From: Williamsia sp. 1138
GTDB lineage: Bacteria; Actinomycetota; Actinomycetes; Mycobacteriales; Mycobacteriaceae
DNA: 42,561 nucleotides
Direction: 5' to 3'
NCBI RefSeq assembly: GCF_002095435.2
Contig: NZ_MJEJ02000018.1
Span: 1 to 42,561 of the forward strand
Shown here: positions 1-42,561 of the stretch, one piece after another
Layout of the letters: each line of letters starts with the position of its first letter
Numbering within the stretch: the stretch's first letter is position 1
The notes under the pieces: generated by a model
The model's input: only the letters and a program-made list of their open reading frames with translations
Database searches by the model: none
Told to the model about the DNA's origin: nothing
Translations under genes and position numbers: made by a program

Positions 1-60
1 GCCGAACAGGCCGAACAATCGAAAAACCCACACCTGTCTCAGACAGGTTGACAACTTCCG
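1..60. repeat. Left copy of a 60-bp inverted repeat (probable IS or repeat end)
   Basis: These 60 bases are the exact reverse complement of 42502-42561; base 61 is the first that differs. Inside are a direct duplication of GCCGAACA (1-8 and 10-17) and a 17-bp palindrome, ACCTGTCT-C-AGACAGGT (32-48), next to a run of five A. Such dyads plus T/A runs are common at insertion-sequence ends and at intergenic repeats. No transposase is inside the window, so if this is an IS end the body lies outside. It ends 158 bp before the clpB start and leaves the clpB promoter intact. Confidence 0.85.
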
Positions 61-117
61 TGCGACGTGTGCATATGACTCAAGCGTGTGCATGTGTAGA
101 AATTCTCAGATTTCTCT

Positions 118-140
118 AGTTGAGCGGAACAGACTCAACT
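118..140. promoter_or_regulatory. HAIR operator (HspR-type) upstream of clpB
   Basis: AGTTGAG (118-124) and CTCAACT (134-140) form a perfect inverted repeat with 9 bases between. This contains TTGAG-N9-CTCAA, the core of the HAIR element (CTTGAGT-N7-ACTCAAG) bound by the repressor HspR upstream of dnaK and clpB in actinobacteria. A lone half-site ACTCAAG lies at 78-84. HspR itself is not in the window. Confidence 0.75.
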
Positions 141-151
141 CTTTGTGCGTT
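126..151 (+). promoter_or_regulatory. SigH-type (ECF) promoter of clpB
   Basis: GGAACA (126-131), 16 bases, then CGTT (148-151) matches the heat/oxidative-stress SigH promoter pattern of mycobacteria (GGAAY, 16-18 bases, SGTT). The -35 element lies inside the spacer of the HAIR operator, so HspR binding would block this promoter. The predicted transcript starts near 157-160, giving a leader of about 60 bases. The assignment rests on consensus matching only. Confidence 0.55.
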
Positions 152-218
152 ACACCTTCTGAACGGGCACAATGAGGCCCGTACCTACTTGTTCTAGACC
201 CAGAAGGAAGGTGCACGA

Positions 219-2771
219 GTGGACAGTTTCAACCCCACCACCAAGTCGCAGGCGGCTTTGTCGTCGGCGATCCAAGCGGCGGCCGCAGCCGGTAACCCGG
301 ACGTTCGGCCTGCTCACGTACTCGTCGCGCTGCTCGATCAATCTGACGGGATCGCTTCGCCGCTGCTCAAGGCGGTCGGCGTTGATCCTGCTCAGACCCG
401 TGCAGCAGCGCAACAGCTCGTCGATCGGATGCCCAAGGCGTCCGGTGCGAGCTCGACCCCGCAGCTCAGTCGGGAGTCGATCACGGCGATCTCCGCAGCG
501 CAGCAACTGGCCGGTGAACTCGACGACGAGTTCGTCTCGACCGAGCATCTCGTTGTCGGTCTGGCGACCGGCGACTCCGACGTCGCGAAGTTGTTGGCTG
601 ATGTCGGTGCTACTCCCCAGGCCCTGCGGGAGGCGTTCGTCGCCGTCCGCGGTAGCGCTCGCGTGACCTCGGCCGACCCGGAGAACACCTATCAGGCGTT
701 GGAGAAGTACTCCACCGACCTGACCGCTGCCGCCCGCGAAGGCAAGCTCGATCCGGTCATCGGCCGCGACACCGAGATCCGTCGCGTCGTCCAGGTGCTC
801 AGTCGTCGAACGAAGAACAACCCGGTGCTCATCGGTGAGCCCGGCGTCGGCAAGACCGCCATCGTCGAAGGGCTGGCCCAGCGGATCATCGCGGGCGATG
901 TCCCCGAGAGCCTGCGCGGAAAGACCGTCGTCTCCCTCGACATGGGATCGATGGTCGCCGGTGCGAAGTACCGCGGTGAGTTCGAGGAGCGGCTCAAGGC
1001 CGTCCTCGAGGAGATCAAAGGCTCTGCCGGGCAGGTCATCACGTTCATCGACGAGCTGCACACCATCGTGGGTGCCGGCGCGACCGGTGATTCGGCGATG
1101 GATGCCGGCAACATGATCAAGCCGATGCTCGCCCGTGGTGAGCTGCGGCTGGTCGGTGCCACGACCCTCAGTGAGTATCGCCAGTACATCGAGAAGGATG
1201 CGGCTCTCGAACGTCGGTTCCAGCAGGTGTACGTCGGTGAGCCGTCGGTCGAAGACGCTGTCGGGATCCTGCGTGGCCTCAAGGATCGTTACGAGGTCCA
1301 TCACGGCGTCCGCATCACGGACTCCGCGCTGGTGGCTGCCGCGACCCTGAGTGACCGTTACATCACGTCTCGGTTCCTCCCTGACAAGGCCATCGACCTG
1401 GTCGATGAGGCCGCGTCGCGGCTCCGTATGGAGATCGATTCGCGTCCAGTCGAAGTCGACGAGGTCGAACGTATCGTTCGCCGACTCGAGGTCGAAGAGG
1501 TCGCCTTGGAAAAGGAGACCGACGAGGCATCGAAGGTCCGCCTCGACAAGCTCCGCTCGGAGCTCGCCGACCAGCGAGAGAAGCTGAACGAGCTCTCGGC
1601 TCGCTGGCAGTCCGAGAAGAACGCCATCAACTCGGTGCGCGACCTCAAGGAACGTCTGGAACACCTCCGTGGTGAGTCCGAACGCGCAGAACGCGACGGT
1701 GATCTCGGTCGTGCCGCCGAGTTGCGTTACGGCCAGATCCCCACGCTGGAAAAGGAACTCGAGGTGGCTGCGGCCAAGTCGGGTGCCACCGGTGGCGGCG
1801 ATGTGATGCTGCAGGAAGAGGTCGGACCCGACGACGTGGCCCAGGTGGTCTCGTCGTGGACCGGCATTCCATCGGGACGCATGCTCGAGGGTGAAACCGC
1901 GAAGCTGCTCCGGATGGAAGACGAACTCGGCTCCCGCGTCATCGGTCAAAAGCTAGCCGTGCAAGCGGTGTCGGATGCGGTGCGTCGCGCCCGGGCCGGT
2001 GTTGCCGACCCGAACCGGCCACTGGGATCGTTCCTGTTCCTCGGCCCGACCGGTGTCGGTAAGACGGAGCTGGCCAAGGCTCTTGCAGAGTTCTTGTTCG
2101 ACGACGAGCACGCCATGGTTCGCATCGACATGAGCGAGTACGGCGAGAAGCACAGCGTCGCACGGCTCGTGGGTGCACCTCCGGGCTACGTCGGATACGA
2201 ATCCGGCGGCCAGCTGACCGAGGCCGTACGGCGTCGCCCTTACACGGTGGTGCTGTTCGACGAGGTCGAGAAGGCACACCCGGACGTCTTCGACATCCTG
2301 CTCCAGGTCCTCGACGAGGGTCGGCTGACCGATGGTCAGGGCCGGACGGTGGACTTCCGTAACACCATCCTGATCCTCACCTCCAACCTCGGTGCCGGAG
2401 GTGACAAGGACCAGGTCATGAACGCGGTCCGGATGGCCTTCAAGCCGGAGTTCATCAACCGCCTCGACGATGTCGTGGTGTTCGATGCGCTCACTCCGGA
2501 CGAGCTGGTGTCGATCGTCGACATCCAGATCGGTCAGCTGGGCAAGCGCCTCGCGCAGCGTCGACTGACTCTCGATGTGTCCGACGACGCCAAGAAGTGG
2601 CTCGCCACACGTGGTTTCGACGCGCTGTATGGCGCCCGGCCATTGCGGCGCCTCGTCCAGCAGGCCATCGGCGACCAGCTCGCCCGAGCTCTGCTGGCAG
2701 GCAAGATCACCGACGGCGACACGGTCGCGGTGACCACGAGCGACGACGGCGAAACACTTGTCGTTGGATAA
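219..2771 (+). CDS. clpB: ATP-dependent disaggregase ClpB
   Basis: Hsp100 hexameric AAA+ disaggregase that works with DnaK/DnaJ/GrpE to pull proteins out of aggregates in the cytoplasm. The 850 residues match the usual ClpB length. Order: double Clp N-domain (about 1-145), first ATPase module with Walker A GEPGVGKT (206-213) and Walker B FIDE (276-279), coiled-coil middle domain (about 410-525) rich in Glu/Arg/Lys, second ATPase module with Walker A GPTGVGKT (609-616) and FDEVEKAH (from 680), and a C-terminal D2-small domain. The GTG start at 219 is chosen because AGAAGGAAG ends 8 bases before it. It is monocistronic, with its own terminator, and is likely controlled by HspR and SigH. In M. 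tuberculosis clpB is followed by a Rv0383c-pyrE-SpoU block; here that block is 37.6 kb away. Confidence 0.97.
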
Positions 2772-2794
2772 CTGCTGAGAAATAACTGCTGAAA

Positions 2795-2831
2795 CAAGAA
2801 CCCCGGCACCTCATCGGTGCCGGGGTTCTTG
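2795..2831. terminator. Bidirectional hairpin terminator between clpB and the GPP34 gene
   Basis: A perfect 16-bp stem (2795-2810 with 2816-2831) around the loop TCATC. The arms end in AAGAA/TTCTT, giving a short U-rich tail in both directions. It lies 23 bp after the clpB stop and 18 bp from the stop of the convergent GPP34 gene, so it can serve both. Confidence 0.85.
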
Positions 2832-2849
2832 CTGCGCGGGTGAAGTCGC

Positions 2850-3539
2850 TCAACCTTTGATGAGTCCGACAGCCACCATTGAATTGACGACGCTCGCCGC
2901 GACAGTCCGAGCGACCGCGACACCGACAGCATCGGCGCCCCATTCGCCACGCTCGAGTTCCTTGCCACGCGTGTACACATCACCCGACCACGGGATGTCG
3001 CGATAGAAGGTGGGGAGCGTGCCGCTCGCCGACAGCAATGCTCCGAGCGCTGCGATCCGGGGCTGCGGGCTCACTCCATCGACAAAGACCGCCCGAACCT
3101 GCGCCAACAAGTCACTGCGTCGTCTCCCGTCGCCCTCGCGCAACGACGTTGTGGTGAACAGCCGCAACCTCTTCTTGCGTTCGGCAACGATGTACCCGCG
3201 TTCGACCAACCGGTCGAGGACGATCGGTCGCAGCGTCGGACCGATGGACGCCAGGAGGGTCTGCGGGTCCCGCGGCTTCTCCGCGATTCGGTTCCACGCC
3301 GACCTGAGCAGCGGGTCTGTCGGAGGGGTGTCCTCGACAGCGCTGACGAGACTCCCACGCAGGCCACCCCGGTTCTCGATGGCGATCTGATTGGTGAAGG
3401 CGAGTTCGGTCAGAACCGCACCACCGAGAACATAGAACAGGGTGCCTTCGCCGGCGATCGTCCCGGATCGGGGGTCGAACAGCAGCAACAGGAGGTCTTC
3501 GGCGATCAGCGGATCCTTGGACGAATTCGGCGTGCTCAT
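2850..3539 (-). CDS. GPP34 (GOLPH3/VPS74-like) family protein
   Basis: A 229-residue protein with the N-terminal signature of the GPP34 family: LIAEDLLLLLFDP (about residues 11-23), then a GTIAGEG segment and a mostly helical body. In eukaryotes GOLPH3/Vps74 binds phosphatidylinositol-4-phosphate on Golgi membranes. Actinobacteria often carry cytosolic homologues of unknown role, so the family name says little about function here. The ATG at 3539 is preferred over a TTG one codon upstream. It overlaps the stop of the upstream cupin gene by one base (TGATG), so translation is probably coupled. It is the last gene of the MerR-cupin-GPP34 operon. Confidence 0.8.
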   Translation of the reverse strand: MSTPNSSKDPLIAEDLLLLLFDPRSGTIAGEGTLFYVLGGAVLTELAFTNQIAIENRGGLRGSLVSAVEDTPPTDPLLRSAWNRIAEKPRDPQTLLASIGPTLRPIVLDRLVERGYIVAERKKRLRLFTTTSLREGDGRRRSDLLAQVRAVFVDGVSPQPRIAALGALLSASGTLPTFYRDIPWSGDVYTRGKELERGEWGADAVGVAVARTVAASVVNSMVAVGLIKG

Positions 3540-3955
3540 CAAGCGTTCGGCGCTTGGTTGTATTCGTCATCGGTGACCGGGGACAGCCACTCGACAGCGG
3601 CGTTGTCGTCGTCGGCCTCGTTGATGGCCAGGTGCACCATCAGCCTCGTCGGTGCGGCGCCATGCCAATGCTCTTCGTCGGCCTCGAACAACACCCGGTC
3701 ACCGGGCCTGATGACCTCGACGGGTCCACCCCGGCGCTGGCACAACCCGACTCCTTCTGTCACGAACACGGATTGACTGAGCGCGTGACGGTGCCAATGT
3801 GTGCGGGCGCCGGGCATGAAGTGAACGAGATTGGCTGACACCCGTGACGGCGCCGGAGCGGCTGCCACCGCGTCGATGTACACGTCCCCGGTGAACCAGT
3901 CCTGCGGGCCTTTGGCGGTGTCGATCGAGCTGCGAACTATGTGCATGCTCTCCAT
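3539..3955 (-). CDS. Small cupin-domain protein (hydroxynitrile-lyase-like cupin type)
   Basis: A 138-residue single-domain cupin. Motif 1 is GARTHWHRHALSQSVFVTEG (starts at residue 49), with H53, H55 and Q61 as likely metal ligands. Motif 2 is PGDRVLFEADEEHWHGA, with the final ligand His. Spacing and length resemble the compact manganese cupins that include bacterial (R)-hydroxynitrile lyases and many uncharacterised relatives; substrate cannot be read from sequence. It lies 21 bp downstream of the merR-type gene and overlaps GPP34 by one base. The MerR protein probably controls it. An alternative start is Met4. Confidence 0.75.
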   Translation of the reverse strand: MESMHIVRSSIDTAKGPQDWFTGDVYIDAVAAAPAPSRVSANLVHFMPGARTHWHRHALSQSVFVTEGVGLCQRRGGPVEVIRPGDRVLFEADEEHWHGAAPTRLMVHLAINEADDDNAAVEWLSPVTDDEYNQAPNA

Positions 3956-3976
3956 TGTCCTCGCGTTCGAGGGTGT

Positions 3977-4792
3977 TCAACGCACGAAGTCGACCTGCAC
4001 CTCGGTGACCCAGTCCGCCTGATCGTCGGACATCTCCAGATAGATCTCCCGGGCCTGACCGTTCAGGGCGAAACCTTGCTCGGACACCCAGCGGTTGAGC
4101 TCCTGATACGTCGAGTCGATGGAGTCCATCGAACCCCGATGGATCATCGATGCGACCTCACCGCCGGGGATGTCGAAGGTGTCGAGCCCGGTCACCGGTC
4201 CGGACGCCACGGGGAAGGTCGCATGCACCCAGACCGCGTCCTCGGATTGCTCGGGTGCGGGGGAGTAGAAGGCCACGCTGGGGCCGACCGGGGTGACTGC
4301 GGTGGCCCCGAAGGCGGCCATGATCTGCGGGTAGAGCGACTGGATGACGGGTCCGATGTCGTCGCTGGTCTGGCTGGAAGCAAGGGCTCGTAGCCCGACG
4401 TTCTTGATCGGGTCGACGGTTTTCGTCAGAACGGTGGGTGCGGACATGTCTGTCTCCATTTCGATGAGTCGGAGTCTCGCTTCCACCTGGGCGAGCCGGT
4501 ACTGGTCGTGGCGGATCTGGGACTGGATCTCCGCGTGGCGCAGGCGCAACATCGCTCGCAGATCTGACCCGGTGAGTTCGTCGTCTACGATCCGCCGCAC
4601 CTCTTCGAGGCGCAGGCCCAGGTCTTTGAGTGCGACGACGCGGTTGAGCCGCTGCAGCTGGGACACCTCGTAGTACCGGTAACCCGTATGAGGGTCCGTG
4701 CGCTGGGGTGTCAGCAGTCCGATCGAGTCATAGTGCCGCAACATCCGGACCGATACCCGGCCCAGTTTGGCGAAATCTCCGATGGTGATCAT
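3977..4792 (-). CDS. MerR-family regulator with GyrI-like effector domain
   Basis: A 271-residue cytoplasmic regulator. An N-terminal winged helix begins ITIGDFAKLGRVSVRMLRHYD and contains the GYRYYEVSQLQRLN segment typical of MerR. A dimerising helix rich in Arg/Gln/Glu follows (about 75-115), then a C-terminal domain (about 120-271) of the GyrI/AraC effector-binding type (SOUL-like fold). Members such as TipA and BmrR bind bulky drugs and twist the promoter to activate it. It heads an operon with the cupin and GPP34 genes, and a dyad in its own promoter suggests autoregulation. The neighbouring DHA2 pump has its own TetR regulator, so a role in controlling that pump is not implied. Confidence 0.88.
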   Translation of the reverse strand: MITIGDFAKLGRVSVRMLRHYDSIGLLTPQRTDPHTGYRYYEVSQLQRLNRVVALKDLGLRLEEVRRIVDDELTGSDLRAMLRLRHAEIQSQIRHDQYRLAQVEARLRLIEMETDMSAPTVLTKTVDPIKNVGLRALASSQTSDDIGPVIQSLYPQIMAAFGATAVTPVGPSVAFYSPAPEQSEDAVWVHATFPVASGPVTGLDTFDIPGGEVASMIHRGSMDSIDSTYQELNRWVSEQGFALNGQAREIYLEMSDDQADWVTEVQVDFVR

Positions 4793-4802
4793 TGCGCTCT
4801 CT

Positions 4803-4833
4803 ATGTTGCGGTCTCACACAGTGTCAGGGTCAA
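4803..4833 (-). promoter_or_regulatory. MerR-type promoter with operator dyad
   Basis: On the minus strand TTGACC (4833-4828) is a good -35 element. It is followed directly by the dyad CTGACAC-T-GTGTGAG (4827-4813), then CAACAT (4808-4803) as a weak -10. The spacer of about 19 bp holding an inverted repeat is the hallmark of MerR-regulated promoters. The predicted transcript starts within a few bases of the ATG at 4792, so the message would be leaderless or nearly so. Confidence 0.65.
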
Positions 4834-4859
4834 GCGTGCCGCATCCGAATGTGGTCGAC

Positions 4860-4943
4860 AAGGGCACGCTCGACCGAAACAAAGGCCCGGTCAACGGCTT
4901 TAAGAGCCCGGTCGGCGTCTGGAAGGGCACGGTCGGCGGGGTA
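4860..4943. repeat. Four degenerate 21-bp tandem repeats (locus A)
   Basis: Units start at 4860, 4881, 4902 and 4923, each 21 bp. The shared pattern is AAGGGCACGGTCGNCGG with the last four to six bases free. Similar units occur at 25938-25967 and 27691-27800. The spacing equals two turns of B-DNA, so the same face is presented each time. The stretch between merR and the DHA2 gene holds only these units, the merR promoter and a terminator. Confidence 0.8.
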
Positions 4944-4957
4944 GGGCCGGGAGCGCC

Positions 4958-4993
4958 AAAAACCGGGCCGCACCATCAAGGTGCGACCCGGTT
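4958..4993 (-). terminator. Rho-independent terminator of the DHA2 gene
   Basis: On the minus strand the arm at 4993-4980 pairs with 4974-4961 (14 positions with one mismatch) around a 5-base loop, followed by a T run (4962-4958). It lies 15 bp after the stop of the minus-strand efflux gene and separates it from the merR operon. Confidence 0.8.
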
Positions 4994-5008
4994 CTCCGGC
5001 CGAAATGA

Positions 5009-6550
5009 TCAGGCAGCTACATGGGCTGCGTTCTGGGTTTCGTCACCGAGTGCGTGACGATTCATCCGGATCATGAACACGGTGACCGCCAGGGCCAGGG
5101 CCATGAAGCCGGCGCCCCAGTAGAACGCCACGTCGTAGCTGTGGATACTGGCCGCCATGAACGCCGCGGGATCGGCCGGTACCGGCGTGCCGTCCGCACC
5201 TGCGGTCATCGCACTACCCGAGCTGTTCGAGAAGACCTGCGCGACAATCGTGCTCAGCAGCGCAACACCCACCGAGCCGCCGACCTGCTGTGCGGTGTTG
5301 ACCAGCGCGCTGGCGACTCCGGAGTCCTTCTCGTCGATCTGGTGCAGAGCGACTGCCTGCATGGAGACGAACACCAGACCCATGCCGAGGGCGATCAGGA
5401 GTTCACTGGGCAAGACGTGGGCGAGCCACGTCGAATCCGAATCCAGTTGTGCGAGGTACAGATATCCGAGGACGCCAGAAATGGTGCCGGCAATCATCAG
5501 GGGTCGCGGACCGAAGCGCGGCAGGAGTGAACTGGCCGACGCGGCTGAGACGATCAGCGCAATGGGGAACGGCAGGAACAGGATTCCGGCCCGTAGCGGC
5601 GTCTCGCCCAGGGTGTTCTGGAAGTAGTAGCTCAGGAACAGGAACATCGCGAACATGGCGGTCGGGATGATGAAGGCCACCAGGTAGGCGCCACCGCGGT
5701 TCAGCTCACCGGGTATCCGCAATGGGAGAAGTGGGTGCGTGGTTCGCAGCTCGATCGCGACGAATGCTGCCAGTAGTGTTGCGCCGGCAACGAACAGCAT
5801 GATGGTCGATGCCGCGCCCCAACCTGATTCGGCGGCTTTGGTGAAGGCATAGACAATGCTGATCAGGCCCAGCGTGACGGTGACGGCGCCGGGGATGTCG
5901 TAACCGCCGGTTCGTTTGGTCGGTATGTCCTTGATCACGAGCCACAGGCCACCGATGGCAGCGATGATCGCGATCGGGGTGTTGACCAGCAGGGTCCAAC
6001 GCCAGGACATGTACTCGGTGAGCGCGCCGCCGGCGATCAATCCGATCGCCGCGCCGCCACCCGAAACTGCTGCGTAGACGGCAAAGGCGCGCGCCCGCTC
6101 ACGATGCTCGGTGAACGTGACGGTGATCAGGGAGAGCGCGGCAGGCGCGAGCATCGCTGCGAACACGCCTTGGAGAGCGCGACCTGCGAAGAACGACATC
6201 TGGTCCCAGGCGAACCCGGCCATGGCGGAGGACGCCGCGAAGCCGGCGAGGCCGATCAGGAACATGCGGCGCCGGCCCAGGTAGTCGGCCATGCGTCCAC
6301 CGAGAAGCAGTAGCCCGCCGAACAGCAGCGTGTAGGCGGTGAGCGCCCACTGCCTGTTGGCGTCGGAGATGTCCAGGTCGACCTGGGCGTAAGGAAGGGC
6401 GATGGTGATGATGCTGGCGTCGAGAACCACCATGAGCTGGGCGAGGGCGATGATCCCCAGTGCCCACCAACGGCGTGAGTCGCCGGTCGATGTCGGTGCG
6501 GTGTCGCGATCAGGTGAGTCCTGCGCGATGACGGTTTGGGGTGAAGCCAC
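5009..6550 (-). CDS. DHA2-family (14-TM) MFS drug efflux transporter
   Basis: A 513-residue inner-membrane proton antiporter of the EmrB/QacA type. After a polar N-terminus (1-27) come 14 predicted membrane segments. Visible family motifs are D1 (LDASIITIALP), motif A in loop 2-3 (GGRMADYLGRRR) and a glycine-rich motif C region (SGGGAAIGLIAGGALTEY) that marks antiporters. The start is GTG at 6550 with GAGGA shortly upstream. It is divergent from a tetR-type gene with a 21-bp operator between them, a standard arrangement for a drug-inducible pump. The exported compounds cannot be predicted. Confidence 0.9.
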   Translation of the reverse strand: MASPQTVIAQDSPDRDTAPTSTGDSRRWWALGIIALAQLMVVLDASIITIALPYAQVDLDISDANRQWALTAYTLLFGGLLLLGGRMADYLGRRRMFLIGLAGFAASSAMAGFAWDQMSFFAGRALQGVFAAMLAPAALSLITVTFTEHRERARAFAVYAAVSGGGAAIGLIAGGALTEYMSWRWTLLVNTPIAIIAAIGGLWLVIKDIPTKRTGGYDIPGAVTVTLGLISIVYAFTKAAESGWGAASTIMLFVAGATLLAAFVAIELRTTHPLLPLRIPGELNRGGAYLVAFIIPTAMFAMFLFLSYYFQNTLGETPLRAGILFLPFPIALIVSAASASSLLPRFGPRPLMIAGTISGVLGYLYLAQLDSDSTWLAHVLPSELLIALGMGLVFVSMQAVALHQIDEKDSGVASALVNTAQQVGGSVGVALLSTIVAQVFSNSSGSAMTAGADGTPVPADPAAFMAASIHSYDVAFYWGAGFMALALAVTVFMIRMNRHALGDETQNAAHVAA

Positions 6551-6589
6551 GAGATCCTCAAATCTGGAAGAGGGTGGATAACGAATCGA

Positions 6590-6610
6590 TCTGTCACCGA
6601 TAGTGGCAGA
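6590..6610. promoter_or_regulatory. Probable TetR operator between pump and regulator
   Basis: TCTGTCAC (6590-6597), 5 bases, GTGGCAGA (6603-6610): arms matching at 7 of 8 positions, 21 bp in all. It lies 39 bp from the pump start and 85 bp from the tetR start. Size and symmetry suit a TetR dimer, which would repress the pump and perhaps its own gene. Confidence 0.55.
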
Positions 6611-6695
6611 GTCAGACAGAAGTCGTCAAGCGACAAAATGCTGATTCGGACATTTGGCGCAGAGGGCAGCTATTTGGTCGAAGCGGAGTTATCAT

Positions 6696-7352
6696 GTGGA
6701 CGTGAGCATCGCGGAAATCGGAACAGGCCAGGTCAAGGCAGGTCTCCGTGAACGGAAGAAGCTTCAGACGCGCGACCGGCTGATCGCCGCCGCGCTGGAG
6801 CTGTGTGACCAGCAAGGCTTCGACGCAACGACCGTCGAGCAGATCTCGGATGCCGCCGACATCTCTCCGCGAACGTTCAATCGCTACTTCGCCACCAAAG
6901 AGGACGTCGTTCTCGCCCCGATCGAGGACATGATCGCCTCGATGGCGAACTCCCTCGAGGCGCAGCCGCACACCGACAACCACATCGAGGCGCTGGTCAA
7001 TGCCCAAGTCCAGATCTTCGGTGGCCGGTGTCCGACCGGAAGTGTCGATCTCACCCGATTCGAGACGATGAATCGCATCATCCAGAATGCCCCGTCGGTG
7101 AATGCCCGCAGTATCGAATTGGGCGACAAGAAAATGCGGAGCATCACCGACCTGGTAGCCAAGCGGATGGGCGAGTCCGCAGACGACCCGGCGGTGCGGG
7201 TGACGGTCTCGGTCTACATGGCCCTGATGCACATCTCGATGGATACGTGGCGATGTGACCAGGACGGGTCGGTCCCCGCCGACACCGCCGTTGCCGCCGA
7301 CACCCTCAGGGCGACGTACGAGACATTCCGCGAGATCGCCAAGACCGTCTGA
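6696..7352 (+). CDS. TetR-family transcriptional regulator
   Basis: A 218-residue protein. The N-terminal helix-turn-helix spans about residues 20-65 of this call: RDRLIAAALELCDQQGFDATT, then an ISDAADISPRTFNRYFATKED stretch with the usual F-x-Y-F recognition helix. The rest is the helical ligand-binding and dimer domain. The GTG at 6696 is chosen because GGAG (6685-6688) lies 7 bases upstream; a TTG at 6654 would add 14 residues without a ribosome site, and GTG 6702 is also possible. It is divergent from the DHA2 pump and convergent with the M48 gene, with only 9 bp between their stops. It most likely represses the pump. Confidence 0.88.
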   Translation: MDVSIAEIGTGQVKAGLRERKKLQTRDRLIAAALELCDQQGFDATTVEQISDAADISPRTFNRYFATKEDVVLAPIEDMIASMANSLEAQPHTDNHIEALVNAQVQIFGGRCPTGSVDLTRFETMNRIIQNAPSVNARSIELGDKKMRSITDLVAKRMGESADDPAVRVTVSVYMALMHISMDTWRCDQDGSVPADTAVAADTLRATYETFREIAKTV

Positions 7353-7361
7353 GGTCGCAGT

Positions 7362-8429
7362 TCAGTTGTTGTCGTCGTACTTGTTCTTGGAGTTCGTTCG
7401 CCAGTCGGAGAACTTGCGGTTGACGCTCTCTGCCACATCCGAGGCAGCTTGACCGACGCCGTCGACCACCCCTCCGAGCCCGTCGCGGATCCCCTTGATC
7501 AACGGATCTTCGGACTCGTCGAAGTTGTCGCGGTACGCCTTTCGCGCCGCGCCGATATCGTCGGCGACCTTGGCGCTGTCGTCGTCCTCACGCCGCGGGT
7601 AGAGGCCGGCTACGATCTTTCCGTAACCACCGCGATCCACCCAGCGGTTGAGCTCTGCAGCTCGTAGCACCGAGAACGGGTGCGATTGCATCTCCAGGTT
7701 CAGCAACTTGAGGACGCCGTCGCGCAGGTCGCCGGTCCGCTCGTACTCCTTCGCCTGGGCGATGAACGCCTGGGTGTCCATCTGGTCGAGGTGTTTGCCG
7801 CCCGCCAGTTTCAGTTCCACGCGCAGTGCCACATCGAGGTCTTGGCTGCAGAGCAGTCCGGCGCGGTCGCCCGACAGCTCGGACTTGCGTTGCCACTCCA
7901 TCAGTGCGGCGACGATCGCTCGCAACGCCCATCCGCCGAGCGGGATGAACCCGATCGACGCGGCGATCCGGGTCAGGTGCATCAACATCGTTCGGTACAC
8001 CGCGTGCCCCGACAGTGCGTGTCCGAGTTCGTGCCCGATGACAAAGCGCAGCTCGTCGTGGTCCATCAGTTCGTACATGCCGGAGGTGACGACGATGAAG
8101 GGCTTGTCCATCCCGATGCAGACGGCGTTCACCAGCGGCGATTGGGAGATGTAGAGCTCAGGCTTGACCGGCGCGTCGAGGGTTCTCACGCACTCGTCGA
8201 GCAGAGCGTCGAGATCGGCGAATTGCCTGGGGCCCACCCGCGCAGAACTGGCGAGGTACAGCAGCCGGTGCTGACGTTCGCGGAGCAGCCCCGACAACGT
8301 CTTGAGGACCTGGTCGAAACCCTTGAGTCTGCGCAGGGCGGTCAGCGCGGTGCGATCGGCGGGGTGTTCCCACGCCCGCGAACTTATGCCCGGAAACGGG
8401 GCGCGCACGGATACGGGTACCTGGGTCAT
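7362..8429 (-). CDS. M48-family zinc metallopeptidase
   Basis: A 355-residue member of the Ste24/HtpX-like M48 family. The zinc motif HELGH is at residues 133-137 inside VIGHELGHALSGHA, and a downstream KSELSGDRAG segment supplies the glutate ligand. A hydrophobic stretch just after the active site (IAASIGFIPLGGWALRAIVAAL) may contact the membrane. The C-terminal 60 residues are charged and low-complexity. The ATG at 8429 is chosen because GGGAGGA lies 9 bases upstream; a longer frame to 8504 lacks a ribosome site. It is divergent from the SWIM/MoxR system with 175 bp between starts, so co-regulation is possible but unproven. The substrate is unknown. Confidence 0.88.
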   Translation of the reverse strand: MTQVPVSVRAPFPGISSRAWEHPADRTALTALRRLKGFDQVLKTLSGLLRERQHRLLYLASSARVGPRQFADLDALLDECVRTLDAPVKPELYISQSPLVNAVCIGMDKPFIVVTSGMYELMDHDELRFVIGHELGHALSGHAVYRTMLMHLTRIAASIGFIPLGGWALRAIVAALMEWQRKSELSGDRAGLLCSQDLDVALRVELKLAGGKHLDQMDTQAFIAQAKEYERTGDLRDGVLKLLNLEMQSHPFSVLRAAELNRWVDRGGYGKIVAGLYPRREDDDSAKVADDIGAARKAYRDNFDESEDPLIKGIRDGLGGVVDGVGQAASDVAESVNRKFSDWRTNSKNKYDDNN

Positions 8430-8592
8430 CGTCGCTGGTCCTCCCTGTGCCGGATGAGACTGGTGCCCGGCAACCCGATCAACCGTAGCGAAACCCGCGT
8501 TCACAGACCGCGAATGTAGTTCTTTCAGACGACCGAGCCGACGCCACCGACAGGCGTCCCCCTGGCCGGTGGGAGGTGTCGGTTCCCTGGGT

Positions 8593-8598
8593 TAGTTT
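8593..8598 (+). promoter_or_regulatory. -10 element for leaderless start of the SWIM/MoxR operon
   Basis: TAGTTT fits the actinobacterial -10 pattern TANNNT. It ends 6 bases before the GTG at 8605, where the transcript would begin. No convincing ribosome site precedes that GTG, so leaderless translation is likely. Confidence 0.5.
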
Positions 8599-8604
8599 AG
8601 GACC

Positions 8605-9924
8605 GTGGGGACACAGCGATGGCGGGCCGATCAGGTGTTGGCGCTGGCACCTGATGCGGGGTCCCAGGCAGCTGGTCGCAAGCTGGCCATCCCGACGCCG
8701 TGGTCGTCGACAGGCGCCGCGGACAACGTGGTGTGGGGACTGTGTACGGGCAGCGGCAGGAACCCTTATCAAACGATCGTCGACCTCAGCGGCCCCGCGT
8801 ACAGGTGTTCGTGCCCGTCTCGGAAGTTCCCGTGCAAGCACGCACTCGGTCTGCTTCTGCTCTGGGCGGCCGGCGGCGTACCCGATGCCCCGGCAATCGC
8901 CGATTTCGCGAGGCCGTGGATCGACGAGCGCGCCGCGAAGGCTGCGGCTGCCCCGGTCGCCACCGAACGCGCCGAACCCAAGGATCCCGAGCGCGCGGCC
9001 CGAACCGCGGAGCAACGGGCGGTTCGGGTCGCAGGCGGACTCGACGAGTTCGAGATGTGGCTCTCCGACCAGGTTCGCGGCGGACTCGCAGGTGCGGAGG
9101 CCGACCCTTATCGCCGATTCGACCCGGTGGCCGCGCGACTCGTCGACGCCCAGGTGCCCGGGCTGGCCCGCCGGGTCCGGGAACTTCCCGCGCTGGTCAC
9201 CGGAGCCCGGTGGCCGCAGCGGCTCCTCCGCGAACTGGCGATGCTCAGGCTGCTCGCTCGCGCACATCGGCGTATCGACGAACTCGACCCGGCGATGGCC
9301 GCCAATGTCCGCAGGCATCTGGGGTATCCGGTAGCGAAGGCCGATGTGCTGGCAACCGAGCCGGTGCTCGACACCTGGCAGATCGTCGCGGTGCGCGATC
9401 GCGACGACGAACAGCTGATCACCCGCCGGGTCTGGTTGTGGGGTCACACCACGGGCAGATGCGCGGTGGTGCTGTCGTTCTCGCCCAACGTTGCCGGCCT
9501 CGACGGCCGTTTGATCGCCGGGATGTCGTTTGCCGGGCCGGTGCACTTCTACCCGGGCACGCCCCCACTGCGTGCACTCGTACCCGACGGCGATCTGGGA
9601 TTGCGAGCGGCGTCACCGGGAGCTGTGGCCGGGACAACGGTGCAGGCTGCTCTGGGCCGGCGTGCCGAAGCGATCGCCGAAGACCCTTGGCTGCTGAGCT
9701 TCCCGGTCGTCATCGCCGGTAGGCCGGCACTGGCACAGGGGCGCCGACTGCTCGTCGACGACGACGGTGTGTCGATCGACCTCGACACCACCGACGACCG
9801 CTGGTTCGCACTGCTGGCCGTATCGGGCGGACGTCGGGTGAAGGTGTTCGGTGAGCTCGGAACCGAGGGGTTGGACCCGGTTGCCACCGAAGCTCCCCAG
9901 GCGCAACGGATCGACGCAGCGTGA
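8605..9924 (+). CDS. SWIM zinc-finger protein, first gene of the MoxR/VWA five-gene system
   Basis: A 439-residue protein whose clearest element is a SWIM zinc finger, C-x-C-x6-C-x-H: C68, C70, C77 and H79 within YRCSCPSRKFPCKHALGLLL. SWIM domains bind nucleic acid or protein. An Ala/Glu/Arg-rich linker (about 105-140) leads to a large C-terminal region I do not recognise. The same family in E. coli is yehQ, next to AAA and VWA genes. It overlaps the DUF5691 gene by 4 bp (GTGA) and starts the operon. Its role in the complex is unknown; the zinc finger makes it the likely target-recognition part (inference). Confidence 0.85.
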   Translation: MGTQRWRADQVLALAPDAGSQAAGRKLAIPTPWSSTGAADNVVWGLCTGSGRNPYQTIVDLSGPAYRCSCPSRKFPCKHALGLLLLWAAGGVPDAPAIADFARPWIDERAAKAAAAPVATERAEPKDPERAARTAEQRAVRVAGGLDEFEMWLSDQVRGGLAGAEADPYRRFDPVAARLVDAQVPGLARRVRELPALVTGARWPQRLLRELAMLRLLARAHRRIDELDPAMAANVRRHLGYPVAKADVLATEPVLDTWQIVAVRDRDDEQLITRRVWLWGHTTGRCAVVLSFSPNVAGLDGRLIAGMSFAGPVHFYPGTPPLRALVPDGDLGLRAASPGAVAGTTVQAALGRRAEAIAEDPWLLSFPVVIAGRPALAQGRRLLVDDDGVSIDLDTTDDRWFALLAVSGGRRVKVFGELGTEGLDPVATEAPQAQRIDAA

Positions 9925-11420
9925 GCGGCTGGGACGAACTGGTCTCCGCTGCGACCGTCGGCGTCGGGGGCAAGGCCATCGATGTCCATGACCTCGACCC
10001 TGCGATCGCCGCTGCGGCCTCCCTGGTCGACCCCAAAGACCCAGTGGCAGCGGTTCTTTCGATCGCTGCGCTGGACACCATCGCCACGCGCGCGGGCGTG
10101 TTGGCCGGCCCAACGGCCCAGGTTCTGCCTCCCGCGCCGGACGATTTTGGCCGCGTAATGAGCGACCGCCTCACCGGGTTACTCGGGCAGGCGCTCGACT
10201 CCGGTGACGAGATGGCCACATGGGCGATAGAGGCGATGGCGGCCCGAGACCTGCGAGTTCCGGCGGAACTGATTCCGATGCTGTTGCAGCGCACCAAGCG
10301 TCAGGTCAGGATCCGGCCCGCCGTGGCGGTTCTGGTGGGCGCGCGGGGTCGGTGGCTCGTCGAGGTCAGCGACATCGCAGCAGTGTTGCCGCCCAAAGAT
10401 CTCGGCATGCAACCCGAGGACGTCGATGCCGACGAGATCTGGTCATACGGCAGCACGCCCGCCCGCGTACAGGTGCTTCGTCGATGGCGATCTGAAGATG
10501 GCGCTGGAGCTCTGCAACGCCTGCAAGCGGTCTGGGCGACCGAACCCGGCGACGTACGGGCCGCACTGCTGGGGGCACTCGAGGTCGGACCGTCGCCGGC
10601 CGACGAGGCGTTCCTCGACCAGGCCCTCGACGATCGCAAAGGGTCGGTACGCGCCGCGGCAGCGCGACTGCTCAGCGACATCCCTGACTCCGGACTGCAG
10701 CAACGGATGATCGAACGGGCGCGGCATGTCCTGATCGCCTCCGGTCGCGGACGGCGACGTCGCCTGTCGCTGGTGTTGCCGGAGCGGGCTGACGAATCCG
10801 CTCGACGCGACGGCATCGATCCGACACCCCCGCGGGGCACCGGGCCGGGTGCATGGCTCGCCCGCCAGATCCTGCAGAACACGCCTCTGACGCTGTGGGA
10901 GAGCATGTTCGGTGAGCCGGCACAGATGCTGGTCGAGGCGGTGTCCGAGGATGATGCGGACACCGTGCTGGGTGCCTGGGGCGATGCCGCCGTCGCGCAG
11001 CGCAACGCGACGTGGGCAGGCGCCCTGTATCGGGCGCCGGGAGCCGATCCCGCGCTGATCGGAATCTTGGCTGAACCGAAGAGAAGCGAGGCGACGGTGT
11101 GGTGGCTCCGCAACCGTCGGCCGCCCGGAAACGTGTTGGCTCATGTTTCGGCGCCCTGGACCGATGAGGTGGCCGCGACAGCACTGAATGCGGTGTTACG
11201 CGAGTCGATCTCGCCGTCGTCGACCCCGCTCTGGAACTGGCGTGCCCTGGTCGATCAGCTACGCCTCGGGCTGCCCGTCGGGCCCGGGTATCGCTGGATC
11301 GAACAGATCGAGACGGTGCGTGACCGGATGAAAGGTGGCTGGCCGCAGTTGCTCGAACCACTCAAGTGGGCGCTGATCCTGCGCACCGCGATCACCGAGG
11401 AGATGCATGACGAATCCTGA
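9921..11420 (+). CDS. DUF5691-family protein of the MoxR/VWA system
   Basis: A 499-residue, Ala/Leu/Arg-rich protein that looks wholly helical, with repeated segments suggestive of a HEAT-like scaffold (for example around 225-270, where VRAAAARLLSDIP occurs). It begins SGWDELVSAATVG, the N-terminal signature I associate with DUF5691 proteins found beside SWIM, AAA and DUF5682 genes. No catalytic motif is visible. The start is GTG at 9921, overlapping the SWIM stop by 4 bp, and the end overlaps the ATPase gene by 14 bp, which indicates coupled translation in fixed ratio. A scaffold or adaptor is the simplest guess. Confidence 0.75.
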   Translation: MSGWDELVSAATVGVGGKAIDVHDLDPAIAAAASLVDPKDPVAAVLSIAALDTIATRAGVLAGPTAQVLPPAPDDFGRVMSDRLTGLLGQALDSGDEMATWAIEAMAARDLRVPAELIPMLLQRTKRQVRIRPAVAVLVGARGRWLVEVSDIAAVLPPKDLGMQPEDVDADEIWSYGSTPARVQVLRRWRSEDGAGALQRLQAVWATEPGDVRAALLGALEVGPSPADEAFLDQALDDRKGSVRAAAARLLSDIPDSGLQQRMIERARHVLIASGRGRRRRLSLVLPERADESARRDGIDPTPPRGTGPGAWLARQILQNTPLTLWESMFGEPAQMLVEAVSEDDADTVLGAWGDAAVAQRNATWAGALYRAPGADPALIGILAEPKRSEATVWWLRNRRPPGNVLAHVSAPWTDEVAATALNAVLRESISPSSTPLWNWRALVDQLRLGLPVGPGYRWIEQIETVRDRMKGGWPQLLEPLKWALILRTAITEEMHDES

Positions 11421-12501
11421 ACCGGACATCCTGCGCCCACATGCGGAGCAGCTGTACGCAGGTGAACTGGCAGCGCTCGCCGCAACAGACGACCGGTCCC
11501 GGCCGCAGCAGTGGAACCTGTCTCCGTCAGCGGTGGTGACGTACCTCCTCGGCGGGACGTTGAGCGATGGAACGGTCATCTCTCCCAAGTACATCGGTCC
11601 GAGGCGGCTGATGGAGGTCGCGGTCGCCACTCTCGCCACGGACCGGGCATTGCTGCTACTCGGCGTCCCCGGTACCGCGAAGACGTGGGTGTCCGAGCAC
11701 CTCAGCGCGGCGATCAGCGGCCGCTCGACCCTGCTGATCCAGGGCACCGCGGGTACTCCTGAAGAGGCGATCCGCTATGGCTGGAACTACGCCCGGCTCC
11801 TCTCCGAGGGTCCGAGCGAGCAGGCGCTGGTGCCCTCTCCGGTGATGACCGCGATGAGCGAGGGCAAGATCGCCCGGATCGAAGAACTCACCCGCATCCC
11901 CTCCGACGTCCAGGACGCGCTGATCACGGTGCTGTCGGAGAAATCGCTGCCGATCCCCGAACTGGGCACCGAAGTGCAGGCCGCCAAGGGGTTCTCGGTG
12001 ATCGCCACGGCGAACAATCGCGACCGCGGTGTCAACGAACTGTCGTCGGCATTGCGCCGGCGTTTCAACACCGTGGTGCTGCCGTTGCCGGCCACCGCCG
12101 ACGAAGAGGTCTCGATCGTCACCCAGCGGGTGCAGGCACTCGGCCAGACGTTGGATCTGCCCGAGATCCCGAGCGCGTCGGAGGAGATCCGCCGCGTGGT
12201 CACGGTGTTCCGCGAATTGCGCTCGGGACTCACCGCCGACGGCCGCACCCGTGTGAAACAACCGTCGGGCACCTTGTCGACCGCTGAGGCGATCTCGGTG
12301 GTCACGCACGGGGTGGTGATGTCTGCGCACTTCGGTGACGGAGTCCTTCGGCCGTCCGACACCGCCGCGGGCATTCTCGGTGCCGTGGTCAAGGATCCGA
12401 TCGCGGACGCCGTGGTGTGGACCGAATACCTGGAAGCGGTTGTGCGCGAGCGTAAGGACTGGGCCGACTTCTACCGGGCGTGCCGCGAGGTGGAACATTG
12501 A
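11407..12501 (+). CDS. MoxR-type AAA+ ATPase of the five-gene system
   Basis: A 364-residue AAA+ ATPase. Walker A is GVPGTAKT (86-93); Walker B ends in I158-E159-E160 (RIEELTRIP, with Glu in place of the usual Asp, as in many MoxR proteins); sensor 1 is TANNRDR (N203/N204); the Arg finger lies in SSALRRRF (R217-R219). MoxR ATPases pair with VWA proteins and remodel partner complexes, for example inserting metals or cofactors. It corresponds to E. coli yehL by context. The ATG at 11407 overlaps the DUF5691 stop by 14 bp, and its stop overlaps the DUF5682 start by 4 bp. It is probably the motor of the system. Confidence 0.9.
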   Translation: MTNPEPDILRPHAEQLYAGELAALAATDDRSRPQQWNLSPSAVVTYLLGGTLSDGTVISPKYIGPRRLMEVAVATLATDRALLLLGVPGTAKTWVSEHLSAAISGRSTLLIQGTAGTPEEAIRYGWNYARLLSEGPSEQALVPSPVMTAMSEGKIARIEELTRIPSDVQDALITVLSEKSLPIPELGTEVQAAKGFSVIATANNRDRGVNELSSALRRRFNTVVLPLPATADEEVSIVTQRVQALGQTLDLPEIPSASEEIRRVVTVFRELRSGLTADGRTRVKQPSGTLSTAEAISVVTHGVVMSAHFGDGVLRPSDTAAGILGAVVKDPIADAVVWTEYLEAVVRERKDWADFYRACREVEH

Positions 12502-14801
12502 CGGAGGTGTCCGTCCTGGGCGTACGGCATCACGGTCCGGGTTCGGCTCGCGGCGTCCTCGCCGAACTGGACCGGATCGATCCCGACATCATCCTGATCG
12601 AGGGTCCGGCGGATGCAGATCCGCTCGTCGGATTCGTGGGTGCAGCGGACATGACGCCGCCGGTCGCGATCCTCGCGTATGCCGTCGATCGTCCGGCTGT
12701 CGCAGCATTTTGGCCGTTCGCGGCCTTCTCTCCGGAGTGGCAGGCCATGCGATGGGCAAACGAATCGGATGTACCGGTGCGATTCTGCGATCTGCCCGCC
12801 GCCATGGTGCTCGCCCATGGTCTTCGCGGCGACCAGGATGCGACGGAGACCTCGGACGAGGACCCGACCCTCGACCTCGCCGAGCCCGACGGACTCGATG
12901 CGAGCGCACCTGTGCGGACCGATCCCATCGGCGTGCTCGCCGATGCCGCCGGCTATGACGATCCCGAACGCTGGTGGGACGATGTCATCGAAACTCGTTC
13001 CGACGGGGGAGGGTTCGAGGCCATCGCGGAGGCCATGGCCGCCCTGCGAGACGAGCTGCCACCGGTAGGTGATCAGGGCGATCGGCTCCACGAGCAGCGC
13101 CGCGAAGCGCAGATGCGGCAGGTGCTCCGAAAGGCGATCAAAGAACCCGGCGTGGAGCGGGTCGTGGTGGTCTGTGGCGCCTGGCATGCGCCGGCGCTGA
13201 TGGGCAAGCTGCCGCCTGCGACGGGTGATGCCAAGCTACTGCGCGGCACACCCAAGGTCCGGGTGAAGCTTGCCTGGGTGCCGTGGACCCATTCGCGGCT
13301 GGCGTTCGCATCCGGATACGGCGCGGGGGTCCTCTCGCCAGGCTGGTACCACCATCTGTTCACGCAGCCGCAGGAGGTGATCACCCGTTGGCTGATCAAG
13401 GTTGCGCGCCTGTTGCGGGACAAAGACATTGCGATCTCCTCGGCGCACGTCATCGAGAGCGCGCGGTTGGCCGAAGCGCTCGCGACGTTGCGGCACCGTC
13501 CGCTGCCCGGGCTCGCCGAGGTCACCGAGGCCACCGAGGCGGTGATGTGCGACGGCGACGACTCCGTCATGGCGCTGATCAACGACGAGCTGGTGATCGG
13601 CGAACTACTCGGGTCCACGCCCGCCGACGCCCCGACAGTTCCACTCGAGGCAGATCTACGGGCAAGTGCGCGTTCGGCGCGGCTGAAGATCGACCCCATG
13701 GTCCGGCAACTCGTCCTGGATCTCCGCAAGCCCTCAGATCTGTCGAAATCAGTGCTGCTGCACCGCCTCGCATCGCTCGACATCGACTGGGGTGTGCCGG
13801 AGGATGTCACCGGGTCGGGCACCTTCAAGGAGGGCTGGCGTCTCGCGTGGAAGCCGGACTTCGCGATAGACATCGTCGTCGCGGCGGTGTGGGGCACCAC
13901 CGTCGAGGCCGCAGCGACCAGCAGACTGATCGACCGCGCGACGACGGCAACGCGGCTGGCCCAGGTGACTGCGGTCCTCGAACAGGCACTGCTGGCCGAC
14001 CTTCCGGACGCCGTCAGCCGGGTGCTCGGCGCTTTGCGCGATCGCGCGGCCATCGACCGCGACGTCGAGCACCTGATGAACGCGTTGCCTGCACTGTCGC
14101 GGGCGTTGCGCTACGGCGATGTTCGCGGCACCGATACCCGGGCGCTGGCCGAGGTCACCACGTCCCTGCTCGTCCGGGTGTGCGCCGGACTGCCCGCTGC
14201 CGTGACCGGGCTGGGCGCTGAGGCTGCCGCGGAGTTCCGGAAGCTGATCGATCAGGTGCAGGAGGTGACCGACCTCCTCGAGCAGGTCGGGATCGCCGGG
14301 GAGGAAGCAGCGACCTGGCGTGAAGTGCTGCGCGCACTGGCCGACCGGAGGGATCTGCACGGCGCCCTGGTCGGCCGAATCGTCCGCATCCTGCTGGACT
14401 CGCGCGAGATCGACGCCGATGATGCCGCCACCAGGTTGCACCGGGCGCTGTCGGTCGGCGCGGTCCCCGCCGACAAGGCGGCGTGGATCGACGGCTTCAT
14501 CGGCGGGGGTGGGCTGCTGCTGGTCCACGACCGATCACTGCTCGCCGTCATCGACCACTGGCTCGCAGGTCTACCCGACGAGCAGTTCACCGAGTTGGTC
14601 CCGCTGTTGCGCCGCACCTTCAGCTTGTTCGAGGCGGGCATCCGCCGCAATATCGCGGAGTCGGTGAAGGGGATCGGAGGCGGGGTGATCGCGGTGGCAG
14701 CGCCTTCGCAGATCGATGCAGAACGCGCCGCGCCGGCCGTCGCCGTGGTCGCGAGTCTGCTCGGACTGCTGCCCGCAGCGGAGGGGAGTGCTGATGCCTG
14801 A
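12498..14801 (+). CDS. DUF5682-family protein of the MoxR/VWA system
   Basis: A 767-residue protein. Three conserved-looking motifs lie in the first 240 residues: VRHHGPGSA (9-17), LIEGPAD (33-39) and CGAWHAPAL (226-234). The arrangement (His near a first strand, Glu at the end of a second, G-x-x-H late) resembles the TraB/TIKI/erythromycin-esterase-like enzymes, so a hydrolase-like active site is plausible; this is inference. The remaining 500 residues are helical and unrecognised. E. coli yehM is the positional counterpart. I prefer TTG at 12498: it overlaps the ATPase stop (TTGA), follows a GAGGTGG site by 4-5 bases, and gives the usual short N-terminus before RHHGPGSA. A longer frame to 12480 and GTG at 12507 are alternatives. 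Confidence 0.8.
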   Translation: MTEVSVLGVRHHGPGSARGVLAELDRIDPDIILIEGPADADPLVGFVGAADMTPPVAILAYAVDRPAVAAFWPFAAFSPEWQAMRWANESDVPVRFCDLPAAMVLAHGLRGDQDATETSDEDPTLDLAEPDGLDASAPVRTDPIGVLADAAGYDDPERWWDDVIETRSDGGGFEAIAEAMAALRDELPPVGDQGDRLHEQRREAQMRQVLRKAIKEPGVERVVVVCGAWHAPALMGKLPPATGDAKLLRGTPKVRVKLAWVPWTHSRLAFASGYGAGVLSPGWYHHLFTQPQEVITRWLIKVARLLRDKDIAISSAHVIESARLAEALATLRHRPLPGLAEVTEATEAVMCDGDDSVMALINDELVIGELLGSTPADAPTVPLEADLRASARSARLKIDPMVRQLVLDLRKPSDLSKSVLLHRLASLDIDWGVPEDVTGSGTFKEGWRLAWKPDFAIDIVVAAVWGTTVEAAATSRLIDRATTATRLAQVTAVLEQALLADLPDAVSRVLGALRDRAAIDRDVEHLMNALPALSRALRYGDVRGTDTRALAEVTTSLLVRVCAGLPAAVTGLGAEAAAEFRKLIDQVQEVTDLLEQVGIAGEEAATWREVLRALADRRDLHGALVGRIVRILLDSREIDADDAATRLHRALSVGAVPADKAAWIDGFIGGGGLLLVHDRSLLAVIDHWLAGLPDEQFTELVPLLRRTFSLFEAGIRRNIAESVKGIGGGVIAVAAPSQIDAERAAPAVAVVASLLGLLPAAEGSADA

Positions 14802-15969
14802 ACAACCCGAACCGGACCCGGTGGAGGACGCGCGGCTGCGACGGTGGCGGATGGTCGTCGGGACGCAGGCCGACGATGCGCTCGGCAGACCCGGCGGCGG
14901 GCAGATGCAGGAGATGGACCGCTCACTCGCTGCGCTGTACGAGGCGCCCAGTGGTCGCCGGGGCGGGCTGGGTGGCTCGGCGCCGTCGGTGGCCCGGTGG
15001 CTCGGCGACATCCGAAAGTATTTCCCGTCCAACGTCGTCCAGGTGATGCAACGCGACGCCGTGGACCGCCTGGGGATCGCCGCACTGCTCGCCGAACCCG
15101 AGCTGATGGACACCGTCGAGGCGAACATCGACATGGTCAGCACCCTGATCAGTCTGGGCAAGGCGATCCCCGAGACCTCACGAGCATCGGCCCGGACTCT
15201 CGTTCGCAAGGTCGTCGACGACGTGGAACGCCGGATCGCCGATCAGACCAGGGCGGCAATCACCGGCGCCCTCAATCGTGCCGCGACAACCCATCGGCCC
15301 AGACCTGCCGACATCGACTGGAATCGGACGATCGCCAAGAATCTCAAACACTATCTGCCCGAATACCGGACGATCGTCCCGCAGCAGCTGGTGGGGCACG
15401 GTCGTCGCTCGCAGCAGCTGGGTCGCGACGTCGTGGTGGCGATCGACCAGTCCGGGTCGATGGCGGCGTCGATCGTCTACGCCTCCATCTTCGGTTCGGT
15501 ACTGGCCTCGATGCGCTCCATCCGCACGTCCCTGGTGCTCTTCGACACCGAAGTCGTCGATCTGACAGATGAATTGGACGATCCGGTGGACGTCCTGTTC
15601 GGTGCGACGCTCGGCGGTGGCACGGATATCAACCAGGCGATCGCCTACTGCCAGGGCCTGATCACCCGGCCGACCGAGTCGATCTTCGTCCTGATCTCCG
15701 ACCTCTACGAAGGTGGTCTCCGCGACAAGATGCTGGCGCGGGTCGCCGCGATGACCGATGCCGGTATCACCGTCGTGGTGCTGCTGGCGTTGTCCGACGA
15801 GGGAGCGCCCGCCTTCGACCGTGATATCGCACTGGCGTTGGCCGACATGGGTATACCGGCGTTCGCCTGTACGCCCGACGCCTTTCCGGAACTGCTGGCG
15901 GTGGCGATCGGGCGCGGCGACATCACGGCCTGGGCGGCCTCGAAAGAACTCGAACAGCGCGGGATGTGA
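14794..15969 (+). CDS. VWA-domain protein of the MoxR/VWA system
   Basis: A 391-residue protein. Its N-terminal half is helical with many Arg/Asp residues. Its C-terminal half (about 212-391) is a von Willebrand factor A domain with a complete metal site: DQSGS (218-222), T277 in LGGGTDIN and D303 in LISDLYEGG. VWA partners of MoxR ATPases use this site to dock on a carboxylate of a client protein. It corresponds to E. coli yehP by domain and context. The ATG at 14794 has GGAGGGGAG just upstream and overlaps the DUF5682 stop by 8 bp. There is no signal peptide, so the complex should be cytoplasmic. It is the last gene of the operon, 3 bp from the stop of the convergent lipoprotein gene. Confidence 0.9.
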   Translation: MPEQPEPDPVEDARLRRWRMVVGTQADDALGRPGGGQMQEMDRSLAALYEAPSGRRGGLGGSAPSVARWLGDIRKYFPSNVVQVMQRDAVDRLGIAALLAEPELMDTVEANIDMVSTLISLGKAIPETSRASARTLVRKVVDDVERRIADQTRAAITGALNRAATTHRPRPADIDWNRTIAKNLKHYLPEYRTIVPQQLVGHGRRSQQLGRDVVVAIDQSGSMAASIVYASIFGSVLASMRSIRTSLVLFDTEVVDLTDELDDPVDVLFGATLGGGTDINQAIAYCQGLITRPTESIFVLISDLYEGGLRDKMLARVAAMTDAGITVVVLLALSDEGAPAFDRDIALALADMGIPAFACTPDAFPELLAVAIGRGDITAWAASKELEQRGM

Positions 15970-15972
15970 ACG

Positions 15973-16953
15973 TCAGGCGGGGATCTTCTCGGCCGCCGGC
16001 GCGATGAGGTCCAGCGCGAAAGGCACCGACAGAACCGTCGGGTTACTCAGCGCCGAGGCGTTGTTGTTGTTCACGAACACGGTGGCGCCACTCTTGACGG
16101 CGGTACGGTTCGCCCAGCCCGGCAGGGCGTCGAAAGCCGCCGGATCGCCGCCGAGTGGCCACAGCACCAACAGATCCGAGTCCAGCAGATCGGTACGCTC
16201 AGCTGAGACCAGAACTCGACTCTGTCCTTCCGCCACTTCCTTGATCTTGGGATCGAGCACAAACCCCATGGAAGTCATCAGCTTGGTGGTCGGGTCGTTC
16301 TCGTCCGCGATCAGACCGATCTGACCTTCTGCGTTCAACTGCCCGAACGAGAATGTCTTGCCCTGCGCGTTCGGGTGCGCAGTCTTGAAGTCGGTGAGCT
16401 GTTGCTCGGCGTCGTCGACCAGAGACTGTGCCTGATCCTGCTTCCCGAAGATCTTTCCTGCTGTCAGGGTCACGTCCTGCCACGAATCCATGACCGCGTC
16501 CTTCTGCATGACCGGGATCACCGGCGCAACCTGGCGCAGGCGCTTGTATTCGTCTTCGCTGCCCAGATATCCGGCCAGAATGATGTCCGGCTCGATGGCC
16601 GCGAGCTGGGGAACACTGATCGATTCGGCGCCCAGGTACGGGATGACCTCGGACTCGTGAGCCGGTGTCCACTCGAACTTGTTGTTCTCTCCCGAGTAGC
16701 CCTCGGTGACATATTCGGCCTTGATCGGCACGTCCAGGGCAACCAGTGCATCGGTCCAGCTGCCCAGCATGGTGACCACCACCTTCGGCTCGGAGTCGAT
16801 GGTGGTGGAACCGAACTCGTGCTCGATGGTGATCGACTCGAAGCCACTGCTGTCGGACTTGTCGTCGTCCGGGGAGCTGCAGCCCGCGACCACGAGCGCC
16901 ATCGCCACCAACGCGGTTCCCGCCGTACCGAACCGGCGTGAAAACTTTCCCAA
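15973..16953 (-). CDS. Iron-siderophore ABC transporter substrate-binding lipoprotein
   Basis: A 326-residue FecB/FepB-type binding protein. The signal peptide ends in the lipobox VAGC with lipidated Cys25, followed by an acidic Ser/Asp linker. Two lobes are joined by a long helix; the segment PKVVVTMLGSWTDALVALDV and the later LAAIEPDIILAGY are typical of this family. It would capture a ferric siderophore or haem-like ligand outside the membrane. No permease or ATPase gene is adjacent, so it must use a transporter encoded elsewhere. An iron box 36 bp upstream of its start indicates repression by IdeR/DtxR when iron is sufficient. Its 3' end nearly abuts the VWA gene. Confidence 0.9.
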   Translation of the reverse strand: MGKFSRRFGTAGTALVAMALVVAGCSSPDDDKSDSSGFESITIEHEFGSTTIDSEPKVVVTMLGSWTDALVALDVPIKAEYVTEGYSGENNKFEWTPAHESEVIPYLGAESISVPQLAAIEPDIILAGYLGSEDEYKRLRQVAPVIPVMQKDAVMDSWQDVTLTAGKIFGKQDQAQSLVDDAEQQLTDFKTAHPNAQGKTFSFGQLNAEGQIGLIADENDPTTKLMTSMGFVLDPKIKEVAEGQSRVLVSAERTDLLDSDLLVLWPLGGDPAAFDALPGWANRTAVKSGATVFVNNNNASALSNPTVLSVPFALDLIAPAAEKIPA

Positions 16954-16988
16954 TGCCTTACCCCTTCGTGCGTACCGCGTCGTTGCGG

Positions 16989-17007
16989 TTAGGGCAGCCT
17001 AACCAAT
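16989..17007 (-). promoter_or_regulatory. IdeR/DtxR-type iron box
   Basis: The 19-mer TTAGGGCAGCCTAACCAAT (plus strand) matches the IdeR consensus TTAGGTTAGGCTAACCTAA at 15 of 19 positions when read on the minus strand. It contains GGTTAGG-N4-CCTAACC as a perfect inverted repeat. It lies 36-54 bp upstream of the lipoprotein ATG, where a repressor would cover the promoter. Confidence 0.8.
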
Positions 17008-17041
17008 GAGGCGGTGGAGGTAAAGCTGGGTCTGTCCCCAC

Positions 17042-18460
17042 CTACGTGGTGGCGCTGCTCTCTGACGCTGCGGGTGAGGCGTCGGTGTTCCCGTACTTCT
17101 TCTGGCGCCAGACGCCGATGCCGACAATGACCACGGCGGAGATGGTCGACAGCAGAATTGCGTCTTGCTGATTCGAGTCGAAGGCCATCAGGACCAGGAC
17201 CGCGATGATGAAGACGATCACCGCAACCGTGAGGAAGGGGAACAGCCACATCGTGACCGCAGGCGTCTCTTTGCGCGCTCGCATAGACCGGCCGAGGACG
17301 AATTGGCTCACGGCGATCGAGAGATAGACGAACAATGCGACGGCGCCGCTCGTCGCGAGCAGGTAGCCAAAGATCTTGTCCGGCAGGACGTAGTTGCCGA
17401 TGACCGCGAGGAACCCCAGAGCCATCGACGCGATGACCGACACCCACGGCACGCCGTTCGCGGTCAGCTTCTTGACTGCCGCCGGAGCCTCGCCGCGGTC
17501 GCCGAGCGAGAACAGCATCCGGGAGGCGGTGTAGAGCGCGGAATTCAGGCACGACGCGACCGCGGTGAGCACCACGATGTCCATGATCTGCGCCGAGGCC
17601 GGAATGCCGATGGCCTCCAACACTGTTTGGTACGAGCCATCGTCGAGCTGGTTGTACGGAACCAGGGCCACGATGACGAAGATCGAGCCGATGTAGAAGA
17701 TGCTGATGCGCCAGATCACCGAGTTGACTGCCTTGCGAATCCCTTTCTCGGGGTCGGGCGACTCCGCTGCGGCGATGGTGACGATCTCGGTGCCCATGAA
17801 CGAGAACATCGTCACCAGCATGGCGGAGATGATCGCGGCGTACCCGTTGGCGAAGAATCCGTCGGGTTCCCACAGGTGACTCACGCCGCTGGTCTCCGAC
17901 CCCGGGAACAAACCGAGGATGGCGAGCACGCCGATCGTGATGAAGGCAACGATGGCAACGACTTTGATGAGGGCGAACCAGAATTCGAACTCGCCGTAGT
18001 TCCCGACGCTGACGAGATTGGTGGCGGTCAGGAGCAGGGTCACCGCGAGGGCCCAGATCCATTGGTCGCCGCCGATCAGTTTGCTGAAGATCTCTGCGGC
18101 CGCCGTGGCCTCCACCGGGATCACGAGGACCCAGAACCACCAATAGAGCCAGCCGACGGAGAATCCCGCCCAGCGTCCGAGCGCGCGGTGCGAATAGACG
18201 GAGAACGATCCGGTGTCCGGATTGGCGGTCGCCATCTCGCCGAGCATGCGCATCACCAGGATCACCAGGGTGCCCGCGAGCGCGTACGAGATGAGGACGG
18301 CGGGGCCGGCTTCTTCGATGGCGTTGGCGGAACCGACGAACAGCCCGGCGCCGATCACTCCGGCGATGGAGATCATGGTGATGTGCCGCGGTTTGAGTGA
18401 GGTCCCGAGCTGTCCCGGCGCCCCGCTCGTGCTGCCGGCTTGCTGATCTTCGGTTGTCAT
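17042..18460 (-). CDS. APC-superfamily amino acid permease (GabP/AAT-like)
   Basis: A 472-residue inner-membrane symporter with about 12 membrane segments. The start of segment 1, SIAGVIGAGLFVGSANAI, is the conserved substrate-binding loop of the AAT family, and GEMATANPDTGSFSVYSH with a YWWFW segment further supports the GabP/AnsP/RocE group. Substrate is an amino acid or 4-aminobutyrate; the exact one cannot be read. The ATG at 18460 follows GGAGGT by 7 bases, and a longer frame to 18520 lacks such a site. It is divergent from the first racemase-family gene and lies near GABA-type aminotransferase and semialdehyde dehydrogenase genes, which may be relevant to its substrate. Confidence 0.88.
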   Translation of the reverse strand: MTTEDQQAGSTSGAPGQLGTSLKPRHITMISIAGVIGAGLFVGSANAIEEAGPAVLISYALAGTLVILVMRMLGEMATANPDTGSFSVYSHRALGRWAGFSVGWLYWWFWVLVIPVEATAAAEIFSKLIGGDQWIWALAVTLLLTATNLVSVGNYGEFEFWFALIKVVAIVAFITIGVLAILGLFPGSETSGVSHLWEPDGFFANGYAAIISAMLVTMFSFMGTEIVTIAAAESPDPEKGIRKAVNSVIWRISIFYIGSIFVIVALVPYNQLDDGSYQTVLEAIGIPASAQIMDIVVLTAVASCLNSALYTASRMLFSLGDRGEAPAAVKKLTANGVPWVSVIASMALGFLAVIGNYVLPDKIFGYLLATSGAVALFVYLSIAVSQFVLGRSMRARKETPAVTMWLFPFLTVAVIVFIIAVLVLMAFDSNQQDAILLSTISAVVIVGIGVWRQKKYGNTDASPAASESSATT

Positions 18461-18539
18461 GGTCCGACCTCCGGTTTGTTCCCTGCAAGGTTGTCCCCGG
18501 CGAGGCGGGGAATCAAACAACGGACATTAGCTCATCTAG

Positions 18540-18550
18540 AACAATTTGTT
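18540..18550. promoter_or_regulatory. Small palindrome between the permease and racemase genes
   Basis: AACAA-T-TTGTT is a perfect 11-bp palindrome in the 111-bp divergent promoter region, 22 bp before the racemase-family start. It could be a regulator site but differs from the ATTGT-CA-ACAAT site found twice elsewhere. CCCCG-N6-CGGGG at about 18495-18510 is a second small dyad. Confidence 0.3.
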
Positions 18551-18571
18551 GCGCTATGCGAACATCAACGC

Positions 18572-19342
18572 ATGGACAGCAACATCCTGTCTCTGGTTCC
18601 GGAGCCCGAGACTCCTGGCGCAACGACCGGCATAGGTATGGTCTGCCCCTTCGACATGGCTCTGGACAGGGAGCTCTGGCGCTGGATGCCGTGGTCGGTG
18701 TCGCTGTATTTCACCCGCACCCCGATGCCGTCATCGTCGGTGGTGGATGTGGACATGGTCAGTGCACTCGGCGAACACTCGCAGATTCGGGAGGCCGTCC
18801 GCAGCGTCCTCGGGGTGCGGCCTGCAGCCGTGGGGTACGCCTGCGCATCGGGAAGTTTCGTGCACGGTCTCGCGGGTGCGGCGGCGCTGTCGGACTGCAT
18901 GCGCGACGCGGGCGCCCCGGCGGCGATCACGACGTCCGAGGCGCTGCTGCGGGCCCTGGACGTGCTCGATCTCGGGCGCATCGCCGTCGCGACCCCGTAT
19001 GTGGCGTCACTGACCGATCTGCTCTGCGACTTCCTCGCCGAAGCGGGCCGCACCGTGGTCTCGCAGGCGGGCCTGGGGTACGACCACGACATCTGGACGA
19101 TCCCCTACAGCGCCACCGCGGACCTGATCCGCGCCTCCGACAGCCCGGACGCCGACGCGATCTTCGTATCCTGCACCAACCTGCCGACCTACGACATCCT
19201 CTCCACGCTCGAGGCCGAACTCGGCAAGCCGGTGCTGTCGGCGAACCAGGTGACTGCGTGGGCGACGTTGCAGGAGGCCGGCGTCGTCGACCACGCCGCC
19301 GAACCCTGCGCGGTGCAGTCGCTCTTCGGCCGCGTCGCGTGA
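18572..19342 (+). CDS. Asp/Glu racemase / maleate isomerase family enzyme
   Basis: A 256-residue enzyme of the two-cysteine racemase superfamily that includes maleate cis-trans isomerase, arylmalonate decarboxylase and EutA of ectoine utilisation. Both catalytic cysteines are present: C91 in GYACASGSF and C201 in FVSCTNLPTY. The family C-terminal signature (LGKPVLSANQVTAW) follows. The exact substrate is unknown; a maleate-, hydantoin- or ectoine-derived acid is possible. The ATG at 18572 is chosen by similarity to family N-termini, although no strong ribosome site is visible; upstream frames run into the permease promoter. It is divergent from the permease and is followed 14 bp later by the F420-type gene. 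Confidence 0.82.
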   Translation: MDSNILSLVPEPETPGATTGIGMVCPFDMALDRELWRWMPWSVSLYFTRTPMPSSSVVDVDMVSALGEHSQIREAVRSVLGVRPAAVGYACASGSFVHGLAGAAALSDCMRDAGAPAAITTSEALLRALDVLDLGRIAVATPYVASLTDLLCDFLAEAGRTVVSQAGLGYDHDIWTIPYSATADLIRASDSPDADAIFVSCTNLPTYDILSTLEAELGKPVLSANQVTAWATLQEAGVVDHAAEPCAVQSLFGRVA

Positions 19343-19356
19343 GTAGTGTTCAGCCC

Positions 19357-19743
19357 ATGACCGCACCGTTTGGGCAGGCCGGAACTGCGAAGTACGTGCA
19401 ACTCACCACGTTCCGAAAGGACGGCACCCCGGTTGCGACACCGCTGTGGGCGGCCTTGGACGGTGACAAGCTGTTGATGTGGACGGTGACGGACTCCTGG
19501 AAGGTCAAGCGGATCCGCCGAAACCCGGAGGTGCTGGTTCAGGCCTGCGATGCGCGTGGCAAGAAGGCCTTCGGTGACGTCGTCAGGGGCACTGCCGAGA
19601 TCCAGGACGCTGACGGCACCGCCCACACGCGAAAGGCCATTGCGAAGAAGTACGGGATCCTGGGCTGGATCACCGTCAAGGGCAGTCAATTGCGACGTGG
19701 CGATGGCGGCACCGTCGGCCTCTCGATCACCGCAACCGGGTAG
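19357..19743 (+). CDS. PPOX-class F420-dependent oxidoreductase (split beta-barrel)
   Basis: A 128-residue flavin/deazaflavin split-barrel protein. The pattern KYVQLTTFRKDGTPVATPLW near the N-terminus, WKVKRIRRNPEVLVQACDARG in the middle and the closing GLSITATG strand are typical of the actinobacterial F420-binding PPOX/FDOR-B type. It probably carries out a reduction with F420H2; substrate unknown. The ATG at 19357 is preceded by TAGTGT (19344-19349) 7 bases upstream, suggesting a leaderless transcript of its own. It abuts the convergent racemase-family gene with no base between the two stops. Confidence 0.82.
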   Translation: MTAPFGQAGTAKYVQLTTFRKDGTPVATPLWAALDGDKLLMWTVTDSWKVKRIRRNPEVLVQACDARGKKAFGDVVRGTAEIQDADGTAHTRKAIAKKYGILGWITVKGSQLRRGDGGTVGLSITATG

Positions 19744-20460
19744 TCAGCCTCGGAAGACAGTGCCCAAGATGTCGCTCCGGATGGGTGTACCGGCGAGCTT
19801 CAGTCCGTACCAGACCGTCACCTGATTGGCGGTCAGCACCGGCTTGCCCAGAGCGTCCTCGAGCTCGGGGAGCCAGGCGATGGTGTGCAGTGCCGTGTCA
19901 GGGATCAGGACGGCTTGCGCGTCGGGAGAGTCGTTGCTCTTGGCCAGCTCCAGCACCGCATCATGGTCGAGGCGGCCTGCCATCGCCGCAGTGGGGATGT
20001 CGTGGGACACCAGTTCGGTGACCGTGATCCCTGCCTTACCGAGGAAGGCCGCGAAGTGCGACGAGACGACCTCGGGATACGTCGCGGCGACCGCCACCCG
20101 ATCCAAGGCCAGTTCCTGGCAGGCGGCGGCGAACGCGATCGACGTCGAAGCGGCCGGTATACCCACTTCGTCGGTGATCTCGGCAACCTGCTGGTGGGCA
20201 CCATCCCATCCGAAGACGAAGCTGCCGGACGTGCAGGCCCACATCACCACGTCCGGGGAGAACGCGGCGACTTCGCGGGCGCCTTCGATCAGCCGGTCGC
20301 TGCTGCCCAGGTCGAGCAGGGCGCCCACCTCATGCGCGTCGACGCCGACGGTCGTGAGTATGACGGGCAGCGAAACCTCTTGGCCCAGTATTCGTTCCAT
20401 GAGCGGGTAGTCGTCTTCGGCGGCGCTGCCCGGGTACAGGATCCCAATGGTGACCGACAT
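19744..20460 (-). CDS. Asp/Glu racemase / maleate isomerase family protein lacking the second catalytic Cys
   Basis: A 238-residue paralogue of the 18572-19342 product. The first catalytic cysteine is kept (C76 in MWACTSGSF), but the position of the second is Asp188 (LIPDTALHT where the paralogue has VSCTNLPTY). The C-terminal LGKPVLTANQVTVWYGL is intact, so this is not a decayed gene. A two-cysteine racemase mechanism is ruled out as such; a one-cysteine decarboxylase/isomerase or a EutA-like role is possible. The ATG at 20460 has GAGAGGA upstream. It is divergent from the amidase operon, and the intervening region holds the GntR-type site, so both sides are probably induced together. Confidence 0.82.
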   Translation of the reverse strand: MSVTIGILYPGSAAEDDYPLMERILGQEVSLPVILTTVGVDAHEVGALLDLGSSDRLIEGAREVAAFSPDVVMWACTSGSFVFGWDGAHQQVAEITDEVGIPAASTSIAFAAACQELALDRVAVAATYPEVVSSHFAAFLGKAGITVTELVSHDIPTAAMAGRLDHDAVLELAKSNDSPDAQAVLIPDTALHTIAWLPELEDALGKPVLTANQVTVWYGLKLAGTPIRSDILGTVFRG

Positions 20461-20546
20461 CGTCGTCCTCTCTGCTCGGTCCTCGACCTGCCGTCGGATC
20501 TGGACAGGGCTGGTCTGTCCACTTCGAGACCGGTACATTACGGTAA

Positions 20547-20558
20547 ATTGTCAACAAT
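20547..20558. promoter_or_regulatory. GntR-type operator, copy 1 (racemase / amidase divergent promoter)
   Basis: ATTGT-CA-ACAAT: perfect 5-bp arms with a 2-bp spacer, the TTGTNNACAA form common for FadR-subfamily GntR proteins. It is identical base for base to 37209-37220. It lies 40 bp before the amidase start and 87 bp before the racemase start. The GntR gene is third in the operon it would control. Confidence 0.65.
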
Positions 20559-20597
20559 CTACCAAGAGGTTCGCCGGATGCGGAGGTGAGGACGGAC

Positions 20598-22013
20598 GTG
20601 GAATCGCGACAGAACTGGGGCATTCGCAGCCACGGCGCCTCCGAACTGACCACGCACTACCGCAGCGGTGAGCTCTCGCCGCTGACCGTTGTCGAGGAAA
20701 CACTTGACGCAATTGTTCGGTACAACCCGGACCTGAACGCATTTACGCAGGTCCACGGTGATTCCGCGAGGCGAGAGGCACTCGAATCGCAGGAGCGGTA
20801 CCGGAGGGGGGCGCCGCTCAGTGCGCTCGACGGCGTACCGGTCACCATCAAGGACCTCCTGCTGACGGCGGGCAGGCCGACACTGCGCGGATCCGAATTG
20901 ATCGATCCGGATCAGCCGTGGCCAGAGGATTCTCCGGCTGTCGCGCGCCTGCACGAAGCGGGTGCGGTGACGCTCGGGAAGGTCACCACCCCGGAGTTCG
21001 GCTGGAAGGGCGTCACCGACAGCCCGGCGTTCGGCGTGACCCGCAATCCGTGGAACACCGAGCGCACATCGGGTGGCTCGAGCGGCGGCAGTGCCGCCGC
21101 CGTCGCTGCGGGTCTAGGGGTGCTGTCCGTCGGCACCGACGGTGGCGGGTCCATCCGTATCCCCGCCGCTTTCTGCGGGATCGTGGGCTTCAAGCCCACC
21201 TACGGTCGCGTGCCGATCTATCCGGCCAGCCCTTTCGGGACGCTTGCGCACGTGGGCCCGATGGGACGCAGCGTTGCCGACGTCGCAGCGCTGCTCGACG
21301 TGATCAGCGGATTCGACGCCAGGGACTGGTCAGCGCTCGCACCTGTTCCGCCGGTGGACCTCGGTACCGGATCGTTGGACGGCCTGCGGATCGCCTTCAG
21401 TCCGGACCTCGGGTACGGCACCAACAACCCTGCAGTCGAGCAGAAGGTCAGGGACACGCTGGAGGTGTTCACGGGACTCGGCGCACACGTCGAGGAGATC
21501 GACCTGGCGCTGAGCGACCCGGTCTGGGCCTACCACGTGCTGTGGTTTGCCGGGGCAGCCGTGGTCGTCGCCGCACATGGTCCGGGGGCGGCAGCAAAGG
21601 TTGATCCCGGACTCATCCGGGCGCTGGACCGGCACAGCGACTTCTCGGCCGGTGATTTCATCGACGCCACCACCCTGCGCATGGACCTCGGACGGCGAAT
21701 GGGCCTGCTGCACCAGGAGTACGACCTGCTCATCACGCCCGCGATGCCCGATGTCGCGTTTGAGGCGGGCGTCGATGTGCCCGCGGGCTCAGGCGATCCG
21801 GACTGGACGAGTTGGACCCCGTACAGCTATCCCTTCAACCTGACCCAACAGCCGACGATCACGGTGCCATGCGGATTCGTCGAAGGGTTGCCCGTCGGCG
21901 TCCAGATCGTCGGACCTCGACATGCTGACGAGCGAGTCCTGCAGGCAGCACATGCATTTGAACGTCACGCCGCTGTGAACTCGAGTGCACCGAAAGGTGG
22001 GGGACATGAGTAG
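20598..22013 (+). CDS. Amidase (amidase-signature family)
   Basis: A 471-residue cytoplasmic amidase that hydrolyses a carboxamide to acid and ammonia. The Ser-cisSer-Lys triad is visible: K85 in VTIKDLLL, S161 in SGGSSGGSAAAVAAG and nucleophile S185 in GTDGGGSIRIP. Length is typical of the family (450-500). The GTG at 20598 is chosen because GGAGGTGAGG begins 16 bases upstream; a GTG at 20586 overlaps that ribosome site. It is the first gene of the amidase-DUF3830-GntR-MHS operon and overlaps DUF3830 by 8 bp. Substrate is unknown; the neighbours suggest a small N-containing carbon source. Confidence 0.9.
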   Translation: MESRQNWGIRSHGASELTTHYRSGELSPLTVVEETLDAIVRYNPDLNAFTQVHGDSARREALESQERYRRGAPLSALDGVPVTIKDLLLTAGRPTLRGSELIDPDQPWPEDSPAVARLHEAGAVTLGKVTTPEFGWKGVTDSPAFGVTRNPWNTERTSGGSSGGSAAAVAAGLGVLSVGTDGGGSIRIPAAFCGIVGFKPTYGRVPIYPASPFGTLAHVGPMGRSVADVAALLDVISGFDARDWSALAPVPPVDLGTGSLDGLRIAFSPDLGYGTNNPAVEQKVRDTLEVFTGLGAHVEEIDLALSDPVWAYHVLWFAGAAVVVAAHGPGAAAKVDPGLIRALDRHSDFSAGDFIDATTLRMDLGRRMGLLHQEYDLLITPAMPDVAFEAGVDVPAGSGDPDWTSWTPYSYPFNLTQQPTITVPCGFVEGLPVGVQIVGPRHADERVLQAAHAFERHAAVNSSAPKGGGHE

Positions 22014-22503
22014 ATATCTACGGATCACCCTGGAGAAGCGTTCGGTGACCGCAGTGGCCCGGTTGCTCGACGACGAGGCGCCGCGTACTGCGGAGGCGGT
22101 GTGGCAGGCCTTGCCGCAGGGCGGGCAGGTGTATCACGGGAAGTTCGCGCGCAACGAAATCTACACACTGGTCCCGGCTTTCGCCGGCACCGAGCCGGGA
22201 CCGGAGAACACCACCGTCACCCCGATCCCGGGAGACCTGTGCTACTTCACGTTCGACGGAACTCTCGAAAACACCGCCTACGGGTACGAAAATGATAGTG
22301 CGGCAAGGGATCACACTTTGTTGATCGATCTCGCGGTGTTTTACGGCCGGAACAATTTGCTCATCAACGGTGACGTGGGGTGGGTGCCTGGCAACGTCTT
22401 CGCGACGATCGAGGAGGGCCTGGGGGAGTTCGCCGCAGCCTGCAACGATGTGTGGATGGGCGGGGCGCGCGGTGAGACGCTCACGTATCAGAGGGTGGAG
22501 TGA
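22006..22503 (+). CDS. DUF3830-family protein (cyclophilin-like fold)
   Basis: A 165-residue protein starting SRYLRITLEKRSVTAVARLL and containing APRTAEAVWQALP, VYHGKFARNEIYTLVP and PIPGDLCYF, the landmarks of DUF3830. The family is thought to adopt a cyclophilin-like barrel and often lies beside racemase, amidase and M24-type genes, but has no established function. The ATG at 22006 overlaps the amidase stop by 8 bp with AAAGGTGGGGG upstream, so expression is coupled. The GntR gene begins 3 bp later. It may bind or process the compound this operon degrades. Confidence 0.8.
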   Translation: MSRYLRITLEKRSVTAVARLLDDEAPRTAEAVWQALPQGGQVYHGKFARNEIYTLVPAFAGTEPGPENTTVTPIPGDLCYFTFDGTLENTAYGYENDSAARDHTLLIDLAVFYGRNNLLINGDVGWVPGNVFATIEEGLGEFAAACNDVWMGGARGETLTYQRVE

Positions 22504-22506
22504 GCA

Positions 22507-23310
22507 GTGACCGAACCGATGAAGGCTCATGACACCGCACGAAAACGCGCGGCGAGGTCCAGGGTCCTCGAACCACTCGTGCAGGAGTCGACGCCGGCGA
22601 TCATCGCGAGGCAGCTACGCGCGGCCATCGCCGGAGGCGACTTCGCTCCGGGGTCGCAGCTCACCGAATCGGGACTGGCGGCCGATCTCGGGGTCAGTCG
22701 GGGCCCCCTGCGGGAGGCCATGCAGCGCCTGACCCAGGAGGGATTGCTGGTCAGCTACCGGAATCGCGGCCTGTTCGTCATCACGATGGACGACGACGAC
22801 ATCCGGGACATGTATGTCGCCCGAACAGCAATCGAGCGCGCGGCACTCGAGCAGGTGATCCTGCGCAGCCCGGACGAGGCAGTGGATGTGCTCGGCGGGT
22901 GTGTCGAGGAGATGGAACGGTACGCCGATGAACCGAACGGTCCACAGATAGCCGACGCTGACATGGGCTTTCATCATGCGCTCGTCGAATTGGCGGGAAG
23001 TCCGCGTCTCTCGCGGTTGCACGAGACGATCCTGGTGGAGACCCGCATGTGCCTCGGTGCGATGCGCGGGACGTATGCTTCCTCGGAGGAACGCATCGGG
23101 GAACATCGACGACTGGTCGAAGCGATCGCAGTACGCGACATCAAAGCCGCGGATGAGATCATGATCGACCACATGCGCGATGGCTTGCGCCGCATCATCG
23201 CGGAACCGGGGGCGGTATCGCAATTCGCCGGTGCGGCGATGGCTCCGAGCTCTAACGTACCCATAAACCGTCCGGCAGCGGACTCGAAGCGCACCGGACC
23301 GAAAACCTGA
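22507..23310 (+). CDS. GntR-family regulator with FCD ligand domain
   Basis: A 267-residue regulator of the FadR subfamily. The winged helix (about 28-95) shows IIARQLRAAIAGGDFAPGSQL and the recognition region LGVSRGPLREAMQRLTQEGL. The C-terminal FCD domain is all-helical with likely metal ligands in DMGFHHALVELAG, IGEHRRLVEAI and IDHMRDGL; these domains bind small organic acids. The last 40 residues are Pro/Ala/Ser-rich tail. GTG start at 22507, 3 bp after the DUF3830 stop. It likely binds the ATTGT-CA-ACAAT sites at 20547 and 37209 and controls both divergent promoter regions, including its own operon (inference from two identical sites and FadR-type consensus). Confidence 0.88.
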   Translation: MTEPMKAHDTARKRAARSRVLEPLVQESTPAIIARQLRAAIAGGDFAPGSQLTESGLAADLGVSRGPLREAMQRLTQEGLLVSYRNRGLFVITMDDDDIRDMYVARTAIERAALEQVILRSPDEAVDVLGGCVEEMERYADEPNGPQIADADMGFHHALVELAGSPRLSRLHETILVETRMCLGAMRGTYASSEERIGEHRRLVEAIAVRDIKAADEIMIDHMRDGLRRIIAEPGAVSQFAGAAMAPSSNVPINRPAADSKRTGPKT

Positions 23311-23462
23311 CCTGCAGCATCCGCGGGCCGCGTACCACCTAGGAGGCAGCAACACAGAACCGAATGGCAACGCCTGCTCTCGAGCATCCGGGAGCAATCG
23401 CATTTTGTGGGCCTCGAAGACACCGAGATCGATTGAATGTCTTCAGTTCTGAGGAGGTATCG

Positions 23463-24848
23463 ATGAGCCCAGATATAAAGAAGTCAAGTTCTGCAGTACC
23501 ACCGGGATTCCCGGATCCGGAATCCCCGGAGGGCAAGAAACTATTACGCAAGGCGATCGGCGCATCCGCCATCGGCAACGCGACGGAGTGGTACGACTAT
23601 GGCGTCTACGCCGCCACCACCACCTATCTGACCCAGGCATTCTTCCCTGGCGACCTCGGGACCATCGGCACCATGCTCGGCTTTGCGATCTCGTTCGTCC
23701 TCCGTCCGATCGGAGGCATGGTCTGGGGTCCGATCGGTGACCGCATCGGTCGAAAAGCTGTGCTCGCCATGACAATCCTGCTGATCTCCGGTGCCACTGC
23801 GCTCATCGGTGTCCTTCCGACCGAGGCCGTCGTCGGGGTCTGGGCACCGGTCCTGCTGATCACCTTGCGCGTGGTCCAGGGCTTTTCCACCGGCGGGGAG
23901 TACGGTGGCGCGGCCACCTTCATGGCGGAATACGCACCGGACAACAAGCGAGGCAAATACGGGAGCTTCCTCGAATTCGGCACTCTCGCCGGCTTCGTCA
24001 TGGGCACCGCGTTCGTGCTGGTGCTGGAGCTTTTCCTGACCGATGACCAGATGCAGCAATGGGGTTGGCGTATCCCGTTCCTGTTCGCTCTGCCGTTGGG
24101 TCTGATCGGTCTGTATCTGCGGAATCAGATGAACGACACCCCCGTCTTCACCGAGATGGAGCAGAAGGACGAGATCGAGGGATCGGCCTGGCAGGCGTTC
24201 AAGGCCCTGCTGACCATGTATTGGCAGCCGATCCTGGTGATGTTCGGACTGGTGATCGCGCTCAACGTCGCCAACTACACGCTGCTGGCGTATCAGCCGA
24301 CGTATCTCAAGACCACCATCGGGATGACCGAAACCACTGGCACGATGGTGATCCTGATCGGTGAGCTCGCAATGATGGCCTGTATCCCGTTCTTCGGGGC
24401 GTGGTCGGACAGGATCGGGCGAAAACCCATGTGGTGGGGCTCGTTGATCGGACTGTTCGTGTTCGCGTTGCCGATGTACTGGCTGATGGGTCAGGGACTG
24501 GCGTGGGCGATCGTCGGCTTCGTGGTGCTGGGCTTGCTGTATATCCCACAGCTGTCCACGATTTCAGCGACGTTCCCGGCAATGTTCCCGACACAGGTGC
24601 GGTATGCGGGCTTTGCGATCTCGTACAACGTCGCGACTGCGGCGTTCGGTGGCACCGCGCCGTTGATCAACGACGCGGTGACAGCGAACGAGGGCTGGGA
24701 GCTGTTCCCGGCCGGCTACATGATGCTGGCGTGTGCCGTCGGCATGATCGCGCTGCCGTTCTTGCGTGAGACGGCGGGCTGTTCGATCCGCGGGACCGAG
24801 GTCCCCGGTGAGGAGACAGAAGCCGAGAAGAAGTTGATCAACAGTTAG
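23463..24848 (+). CDS. MHS-family MFS transporter (ProP/ShiA-like metabolite:H+ symporter)
   Basis: A 461-residue importer with 12 membrane segments. Segment 1 carries GNATEWYDYGVY, loop 2-3 has GDRIGRKAVL and segment 4-5 has RVVQGFSTGGEYGGAATFMAEY: all signatures of the metabolite:H+ symporter family (ProP, KgtP, ShiA). ProP-type members import proline, betaine and ectoine; others import organic acids. The ATG at 23463 has a strong GAGGAGG site; an in-frame start at 23364 has none. The 152-bp gap after gntR may hold its own promoter, but no operator copy is visible there. It is followed by a strong terminator, and by context it brings in the substrate of this catabolic block. Confidence 0.88.
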   Translation: MSPDIKKSSSAVPPGFPDPESPEGKKLLRKAIGASAIGNATEWYDYGVYAATTTYLTQAFFPGDLGTIGTMLGFAISFVLRPIGGMVWGPIGDRIGRKAVLAMTILLISGATALIGVLPTEAVVGVWAPVLLITLRVVQGFSTGGEYGGAATFMAEYAPDNKRGKYGSFLEFGTLAGFVMGTAFVLVLELFLTDDQMQQWGWRIPFLFALPLGLIGLYLRNQMNDTPVFTEMEQKDEIEGSAWQAFKALLTMYWQPILVMFGLVIALNVANYTLLAYQPTYLKTTIGMTETTGTMVILIGELAMMACIPFFGAWSDRIGRKPMWWGSLIGLFVFALPMYWLMGQGLAWAIVGFVVLGLLYIPQLSTISATFPAMFPTQVRYAGFAISYNVATAAFGGTAPLINDAVTANEGWELFPAGYMMLACAVGMIALPFLRETAGCSIRGTEVPGEETEAEKKLINS

Positions 24849-24862
24849 CTCGATGATGGTTG

Positions 24863-24893
24863 AAGGGCCCGGTCGCAGTGCGGCCGGGCCCTT
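24863..24893 (+). terminator. Terminator after the MHS transporter gene
   Basis: AAGGGCCCGGTCG (24863-24875) pairs with CGGCCGGGCCCTT (24881-24893) with one T-G pair, loop CAGTG. A short T run follows (CTTTG). It lies 14 bp after the stop and closes the amidase operon. Confidence 0.85.
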
Positions 24894-24910
24894 TGCCGTC
24901 GTCCCGAAAC

Positions 24911-24933
24911 CGGAGGATCTGATACTTCCTCCG
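24911..24933. promoter_or_regulatory. Inverted repeat upstream of the crotonase gene
   Basis: CGGAGGA (24911-24917), 9 bases, TCCTCCG (24927-24933): perfect 7-bp arms, about 104 bp before the start codon. It could be an operator or a small hairpin; no family match is recognised. Confidence 0.35.
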
Positions 24934-25036
24934 ACTTCGGTAGGTGCCGCTCGAGTTCTTCCAGTGGATACGGGGCAAGATAGACAAGTGAGCGTTGCGC
25001 CGCAGCGCATAGCGAACCGACTGATCGGGAGATTCA

Positions 25037-25930
25037 ATGGAGCCGGCCGTCACGTACGAAATCTTCGACGATGGGCGTATCGCCCGAGTGTCCCTCAATC
25101 GCCCCAGGGCGCGGAACGCGCAGAATCGTCGGCTTCTCGTCGAACTCGACGAAGCACTGCGCAAAGCCGAGGCCGACGACACCGTGCGGGTGATCGTCCT
25201 GGCCGCCAACGGCCCTAGCTTCTCGGCCGGCCACGACATGGGGTCGGAAGAAGCAGTAGCCGAAGTGACGCCGGGGCCGGACCAACATCCGACGTTTCGC
25301 ATCGACGGTGGAACACGCGAAGGTGTCGTCGAGAACAGGGCAATTCAGGAGTGGCACTACTACTTCGAGAACACCAAGCGCTGGCGCGAGCTGCGCAAGA
25401 TCACGATCGCGCAAGTGCACGGGAACGTGATCTCTGCAGGTCTGATGCTCATGTGGGCGTGCGACCTCATCGTCGCGGCCGACGACACGGTGTTCTCCGA
25501 CGTCGTCGCCGCACGGCTGGGGATGCCCGGTGTCGAATATGTGGCACATCCGTGGGAGTTCGGGCCCCGTAAGGCGAAAGAGTTACTGCTGACGGGTGAT
25601 TCGATCGACGCAGAGGAAGGTTACCGACTCGGAATGGTGTCGAAGATCTTTCCCCGAGACGAACTGCCAGACAAAACGCTCGAATTCGCGAGGCGTATCG
25701 CGTCACGACCCACATTCGCCGCGCTGTTGGTCAAAGACACGATAAACGGCGCCGTCGATGCCATGGGATTTCAAGAATCCCTCAAGCATTCGTACTACAT
25801 TCATCAGCTTGGCCACGCGCATTGGTCAGCGTTGCACGACGACCGTCTCCCGGTTGCGAAACCGGGCCCCGACATCGATGACTGGCGCACCGCCGGACCG
25901 CCGAAGTCGTCGGACAAGTACACGCCCTGA
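25037..25930 (+). CDS. Enoyl-CoA hydratase/isomerase (crotonase) family protein without the catalytic glutamates
   Basis: A 297-residue crotonase-fold protein. The oxyanion-hole segments are present: FSAGHDM (62-68) and VHGNVISAGLML (128-139). Aligned with mammalian crotonase, however, the two catalytic glutamates correspond to Met137 and Val157, so simple hydration of enoyl-CoA is unlikely. A non-hydratase crotonase reaction on a CoA ester is more probable. Residues 70-115 contain a polar insert with Trp/Tyr-rich helix. The ATG at 25037 follows GGGAG by 6 bases. It is monocistronic between the MHS terminator and the 13E12 gene. General annotation as enoyl-CoA hydratase is by fold only. Confidence 0.82.
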   Translation: MEPAVTYEIFDDGRIARVSLNRPRARNAQNRRLLVELDEALRKAEADDTVRVIVLAANGPSFSAGHDMGSEEAVAEVTPGPDQHPTFRIDGGTREGVVENRAIQEWHYYFENTKRWRELRKITIAQVHGNVISAGLMLMWACDLIVAADDTVFSDVVAARLGMPGVEYVAHPWEFGPRKAKELLLTGDSIDAEEGYRLGMVSKIFPRDELPDKTLEFARRIASRPTFAALLVKDTINGAVDAMGFQESLKHSYYIHQLGHAHWSALHDDRLPVAKPGPDIDDWRTAGPPKSSDKYTP

Positions 25931-25937
25931 GAATTTT

Positions 25938-25967
25938 TGGCACGGTCGAAGGAATTTTGGCCCGCTG
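25938..25967. repeat. Two degenerate repeat units (locus C)
   Basis: TTGGCACGGTCGAAGG and TTGGCCCGCTGGAATCG, 20 bp apart, just after the crotonase stop. They match the repeat family at 4860-4943 and 27691-27800. The rest of this 293-bp gap up to 26223 holds the LexA box and otherwise nothing I recognise. Confidence 0.6.
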
Positions 25968-26164
25968 GAATCGTGCCGATCCGACCGTCGACCGTGCCCG
26001 TGCGATTCATGCAGCAGCGCAACCAATTACCCGTGCAAACAACTGGTCGCTCTGTCAGTGGTCGCTGATAACCTTGAATCGAAGGCACTGTGCCCGAGTC
26101 GAGTCGGTGCGTGATGCCCCGGATTCTATTGGCTGCCAGTAGCATTCATCCGTTCGGGCCACTT

Positions 26165-26180
26165 GCGAACATCTGTTCGA
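26165..26180. promoter_or_regulatory. SOS box (LexA operator)
   Basis: GCGAACATCTGTTCGA contains perfect 6-bp arms CGAACA/TGTTCG and fits the mycobacterial LexA box TCGAACNNNNGTTCGA except at the first base. It lies 43 bp before the 13E12 start. Several M. tuberculosis 13E12 genes are known LexA targets, which supports the call. Confidence 0.85.
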
Positions 26181-26223
26181 ACAGTTAGGTTGGTGTTAGT
26201 CGATCGACCTGGGGAGGGGTTCG

Positions 26224-27438
26224 ATGAACATCCGCACCACTACTGAAGACATGATCGGGCTGGTGGTACCAGACGATCCCGGTGACCTGGCGTCACTGAC
26301 GAAAGACCTGATCACCCTGCGCAATGCGACCGAGTCGCAGCTGTCGGTCTGCGCGGCGATGATCGACCGGCTCGGGTTCGCGAAGAAGGCCGGCACCACA
26401 CCGTCGAAGTGGCTGCAAGACAACGGCGCCGCCCCAGCATCAGCATCGCGCTGGCTACGTATCGGCGCCGGCGTCGCGACGCTCGATCGCACCGCCGGGT
26501 ACTTCCGGGATGGATTCCTCTCCACCGAGCATGTCGACGCCGTGGTCAAAGGGATCAAGCAGATCAACAACAGGTCGGACGTCGGGATCACCAACGAGGA
26601 ACGAGTCGTCTTCGAAGGAAAATTGCTGAGTCACGCCATCTCCGGAGCGCGACCCACCGAGATCGAGAAGGTCGCCCAAGGTCTGGGAAACCAGGTCGCC
26701 CACGACACCGGCGGACCCACCCCGGCTGAGGATCCCTCACTCAACAAACTCGACTACGCGTTCAGTGAGGGACGGTTGGTGGGTCGGTTCGATGTGGATG
26801 CGCAGATCGGGGAGAAGTTCTACGCCGCGCTGGACCTGTGGAGCCGGCCACGCCCAGAGCCTGATGGATCTGATGATGCCCGCGGTGACACCCAGCGCCG
26901 CGCTGATGCGTTGCATCAGTTGCTCGATTGCGGCGGTGGCGGCGGCGATGGATTCGTGTCGGCGCCGCGGACCGAGGTGAACGTGTCTGTCCCCGCCGAC
27001 CACCCCGAGCGGGCGACGCTGGAGTGGATGGGACCGATCACCGAGCACCTCGCGAAATTGCTGGCGTGCGATTCCTCGATGGCATCGGTCATCCTCGACC
27101 AGCACGGGGTGCCGATCGACGTCGGACCTTCGAAACGCCTGTTCACCGGCGCTGTCCGCAAAGCGATCATCATCCGCGACCCATTCTGGGTCAAGTGTGG
27201 GGCGCTCGTGAGCGCAGGATGGGCCGCGCGGGATGCAGTGAGGAACGAGGGAGCGCAGCGACTGAGAGACGAGGGAAGAGTGCGCATGAAGGCCCATCCC
27301 CAGCGAACAATTGATACAGCCTGGGAGATCAGTATGGGGTCCGATGGGCATCCGTGGCTGATTCCGCCGGCCGATATCGACCCGCAACGAAGACCCTTAC
27401 CCGCCTACAACAGGCGAACCATGACACTCGCAGCCTGA
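26224..27438 (+). CDS. 13E12-repeat / DUF222 protein with HNH core replaced
   Basis: A 404-residue protein of the abundant actinobacterial 13E12 family: DUF222 domain (about 25-320) then normally a C-terminal HNH endonuclease. DUF222 is intact, up to KRLFTGAVRKAIIIRD, and so is the usual family tail (WEISMGSDGHPWLIPPADID, from W367). Between them, residues about 328-365, the expected HNH core with paired Cys and His-His residues is absent. Instead there is an Arg/Glu/Ala-rich stretch encoded by sequence resembling intergenic repeats (GAGGGAGCGCAGCGAC). Only K324-C325-G326 of the first metal knuckle remains. Nuclease activity is therefore unlikely. The reading frame is kept. GGGGAGGGG lies just before the ATG, and a LexA box lies upstream, so it is DNA-damage inducible. 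These genes spread as repeats or by gene conversion. Confidence 0.85.
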   Translation: MNIRTTTEDMIGLVVPDDPGDLASLTKDLITLRNATESQLSVCAAMIDRLGFAKKAGTTPSKWLQDNGAAPASASRWLRIGAGVATLDRTAGYFRDGFLSTEHVDAVVKGIKQINNRSDVGITNEERVVFEGKLLSHAISGARPTEIEKVAQGLGNQVAHDTGGPTPAEDPSLNKLDYAFSEGRLVGRFDVDAQIGEKFYAALDLWSRPRPEPDGSDDARGDTQRRADALHQLLDCGGGGGDGFVSAPRTEVNVSVPADHPERATLEWMGPITEHLAKLLACDSSMASVILDQHGVPIDVGPSKRLFTGAVRKAIIIRDPFWVKCGALVSAGWAARDAVRNEGAQRLRDEGRVRMKAHPQRTIDTAWEISMGSDGHPWLIPPADIDPQRRPLPAYNRRTMTLAA

Positions 27439-27541
27439 TCTACTTTCTGACAACAACTCTCAGACCGCTCGACCCCCCGCGCACCCTAGAACGCTTCGGG
27501 ACCGCGCACGCAGATTGACAATTCCACAGTGTGAAACGCAA

Positions 27542-27576
27542 GGTGCTGCCGCCCGGATGGGCCGGGCGGCAGCACC
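27542..27576. terminator. Strong hairpin after the 13E12 gene
   Basis: A perfect 15-bp GC-rich stem (27542-27556 with 27562-27576), loop ATGGG. There is no T run on the plus strand; on the minus strand it is followed by TTGCGTTT. It may end the 13E12 transcript and also the long minus-strand operon. The 362-bp gap 27439-27800 otherwise holds only the repeat units at 27691-27800. Confidence 0.7.
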
Positions 27577-27690
27577 ACGGTCTCCGCCCTGTATTCGGAC
27601 GAACCGCACGAGATACGTCTCGAGTGAGCTGGTCAGGGGCTTCGCTACTCCGTCGGCGCTGGAGCGAATATTCTTGGGAACCCCGGTATT

Positions 27691-27800
27691 AAGAGCACGG
27701 TCAACGCACGGAAGGGCCCGCTCACGGTTTCAACGCACGCCGGCGTTCGGATTGGCACGGTGGGCGGCGTTGATGGCACGGTCGGCGGCATCTTTGGCAG
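27691..27800. repeat. Five to six degenerate ~21-bp repeats (locus B)
   Basis: Cores GCACGGTC, GCCCGCTC, GCACGCCG, GCACGGTG and GCACGGTC start at 27695, 27716, 27735, 27755 and 27776, with a weak sixth (GCAGTCAG) at 27797. The spacings are 21, 19, 20, 21 and 21 bp. The array runs up to the stop of the M20 gene and matches locus A at 4860-4943. Confidence 0.75.
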
Positions 27801-28985
27801 TCAGAGCAGTCGTAAGGCCAAGAGTGCGTACGCCTTCGCGGCGGTGACCAACTCCGCGATCGAGACGGACTCGTCAGGACGATGGGCCTGATCGTTCAGA
27901 CCGCCCGGGCCGAGAACGATCGCGGGTATGCCGAGATCGCGGTTGATGAATCCGCCGTCGCAGGCTGCTGTCCAGCCGGTGATGGAGGTTGCACCGCCGG
28001 CGTCGACCACAGCGGCGGCGGCCCCGGCGGCAAGGGGGTGATCGGGGGCTGTCTCGAAACCGGGCATGGCCATCGTGACCTCGATGTCGACGGTGATGCC
28101 GTCGGAGTCGACCCCTGCTTCGGTGATGGCGCCGCGCAACCACCGAGCAACCTCGAACGCGTCTTCGCCGGGCATGAGCCGGCGATCGAAACTGACTGTG
28201 GCGGTGGGAGCCACGACAGAGATGCCCTGTCCGCCCTCGATGAGGCCGGTGTTCCAGGTGCCGGTACCCAGCAGACGATCGGGCGTCTCGAGCATGCTGC
28301 GCTGGTCCGCACGGACCAGGTCGATGATCGCCGCCGCAGCATCGATGGCGTTGCGACCGTCGGCGGGACGGCCCGAATGAGCTGCACGACCGGTGATCCG
28401 AACCTCGATGTACGACGCGCCACGGCAGGCGATGACCGTCTCGAGATCGGTGGGCTCGGCGACCACGCAGCCGGCGAAACGGTGCGACGACGAGCGCGTC
28501 ACGAAGTCCCGGATACCGATCCCGAGGTCTTCTTCATCGACCGTGCAGGCGAGTTGCACGGGACCGGGCAACTGCACACCGGACCGCGACAATGCGGCCA
28601 TGGCGATCACAGCCGACGCCAGGCCACCCTTCATGTCGGTGGCGCCGCGACCGTAGATCCGGCCGTCCGACACACTCGCCTCGAACGGGCGCCGGGTCCA
28701 GCCGTCACCGGCCGGCACCACGTCAGAGTGTCCGAGAATCATCAGCCCGGGCTCGTCGCCTCCCGGCAATGTGGCCGTGAGGTTCGGCCGGCCCGGGGCG
28801 ACGTCCCAGGTCTCGACGGTGAAACCCAGAGCCTGGCAGGCCCGGTCGAGCACGGCCACGGTCTGACCTTCGGTGCCGCCGGGGTTCTCGCCGCCGGCGT
28901 CGATCAGGGACCGCGTCAGCGAGACCAGATCGGCCTCGTCGACAAGGTCGAGCACGGCAGTTTCGTCCACGACCGTCTCGGTCAC
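27801..28985 (-). CDS. M20-family amidohydrolase (ArgE/DapE-like deacylase)
   Basis: A 394-residue zinc hydrolase that removes an acyl group from an N-acyl amino acid. Metal and catalytic residues are visible: H86 in GHSDVV, D117 in GRGATDMKGG, the E151/E152 pair in TVDEED, a later Glu in VVAEPTD and the final His in QAHRPDE. The lid/dimer domain lies between about 190 and 300. GTG start at 28985 overlaps the aminotransferase stop (GTGA); no separate ribosome site, so translation is coupled. It is the last gene of the operon. Beside an ectoine-hydrolase-like gene it could deacetylate N-acetyl-diaminobutyrate, a step done by an unrelated enzyme (DoeB) elsewhere; this is inference. Confidence 0.85.
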   Translation of the reverse strand: MTETVVDETAVLDLVDEADLVSLTRSLIDAGGENPGGTEGQTVAVLDRACQALGFTVETWDVAPGRPNLTATLPGGDEPGLMILGHSDVVPAGDGWTRRPFEASVSDGRIYGRGATDMKGGLASAVIAMAALSRSGVQLPGPVQLACTVDEEDLGIGIRDFVTRSSSHRFAGCVVAEPTDLETVIACRGASYIEVRITGRAAHSGRPADGRNAIDAAAAIIDLVRADQRSMLETPDRLLGTGTWNTGLIEGGQGISVVAPTATVSFDRRLMPGEDAFEVARWLRGAITEAGVDSDGITVDIEVTMAMPGFETAPDHPLAAGAAAAVVDAGGATSITGWTAACDGGFINRDLGIPAIVLGPGGLNDQAHRPDESVSIAELVTAAKAYALLALRLL

Positions 28986-30214
28986 GAGGCAGCTAGGGCC
29001 AGATCCAGAGCACTCTTGAGGCGGCGGACGCCCTCGTCGATCCGTTCCGGGGTACTGGAGGCGAAGCACAGACGCAGGGCGTTGCGGAAGTGACCGCCGG
29101 GCGAGAGCGCTGGGCCGGGGATGAACGCCACCCCCTGCGCGAGGGCGATCTCGAACAGTTCCCGGGTGTCGAGACCTTCGTACTTGCCCTGCAACGTGAC
29201 CCAGAGGAAGAATCCGCCGTCGGGGTTGGTGCTGGTGTAGTCGTCGCCCAGGTGCGTCTGCAGTGACGTGAGCATTGCATCACGCCGGATCCGGTAGAGC
29301 TCGCGGATCGACACCAGGTGGTCGTCGAGTCCGCCGCGGGAGATGTATTCGGCGACGATGTGCTGGTTGGGCACGTTGGTGCAGGTGTCCATGGCCTGCT
29401 TGCCGTTGATCAGCAGCTGGCGCAGAGCGGGGTCGGCGTCGATCCAGCCGACGCGCCATCCGGGCGCCAGGATCTTGGAGAAGGTGCGTACCGAGAACAG
29501 GAGGGGATCGTCAGGACTCAGTGTCCGGAACGTCGGGATCTCCTCACCCGAGAAGCGCAGCAACGCATAGGGATCGTCGTCGATGATCACCGCGCCCCAC
29601 TTGTGGGCCAACTCCAACAGCGCTTTCCGGCGCTCCAGGGACAGCGTCACACCGGACGGGTTCTGGAAATTGGGGATGGTGTAGATCGCCTTGGGGGTGC
29701 GATGGGTACGCGCCACCAGATCAGGCAGCTGATCCACCATCATGCCCTCGTCGTCGACGGGGACTTCGAGCAGCTGCGCACCGTAGGAGAGCGCCGTGGC
29801 GCTGCCGTTGGTGTAGGTGGGGGACTCGGTGATCACCAGGTCGCCCGGGTCGACGAAGAGTTTGCAGGCGAGGTCGAGACCCTGCATGCCGCCGGTGGTG
29901 ATGACGAGGCGGTCTTCGCTGGCCGGGTCAGGCGTGCCGGCAAGGTATTTGACCAGCAGATCCAGCAGACGCGGCTCGCCCTCCGATGCGCCGTAGGTGA
30001 AGGACGTGTGGTCGAGGATGCTGCCGGCGATCTCGCGGAACTCGTCGGCGGGCACGGCCTCATCGGCCGGCGAGCCCATCGCAAATCGCACGATGTCGTG
30101 TTTCTGCGCTGCGAGCAGAGAGGTGGACGAGTCGATCATCGAACCGACGAGGTCCTTGGCCCGCCCGGCCAGAGGGAAGGTAGGGGCGTGGTGGGAAAGT
30201 TCGGTTGCGGTCAT
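28982..30214 (-). CDS. Class I/II PLP aminotransferase (2-aminoadipate/LysN-like)
   Basis: A 410-residue PLP enzyme of the aspartate-aminotransferase fold. PLP lysine is K247 in SVRTFSKILAPGWRVGW; N185-P in NFQNPSG and the IDDDPYALLR segment complete the cofactor site. The sequence resembles the LysN/MocR-catalytic group that transaminates 2-aminoadipate, aromatic or branched amino acids; there is no DNA-binding domain. ATG at 30214, 7 bp after the M24 stop, and it overlaps the M20 gene by 4 bp. Two aminotransferases of different folds in one operon suggest a substrate with two amino groups or a coupled amino-group relay. Confidence 0.88.
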   Translation of the reverse strand: MTATELSHHAPTFPLAGRAKDLVGSMIDSSTSLLAAQKHDIVRFAMGSPADEAVPADEFREIAGSILDHTSFTYGASEGEPRLLDLLVKYLAGTPDPASEDRLVITTGGMQGLDLACKLFVDPGDLVITESPTYTNGSATALSYGAQLLEVPVDDEGMMVDQLPDLVARTHRTPKAIYTIPNFQNPSGVTLSLERRKALLELAHKWGAVIIDDDPYALLRFSGEEIPTFRTLSPDDPLLFSVRTFSKILAPGWRVGWIDADPALRQLLINGKQAMDTCTNVPNQHIVAEYISRGGLDDHLVSIRELYRIRRDAMLTSLQTHLGDDYTSTNPDGGFFLWVTLQGKYEGLDTRELFEIALAQGVAFIPGPALSPGGHFRNALRLCFASSTPERIDEGVRRLKSALDLALAAS

Positions 30215-30221
30215 GCGTCGC

Positions 30222-31415
30222 TCACTTTCTGATCAGGTCGCGGGGGAAGCTGGTGAAGGTCTCGACTCCGGTGGCACTCACCCGAACCGACTCTGACAAC
30301 TCGAAGCCGTAGCCGTCCATCCACATTCCGCAGACGATGTGGAACGTCATGTTCTCCTCGAGGATCGACTCGTCTTCGGTGCGGATGCTGATGGTGCGCT
30401 CACCCCAGTCCGGCGGGTAACCGATTCCGATCGAATAGCCGAGACGCGAATGCTTCTCGAGTCCGTACTTGGCCAGGGTCCAATTCCAGGTAGAGGCGAG
30501 TTCACGGGTCGGGACACCGGGGGCGATGGCCTCGAGCACGTTGTTGAGCCCCTCTGCGGTCGCACCGGCGACGTAGTCGACATCCTTGTTCACCGGGCCC
30601 AGCGCCACGGTGCGGGCGAGTGGGCAGTGATAGCGATTGTGGGCGCCCGTCAATTCGACGACCACTGCCTCGCCGCTGATGAAGGTGCCCTGGTGCCAGG
30701 TCAGATGCGGGGTGTCGGCTGCGGCGCCGGTGGGCATCATCGGGACGATGGCCGGATAGTCACCACCGAACTTGTCGGTGCCGGTGATCTGCGCCTGCGA
30801 GATCGCTGCTGCCGCATCACATTGCCGGACCCCGATGTCGATGGTGTCGATGGCCGCGCGCATGGCTTCCGAGCACACCATGCCTGCCTGACGCATCAGC
30901 TGGATCTCGGCGTCGGACTTCACCGATCGCACCCAGTTGACCAGCTCGAAGCAGTCGACCAGCTTCCACTCGGGGATGGCGTTGAACAGCGCGCGGTAGG
31001 CCTTGGGGGAGAAGAAGTGTGAGTCCATCTCCATCCCGACGGAACCGCCGCGCGATGCCGGCGCGATGAGGTGACGCTGACGCAACGCGAACGCCACCCA
31101 GTCGAAAGGGTGTACGTGCGGACGGTGCACGTAGCTCTCCGGGTAACCGACGATCTGCTCGGCCGGCAACCATGTGGTGCGGTGCGCACCGTGCGCGTCC
31201 ATCTCCCGTGCGAAGAACACCATCTCGCCGTCCATCGGGACGAACAGCATCTGAGGGGTGTAGAACGACCAGGCGTTGTAGCCGATGAGATAGAAGATGT
31301 TGGCCGGATCCGTCACGATGATCGCGGACAGGCCCTGCCGATCCATCATCGTCCGGACCTTCGCCAGCCGGGTCTCGTATTCGGCATCGGTGAACAGCTG
31401 TGAGCCGAGGTACAT
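30222..31415 (-). CDS. M24-fold protein resembling ectoine hydrolase (DoeA/EutD)
   Basis: A 397-residue creatinase/prolidase-fold protein; DoeA is about 399. Segments I recognise from DoeA are GGDYPAIVPMMPTG, PHLTWH, RYHCPLARTV, GYSIGIGYPPDWGERT and the closing ESVRVSATGVET. The usual aminopeptidase metal set (D, D, H, E, E) is not kept: Glu, His and Ser stand where ligands are expected, as in metal-independent creatinase-like members. DoeA opens the ectoine ring to N-acetyl-2,4-diaminobutyrate. ATG at 31415 has a full AAGGAGGT site 11 bases upstream. It follows the aldehyde dehydrogenase by 47 bp. Ectoine hydrolase is likely but not certain; EutB/EutC partners for hydroxyectoine are absent. 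Confidence 0.72.
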   Translation of the reverse strand: MYLGSQLFTDAEYETRLAKVRTMMDRQGLSAIIVTDPANIFYLIGYNAWSFYTPQMLFVPMDGEMVFFAREMDAHGAHRTTWLPAEQIVGYPESYVHRPHVHPFDWVAFALRQRHLIAPASRGGSVGMEMDSHFFSPKAYRALFNAIPEWKLVDCFELVNWVRSVKSDAEIQLMRQAGMVCSEAMRAAIDTIDIGVRQCDAAAAISQAQITGTDKFGGDYPAIVPMMPTGAAADTPHLTWHQGTFISGEAVVVELTGAHNRYHCPLARTVALGPVNKDVDYVAGATAEGLNNVLEAIAPGVPTRELASTWNWTLAKYGLEKHSRLGYSIGIGYPPDWGERTISIRTEDESILEENMTFHIVCGMWMDGYGFELSESVRVSATGVETFTSFPRDLIRK

Positions 31416-31462
31416 GGCTTCTTCACACCTCCTTAGGTCGTATTCGCTTCTGGTACTGGCTT

Positions 31463-32950
31463 CTAAGTACGGGGGATTGCCAGATACTTCACTTCGAGGA
31501 ACTCGTCGATGCCGATCTTGCCGCCCTCTCGGCCAAGGCCGGATTGCTTGACGCCACCGAACGGGGCCGCCGGATTGGACACCAGGCCGGTGTTGAGTCC
31601 GACCATGCCCACCTCGAGCGCCGACGAGACCCGGAGTCCGCGATCGATGTCCTGGGTGAAGAGATAACCCACCAGGCCCCACGGGGTGTCGTTTGCCAGA
31701 GCGATCACCTCGTCTTCATCGTCGAACGGGATGATCGGAGCGACCGGACCGAAGATCTCGGTACCCATCAGATCGGAGTTCGGGTCCACGCCCGACAACA
31801 CCGTCGGCTGATAGAAGTATCCGGCGTCAAAGGTCGTGTCGCCACCGCAGATCACCGTTGCCCCGCGATCAACCGCATCGGCCACCAACGACTTCACCTT
31901 GTCGACGGCCTTCTGCTCGACGAGAGGGCCGACATCGGTTCCGTCGACGGCGCCATCACCGACGTTGAGGGCCTTCATCTTCTCGGCGAGCTTGGCGGCG
32001 AACTCACCTGCGACGCTGCGGTGTACGAAGATCCGGTTGGCGGCGGTACAGGCCTCGCCCATGTTGCGCATCTTCGCGACCATGGCCCCGGCGACGGCCT
32101 TGTCGATATCGGCGTCGTCGAAGACGAGGAACGGGGCATTGCCACCGAGTTCCATCGAGGTGCGCATCACCGACCGGGACGCCTGCTCGAGCAGGAGTTT
32201 GCCGACCTGGGTGGATCCGGTGAAGCTGATCTTGCGGGCCAGGCCGCTGTCCATCCAGGTCTCCACGACCGAGCCGGGATCGTCGGTGGTGACGATGTTG
32301 AGGACACCGGGTGGAAGGCCGGCCTCCGTGAGGATGTCTGCCAGCGCGAGAATCGTGAGCGGCGTGAGCTCCGCCGGCTTGAACACCATGGTGCACCCGG
32401 CCGCGATCGCGGGCCCGATCTTGCGGGTGCCCATGGCGAGTGGGAAGTTCCATGGCGTGATCAGGATGCAGGGACCGACAGCCTCTTTGGTGACGAGGAT
32501 GCGGTTCTTACCGTCACCGGTGGTGGTGTGATCGCCGCCGATCCGGACAGCTTCTTCCGAGAACCAGCGGAAGAACTCGGCGGCGTACGCGACCTCGCCC
32601 TTGGCTTCGGCCAGCGGCTTGCCCATCTCGGTGGTCATGATGAGCGCGAGGTCGTCCTGGCGTTCCAACAGGAGTTCGTAGGCGCGACGCAGGATCTCAC
32701 TGCGCTCCCGGGGAGGGGTCGCCGCCCAGTTCTTCTGGTGTGCAGCCGCGGATTCGATCGCTGCGGTGGCGTCGGCCTGACCACCCTTCGCGACGGTGGC
32801 GATGACCTCACCGGTCGCCGGATTCTCGACGTCGAACGTCGCGCCGTCTGCTGCCGGGGCCCATTCCCCGTTGATGTAGAGCCCGGTGGGCAGCGCGCCG
32901 ATGAGGTCGGCGGCCCGGCCCTTGCGATCGGTGACGGTTGACGCTGTCAT
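31463..32950 (-). CDS. NAD(P)-dependent aldehyde dehydrogenase, succinate-semialdehyde type (GabD/DoeC-like)
   Basis: A 495-residue aldehyde dehydrogenase. Catalytic C301 is in GEACTAANRIFVH, general base E267 in MELGGNAPF, and the cofactor site is TPWNFPLAM plus FTGSTQVGK. Overall it belongs to the succinate-semialdehyde dehydrogenase group, which also includes DoeC (aspartate-semialdehyde dehydrogenase of ectoine breakdown). ATG at 32950 with AAGGAGGT 6 bases upstream; it overlaps the FAD/Fe-S gene stop by 4 bp. With the class III aminotransferase it forms a classic aminotransferase/semialdehyde-dehydrogenase pair, for 4-aminobutyrate or diaminobutyrate. Confidence 0.92.
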   Translation of the reverse strand: MTASTVTDRKGRAADLIGALPTGLYINGEWAPAADGATFDVENPATGEVIATVAKGGQADATAAIESAAAHQKNWAATPPRERSEILRRAYELLLERQDDLALIMTTEMGKPLAEAKGEVAYAAEFFRWFSEEAVRIGGDHTTTGDGKNRILVTKEAVGPCILITPWNFPLAMGTRKIGPAIAAGCTMVFKPAELTPLTILALADILTEAGLPPGVLNIVTTDDPGSVVETWMDSGLARKISFTGSTQVGKLLLEQASRSVMRTSMELGGNAPFLVFDDADIDKAVAGAMVAKMRNMGEACTAANRIFVHRSVAGEFAAKLAEKMKALNVGDGAVDGTDVGPLVEQKAVDKVKSLVADAVDRGATVICGGDTTFDAGYFYQPTVLSGVDPNSDLMGTEIFGPVAPIIPFDDEDEVIALANDTPWGLVGYLFTQDIDRGLRVSSALEVGMVGLNTGLVSNPAAPFGGVKQSGLGREGGKIGIDEFLEVKYLAIPRT

Positions 32951-35910
32951 ATCGAACCTCCTTGTGAAGCGGGATCGAGCAGTTCGGCCAGATGGACGGA
33001 CTGCACATCGGGAATGTTGTCGTCGGTGGCGGTGAGGTGCTGTACCGCCATGGCGCAGCTGAAACCGTCGGTGAGGACGGGGGTGTCGTCGCCGTGCTTG
33101 CGCAGCGCGGGGGCCAACGCCTGTTCGGAGACGTCCATGCTGACGTCGTAGTGACCTTTTTCGAATCCGAAATTACCTGCGACACCGCAGCATCCGTCCG
33201 CCTGGTGTACAGCGGTGGCGCCGAGTCGCTTCAGGACCGCAGGCTGGGTGGTCGGACCGAACGAGGCGTATTCGTGACAGTGGGTCTGCACCGTGACCTC
33301 GGCGGGCAACGGTACGGGGGGCGTCCAGCCGTCGTCGAGGAGATGTCCGACCTCGACGGCGAAGCTACGGACCCGCGCCGCGACCCGGCGGGCGGCATCG
33401 GTGTGCACGAGTTCGGGCAGGTCCTTGCGCAGGGCGGCGGCACAGCTGGGCTCGGGCACCACGATCGGGCGGTCGGTGCCGTCGTCGAGGGCAGCAGCCG
33501 TTCGGGCCAGCACCTTTCGGGCGTGCCCGAGTTGTCCCGTGGAGATCCAGGTGAGTCCACAGCACTGGTCGGCCTCGCAGCTGATCGTGCGCCCGGCGCT
33601 GCCGAGGACGTTGGCGGTGGCGGCTGCGACGTGCGGGCGGAACGCCTTGGTGAAGGAGTCGACGAAGAGCACGGTGTCGGCGGATGGGTCGGCATGCAGT
33701 CCGGCCATTCCGGCGCGGACCTGTTTGCGGCGGGCGAACGCGGGCATGGTGCGTCGCGGGTCGATCCCCCCGGCCTTGGCGGCCAGCGTCGACAATCTGC
33801 TGGACAACGTCTTGTTGATCAGCGGGGCCAGAGTGCCTGCGACGCTGAGCCAGGCGGGCATCCAGCCCAGCGAGTAGTGCGAGAGCGGGCGGAACCGGCC
33901 GCGGTAGTAGTTGGAGAAGAACTCCGACTTGTAGGTGGCCATGTCGACGCCCACCGGGCAATCGGTCGAACAGGCCTTACACGACAGGCACAGGTCGAGG
34001 GCTTCGCGCGAATCCTCGTCACGCCAGCCGGATTTGATGTCGGGTGCCGTGCGGACCATCTCCTGCAGCACGCGAGCGCGTCCACGGGTGGAGTCCTTTT
34101 CGTCCCGGGTCGCGCGATAGCTCGGGCACATGACCCCGCCGGCGTCGGAACGGCAACGTCCGACACCGATGCAGCCCTGCACGGCGTGGATGAAGGGGTC
34201 GAGGCCCGGTTGTCCATCGACGCCTATCCCTGGTGTTCCGAGGTCGAAGCTCGTCTGCCACTGCCGGTTCGGCACGTCCGCGAGCACCAGGTTCTCGTCC
34301 AGCGGATCGGGGTCGACGATGCTGCCCGGGTTGAGGATGCCGGCCGGGTCCCAGATCTTCTTGAAATCACCGAAGGCCGAGATCATTTGCGGTGAGTACA
34401 TCATCGGTAACAACTCCGACCGCGCGCGACCGTCGCCGTGCTCGCCCGACAACGAACCGCCGTGTTTGACCACCAGCGCGGCAGCGTCGGTGCAGAACCG
34501 GCGCATCACCGCCCGCCCTGCCGCGCTGCGCAGGTCGAATGTGATGCGCACGTGCATGCAGCCGGCACCGAAGTGGCCGTACATGACCCCGGTCAAGCCG
34601 TGCTGCTCGAGGAGTTCGGTGAAGCCTTCGAGGTAGTCGGCGAGGTTCTCCGGCGCGACCGCCGAGTCCTCCCAGCCGGGCCACGACTCGTAGGTGCCGC
34701 CGTGTCCGCCTTCTTCGGGTCTGATCTCTTCAGAGCTGACGAGTCGCGACGACAGCCCCGCCCCGTCTTCACGGACGCGCCACAGCGATACCCGTTGGGT
34801 GGGATCGGCAACGGTCCGCCCGTCGACGAGGCGGCCATTGGCACGGAGCTTTTCGAGGAGTTGTTCAGCTGCGAGTGCGGGATCGGCAGCACTCTCCTCG
34901 TCGAGGTCGATGTAGAGCCAGGCGTTGCCCTCGGGCAGACCAGCGACTGAATCATCGCCGCGCCGGGCTCGCATGGTCTGTACGATCCGTTCGTCGATGC
35001 CCTCGATGGCGGACGGGGCGAACTCCAGCAGGGTGGGGACGTCGCGCGCGGCGTCGACGACGTTGCGGTACCCGAGGCAGAGCAGCAAGGCACGGGTGGG
35101 GGCGGTGACGAGTCGGACCCTGGCGGAGACCACGATCGCGCAGGTGCCCTCGGTGCCCACCAGCGCACGGGCGACGTCGAAGCCGTTTTCGGGCAACAGC
35201 TTTTCGAGATGATATCCGGACACCTGACGCGGGATCTGCTCCATCTCGGTGCGCAGTGCGCCCATGTTCGCCGACGTGAGCCGGCGCATCGCCGCAGTCA
35301 GCTCTTCGGCCCGCGCGACGGCAGCACCGTCGGTCGGATCCGTGGCCACGAGTCCATCGCGGAGTGCGGTCAACCGCAGGCCTTCGGCGGTGACCAGATC
35401 GAGCGACTCGATGTGATCGGTGGTGCGGCCGTAGCGCACGGAGTGGTTGCCGCACGCGTCGTTGCCGATGGCGCCACCGAGGGTGGCGCGCGACTGACTC
35501 GAAGGGTCGGGTGCGAAGGTCAGCGCCCCACCGGTGGCGGCCCGCACCTGGCGCTGCAGTGTCGTCAAGACGATGCCCGACTGGGCCACTGCGGTTCCGC
35601 CCTCGGCATCGACCTCGAGCACTTTGTCCATGTATCGCGAGAAATCCAGCACGACCCCGGTGCCGATCGCGTTGCCACCCATACCGGTACCGCCGCCGCG
35701 GGCGGTCACGGTGAGACCGTTGCGGTGGCAGTAGGCGACGGCCGATGCCACGTCCTCATCGGTGCGCGGAAACACCACCACCAAGGGTGACAATCGGTAA
35801 TTCGATGCGTCGTAAGAGTATTCGGTGAGGCGACGCGTCGAGGCGTCGGCGCTCAGTCCGAGCGCCTGAAGATCTGCGCTGATGCGAGTCCCGGTAGGTG
35901 CGGGGTCCAT
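32947..35910 (-). CDS. FAD- and 4Fe-4S-containing 2-hydroxyacid dehydrogenase (YdiJ/GlcD-GlcF fusion type)
   Basis: A 987-residue fused enzyme. N-terminal FAD domain of the vanillyl-alcohol-oxidase fold (about 40-260, with RGGGTGMGGNAIGTG and NDACGNHSVRYG), GlcD-type C-terminal cap (about 260-540, SGEHGDGRAR near its end), ferredoxin-like segment with cysteines in CIGVGRCRSDAGGVMCP and CLSCKACSTDCPVG, then two CCG-type cysteine-rich repeats (DQCCGL and DGCCGVAG). This layout is that of YdiJ-like D-2-hydroxyglutarate or D-lactate dehydrogenases, which pass electrons to quinone. ATG at 35910, 8 bp after the aminotransferase stop, and it overlaps the aldehyde dehydrogenase by 4 bp. The substrate is a D-2-hydroxyacid by family. 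Confidence 0.88.
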   Translation of the reverse strand: MDPAPTGTRISADLQALGLSADASTRRLTEYSYDASNYRLSPLVVVFPRTDEDVASAVAYCHRNGLTVTARGGGTGMGGNAIGTGVVLDFSRYMDKVLEVDAEGGTAVAQSGIVLTTLQRQVRAATGGALTFAPDPSSQSRATLGGAIGNDACGNHSVRYGRTTDHIESLDLVTAEGLRLTALRDGLVATDPTDGAAVARAEELTAAMRRLTSANMGALRTEMEQIPRQVSGYHLEKLLPENGFDVARALVGTEGTCAIVVSARVRLVTAPTRALLLCLGYRNVVDAARDVPTLLEFAPSAIEGIDERIVQTMRARRGDDSVAGLPEGNAWLYIDLDEESAADPALAAEQLLEKLRANGRLVDGRTVADPTQRVSLWRVREDGAGLSSRLVSSEEIRPEEGGHGGTYESWPGWEDSAVAPENLADYLEGFTELLEQHGLTGVMYGHFGAGCMHVRITFDLRSAAGRAVMRRFCTDAAALVVKHGGSLSGEHGDGRARSELLPMMYSPQMISAFGDFKKIWDPAGILNPGSIVDPDPLDENLVLADVPNRQWQTSFDLGTPGIGVDGQPGLDPFIHAVQGCIGVGRCRSDAGGVMCPSYRATRDEKDSTRGRARVLQEMVRTAPDIKSGWRDEDSREALDLCLSCKACSTDCPVGVDMATYKSEFFSNYYRGRFRPLSHYSLGWMPAWLSVAGTLAPLINKTLSSRLSTLAAKAGGIDPRRTMPAFARRKQVRAGMAGLHADPSADTVLFVDSFTKAFRPHVAAATANVLGSAGRTISCEADQCCGLTWISTGQLGHARKVLARTAAALDDGTDRPIVVPEPSCAAALRKDLPELVHTDAARRVAARVRSFAVEVGHLLDDGWTPPVPLPAEVTVQTHCHEYASFGPTTQPAVLKRLGATAVHQADGCCGVAGNFGFEKGHYDVSMDVSEQALAPALRKHGDDTPVLTDGFSCAMAVQHLTATDDNIPDVQSVHLAELLDPASQGGSI

Positions 35911-35918
35911 GACCCCCG

Positions 35919-37181
35919 CTATCCGAGGGCCGCGGTCAACGCTGCTTCGAACCTGTTCAGTCCGGTGGCCATCTCTTCTTCGGTGACAACCAGCGCCGGG
36001 ATGAGTCGCACGACGTTACCCATCGGACCGCACGTGAGGGTGAGCAGCTTCTCCGGGATTGCCGCCTGCTGAACGGCCGCTGCTGCAACCGCATCGGGCT
36101 TGCCATCTCCGTCGACGAATTCGATGCCCGCCATCAGACCGAGGCCGCGGACGTTGCCGATCTGCGGGAACTTCGGTGCCAGTTCGGACAATCCGCGCAG
36201 CATCTGATCACCGCGGACCTGTGCGTTGTCGACGAGATTCTCTTCTTCGATGACCTTGAGGGTGGCGACACCGGCCGCAGCTGCGACCGCGTTGCCGCCG
36301 TATGTGCCGCCCTGGGATCCGGGCCAGGCCTTGGCCATCAACGAGGTCGGCGCGGCGATGGCGGAGATGGGAAAGCCTGAGGCGATGCCCTTGGCCGTGA
36401 TGAGGATGTCGGGGATCAAGCCCTCGGAATGCTGGTGTCCCCAGAACTTGCCGGTGCGCCCGACGCCCGCCTGCACCTCGTCGAGGATGAGGATGATGCC
36501 GTACTTGTCGGCACGCTCCCGGAGGCCCGCGAGGAACGCAGGGGGCGCGGGGATGTAGCCACCGTCGCCGAGCACCGGCTCGATCAGGAAGGCTGCGGTG
36601 TCGTTCGGCGCGACGCGGGAGGCGAACAGGTAGTCCAGCTCACGCAGCGCGAACTCGACCGCGGTCGCCTCGTCCCAGCCGTAGCGGTACGCATATGGGA
36701 ACGGCGCCATGTGGACGCCACCCATGAGGGGCGAGAAGCCTGCCGAGAACTTGGTGCCTGCGGTCGTCAGGGTCGCAGCGGCGACGGTCCGGCCGTGGAA
36801 CCCGCCCTGGAAGACGACGATGTTGGGGCGCTCGGTGGCCATCCGGGCGAGACGAACCGACGCTTCGACGGCCTCGGATCCCGAGTTGGCGTAGAACACC
36901 GAGTCGAGGCCGGTCGGCAGATGCTCGCCGAGTTTGTCCGTGAGTTCGAGCAGCGGCTTGTGCATCACCGTCGTGTACTGCGCGTGGATGATCTTTCCGC
37001 ACTGCTCCTGCGCGGCTGCGACCACCTTGGGATGGCAGTGGCCGGTGCTGGTGACACCGATACCGGTGGTGAAGTCGAGGTAGTCGACGCCATCGGTGCC
37101 ATGGATCCACGATCCTTTGGCGTGATCGACCACCACCGGAGTGGCTTGTTTGAGGACAGGGCTCAGGGTGGCGGAACTCAT
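35919..37181 (-). CDS. Class III PLP aminotransferase (GabT/DoeD-like)
   Basis: A 420-residue omega-aminotransferase. PLP lysine K264 in ITAKGIASGFPIS, cofactor Asp234 in LILDEVQAGVGRTG, and the NSGSEAVEASVRLAR phosphate-binding stretch near residue 99. The family moves terminal amino groups from 4-aminobutyrate, ornithine or diaminobutyrate to 2-oxoglutarate. It heads the six-gene minus-strand operon; its promoter region contains the GntR-type operator, and the -35 TTGACA lies inside that operator. In ectoine degradation DoeD of this class turns diaminobutyrate into aspartate semialdehyde. GabT is the alternative annotation. Confidence 0.92.
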   Translation of the reverse strand: MSSATLSPVLKQATPVVVDHAKGSWIHGTDGVDYLDFTTGIGVTSTGHCHPKVVAAAQEQCGKIIHAQYTTVMHKPLLELTDKLGEHLPTGLDSVFYANSGSEAVEASVRLARMATERPNIVVFQGGFHGRTVAAATLTTAGTKFSAGFSPLMGGVHMAPFPYAYRYGWDEATAVEFALRELDYLFASRVAPNDTAAFLIEPVLGDGGYIPAPPAFLAGLRERADKYGIILILDEVQAGVGRTGKFWGHQHSEGLIPDILITAKGIASGFPISAIAAPTSLMAKAWPGSQGGTYGGNAVAAAAGVATLKVIEEENLVDNAQVRGDQMLRGLSELAPKFPQIGNVRGLGLMAGIEFVDGDGKPDAVAAAAVQQAAIPEKLLTLTCGPMGNVVRLIPALVVTEEEMATGLNRFEAALTAALG

Positions 37182-37208
37182 GGGTACACCGTGACTGCCG
37201 ATTGCACG

Positions 37209-37220
37209 ATTGTCAACAAT
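37209..37220. promoter_or_regulatory. GntR-type operator, copy 2 (aminotransferase operon / D-2-hydroxyacid dehydrogenase)
   Basis: ATTGT-CA-ACAAT, identical to 20547-20558. On the minus strand it contains TTGACA, a consensus -35, 28-39 bp upstream of the aminotransferase ATG; a bound repressor would cover the promoter. On the other side it is 50 bp from the D-2-hydroxyacid dehydrogenase start. Confidence 0.68.
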
Positions 37221-37269
37221 TAGACAGTCGCCGCGGGATGGTCAGGGCGGCTGCCCTACCGTGGGGCGC

Positions 37270-38274
37270 ATGGGAACTGCGAACACGAAGCCGAATGTGG
37301 TGATCCTGGGGCGCGACGGGCTCGAGAACCCAGGCAATCTGGAGCAGATCAGGGAGGTGGCGAACGTCCGGCTCGCCACCACCGCCGACCTCGGCGACGC
37401 GTTGGGAGCAGCAGGCGGCGCCGACGTCCTGATGCTGTGGGACTTCTTCTCCGCAGCGCTGCGGGACAACTGGGCGCAGGCGCAGGGGCTGCGGTGGGTG
37501 CATGTGTGCGCCGCCGGTGTCGACGCCATGATGTTCGACGAACTGCGGGCGTCACAGATCACGATCACCAATGCCCACGGGGTCTTCGACGGGCCGATCG
37601 CGGAGTTCGTCCTCGGCTCGATCATCGCCCAGGACAAACAGTTCCACCTGTCGAAGAGGTACCAGCAGATCAAGCACTGGGAACGGCGCGACACGATCCG
37701 CACCGCGGGACGCAGTGCCCTCGTGATCGGGACCGGTGGGATCGGCAGGGCGGTCGCGCGTCTGCTCAGGGCCGCGGGGCTCGAGGTCACCGGCGCGGGC
37801 CGGATCGCGCGGACCGAGGACCCGGACTTCGGAACAGTCCTGCGGACCGACGAGTTGGCCGGGTACGCAGGCGACTTCGACAACATCGTGACCATCGCGC
37901 CCCTGACCGAACAGACGGCGCAGATGATCGATGCAGACGTGCTGACGGCGATGAAGCCGTCGGCCCACCTGATCAACGTCGGCCGCGGGCAGCTGATCGA
38001 CGAGAAGGCGCTGATCGTCGCATTGCGCGAGGGCCAGATCGCGGCGGCGAGCCTCGACGTCTTCGAGACAGAACCCCTGGCGGCCGACAACCCCTTGTGG
38101 GACATGGAGAACGTGCACATCTCTGCCCATATGAGTGGCGACGTGGTGGGCTGGCGTGATGAACTTGCGCAGCTGTTTCTGACAAACCTGCAGCGCTACG
38201 CGGCGTCCGAGCCGCTCGCCAACGAGGTGGACAAAGAAGCGGGCTACGTAAGGGTGAGGCCCGCCCAGCACTGA
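37270..38274 (+). CDS. D-isomer-specific 2-hydroxyacid dehydrogenase
   Basis: A 334-residue NAD(P)-dependent enzyme interconverting a D-2-hydroxyacid and a 2-oxoacid. The Rossmann motif GTGGIGRAVARLL is followed by the catalytic set: Arg in NVGRGQLID, Glu in FETEPL and His in ISAHMSG. The N-terminal catalytic lobe is short but complete. The ATG at 37270 is chosen; TACCGT (37257-37262) lies 7 bases upstream and suggests a leaderless transcript, while a frame from 37210 would run through the operator. It is divergent from the aminotransferase operon, whose FAD/Fe-S dehydrogenase also acts on D-2-hydroxyacids, so the two may share a substrate pool. Confidence 0.9.
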   Translation: MGTANTKPNVVILGRDGLENPGNLEQIREVANVRLATTADLGDALGAAGGADVLMLWDFFSAALRDNWAQAQGLRWVHVCAAGVDAMMFDELRASQITITNAHGVFDGPIAEFVLGSIIAQDKQFHLSKRYQQIKHWERRDTIRTAGRSALVIGTGGIGRAVARLLRAAGLEVTGAGRIARTEDPDFGTVLRTDELAGYAGDFDNIVTIAPLTEQTAQMIDADVLTAMKPSAHLINVGRGQLIDEKALIVALREGQIAAASLDVFETEPLAADNPLWDMENVHISAHMSGDVVGWRDELAQLFLTNLQRYAASEPLANEVDKEAGYVRVRPAQH

Positions 38275-38333
38275 AAACGCGGGTGGTGACGCACCCGTGA
38301 ACCCGGGTCACGCCCCGATGAACTGAGGTCGCG

Positions 38334-39713
38334 ATGGGCACGCCAGACAGGGTGCTCGTCGCCGCCACATCCTCGATGGCCCTGCTCGTGCTGGACTCGA
38401 GCATCGTCGGGGTGATGCTGCCCAGCATGCGGCACGACCTGTCGTTCGGGACCGCGACCGCGAACTGGGTGGTGTCGTCGTACCTCTTGACGCTCGCTGT
38501 ACTGCTCCCGGTCGGCGGTCGGATCTCCGACTCCATCGGAGCGCCACGGGCATTCATGGCCGGGGCCGGTGGTTTCGCCCTGGCGTCCCTGCTGATCGGG
38601 GTGTCGCAGGGACCGATCGAACTGCTGGTGGGGCGCGCGGCGGCCGGCGCCGCGGCCGCGGTGATGATGCCCGCCACCCTTGCGCTGATCTTCGACGCGT
38701 ATCCCGAGGACGGTCGGGCCAAGGCGATGTCGATCTACGCAGGTGCAGGTCAGGCGTTCGCGACCGTGGGACCGGCTTTCGGTGGCCTGTGCGCGGAGTT
38801 CGCCTCCTGGAGAGTGGGATTTCTGGTGAACGTACCGATCGGGGTCCTGGCCATCGCGCTGTTGCTCTCGGCTACGCGGTCGAGCTCTGTCTCCAGCACA
38901 CCGTCGATGGCGCAAAGCCGTTCGACAACAGTCGATCTCTACGGACTGCTGACCCTGACCGCGGGTTTGTTCGGCATCTCCTTCGGCCTGATGCAACTGC
39001 CGGCCTGGGGTGCGGGATCGGCAGCGGTACTGCATGCGCTGCTCCTGGGGGTGGTGAGTGCGGGGCTGTTCGTCCGGCACTGCTGGACCCGCGCCGACGG
39101 CCTTCTGGACCTGCGACTCTTTTCGGACCGTGTCTTCGGTGGCAGCACCGTCGTCCTCGCCGCCCTCGGTTTCGCGATGACCGTCACCACGATCTACACA
39201 GCGGTGGTCCTGCAAACCACGCTCGACCTCTCACCCGCGGCGGCCGGGATCGCACTCCTGCCGCTGGTGGTCCCGCTGCTGATCGCAACCCGATGGGCCG
39301 GCACCAGGTACAACGAGGTCGGACCACGGGCCCTGGGTGTCGCGGGGTCGGCCGCACTGGGCGTCGGCAGTCTGGTGATCGCGCTGGGTCTGGGAACGTC
39401 GACGCTCTGGGTGTTGTGCCTCGGATTGATTCCCTCCGGCGTCGGCATCGGGCTGCTGATGAGCCCGATGACCACGTCCGCCCTCGCGACCGTCCCTGCA
39501 TCGCTGCGTGGTCAGGGTTCGGGCATCACCTCGACGTCGCGTCAGCTCGGCGGCATCCTCGGTATCGCCGTGTTCGGGATCGCCGCATCGGCTTTCTCCC
39601 ATCACGACAGCACACATACGGCGAACGCCGCGGGATTCGTGCTGACGGCCGCGCTGATGGCCGCCGCCGCCGTGGTCGCGGCATTCACCCTGGGGCCGAA
39701 ATTGACCGTCTAG
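38334..39713 (+). CDS. DHA2-family MFS transporter
   Basis: A 459-residue inner-membrane transporter with about 14 hydrophobic segments. Motif D1 is LVLDSSIVGVMLPSM; loop 2-3 reads GGRISDSIGAPRAF, a degenerate motif A in which the Arg-rich part is reduced; the central NVPIGVLAIALLL segment fits the family. Drug or metabolite export is expected. ATG at 38334 with TGAGG 6 bases upstream, 59 bp after the dehydrogenase; a small GGGTG/CACCC hairpin in the gap may weakly separate them. No adjacent regulator. It is unrelated in sequence detail to the 5009-6550 pump beyond the family. Confidence 0.88.
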   Translation: MGTPDRVLVAATSSMALLVLDSSIVGVMLPSMRHDLSFGTATANWVVSSYLLTLAVLLPVGGRISDSIGAPRAFMAGAGGFALASLLIGVSQGPIELLVGRAAAGAAAAVMMPATLALIFDAYPEDGRAKAMSIYAGAGQAFATVGPAFGGLCAEFASWRVGFLVNVPIGVLAIALLLSATRSSSVSSTPSMAQSRSTTVDLYGLLTLTAGLFGISFGLMQLPAWGAGSAAVLHALLLGVVSAGLFVRHCWTRADGLLDLRLFSDRVFGGSTVVLAALGFAMTVTTIYTAVVLQTTLDLSPAAAGIALLPLVVPLLIATRWAGTRYNEVGPRALGVAGSAALGVGSLVIALGLGTSTLWVLCLGLIPSGVGIGLLMSPMTTSALATVPASLRGQGSGITSTSRQLGGILGIAVFGIAASAFSHHDSTHTANAAGFVLTAALMAAAAVVAAFTLGPKLTV

Positions 39714-39793
39714 ATCACGGCGACTGCCGAGTCGGTCAGCATGTCCGGTCCGGGCCCGCGGCTATTCACAGACGTATCTCAGACTTGGCTTCT

Positions 39794-40291
39794 ATGTTCG
39801 GACTCGTGTCTGAATCTCAACCGCGTTCGACGAGGGTCGTGACGTTGTTGTGTGTCGCCGGACTGGCCGTGGCCGGCGTGGCTCTCGGTTACTGCATTCA
39901 TCTGGGAGCGCAGCGCAGCGACTCCGACCGGGCGTCGACCCAGATCCAATACGTGAGCCCGACCGAGGTGGCTCCGAACAAGGCGGGCCTGTCCGCAGTC
40001 GGGCCGTCGGACGAGGCGGTACCGGAAGACCTCGACACCGAGCGGTCGAAGGTGGTGTTGTGCACCATCGACAAGATCGACCCCGGCTCGCTGTCGGTGC
40101 ACACCGCGGACGGACGCAAACACCACTTGATCCTCAGCCCCGACACCCATGTGCAGTCCACCCGGGGCGACACGGTCGATGTTCTCGACGTCGGTGACCT
40201 GGTGGTCGTGAGGGTGGTCAAATCGAACGGCGAAACAACCGCTGACCTCATCGTCGACGGCAGAGTCTCTGGCTCGATCCCGGAGAATTAG
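39794..40291 (+). CDS. Single-pass membrane-anchored protein with DUF5666-like domain
   Basis: A 165-residue protein. One membrane segment near the N-terminus (about 14-33, VVTLLCVAGLAVAGVALGYC) precedes an extracytoplasmic Ser/Pro/Asp-rich linker and a C-terminal beta domain (about 87-160). That domain shows the pattern I-x-x-I-x-x-x-S-L-S-V-H-T-x-D-G and VGDLVVVRVV, as in DUF5666-type proteins. Function unknown. ATG 39794 is taken, but TATGTT (39793-39798) lies 7 bases before a GTG at 39806, so a leaderless start there, four residues shorter, is equally likely. It stands alone between the DHA2 gene and the pyrE operon. Confidence 0.7.
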   Translation: MFGLVSESQPRSTRVVTLLCVAGLAVAGVALGYCIHLGAQRSDSDRASTQIQYVSPTEVAPNKAGLSAVGPSDEAVPEDLDTERSKVVLCTIDKIDPGSLSVHTADGRKHHLILSPDTHVQSTRGDTVDVLDVGDLVVVRVVKSNGETTADLIVDGRVSGSIPEN

Positions 40292-40395
40292 CTCCTCTGC
40301 CAGCAACGCTTTCAGACTGAGCGCGCGTCGCTCGAACAGGCGAAGCGTCGGCCGATCGATTCCGATTCGGACGTCCCACGGTAAGCTGACCGGTG

Positions 40396-41268
40396 ATGAC
40401 TGCCGTCTACTTCCTGATCGCCACTGTTGCGCTGGCCGGCGCCGTGGCGCTGCTCCTGCTCGATCGCAGGCGCACCACCGGCGTGCGCCGTGAGCGCGCC
40501 GTCTGGGGAGATCAACACGGGTTCAAGTACCGCGAGACCGATCCCGAACTGAAGTCGGAGTTCGGCCGCGCTGCGATGGACGTACCGGACCATGTTGCCG
40601 TGCAGGATCTGGCGTATGGCTCGTATTACGGCGAAGAGACGCTGGTCTTCGACCTCGCCGACACCGCGACCGTTGTCGCCATCCGCCGCACCACAGAGTC
40701 GAACGTGACGATCGATGTGCGGCACGAGAAGACCCTTGCCCCTTCTGAGGACGACGTCGAACTGCTCGGCGCGATGGGCAGACGCGTGATGTTCTCCAGT
40801 CATCTCGATGTGGCGCGGCGGGTGTGCGATCGACGCATGGTGGCGCTCGCGACGAACGCCCCCGACTACATCCAGATCCTGTGGAACGAGGGCGCCTGGT
40901 CGCTGGGGTCGATGCCGATCACCAATGATCCCGAACGCCTCGACACCGCCCTCGAAACCGTCCGGCGCTTCACCGATCTGCTCCGGGTGCTGCCGCCTGT
41001 CGTCGACCCGCAGAGCGCCCCTGATCCCCGCGATCCGTCGAGCCCGACAGGTCGCTCCCGGCGTGGTCTCGCCGAGCCCCGCACCGAGAACATCCGGCGT
41101 GAGGACCTACCGCAACGCGCGGCGCGGCCGGCCCCGCGGGACTCCGGCGCACACTCCCGTACTTCCGGTCCGATCCAGCGCAGCCCGGTGCCGCCGGTCG
41201 GTGGATCAGGACCGATTCCACGCCAGCCCGGTCCCCCGGGATCACGCCGAGCAGGAGGCCCTCAGTGA
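40396..41268 (+). CDS. Membrane-anchored protein upstream of pyrE (Rv0383c-like by position)
   Basis: A 290-residue actinobacterial protein. One N-terminal membrane segment (about 3-22) ends in DRRRTTG; the folded part (about 35-200) has no motif I recognise; the last 85 residues are Pro/Arg/Ser/Gly-rich and disordered. In M. tuberculosis a secreted or membrane protein (Rv0383c) lies between clpB and pyrE, and this is its positional match. TAAGCT (40382-40387) is a likely -10 and suggests a leaderless or very short leader; GTG 40393 is an alternative start. The stop overlaps the pyrE start by 4 bp. Function unknown. Confidence 0.8.
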   Translation: MTAVYFLIATVALAGAVALLLLDRRRTTGVRRERAVWGDQHGFKYRETDPELKSEFGRAAMDVPDHVAVQDLAYGSYYGEETLVFDLADTATVVAIRRTTESNVTIDVRHEKTLAPSEDDVELLGAMGRRVMFSSHLDVARRVCDRRMVALATNAPDYIQILWNEGAWSLGSMPITNDPERLDTALETVRRFTDLLRVLPPVVDPQSAPDPRDPSSPTGRSRRGLAEPRTENIRREDLPQRAARPAPRDSGAHSRTSGPIQRSPVPPVGGSGPIPRQPGPPGSRRAGGPQ

Positions 41269-41798
41269 GCGATCGTGACCGGTTGTCGGACTTGGTCAAA
41301 GAGCTCGCGGTGGTCCACGGGAAAGTCACCCTGTCGTCGGGCGCCGAGGCCGACTATTACGTCGACCTGCGTCGCGCGACCCTGCACCACGAGGCGTCGC
41401 CGCTGATCGGCCGGCTGCTGCGTGAGCTCACCGCCGACTGGGACTTCGAAGCGGTCGGTGGACTGACGTTGGGCGCCGACCCGGTGGCGACCGCGATCAT
41501 GCATTCGCCCGGGCGCCCGATCAACTCGTTCGTGGTGCGCAAAGCAGCGAAAGCGCATGGGATGCAACGCCAGATCGAGGGCCCCGACATCGTGGGCAAA
41601 CGAGTGCTGGTTGTCGAGGACACCACCACGACCGGTAATTCACCGCTGACCGCGGTGCGTGCGCTCCGCGATGCCGGCGCCATCGTGGTCGGGGTCGCGA
41701 CCGTCGTGGACCGGGCCACCGGTGCGGACGCCGTCATCGGTGCCGAGGGTGTCGAGTACCGATCGCTCCTGGGGCTGAGCGACATCGGCCTGAGCTGA
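41265..41798 (+). CDS. pyrE: Orotate phosphoribosyltransferase
   Basis: A 177-residue PRPP-dependent enzyme of pyrimidine synthesis, converting orotate and PRPP to OMP. The PRPP loop is VLVVEDTTTTGNS (starting about residue 114), and the KVTLSSGAEADYYVDLR N-terminal segment is typical of actinobacterial PyrE. GTG at 41265 overlaps the preceding gene by 4 bp (GTGA). The RNA methylase begins directly after its stop. The gene order upstream membrane protein - pyrE - SpoU is that of M. tuberculosis minus one small gene (Rv0381c). Confidence 0.95.
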   Translation: MSDRDRLSDLVKELAVVHGKVTLSSGAEADYYVDLRRATLHHEASPLIGRLLRELTADWDFEAVGGLTLGADPVATAIMHSPGRPINSFVVRKAAKAHGMQRQIEGPDIVGKRVLVVEDTTTTGNSPLTAVRALRDAGAIVVGVATVVDRATGADAVIGAEGVEYRSLLGLSDIGLS

Positions 41799-42458
41799 GT
41801 GAGCGACGAGGCCGGTCCCACCGAATGGGGTGAGCCGCTGGTCGGCGTCGGTCCGTGGACCGAGGAGCGCCAGGGGGAGGTCCCTGAGGACCCGCGTTAC
41901 GATCCGCACCTGTTGGCCGAGGGTGATCGTCGTAATGTCGTCGACCCGTACCGCTATTGGACGCGGGAAGCCATTGTCGCCGACCTCGACACCCGGCGTC
42001 ATCCGTTCCACGTGGCCATCGAGAATTTCGGCCATGACGGCAACATCGGCACTGTCGTCCGCACTGCCAACGCTTTCCTGGCGGAGGCGGTGCACATCGT
42101 CGGCAGGCGGCGCTGGAACCGGCGCGGGGCGATGGTGACCGACCGCTATCAACACGTGCTGCATCATGGTTCGGTGGAGTCGCTGATGGTGTGGGCGCGC
42201 GAGAAGGGACTGGCCGTCGTCGCGGTGGACAACACCCCGGGGTCGGTGCCGCTCGAAACCGCCGACCTGCCACGGGCATGTGTGCTGTTGTTCGGGCAGG
42301 AGGGACCCGGGATCAGTCCGGATGCGCAGAAGCAGGCCGACCTGACCGTCTCCATTGCACAGTTCGGGTCGACCCGCTCCATCAACGCCGGTGTCGCCGC
42401 AGGAATTGCCATGCACGCCTGGATCCGCCAGCACGCCGACGTCGGTCAGGCGTGGTGA
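41799..42458 (+). CDS. SpoU/TrmH-family RNA 2'-O-methyltransferase
   Basis: A 219-residue SPOUT-class methylase (trefoil knot, SAM-dependent) acting on tRNA or rRNA ribose. The three family motifs are visible: NIGTVVRTANAF, LLFGQEGPGIS and SIAQFGSTRSINAGVAAGIAM. About 60 extra residues precede the knot domain. GTG at 41799 follows the pyrE TGA with no gap. It is the last gene before the right-hand inverted repeat, 43 bp away; the exact target nucleotide cannot be predicted. M. tuberculosis Rv0380c is the positional match. Confidence 0.93.
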   Translation: MSDEAGPTEWGEPLVGVGPWTEERQGEVPEDPRYDPHLLAEGDRRNVVDPYRYWTREAIVADLDTRRHPFHVAIENFGHDGNIGTVVRTANAFLAEAVHIVGRRRWNRRGAMVTDRYQHVLHHGSVESLMVWAREKGLAVVAVDNTPGSVPLETADLPRACVLLFGQEGPGISPDAQKQADLTVSIAQFGSTRSINAGVAAGIAMHAWIRQHADVGQAW

Positions 42459-42470
42459 AAGCCCACTGAC

Positions 42471-42498
42471 CCACCCGTTTTCGCAGTACCCACCCGTT
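42471..42498. repeat. Short direct repeat after the SpoU gene
   Basis: CCACCCGTT occurs at 42471-42479 and again at 42490-42498, 19 bp apart, just before the right-hand 60-bp repeat. Nothing else is recognised in the 43-bp gap. Confidence 0.5.
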
Positions 42499-42501
42499 AT
42501 T

Positions 42502-42561
42502 CGGAAGTTGTCAACCTGTCTGAGACAGGTGTGGGTTTTTCGATTGTTCGGCCTGTTCGGC
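42502..42561. repeat. Right copy of the 60-bp inverted repeat
   Basis: Exact reverse complement of 1-60; the base before it (42501) no longer matches. Read rightward, the palindrome around 42514-42530 is followed by GTGGGTTTTT, so this copy could also end transcription of the pyrE operon. The match probably continues beyond the window. Confidence 0.85.

Follow-up and report, generated by a model that had tools for sequence, protein, structure and literature searches.

This work indicates that five overlapping genes of Williamsia sp. 1138 constitute one functional unit that is, judged by its protein sequences, a YehL-type MoxR/VWA system, and we propose, at a probability of about 0.4, that their products form a single machine in which a MoxR ring operates a DUF5682 hydrolase on substrates recruited by the SWIM-OB and HEAT-like proteins, perhaps on nucleic acid. 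The window analysed is the whole stretch of 42,561 nucleotides (contig NZ_MJEJ02000018.1). New here are the four gene layouts together with a DUF5682 tree grouped by layout, the TraB/TIKI motif set of DUF5682, and the predicted tandem OB folds of the SWIM protein.

Results

The five genes occur together as one unit

The unit comprises the following genes.

8605..9924, + strand: SWIM zinc-finger protein, 439 aa (PF04434, E 1.9e-6; finger and conserved C-terminal module)
9921..11420, + strand: DUF5691 protein, 499 aa (PF18944, E 4.9e-98)
11407..12501, + strand: YehL-type MoxR AAA+ ATPase, 364 aa (AAA_5, E 1.7e-39)
12498..14801, + strand: DUF5682 protein, 767 aa, TTG start (PF18934, E 6.1e-272)
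14794..15969, + strand: VWA (CoxE-like) protein, 391 aa (VWA_CoxE, E 2e-51)

The open reading frame calls bear out the five genes and the overlaps of 4, 14, 4 and 8 bp noticed in an earlier sequence-only reading, the last two hinging on the start codon chosen (GTG at 12480 would give 22 bp, and ATG at 14716 would give 86 bp). The fixed protein ratio deduced there does not follow from gene overlaps. Compared with Williamsia limnetica, all five genes carry mostly synonymous changes (dN 0.022-0.107, dS 0.47-0.80). When the neighbours of 80 loci were clustered, no cluster, out-of-frame ORFs included, recurred in more than 20 loci as a sixth shared gene, and outside three Williamsia loci the window's own flanking genes have no close match, its MFS, MerR and amidase neighbours giving weak 24-32% matches in six other loci; therefore, the shared unit is taken as the five genes. 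The neighbour-cluster representatives shown come mainly from Streptomyces loci and look sucC/sucD-like by eye.

Rare co-occurrence in other genomes had been named as the finding that would speak against the unit, and the survey found the genes together. In the phylum surveys, every genome with DUF5691 above the cut-off also contained DUF5682 (8/8 Actinomycetota, 7/7 Cyanobacteriota and 5/5 Pseudomonadota; chance probabilities of 1.3e-12, 1.0e-7 and 2.1e-11, which include the centre genomes and ignore kinship), and five further Pseudomonadota genomes held only a YehM-like DUF5682. By tblastn, all five genes were present in 67 of the 80 loci, and in 8 of the 13 incomplete loci the absent gene is expected beyond a contig edge. 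The window's layout, type A, is present in at least six phyla, with gene order preserved across Bacteroidota, Cyanobacteria and Actinobacteria; it is carried by 8 of the 9 genomes of the window's genus and is unevenly spread over genera (15 of 41 relatives). Natural fusions join SWIM to DUF5691 in 12 loci and DUF5682 to VWA in six distinct loci. Two cyanobacteria keep homologues of all five genes spread around the chromosome, and therefore the operon arrangement is not required. Co-occurrence, fusions and joint retention after dispersal uphold the earlier view of one functional unit, whose members are probably physically linked.

Mirror-tree correlations of 0.87-0.95 (49 loci) were given no weight because the kinship of the species was uncontrolled. 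Two apparent stops in reference DUF5682 genes were likewise set aside: in L071 the alignment overran the ORF end, and in L061 the genome search reads through without an internal stop.

The cluster resembles the E. coli yeh locus and differs from it in layout

E. coli K-12 has two MoxR ATPases, and one of them, YehL, gives its name to a MoxR subfamily described previously (passages of PMC3893208). The window MoxR is 40% identical to YehL over 368 columns (E 1.4e-75), its gene is adjoined by those for the CoxE-like VWA and DUF5682 proteins, which are 32% and 28% identical to YehP and YehM, respectively, and a SWIM partner is present as well. The match to yehLMPQ proposed in the earlier reading stands for four of the five proteins, the SWIM protein by Pfam only, but the gene order differs and DUF5691 is absent from the E. 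coli cluster. The K-12 locus yehI-yehK-yehL-yehM-yehP-yehQ likewise places MoxR, DUF5682, VWA and SWIM genes side by side, whereas it has a DUF4132 protein (YehI) nearby in place of DUF5691, a SWIM gene that comes last and encodes a longer protein (614 aa), and a DUF5682 that falls in a different clade. Conversely, the window has DUF5691 and lacks the DUF4132 of the E. coli layout, type B: a scan of the 10 other window proteins detected none.

Type A is one of four layouts, and the DUF5682 tree clusters by layout (one DUF5682, L170, which scored 99 bits in the survey, was missed by the profile built for this analysis and is absent from the tree). SWIM genes are present in types A and B. Among complete E. 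coli genomes, at least 80% of the yeh locus is found in 5,162 of 5,426, and 5,320 of 5,322 places are chromosomal; the machine is therefore testable in E. coli K-12. In agreement with the earlier reading, no role was found in the literature searched, for YehL or for the cluster. Its description as an undescribed system holds in part: the parts list and layouts were not found in that literature, but the YehL subfamily was already named.

The MoxR ATPase has a family-wide Glu-Glu Walker B and the VWA metal site is conserved

11662..11685, + strand: Walker A, GVPGTAKT (MoxR site alignment)
11869..11895, + strand: Walker B, IARIEELTR, with Glu-Glu (MoxR site alignment)
15445..15702, + strand: VWA metal site (MIDAS), D218xSxS, T277 and D303 (VWA site alignment)

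Other MoxR proteins generally have Asp-Glu in Walker B. The type A sequences have Glu-Glu instead (76/76), as do 141 of the 143 loci scored, some of which repeat a genome and two of which lie outside the search pattern. The Walker A motif GxPGTAK[TS] is kept in 76 of 76 sequences, and in the VWA protein DxSxS and the second D are kept in 72 of 72 and the T in 71. Therefore, of the ATP and metal sites that had been called intact, the metal site and Walker A stand, but the ATP site is intact only if the family-wide Glu-Glu is allowed for.

Sequence search returned midasin and NorQ as solved relatives of the window MoxR, and the window VWA protein matches the CoxE model. NorQ/NorD, CoxD/CoxE and RavA/ViaA likewise pair a MoxR AAA+ protein with a VWA protein; the window cluster differs from them in its extra DUF5682, SWIM-OB and DUF5691 subunits and in its Glu-Glu Walker B, and no client enzyme is seen for it.

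DUF5682 may be a hydrolase

12498..13337, + strand: N-terminal alpha/beta domain with a TraB/TIKI-like motif set, G8xxH11, H12, E35, R202-E203-xx-M206 and G227xxH230 (motif search; predicted secondary structure)
13857..14675, + strand: C-terminal helical-repeat region, residues 454-726

The motif GxxH-E-R[NDE]xx[MW]-GxxH, a pattern chosen post hoc, is found in YehM, in all 9 TraB proteins and in 76 of the 77 DUF5682 proteins of type A. It matches none of the 275 proteins from the four remaining families and 15 of 20,000 shuffles. Residues H11, H12, E35, R202, E203, G227 and H230 are identical in 44 of 44 sequences covering all layouts, and the active sites of the TIKI family are made of His and Glu (a passage of PMC6254334). 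The structure model (pLDDT 81.8, pTM 0.76) has an N-terminal alpha/beta order consistent with the parallel beta-sheet core of TraB, TIKI and Ere proteins. Because it carries this motif set, which is supported rather than proven, DUF5682 may be a TraB/TIKI/erythromycin-esterase-like hydrolase.

In a profile comparison with the TraB/TIKI/Ere superfamily, DUF5682 scored E 0.0018 at a probability of 15%, with only the C-terminal motif aligned, and no solved relative appeared by sequence at E <= 10. Whole-model fold searches, dominated by the helical region, listed mainly helical-repeat proteins and no TraB, TIKI, ChaN or Ere among the matches listed. The protein shares motif order, similar spacing and an alpha/beta domain with the TraB/PrgY, TIKI, ChaN and erythromycin-esterase superfamily, whereas the helical-repeat region after the domain, the AAA+ partner and the lack of a significant whole-domain match set it apart.

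The SWIM protein is predicted to end in tandem OB folds

8806..8841, + strand: SWIM finger CxCx6CxH, residues 68-79 (ligand alignment)
9340..9906, + strand: predicted tandem OB-fold module, residues 246-434 (fold match)

The SWIM finger is complete, as had been read, and its four ligands are kept in 56-57 of 58 sequences; it is missing from three shorter homologues (open frames of 320-321 aa) of the dispersed cyanobacterial sets. In the predicted model, the C-terminal module superposes on RPA70 DBD-AB and HIN-200 over 149-171 residues at 4-11% identity, and most of its matches are DNA- or RNA-binding proteins by title. From this moderate fold match, the protein's end is predicted to be a tandem OB fold of the RPA and HIN kind. 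In the window this module follows a SWIM finger, unlike in RPA70 and HIN-200, and the likeness may be one of fold only. The model also resembles the SWIM region of ZSWIM8. DUF5691 is perhaps partly composed of HEAT-like repeats; apart from PF18944, its matches are all weak (FliG, E 0.011; alphaRep/HEAT proteins, E 0.019-0.77, at positions of about 193-278; histidine ammonia-lyase, E 0.085). An Allorhizobium DUF4132 protein carries a WGR domain.

Discussion

Based on these findings, we propose that MoxR would form an AAA+ ring on which the VWA protein serves as adaptor and pore plug, as NorD does on NorQ, the precedent for MoxR/VWA action (PMC9976466). DUF5682 would be the attached enzyme-like subunit, its hydrolase-like domain followed by helical repeats, and recruitment could fall to the SWIM-OB protein and the HEAT-like DUF5691 as a joint module, whose target is perhaps nucleic acid or proteins bound to it. 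The VWA-DUF5682 assembly would then be remodelled by ATP hydrolysis, and the hydrolase could thereby be gated or fed with recruited substrate. The link to nucleic acid is perhaps indicated by the predicted OB similarity and the Allorhizobium WGR domain. A more specific version, which we entertain tentatively, is an ancient nucleic-acid-guided AAA+ hydrolase with four layouts, wherein the SWIM finger and tandem OB folds on a HEAT-like scaffold would sense or recruit DNA- or RNA-bound targets, the ring would gate a TIKI-type protease or esterase through the VWA plug, and DUF5691 could be exchanged for a DUF4132-WGR scaffold. With a hydrolase-like DUF5682, a SWIM-OB protein and an exchangeable DUF5691/DUF4132 on its parts list, an operon that was an orphan becomes a machine that can be tested at specific residues, and, if the hydrolase reading is true, a MoxR/VWA motor would be coupled directly to an enzyme.

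Alternatively, and somewhat improbably, the MoxR/VWA pair might load a host enzyme with its metal cofactor or rearrange that cofactor, with DUF5682, SWIM and DUF5691/DUF4132 choosing the client. In E. coli, a PF05406/WGR gene and a pseudogene lie beside yehI, and molR is presumably located in the metG-yeh region. molR is essential for molybdate use according to a reference title in PMC7824862, yehM, with other genes, acquired mutations in E. coli populations exposed to copper (a passage of PMC12409786), and the well-studied pairs NorQ/NorD (Fe) and CoxD (Mo/Cu) act in this way (PMC9976466; passages of PMC3893208). However, no client enzyme is seen among the unannotated neighbour clusters or in the window's flanks, closely matched only in the three Williamsia loci, and a hydrolase motif set with an OB module would be unexpected for cofactor insertion.

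Defence, one of the two types of system suggested earlier, is an unlikely role, in which the SWIM-OB and HEAT proteins would sense foreign nucleic acid and MoxR/VWA would free a DUF5682 effector, as proposed for MoxR-vWA ternary conflict systems (a passage of PMC7159879). The patchiness between genera, the resemblance of the predicted OB module to DNA-sensing HIN domains and a window MoxR above the bpMoxR cut-off (28.4 versus 27 bits) agree with it, as do matches in 36 of 72,556 plasmid records, of which several are chromosome-sized and one has a type I restriction system next to the match; an uncharacterised MoxR/VWF cluster is also one of the pathways under Gac/Rsm control that were examined for a protective role against competing bacteria (a passage of PMC8926400). 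But the best match to a PADLOC 2.0.0 defence-protein model, one for HEAT, reached 13.1 bits (E 0.0027). A search of viral contigs with one N-terminal pattern gave 24 stretches, none of which was confirmed, and one of 50,697 phage-collection records matched. The locus is near-core and chromosomal in E. coli, and nearly all genomes of the window's genus hold the cluster. Ternary systems (VMAP, iSTAND, FtsH, beta-propeller) also add further subunits to a MoxR-VWA pair, whereas in the window conservation is strong and no variable effector is seen; the Pfam scans of the five proteins gave no beta-propeller or FtsH match and named no VMAP or iSTAND third component, and the 391-aa VWA protein shows only VWA-type and DUF2201 matches.

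It is slightly less likely again that the five proteins form an AAA+ machine that unfolds or disaggregates proteins in general under stress, in which DUF5682 is the peptidase and the OB and SWIM parts bind protein only. OB folds can bind protein, and ZSWIM8 sits in a CUL3 complex by entry title. MoxR proteins have also been described as chaperone-like (a passage of PMC3893208); the predominance of nucleic-acid-binding proteins among the OB-module matches speaks against this reading. Finally, that the genes are neighbours merely by chance or hitch-hiking and share no function, a view with nothing in its favour except the absence of any tested function, is highly improbable in view of the co-occurrence, the fusions, the gene order shared across phyla and the retention of all five genes after dispersal.

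Co-occurrence of the five genes as one unit

A DUF5682 pattern scan of one genome per species (84,980 species) gave at least 530 confirmed relatives, and the locus set compared here was the best 80 of these, which skews it to close relatives because the best-scoring loci were retained. In this set, tblastn placed all five genes of the cluster (window 8605..15969, forward strand) together in 67 of the 80 loci. Eight of the 13 incomplete loci break off at a contig edge in the place expected for the absent gene (L044, L048, L056, L068, L073, L077, L079 and L098); L078, close to a contig edge, is without a VWA match, L038 has a gene-sized gap without a DUF5691 match, and in the cyanobacterial L067, L071 and L081 the DUF5682 gene is separate from some or all of its partners. 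An identical gene order was found in Actinobacteria, Cyanobacteria, Chloroflexi, one planctomycete, one gammaproteobacterium and one Bacteroidota genome, as well as on annotated Deinococcus and Rhizobium plasmids, the former with an extra small ORF; in Streptomyces, the SWIM-DUF5691 pair is oriented away from MoxR, DUF5682 and VWA. Each neighbouring gene pair has a median junction of a 4-bp overlap among these best 80 of at least 530 relatives, fused pairs entering the statistics as large negative values. SWIM::DUF5691 is a single ORF in 12 loci (11 of the 80-locus set plus L172), and DUF5682::VWA in six distinct loci, all with the type C layout described below.

Less biased than the 80-locus set are three phylum surveys, each sampling its phylum evenly around a centre genome in which the genes were already known. 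DUF5682 occurred in 8 of 119 Actinomycetota genomes, and DUF5691 was over the cut-off in the same eight, always on one contig (8/8) with matches at most about 3 kb apart. Among 199 Pseudomonadota genomes, ten had DUF5682 and five had DUF5691 over the cut-off, the latter being exactly those with high-scoring DUF5682, while the five with only YehM-like DUF5682 had no DUF5691. Both families were over the cut-off in the same 7 of 116 Cyanobacteriota genomes, near each other in four and apart in three. The chance probabilities of this co-occurrence are 1.3e-12, 1.0e-7 and 2.1e-11, respectively, with the centres counted and kinship ignored. Sub-cut-off DUF5691 matches in 1, 1 and 7 further genomes, respectively, and one sub-cut-off DUF5682 match in a cyanobacterium were left out of the counts. 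The gene-neighbourhood check suggested by the sequence-only reading thus came out for co-occurrence, every genome with DUF5691 over the cut-off having DUF5682 (8/8, 5/5 and 7/7).

Two cyanobacteria, G366 and G424, carry homologues of all five genes scattered over the genome, in G366 at 0.39, 0.46, 1.64, 2.57 and 4.30 Mb on a 5.0-Mb contig, and therefore the genes are co-retained even without an operon; the dispersal was probably one event, because the two are near neighbours in the DUF5682 tree. The SWIM homologue of the dispersed set is a 320-aa open frame without the SWIM finger, which shows that the finger can be lost. In another genome, G476, the five genes lie on five contigs, and the VWA frame has one internal TGA; a search of G165 for the SWIM homologue found none.

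Domains and conserved sites of the window proteins

ORF reading bore out the positions of the five genes and their overlaps of 4, 14, 4 and 8 bp, and the SWIM ligands and VWA metal site, previously described as complete and intact, are conserved among relatives. Pfam assigned SWIM, DUF5691, AAA_5, DUF5682 and VWA_CoxE; no NCBIfam model was over its cut-off for these proteins, and the top PADLOC match for the cluster reached just 13 bits. In MoxR, the Walker A and sensor 1 stretch are conserved among relatives, and Walker B is Glu-Glu in 76/76 type A proteins and 141/143 loci scored. The nearest named relatives in the pattern scan are Williamsia sp. 1135 and W. limnetica, and substitutions relative to the latter are mostly synonymous in each gene. 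The G+C content is 67-68% at window 8001-16000, 63-64% in the preceding 8 kb and 62% just after.

Other ORFs in the window are:
219-2771 (+), Clp-type AAA+ protein near the cluster
2850-3542 (-), GPP34-family protein near the cluster
16989-18488 (-), long ORF without a Pfam match at E 0.001
17165-18400 (+), long ORF overlapping the preceding one on the opposite strand

The first two had matches only in Williamsia loci among the best 80 of at least 530 relatives, and the last two were both matched in three Williamsia loci.

Four layouts of the cluster

Gene layouts, read with profiles and Pfam from 20 extended stretches and three annotated plasmid loci
Type A: SWIM-DUF5691-MoxR-DUF5682-VWA
Type B: DUF4132-MoxR-DUF5682-VWA-SWIM (in Allorhizobium and L158, DUF4132 follows DUF5682)
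Type C: DUF4132-(protein without assigned family)-MoxR-DUF5682::VWA
Type D: VWA-MoxR-DUF5682, as far as genes were assigned

In a FastTree phylogeny of 44 DUF5682 proteins (midpoint root), the types form separate clades: A (26 proteins, support 0.92; L067, L081, L119, L121 and L123 carry the label A although their DUF5682 genes do not sit in a type A layout), B (9, 0.97, plus L156, whose stretch stops after DUF5682 and has no layout class), C (6, 1.0) and D (2, 1.0). The E. coli genes yehI (DUF4132), yehK, yehL, yehM, yehP and yehQ correspond to type B, and DUF4132 proteins may take the role of DUF5691. Single genomes can hold several types (A, C and D in G063, A and C in G144, A and B in G337), and therefore one type does not simply replace another.

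A sub-cut-off SWIM match lies downstream of the type C cluster of Streptomyces atratus. Two type C clusters encode a protein of 1,624-1,640 aa between DUF4132 and MoxR (L152 3729-8651 and L164 5695-10569), without a Pfam match. On the Iodobacter plasmid pl1 (L151 13537-15593), the SWIM gene is two overlapping ORFs, both matching the SWIM profile of type B, for which the first of them was one of the source sequences; they lie amid insertion sequences and adjoin a type I restriction system.

Proposed mechanism

According to PMC9976466, NorQ is a hexamer, the VWA domain of NorD is assigned as its pore plug, and this mode is suggested as general for MoxR/VWA couples. Because DUF5682 is fused to VWA in type C, we propose that the MoxR ring would act on a VWA-DUF5682 assembly, and might gate or feed the putative DUF5682 hydrolase. 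The SWIM-OB and DUF5691 proteins could recruit substrate, perhaps on nucleic acid.

Distribution and relation to known systems

The YehL subfamily of MoxR has already been named (PMC3893208). The literature searched, with most subscription papers outside its scope, made no mention of DUF5682, DUF5691 or yehLMPQ and, judged largely from listings, assigned the cluster no function.

Of 5,426 E. coli genomes, 5,162 carry at least 80% of the yehL-Q stretch, with 5,320 of 5,322 places chromosomal, and 5,177 carry yehI; DUF5682 occurs in 8/9 genomes of the window's genus against 2/16 others of the family. This distribution, stable within genera and patchy between them, counts against a mobile defence island of the usual kind; the cluster may nevertheless act in defence. 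A DUF5682 relative of 27.6% identity in a faecal 'Bacteriophage sp.' record (MT835988.1, 10638-12755) may be mis-assigned bacterial DNA. Several DUF5682 records of the plasmid collection (hits H3, H22, H23, H26, H27 and H32) are 4-12 Mb and chromosome-like, and therefore the plasmid count is inflated.

In E. coli K-12 (2196474-2203911), yehF, labelled PF05406 (WGR family), and the pseudogene yehH adjoin yehI, next to metG; a WGR domain is also found on the Allorhizobium DUF4132 protein.
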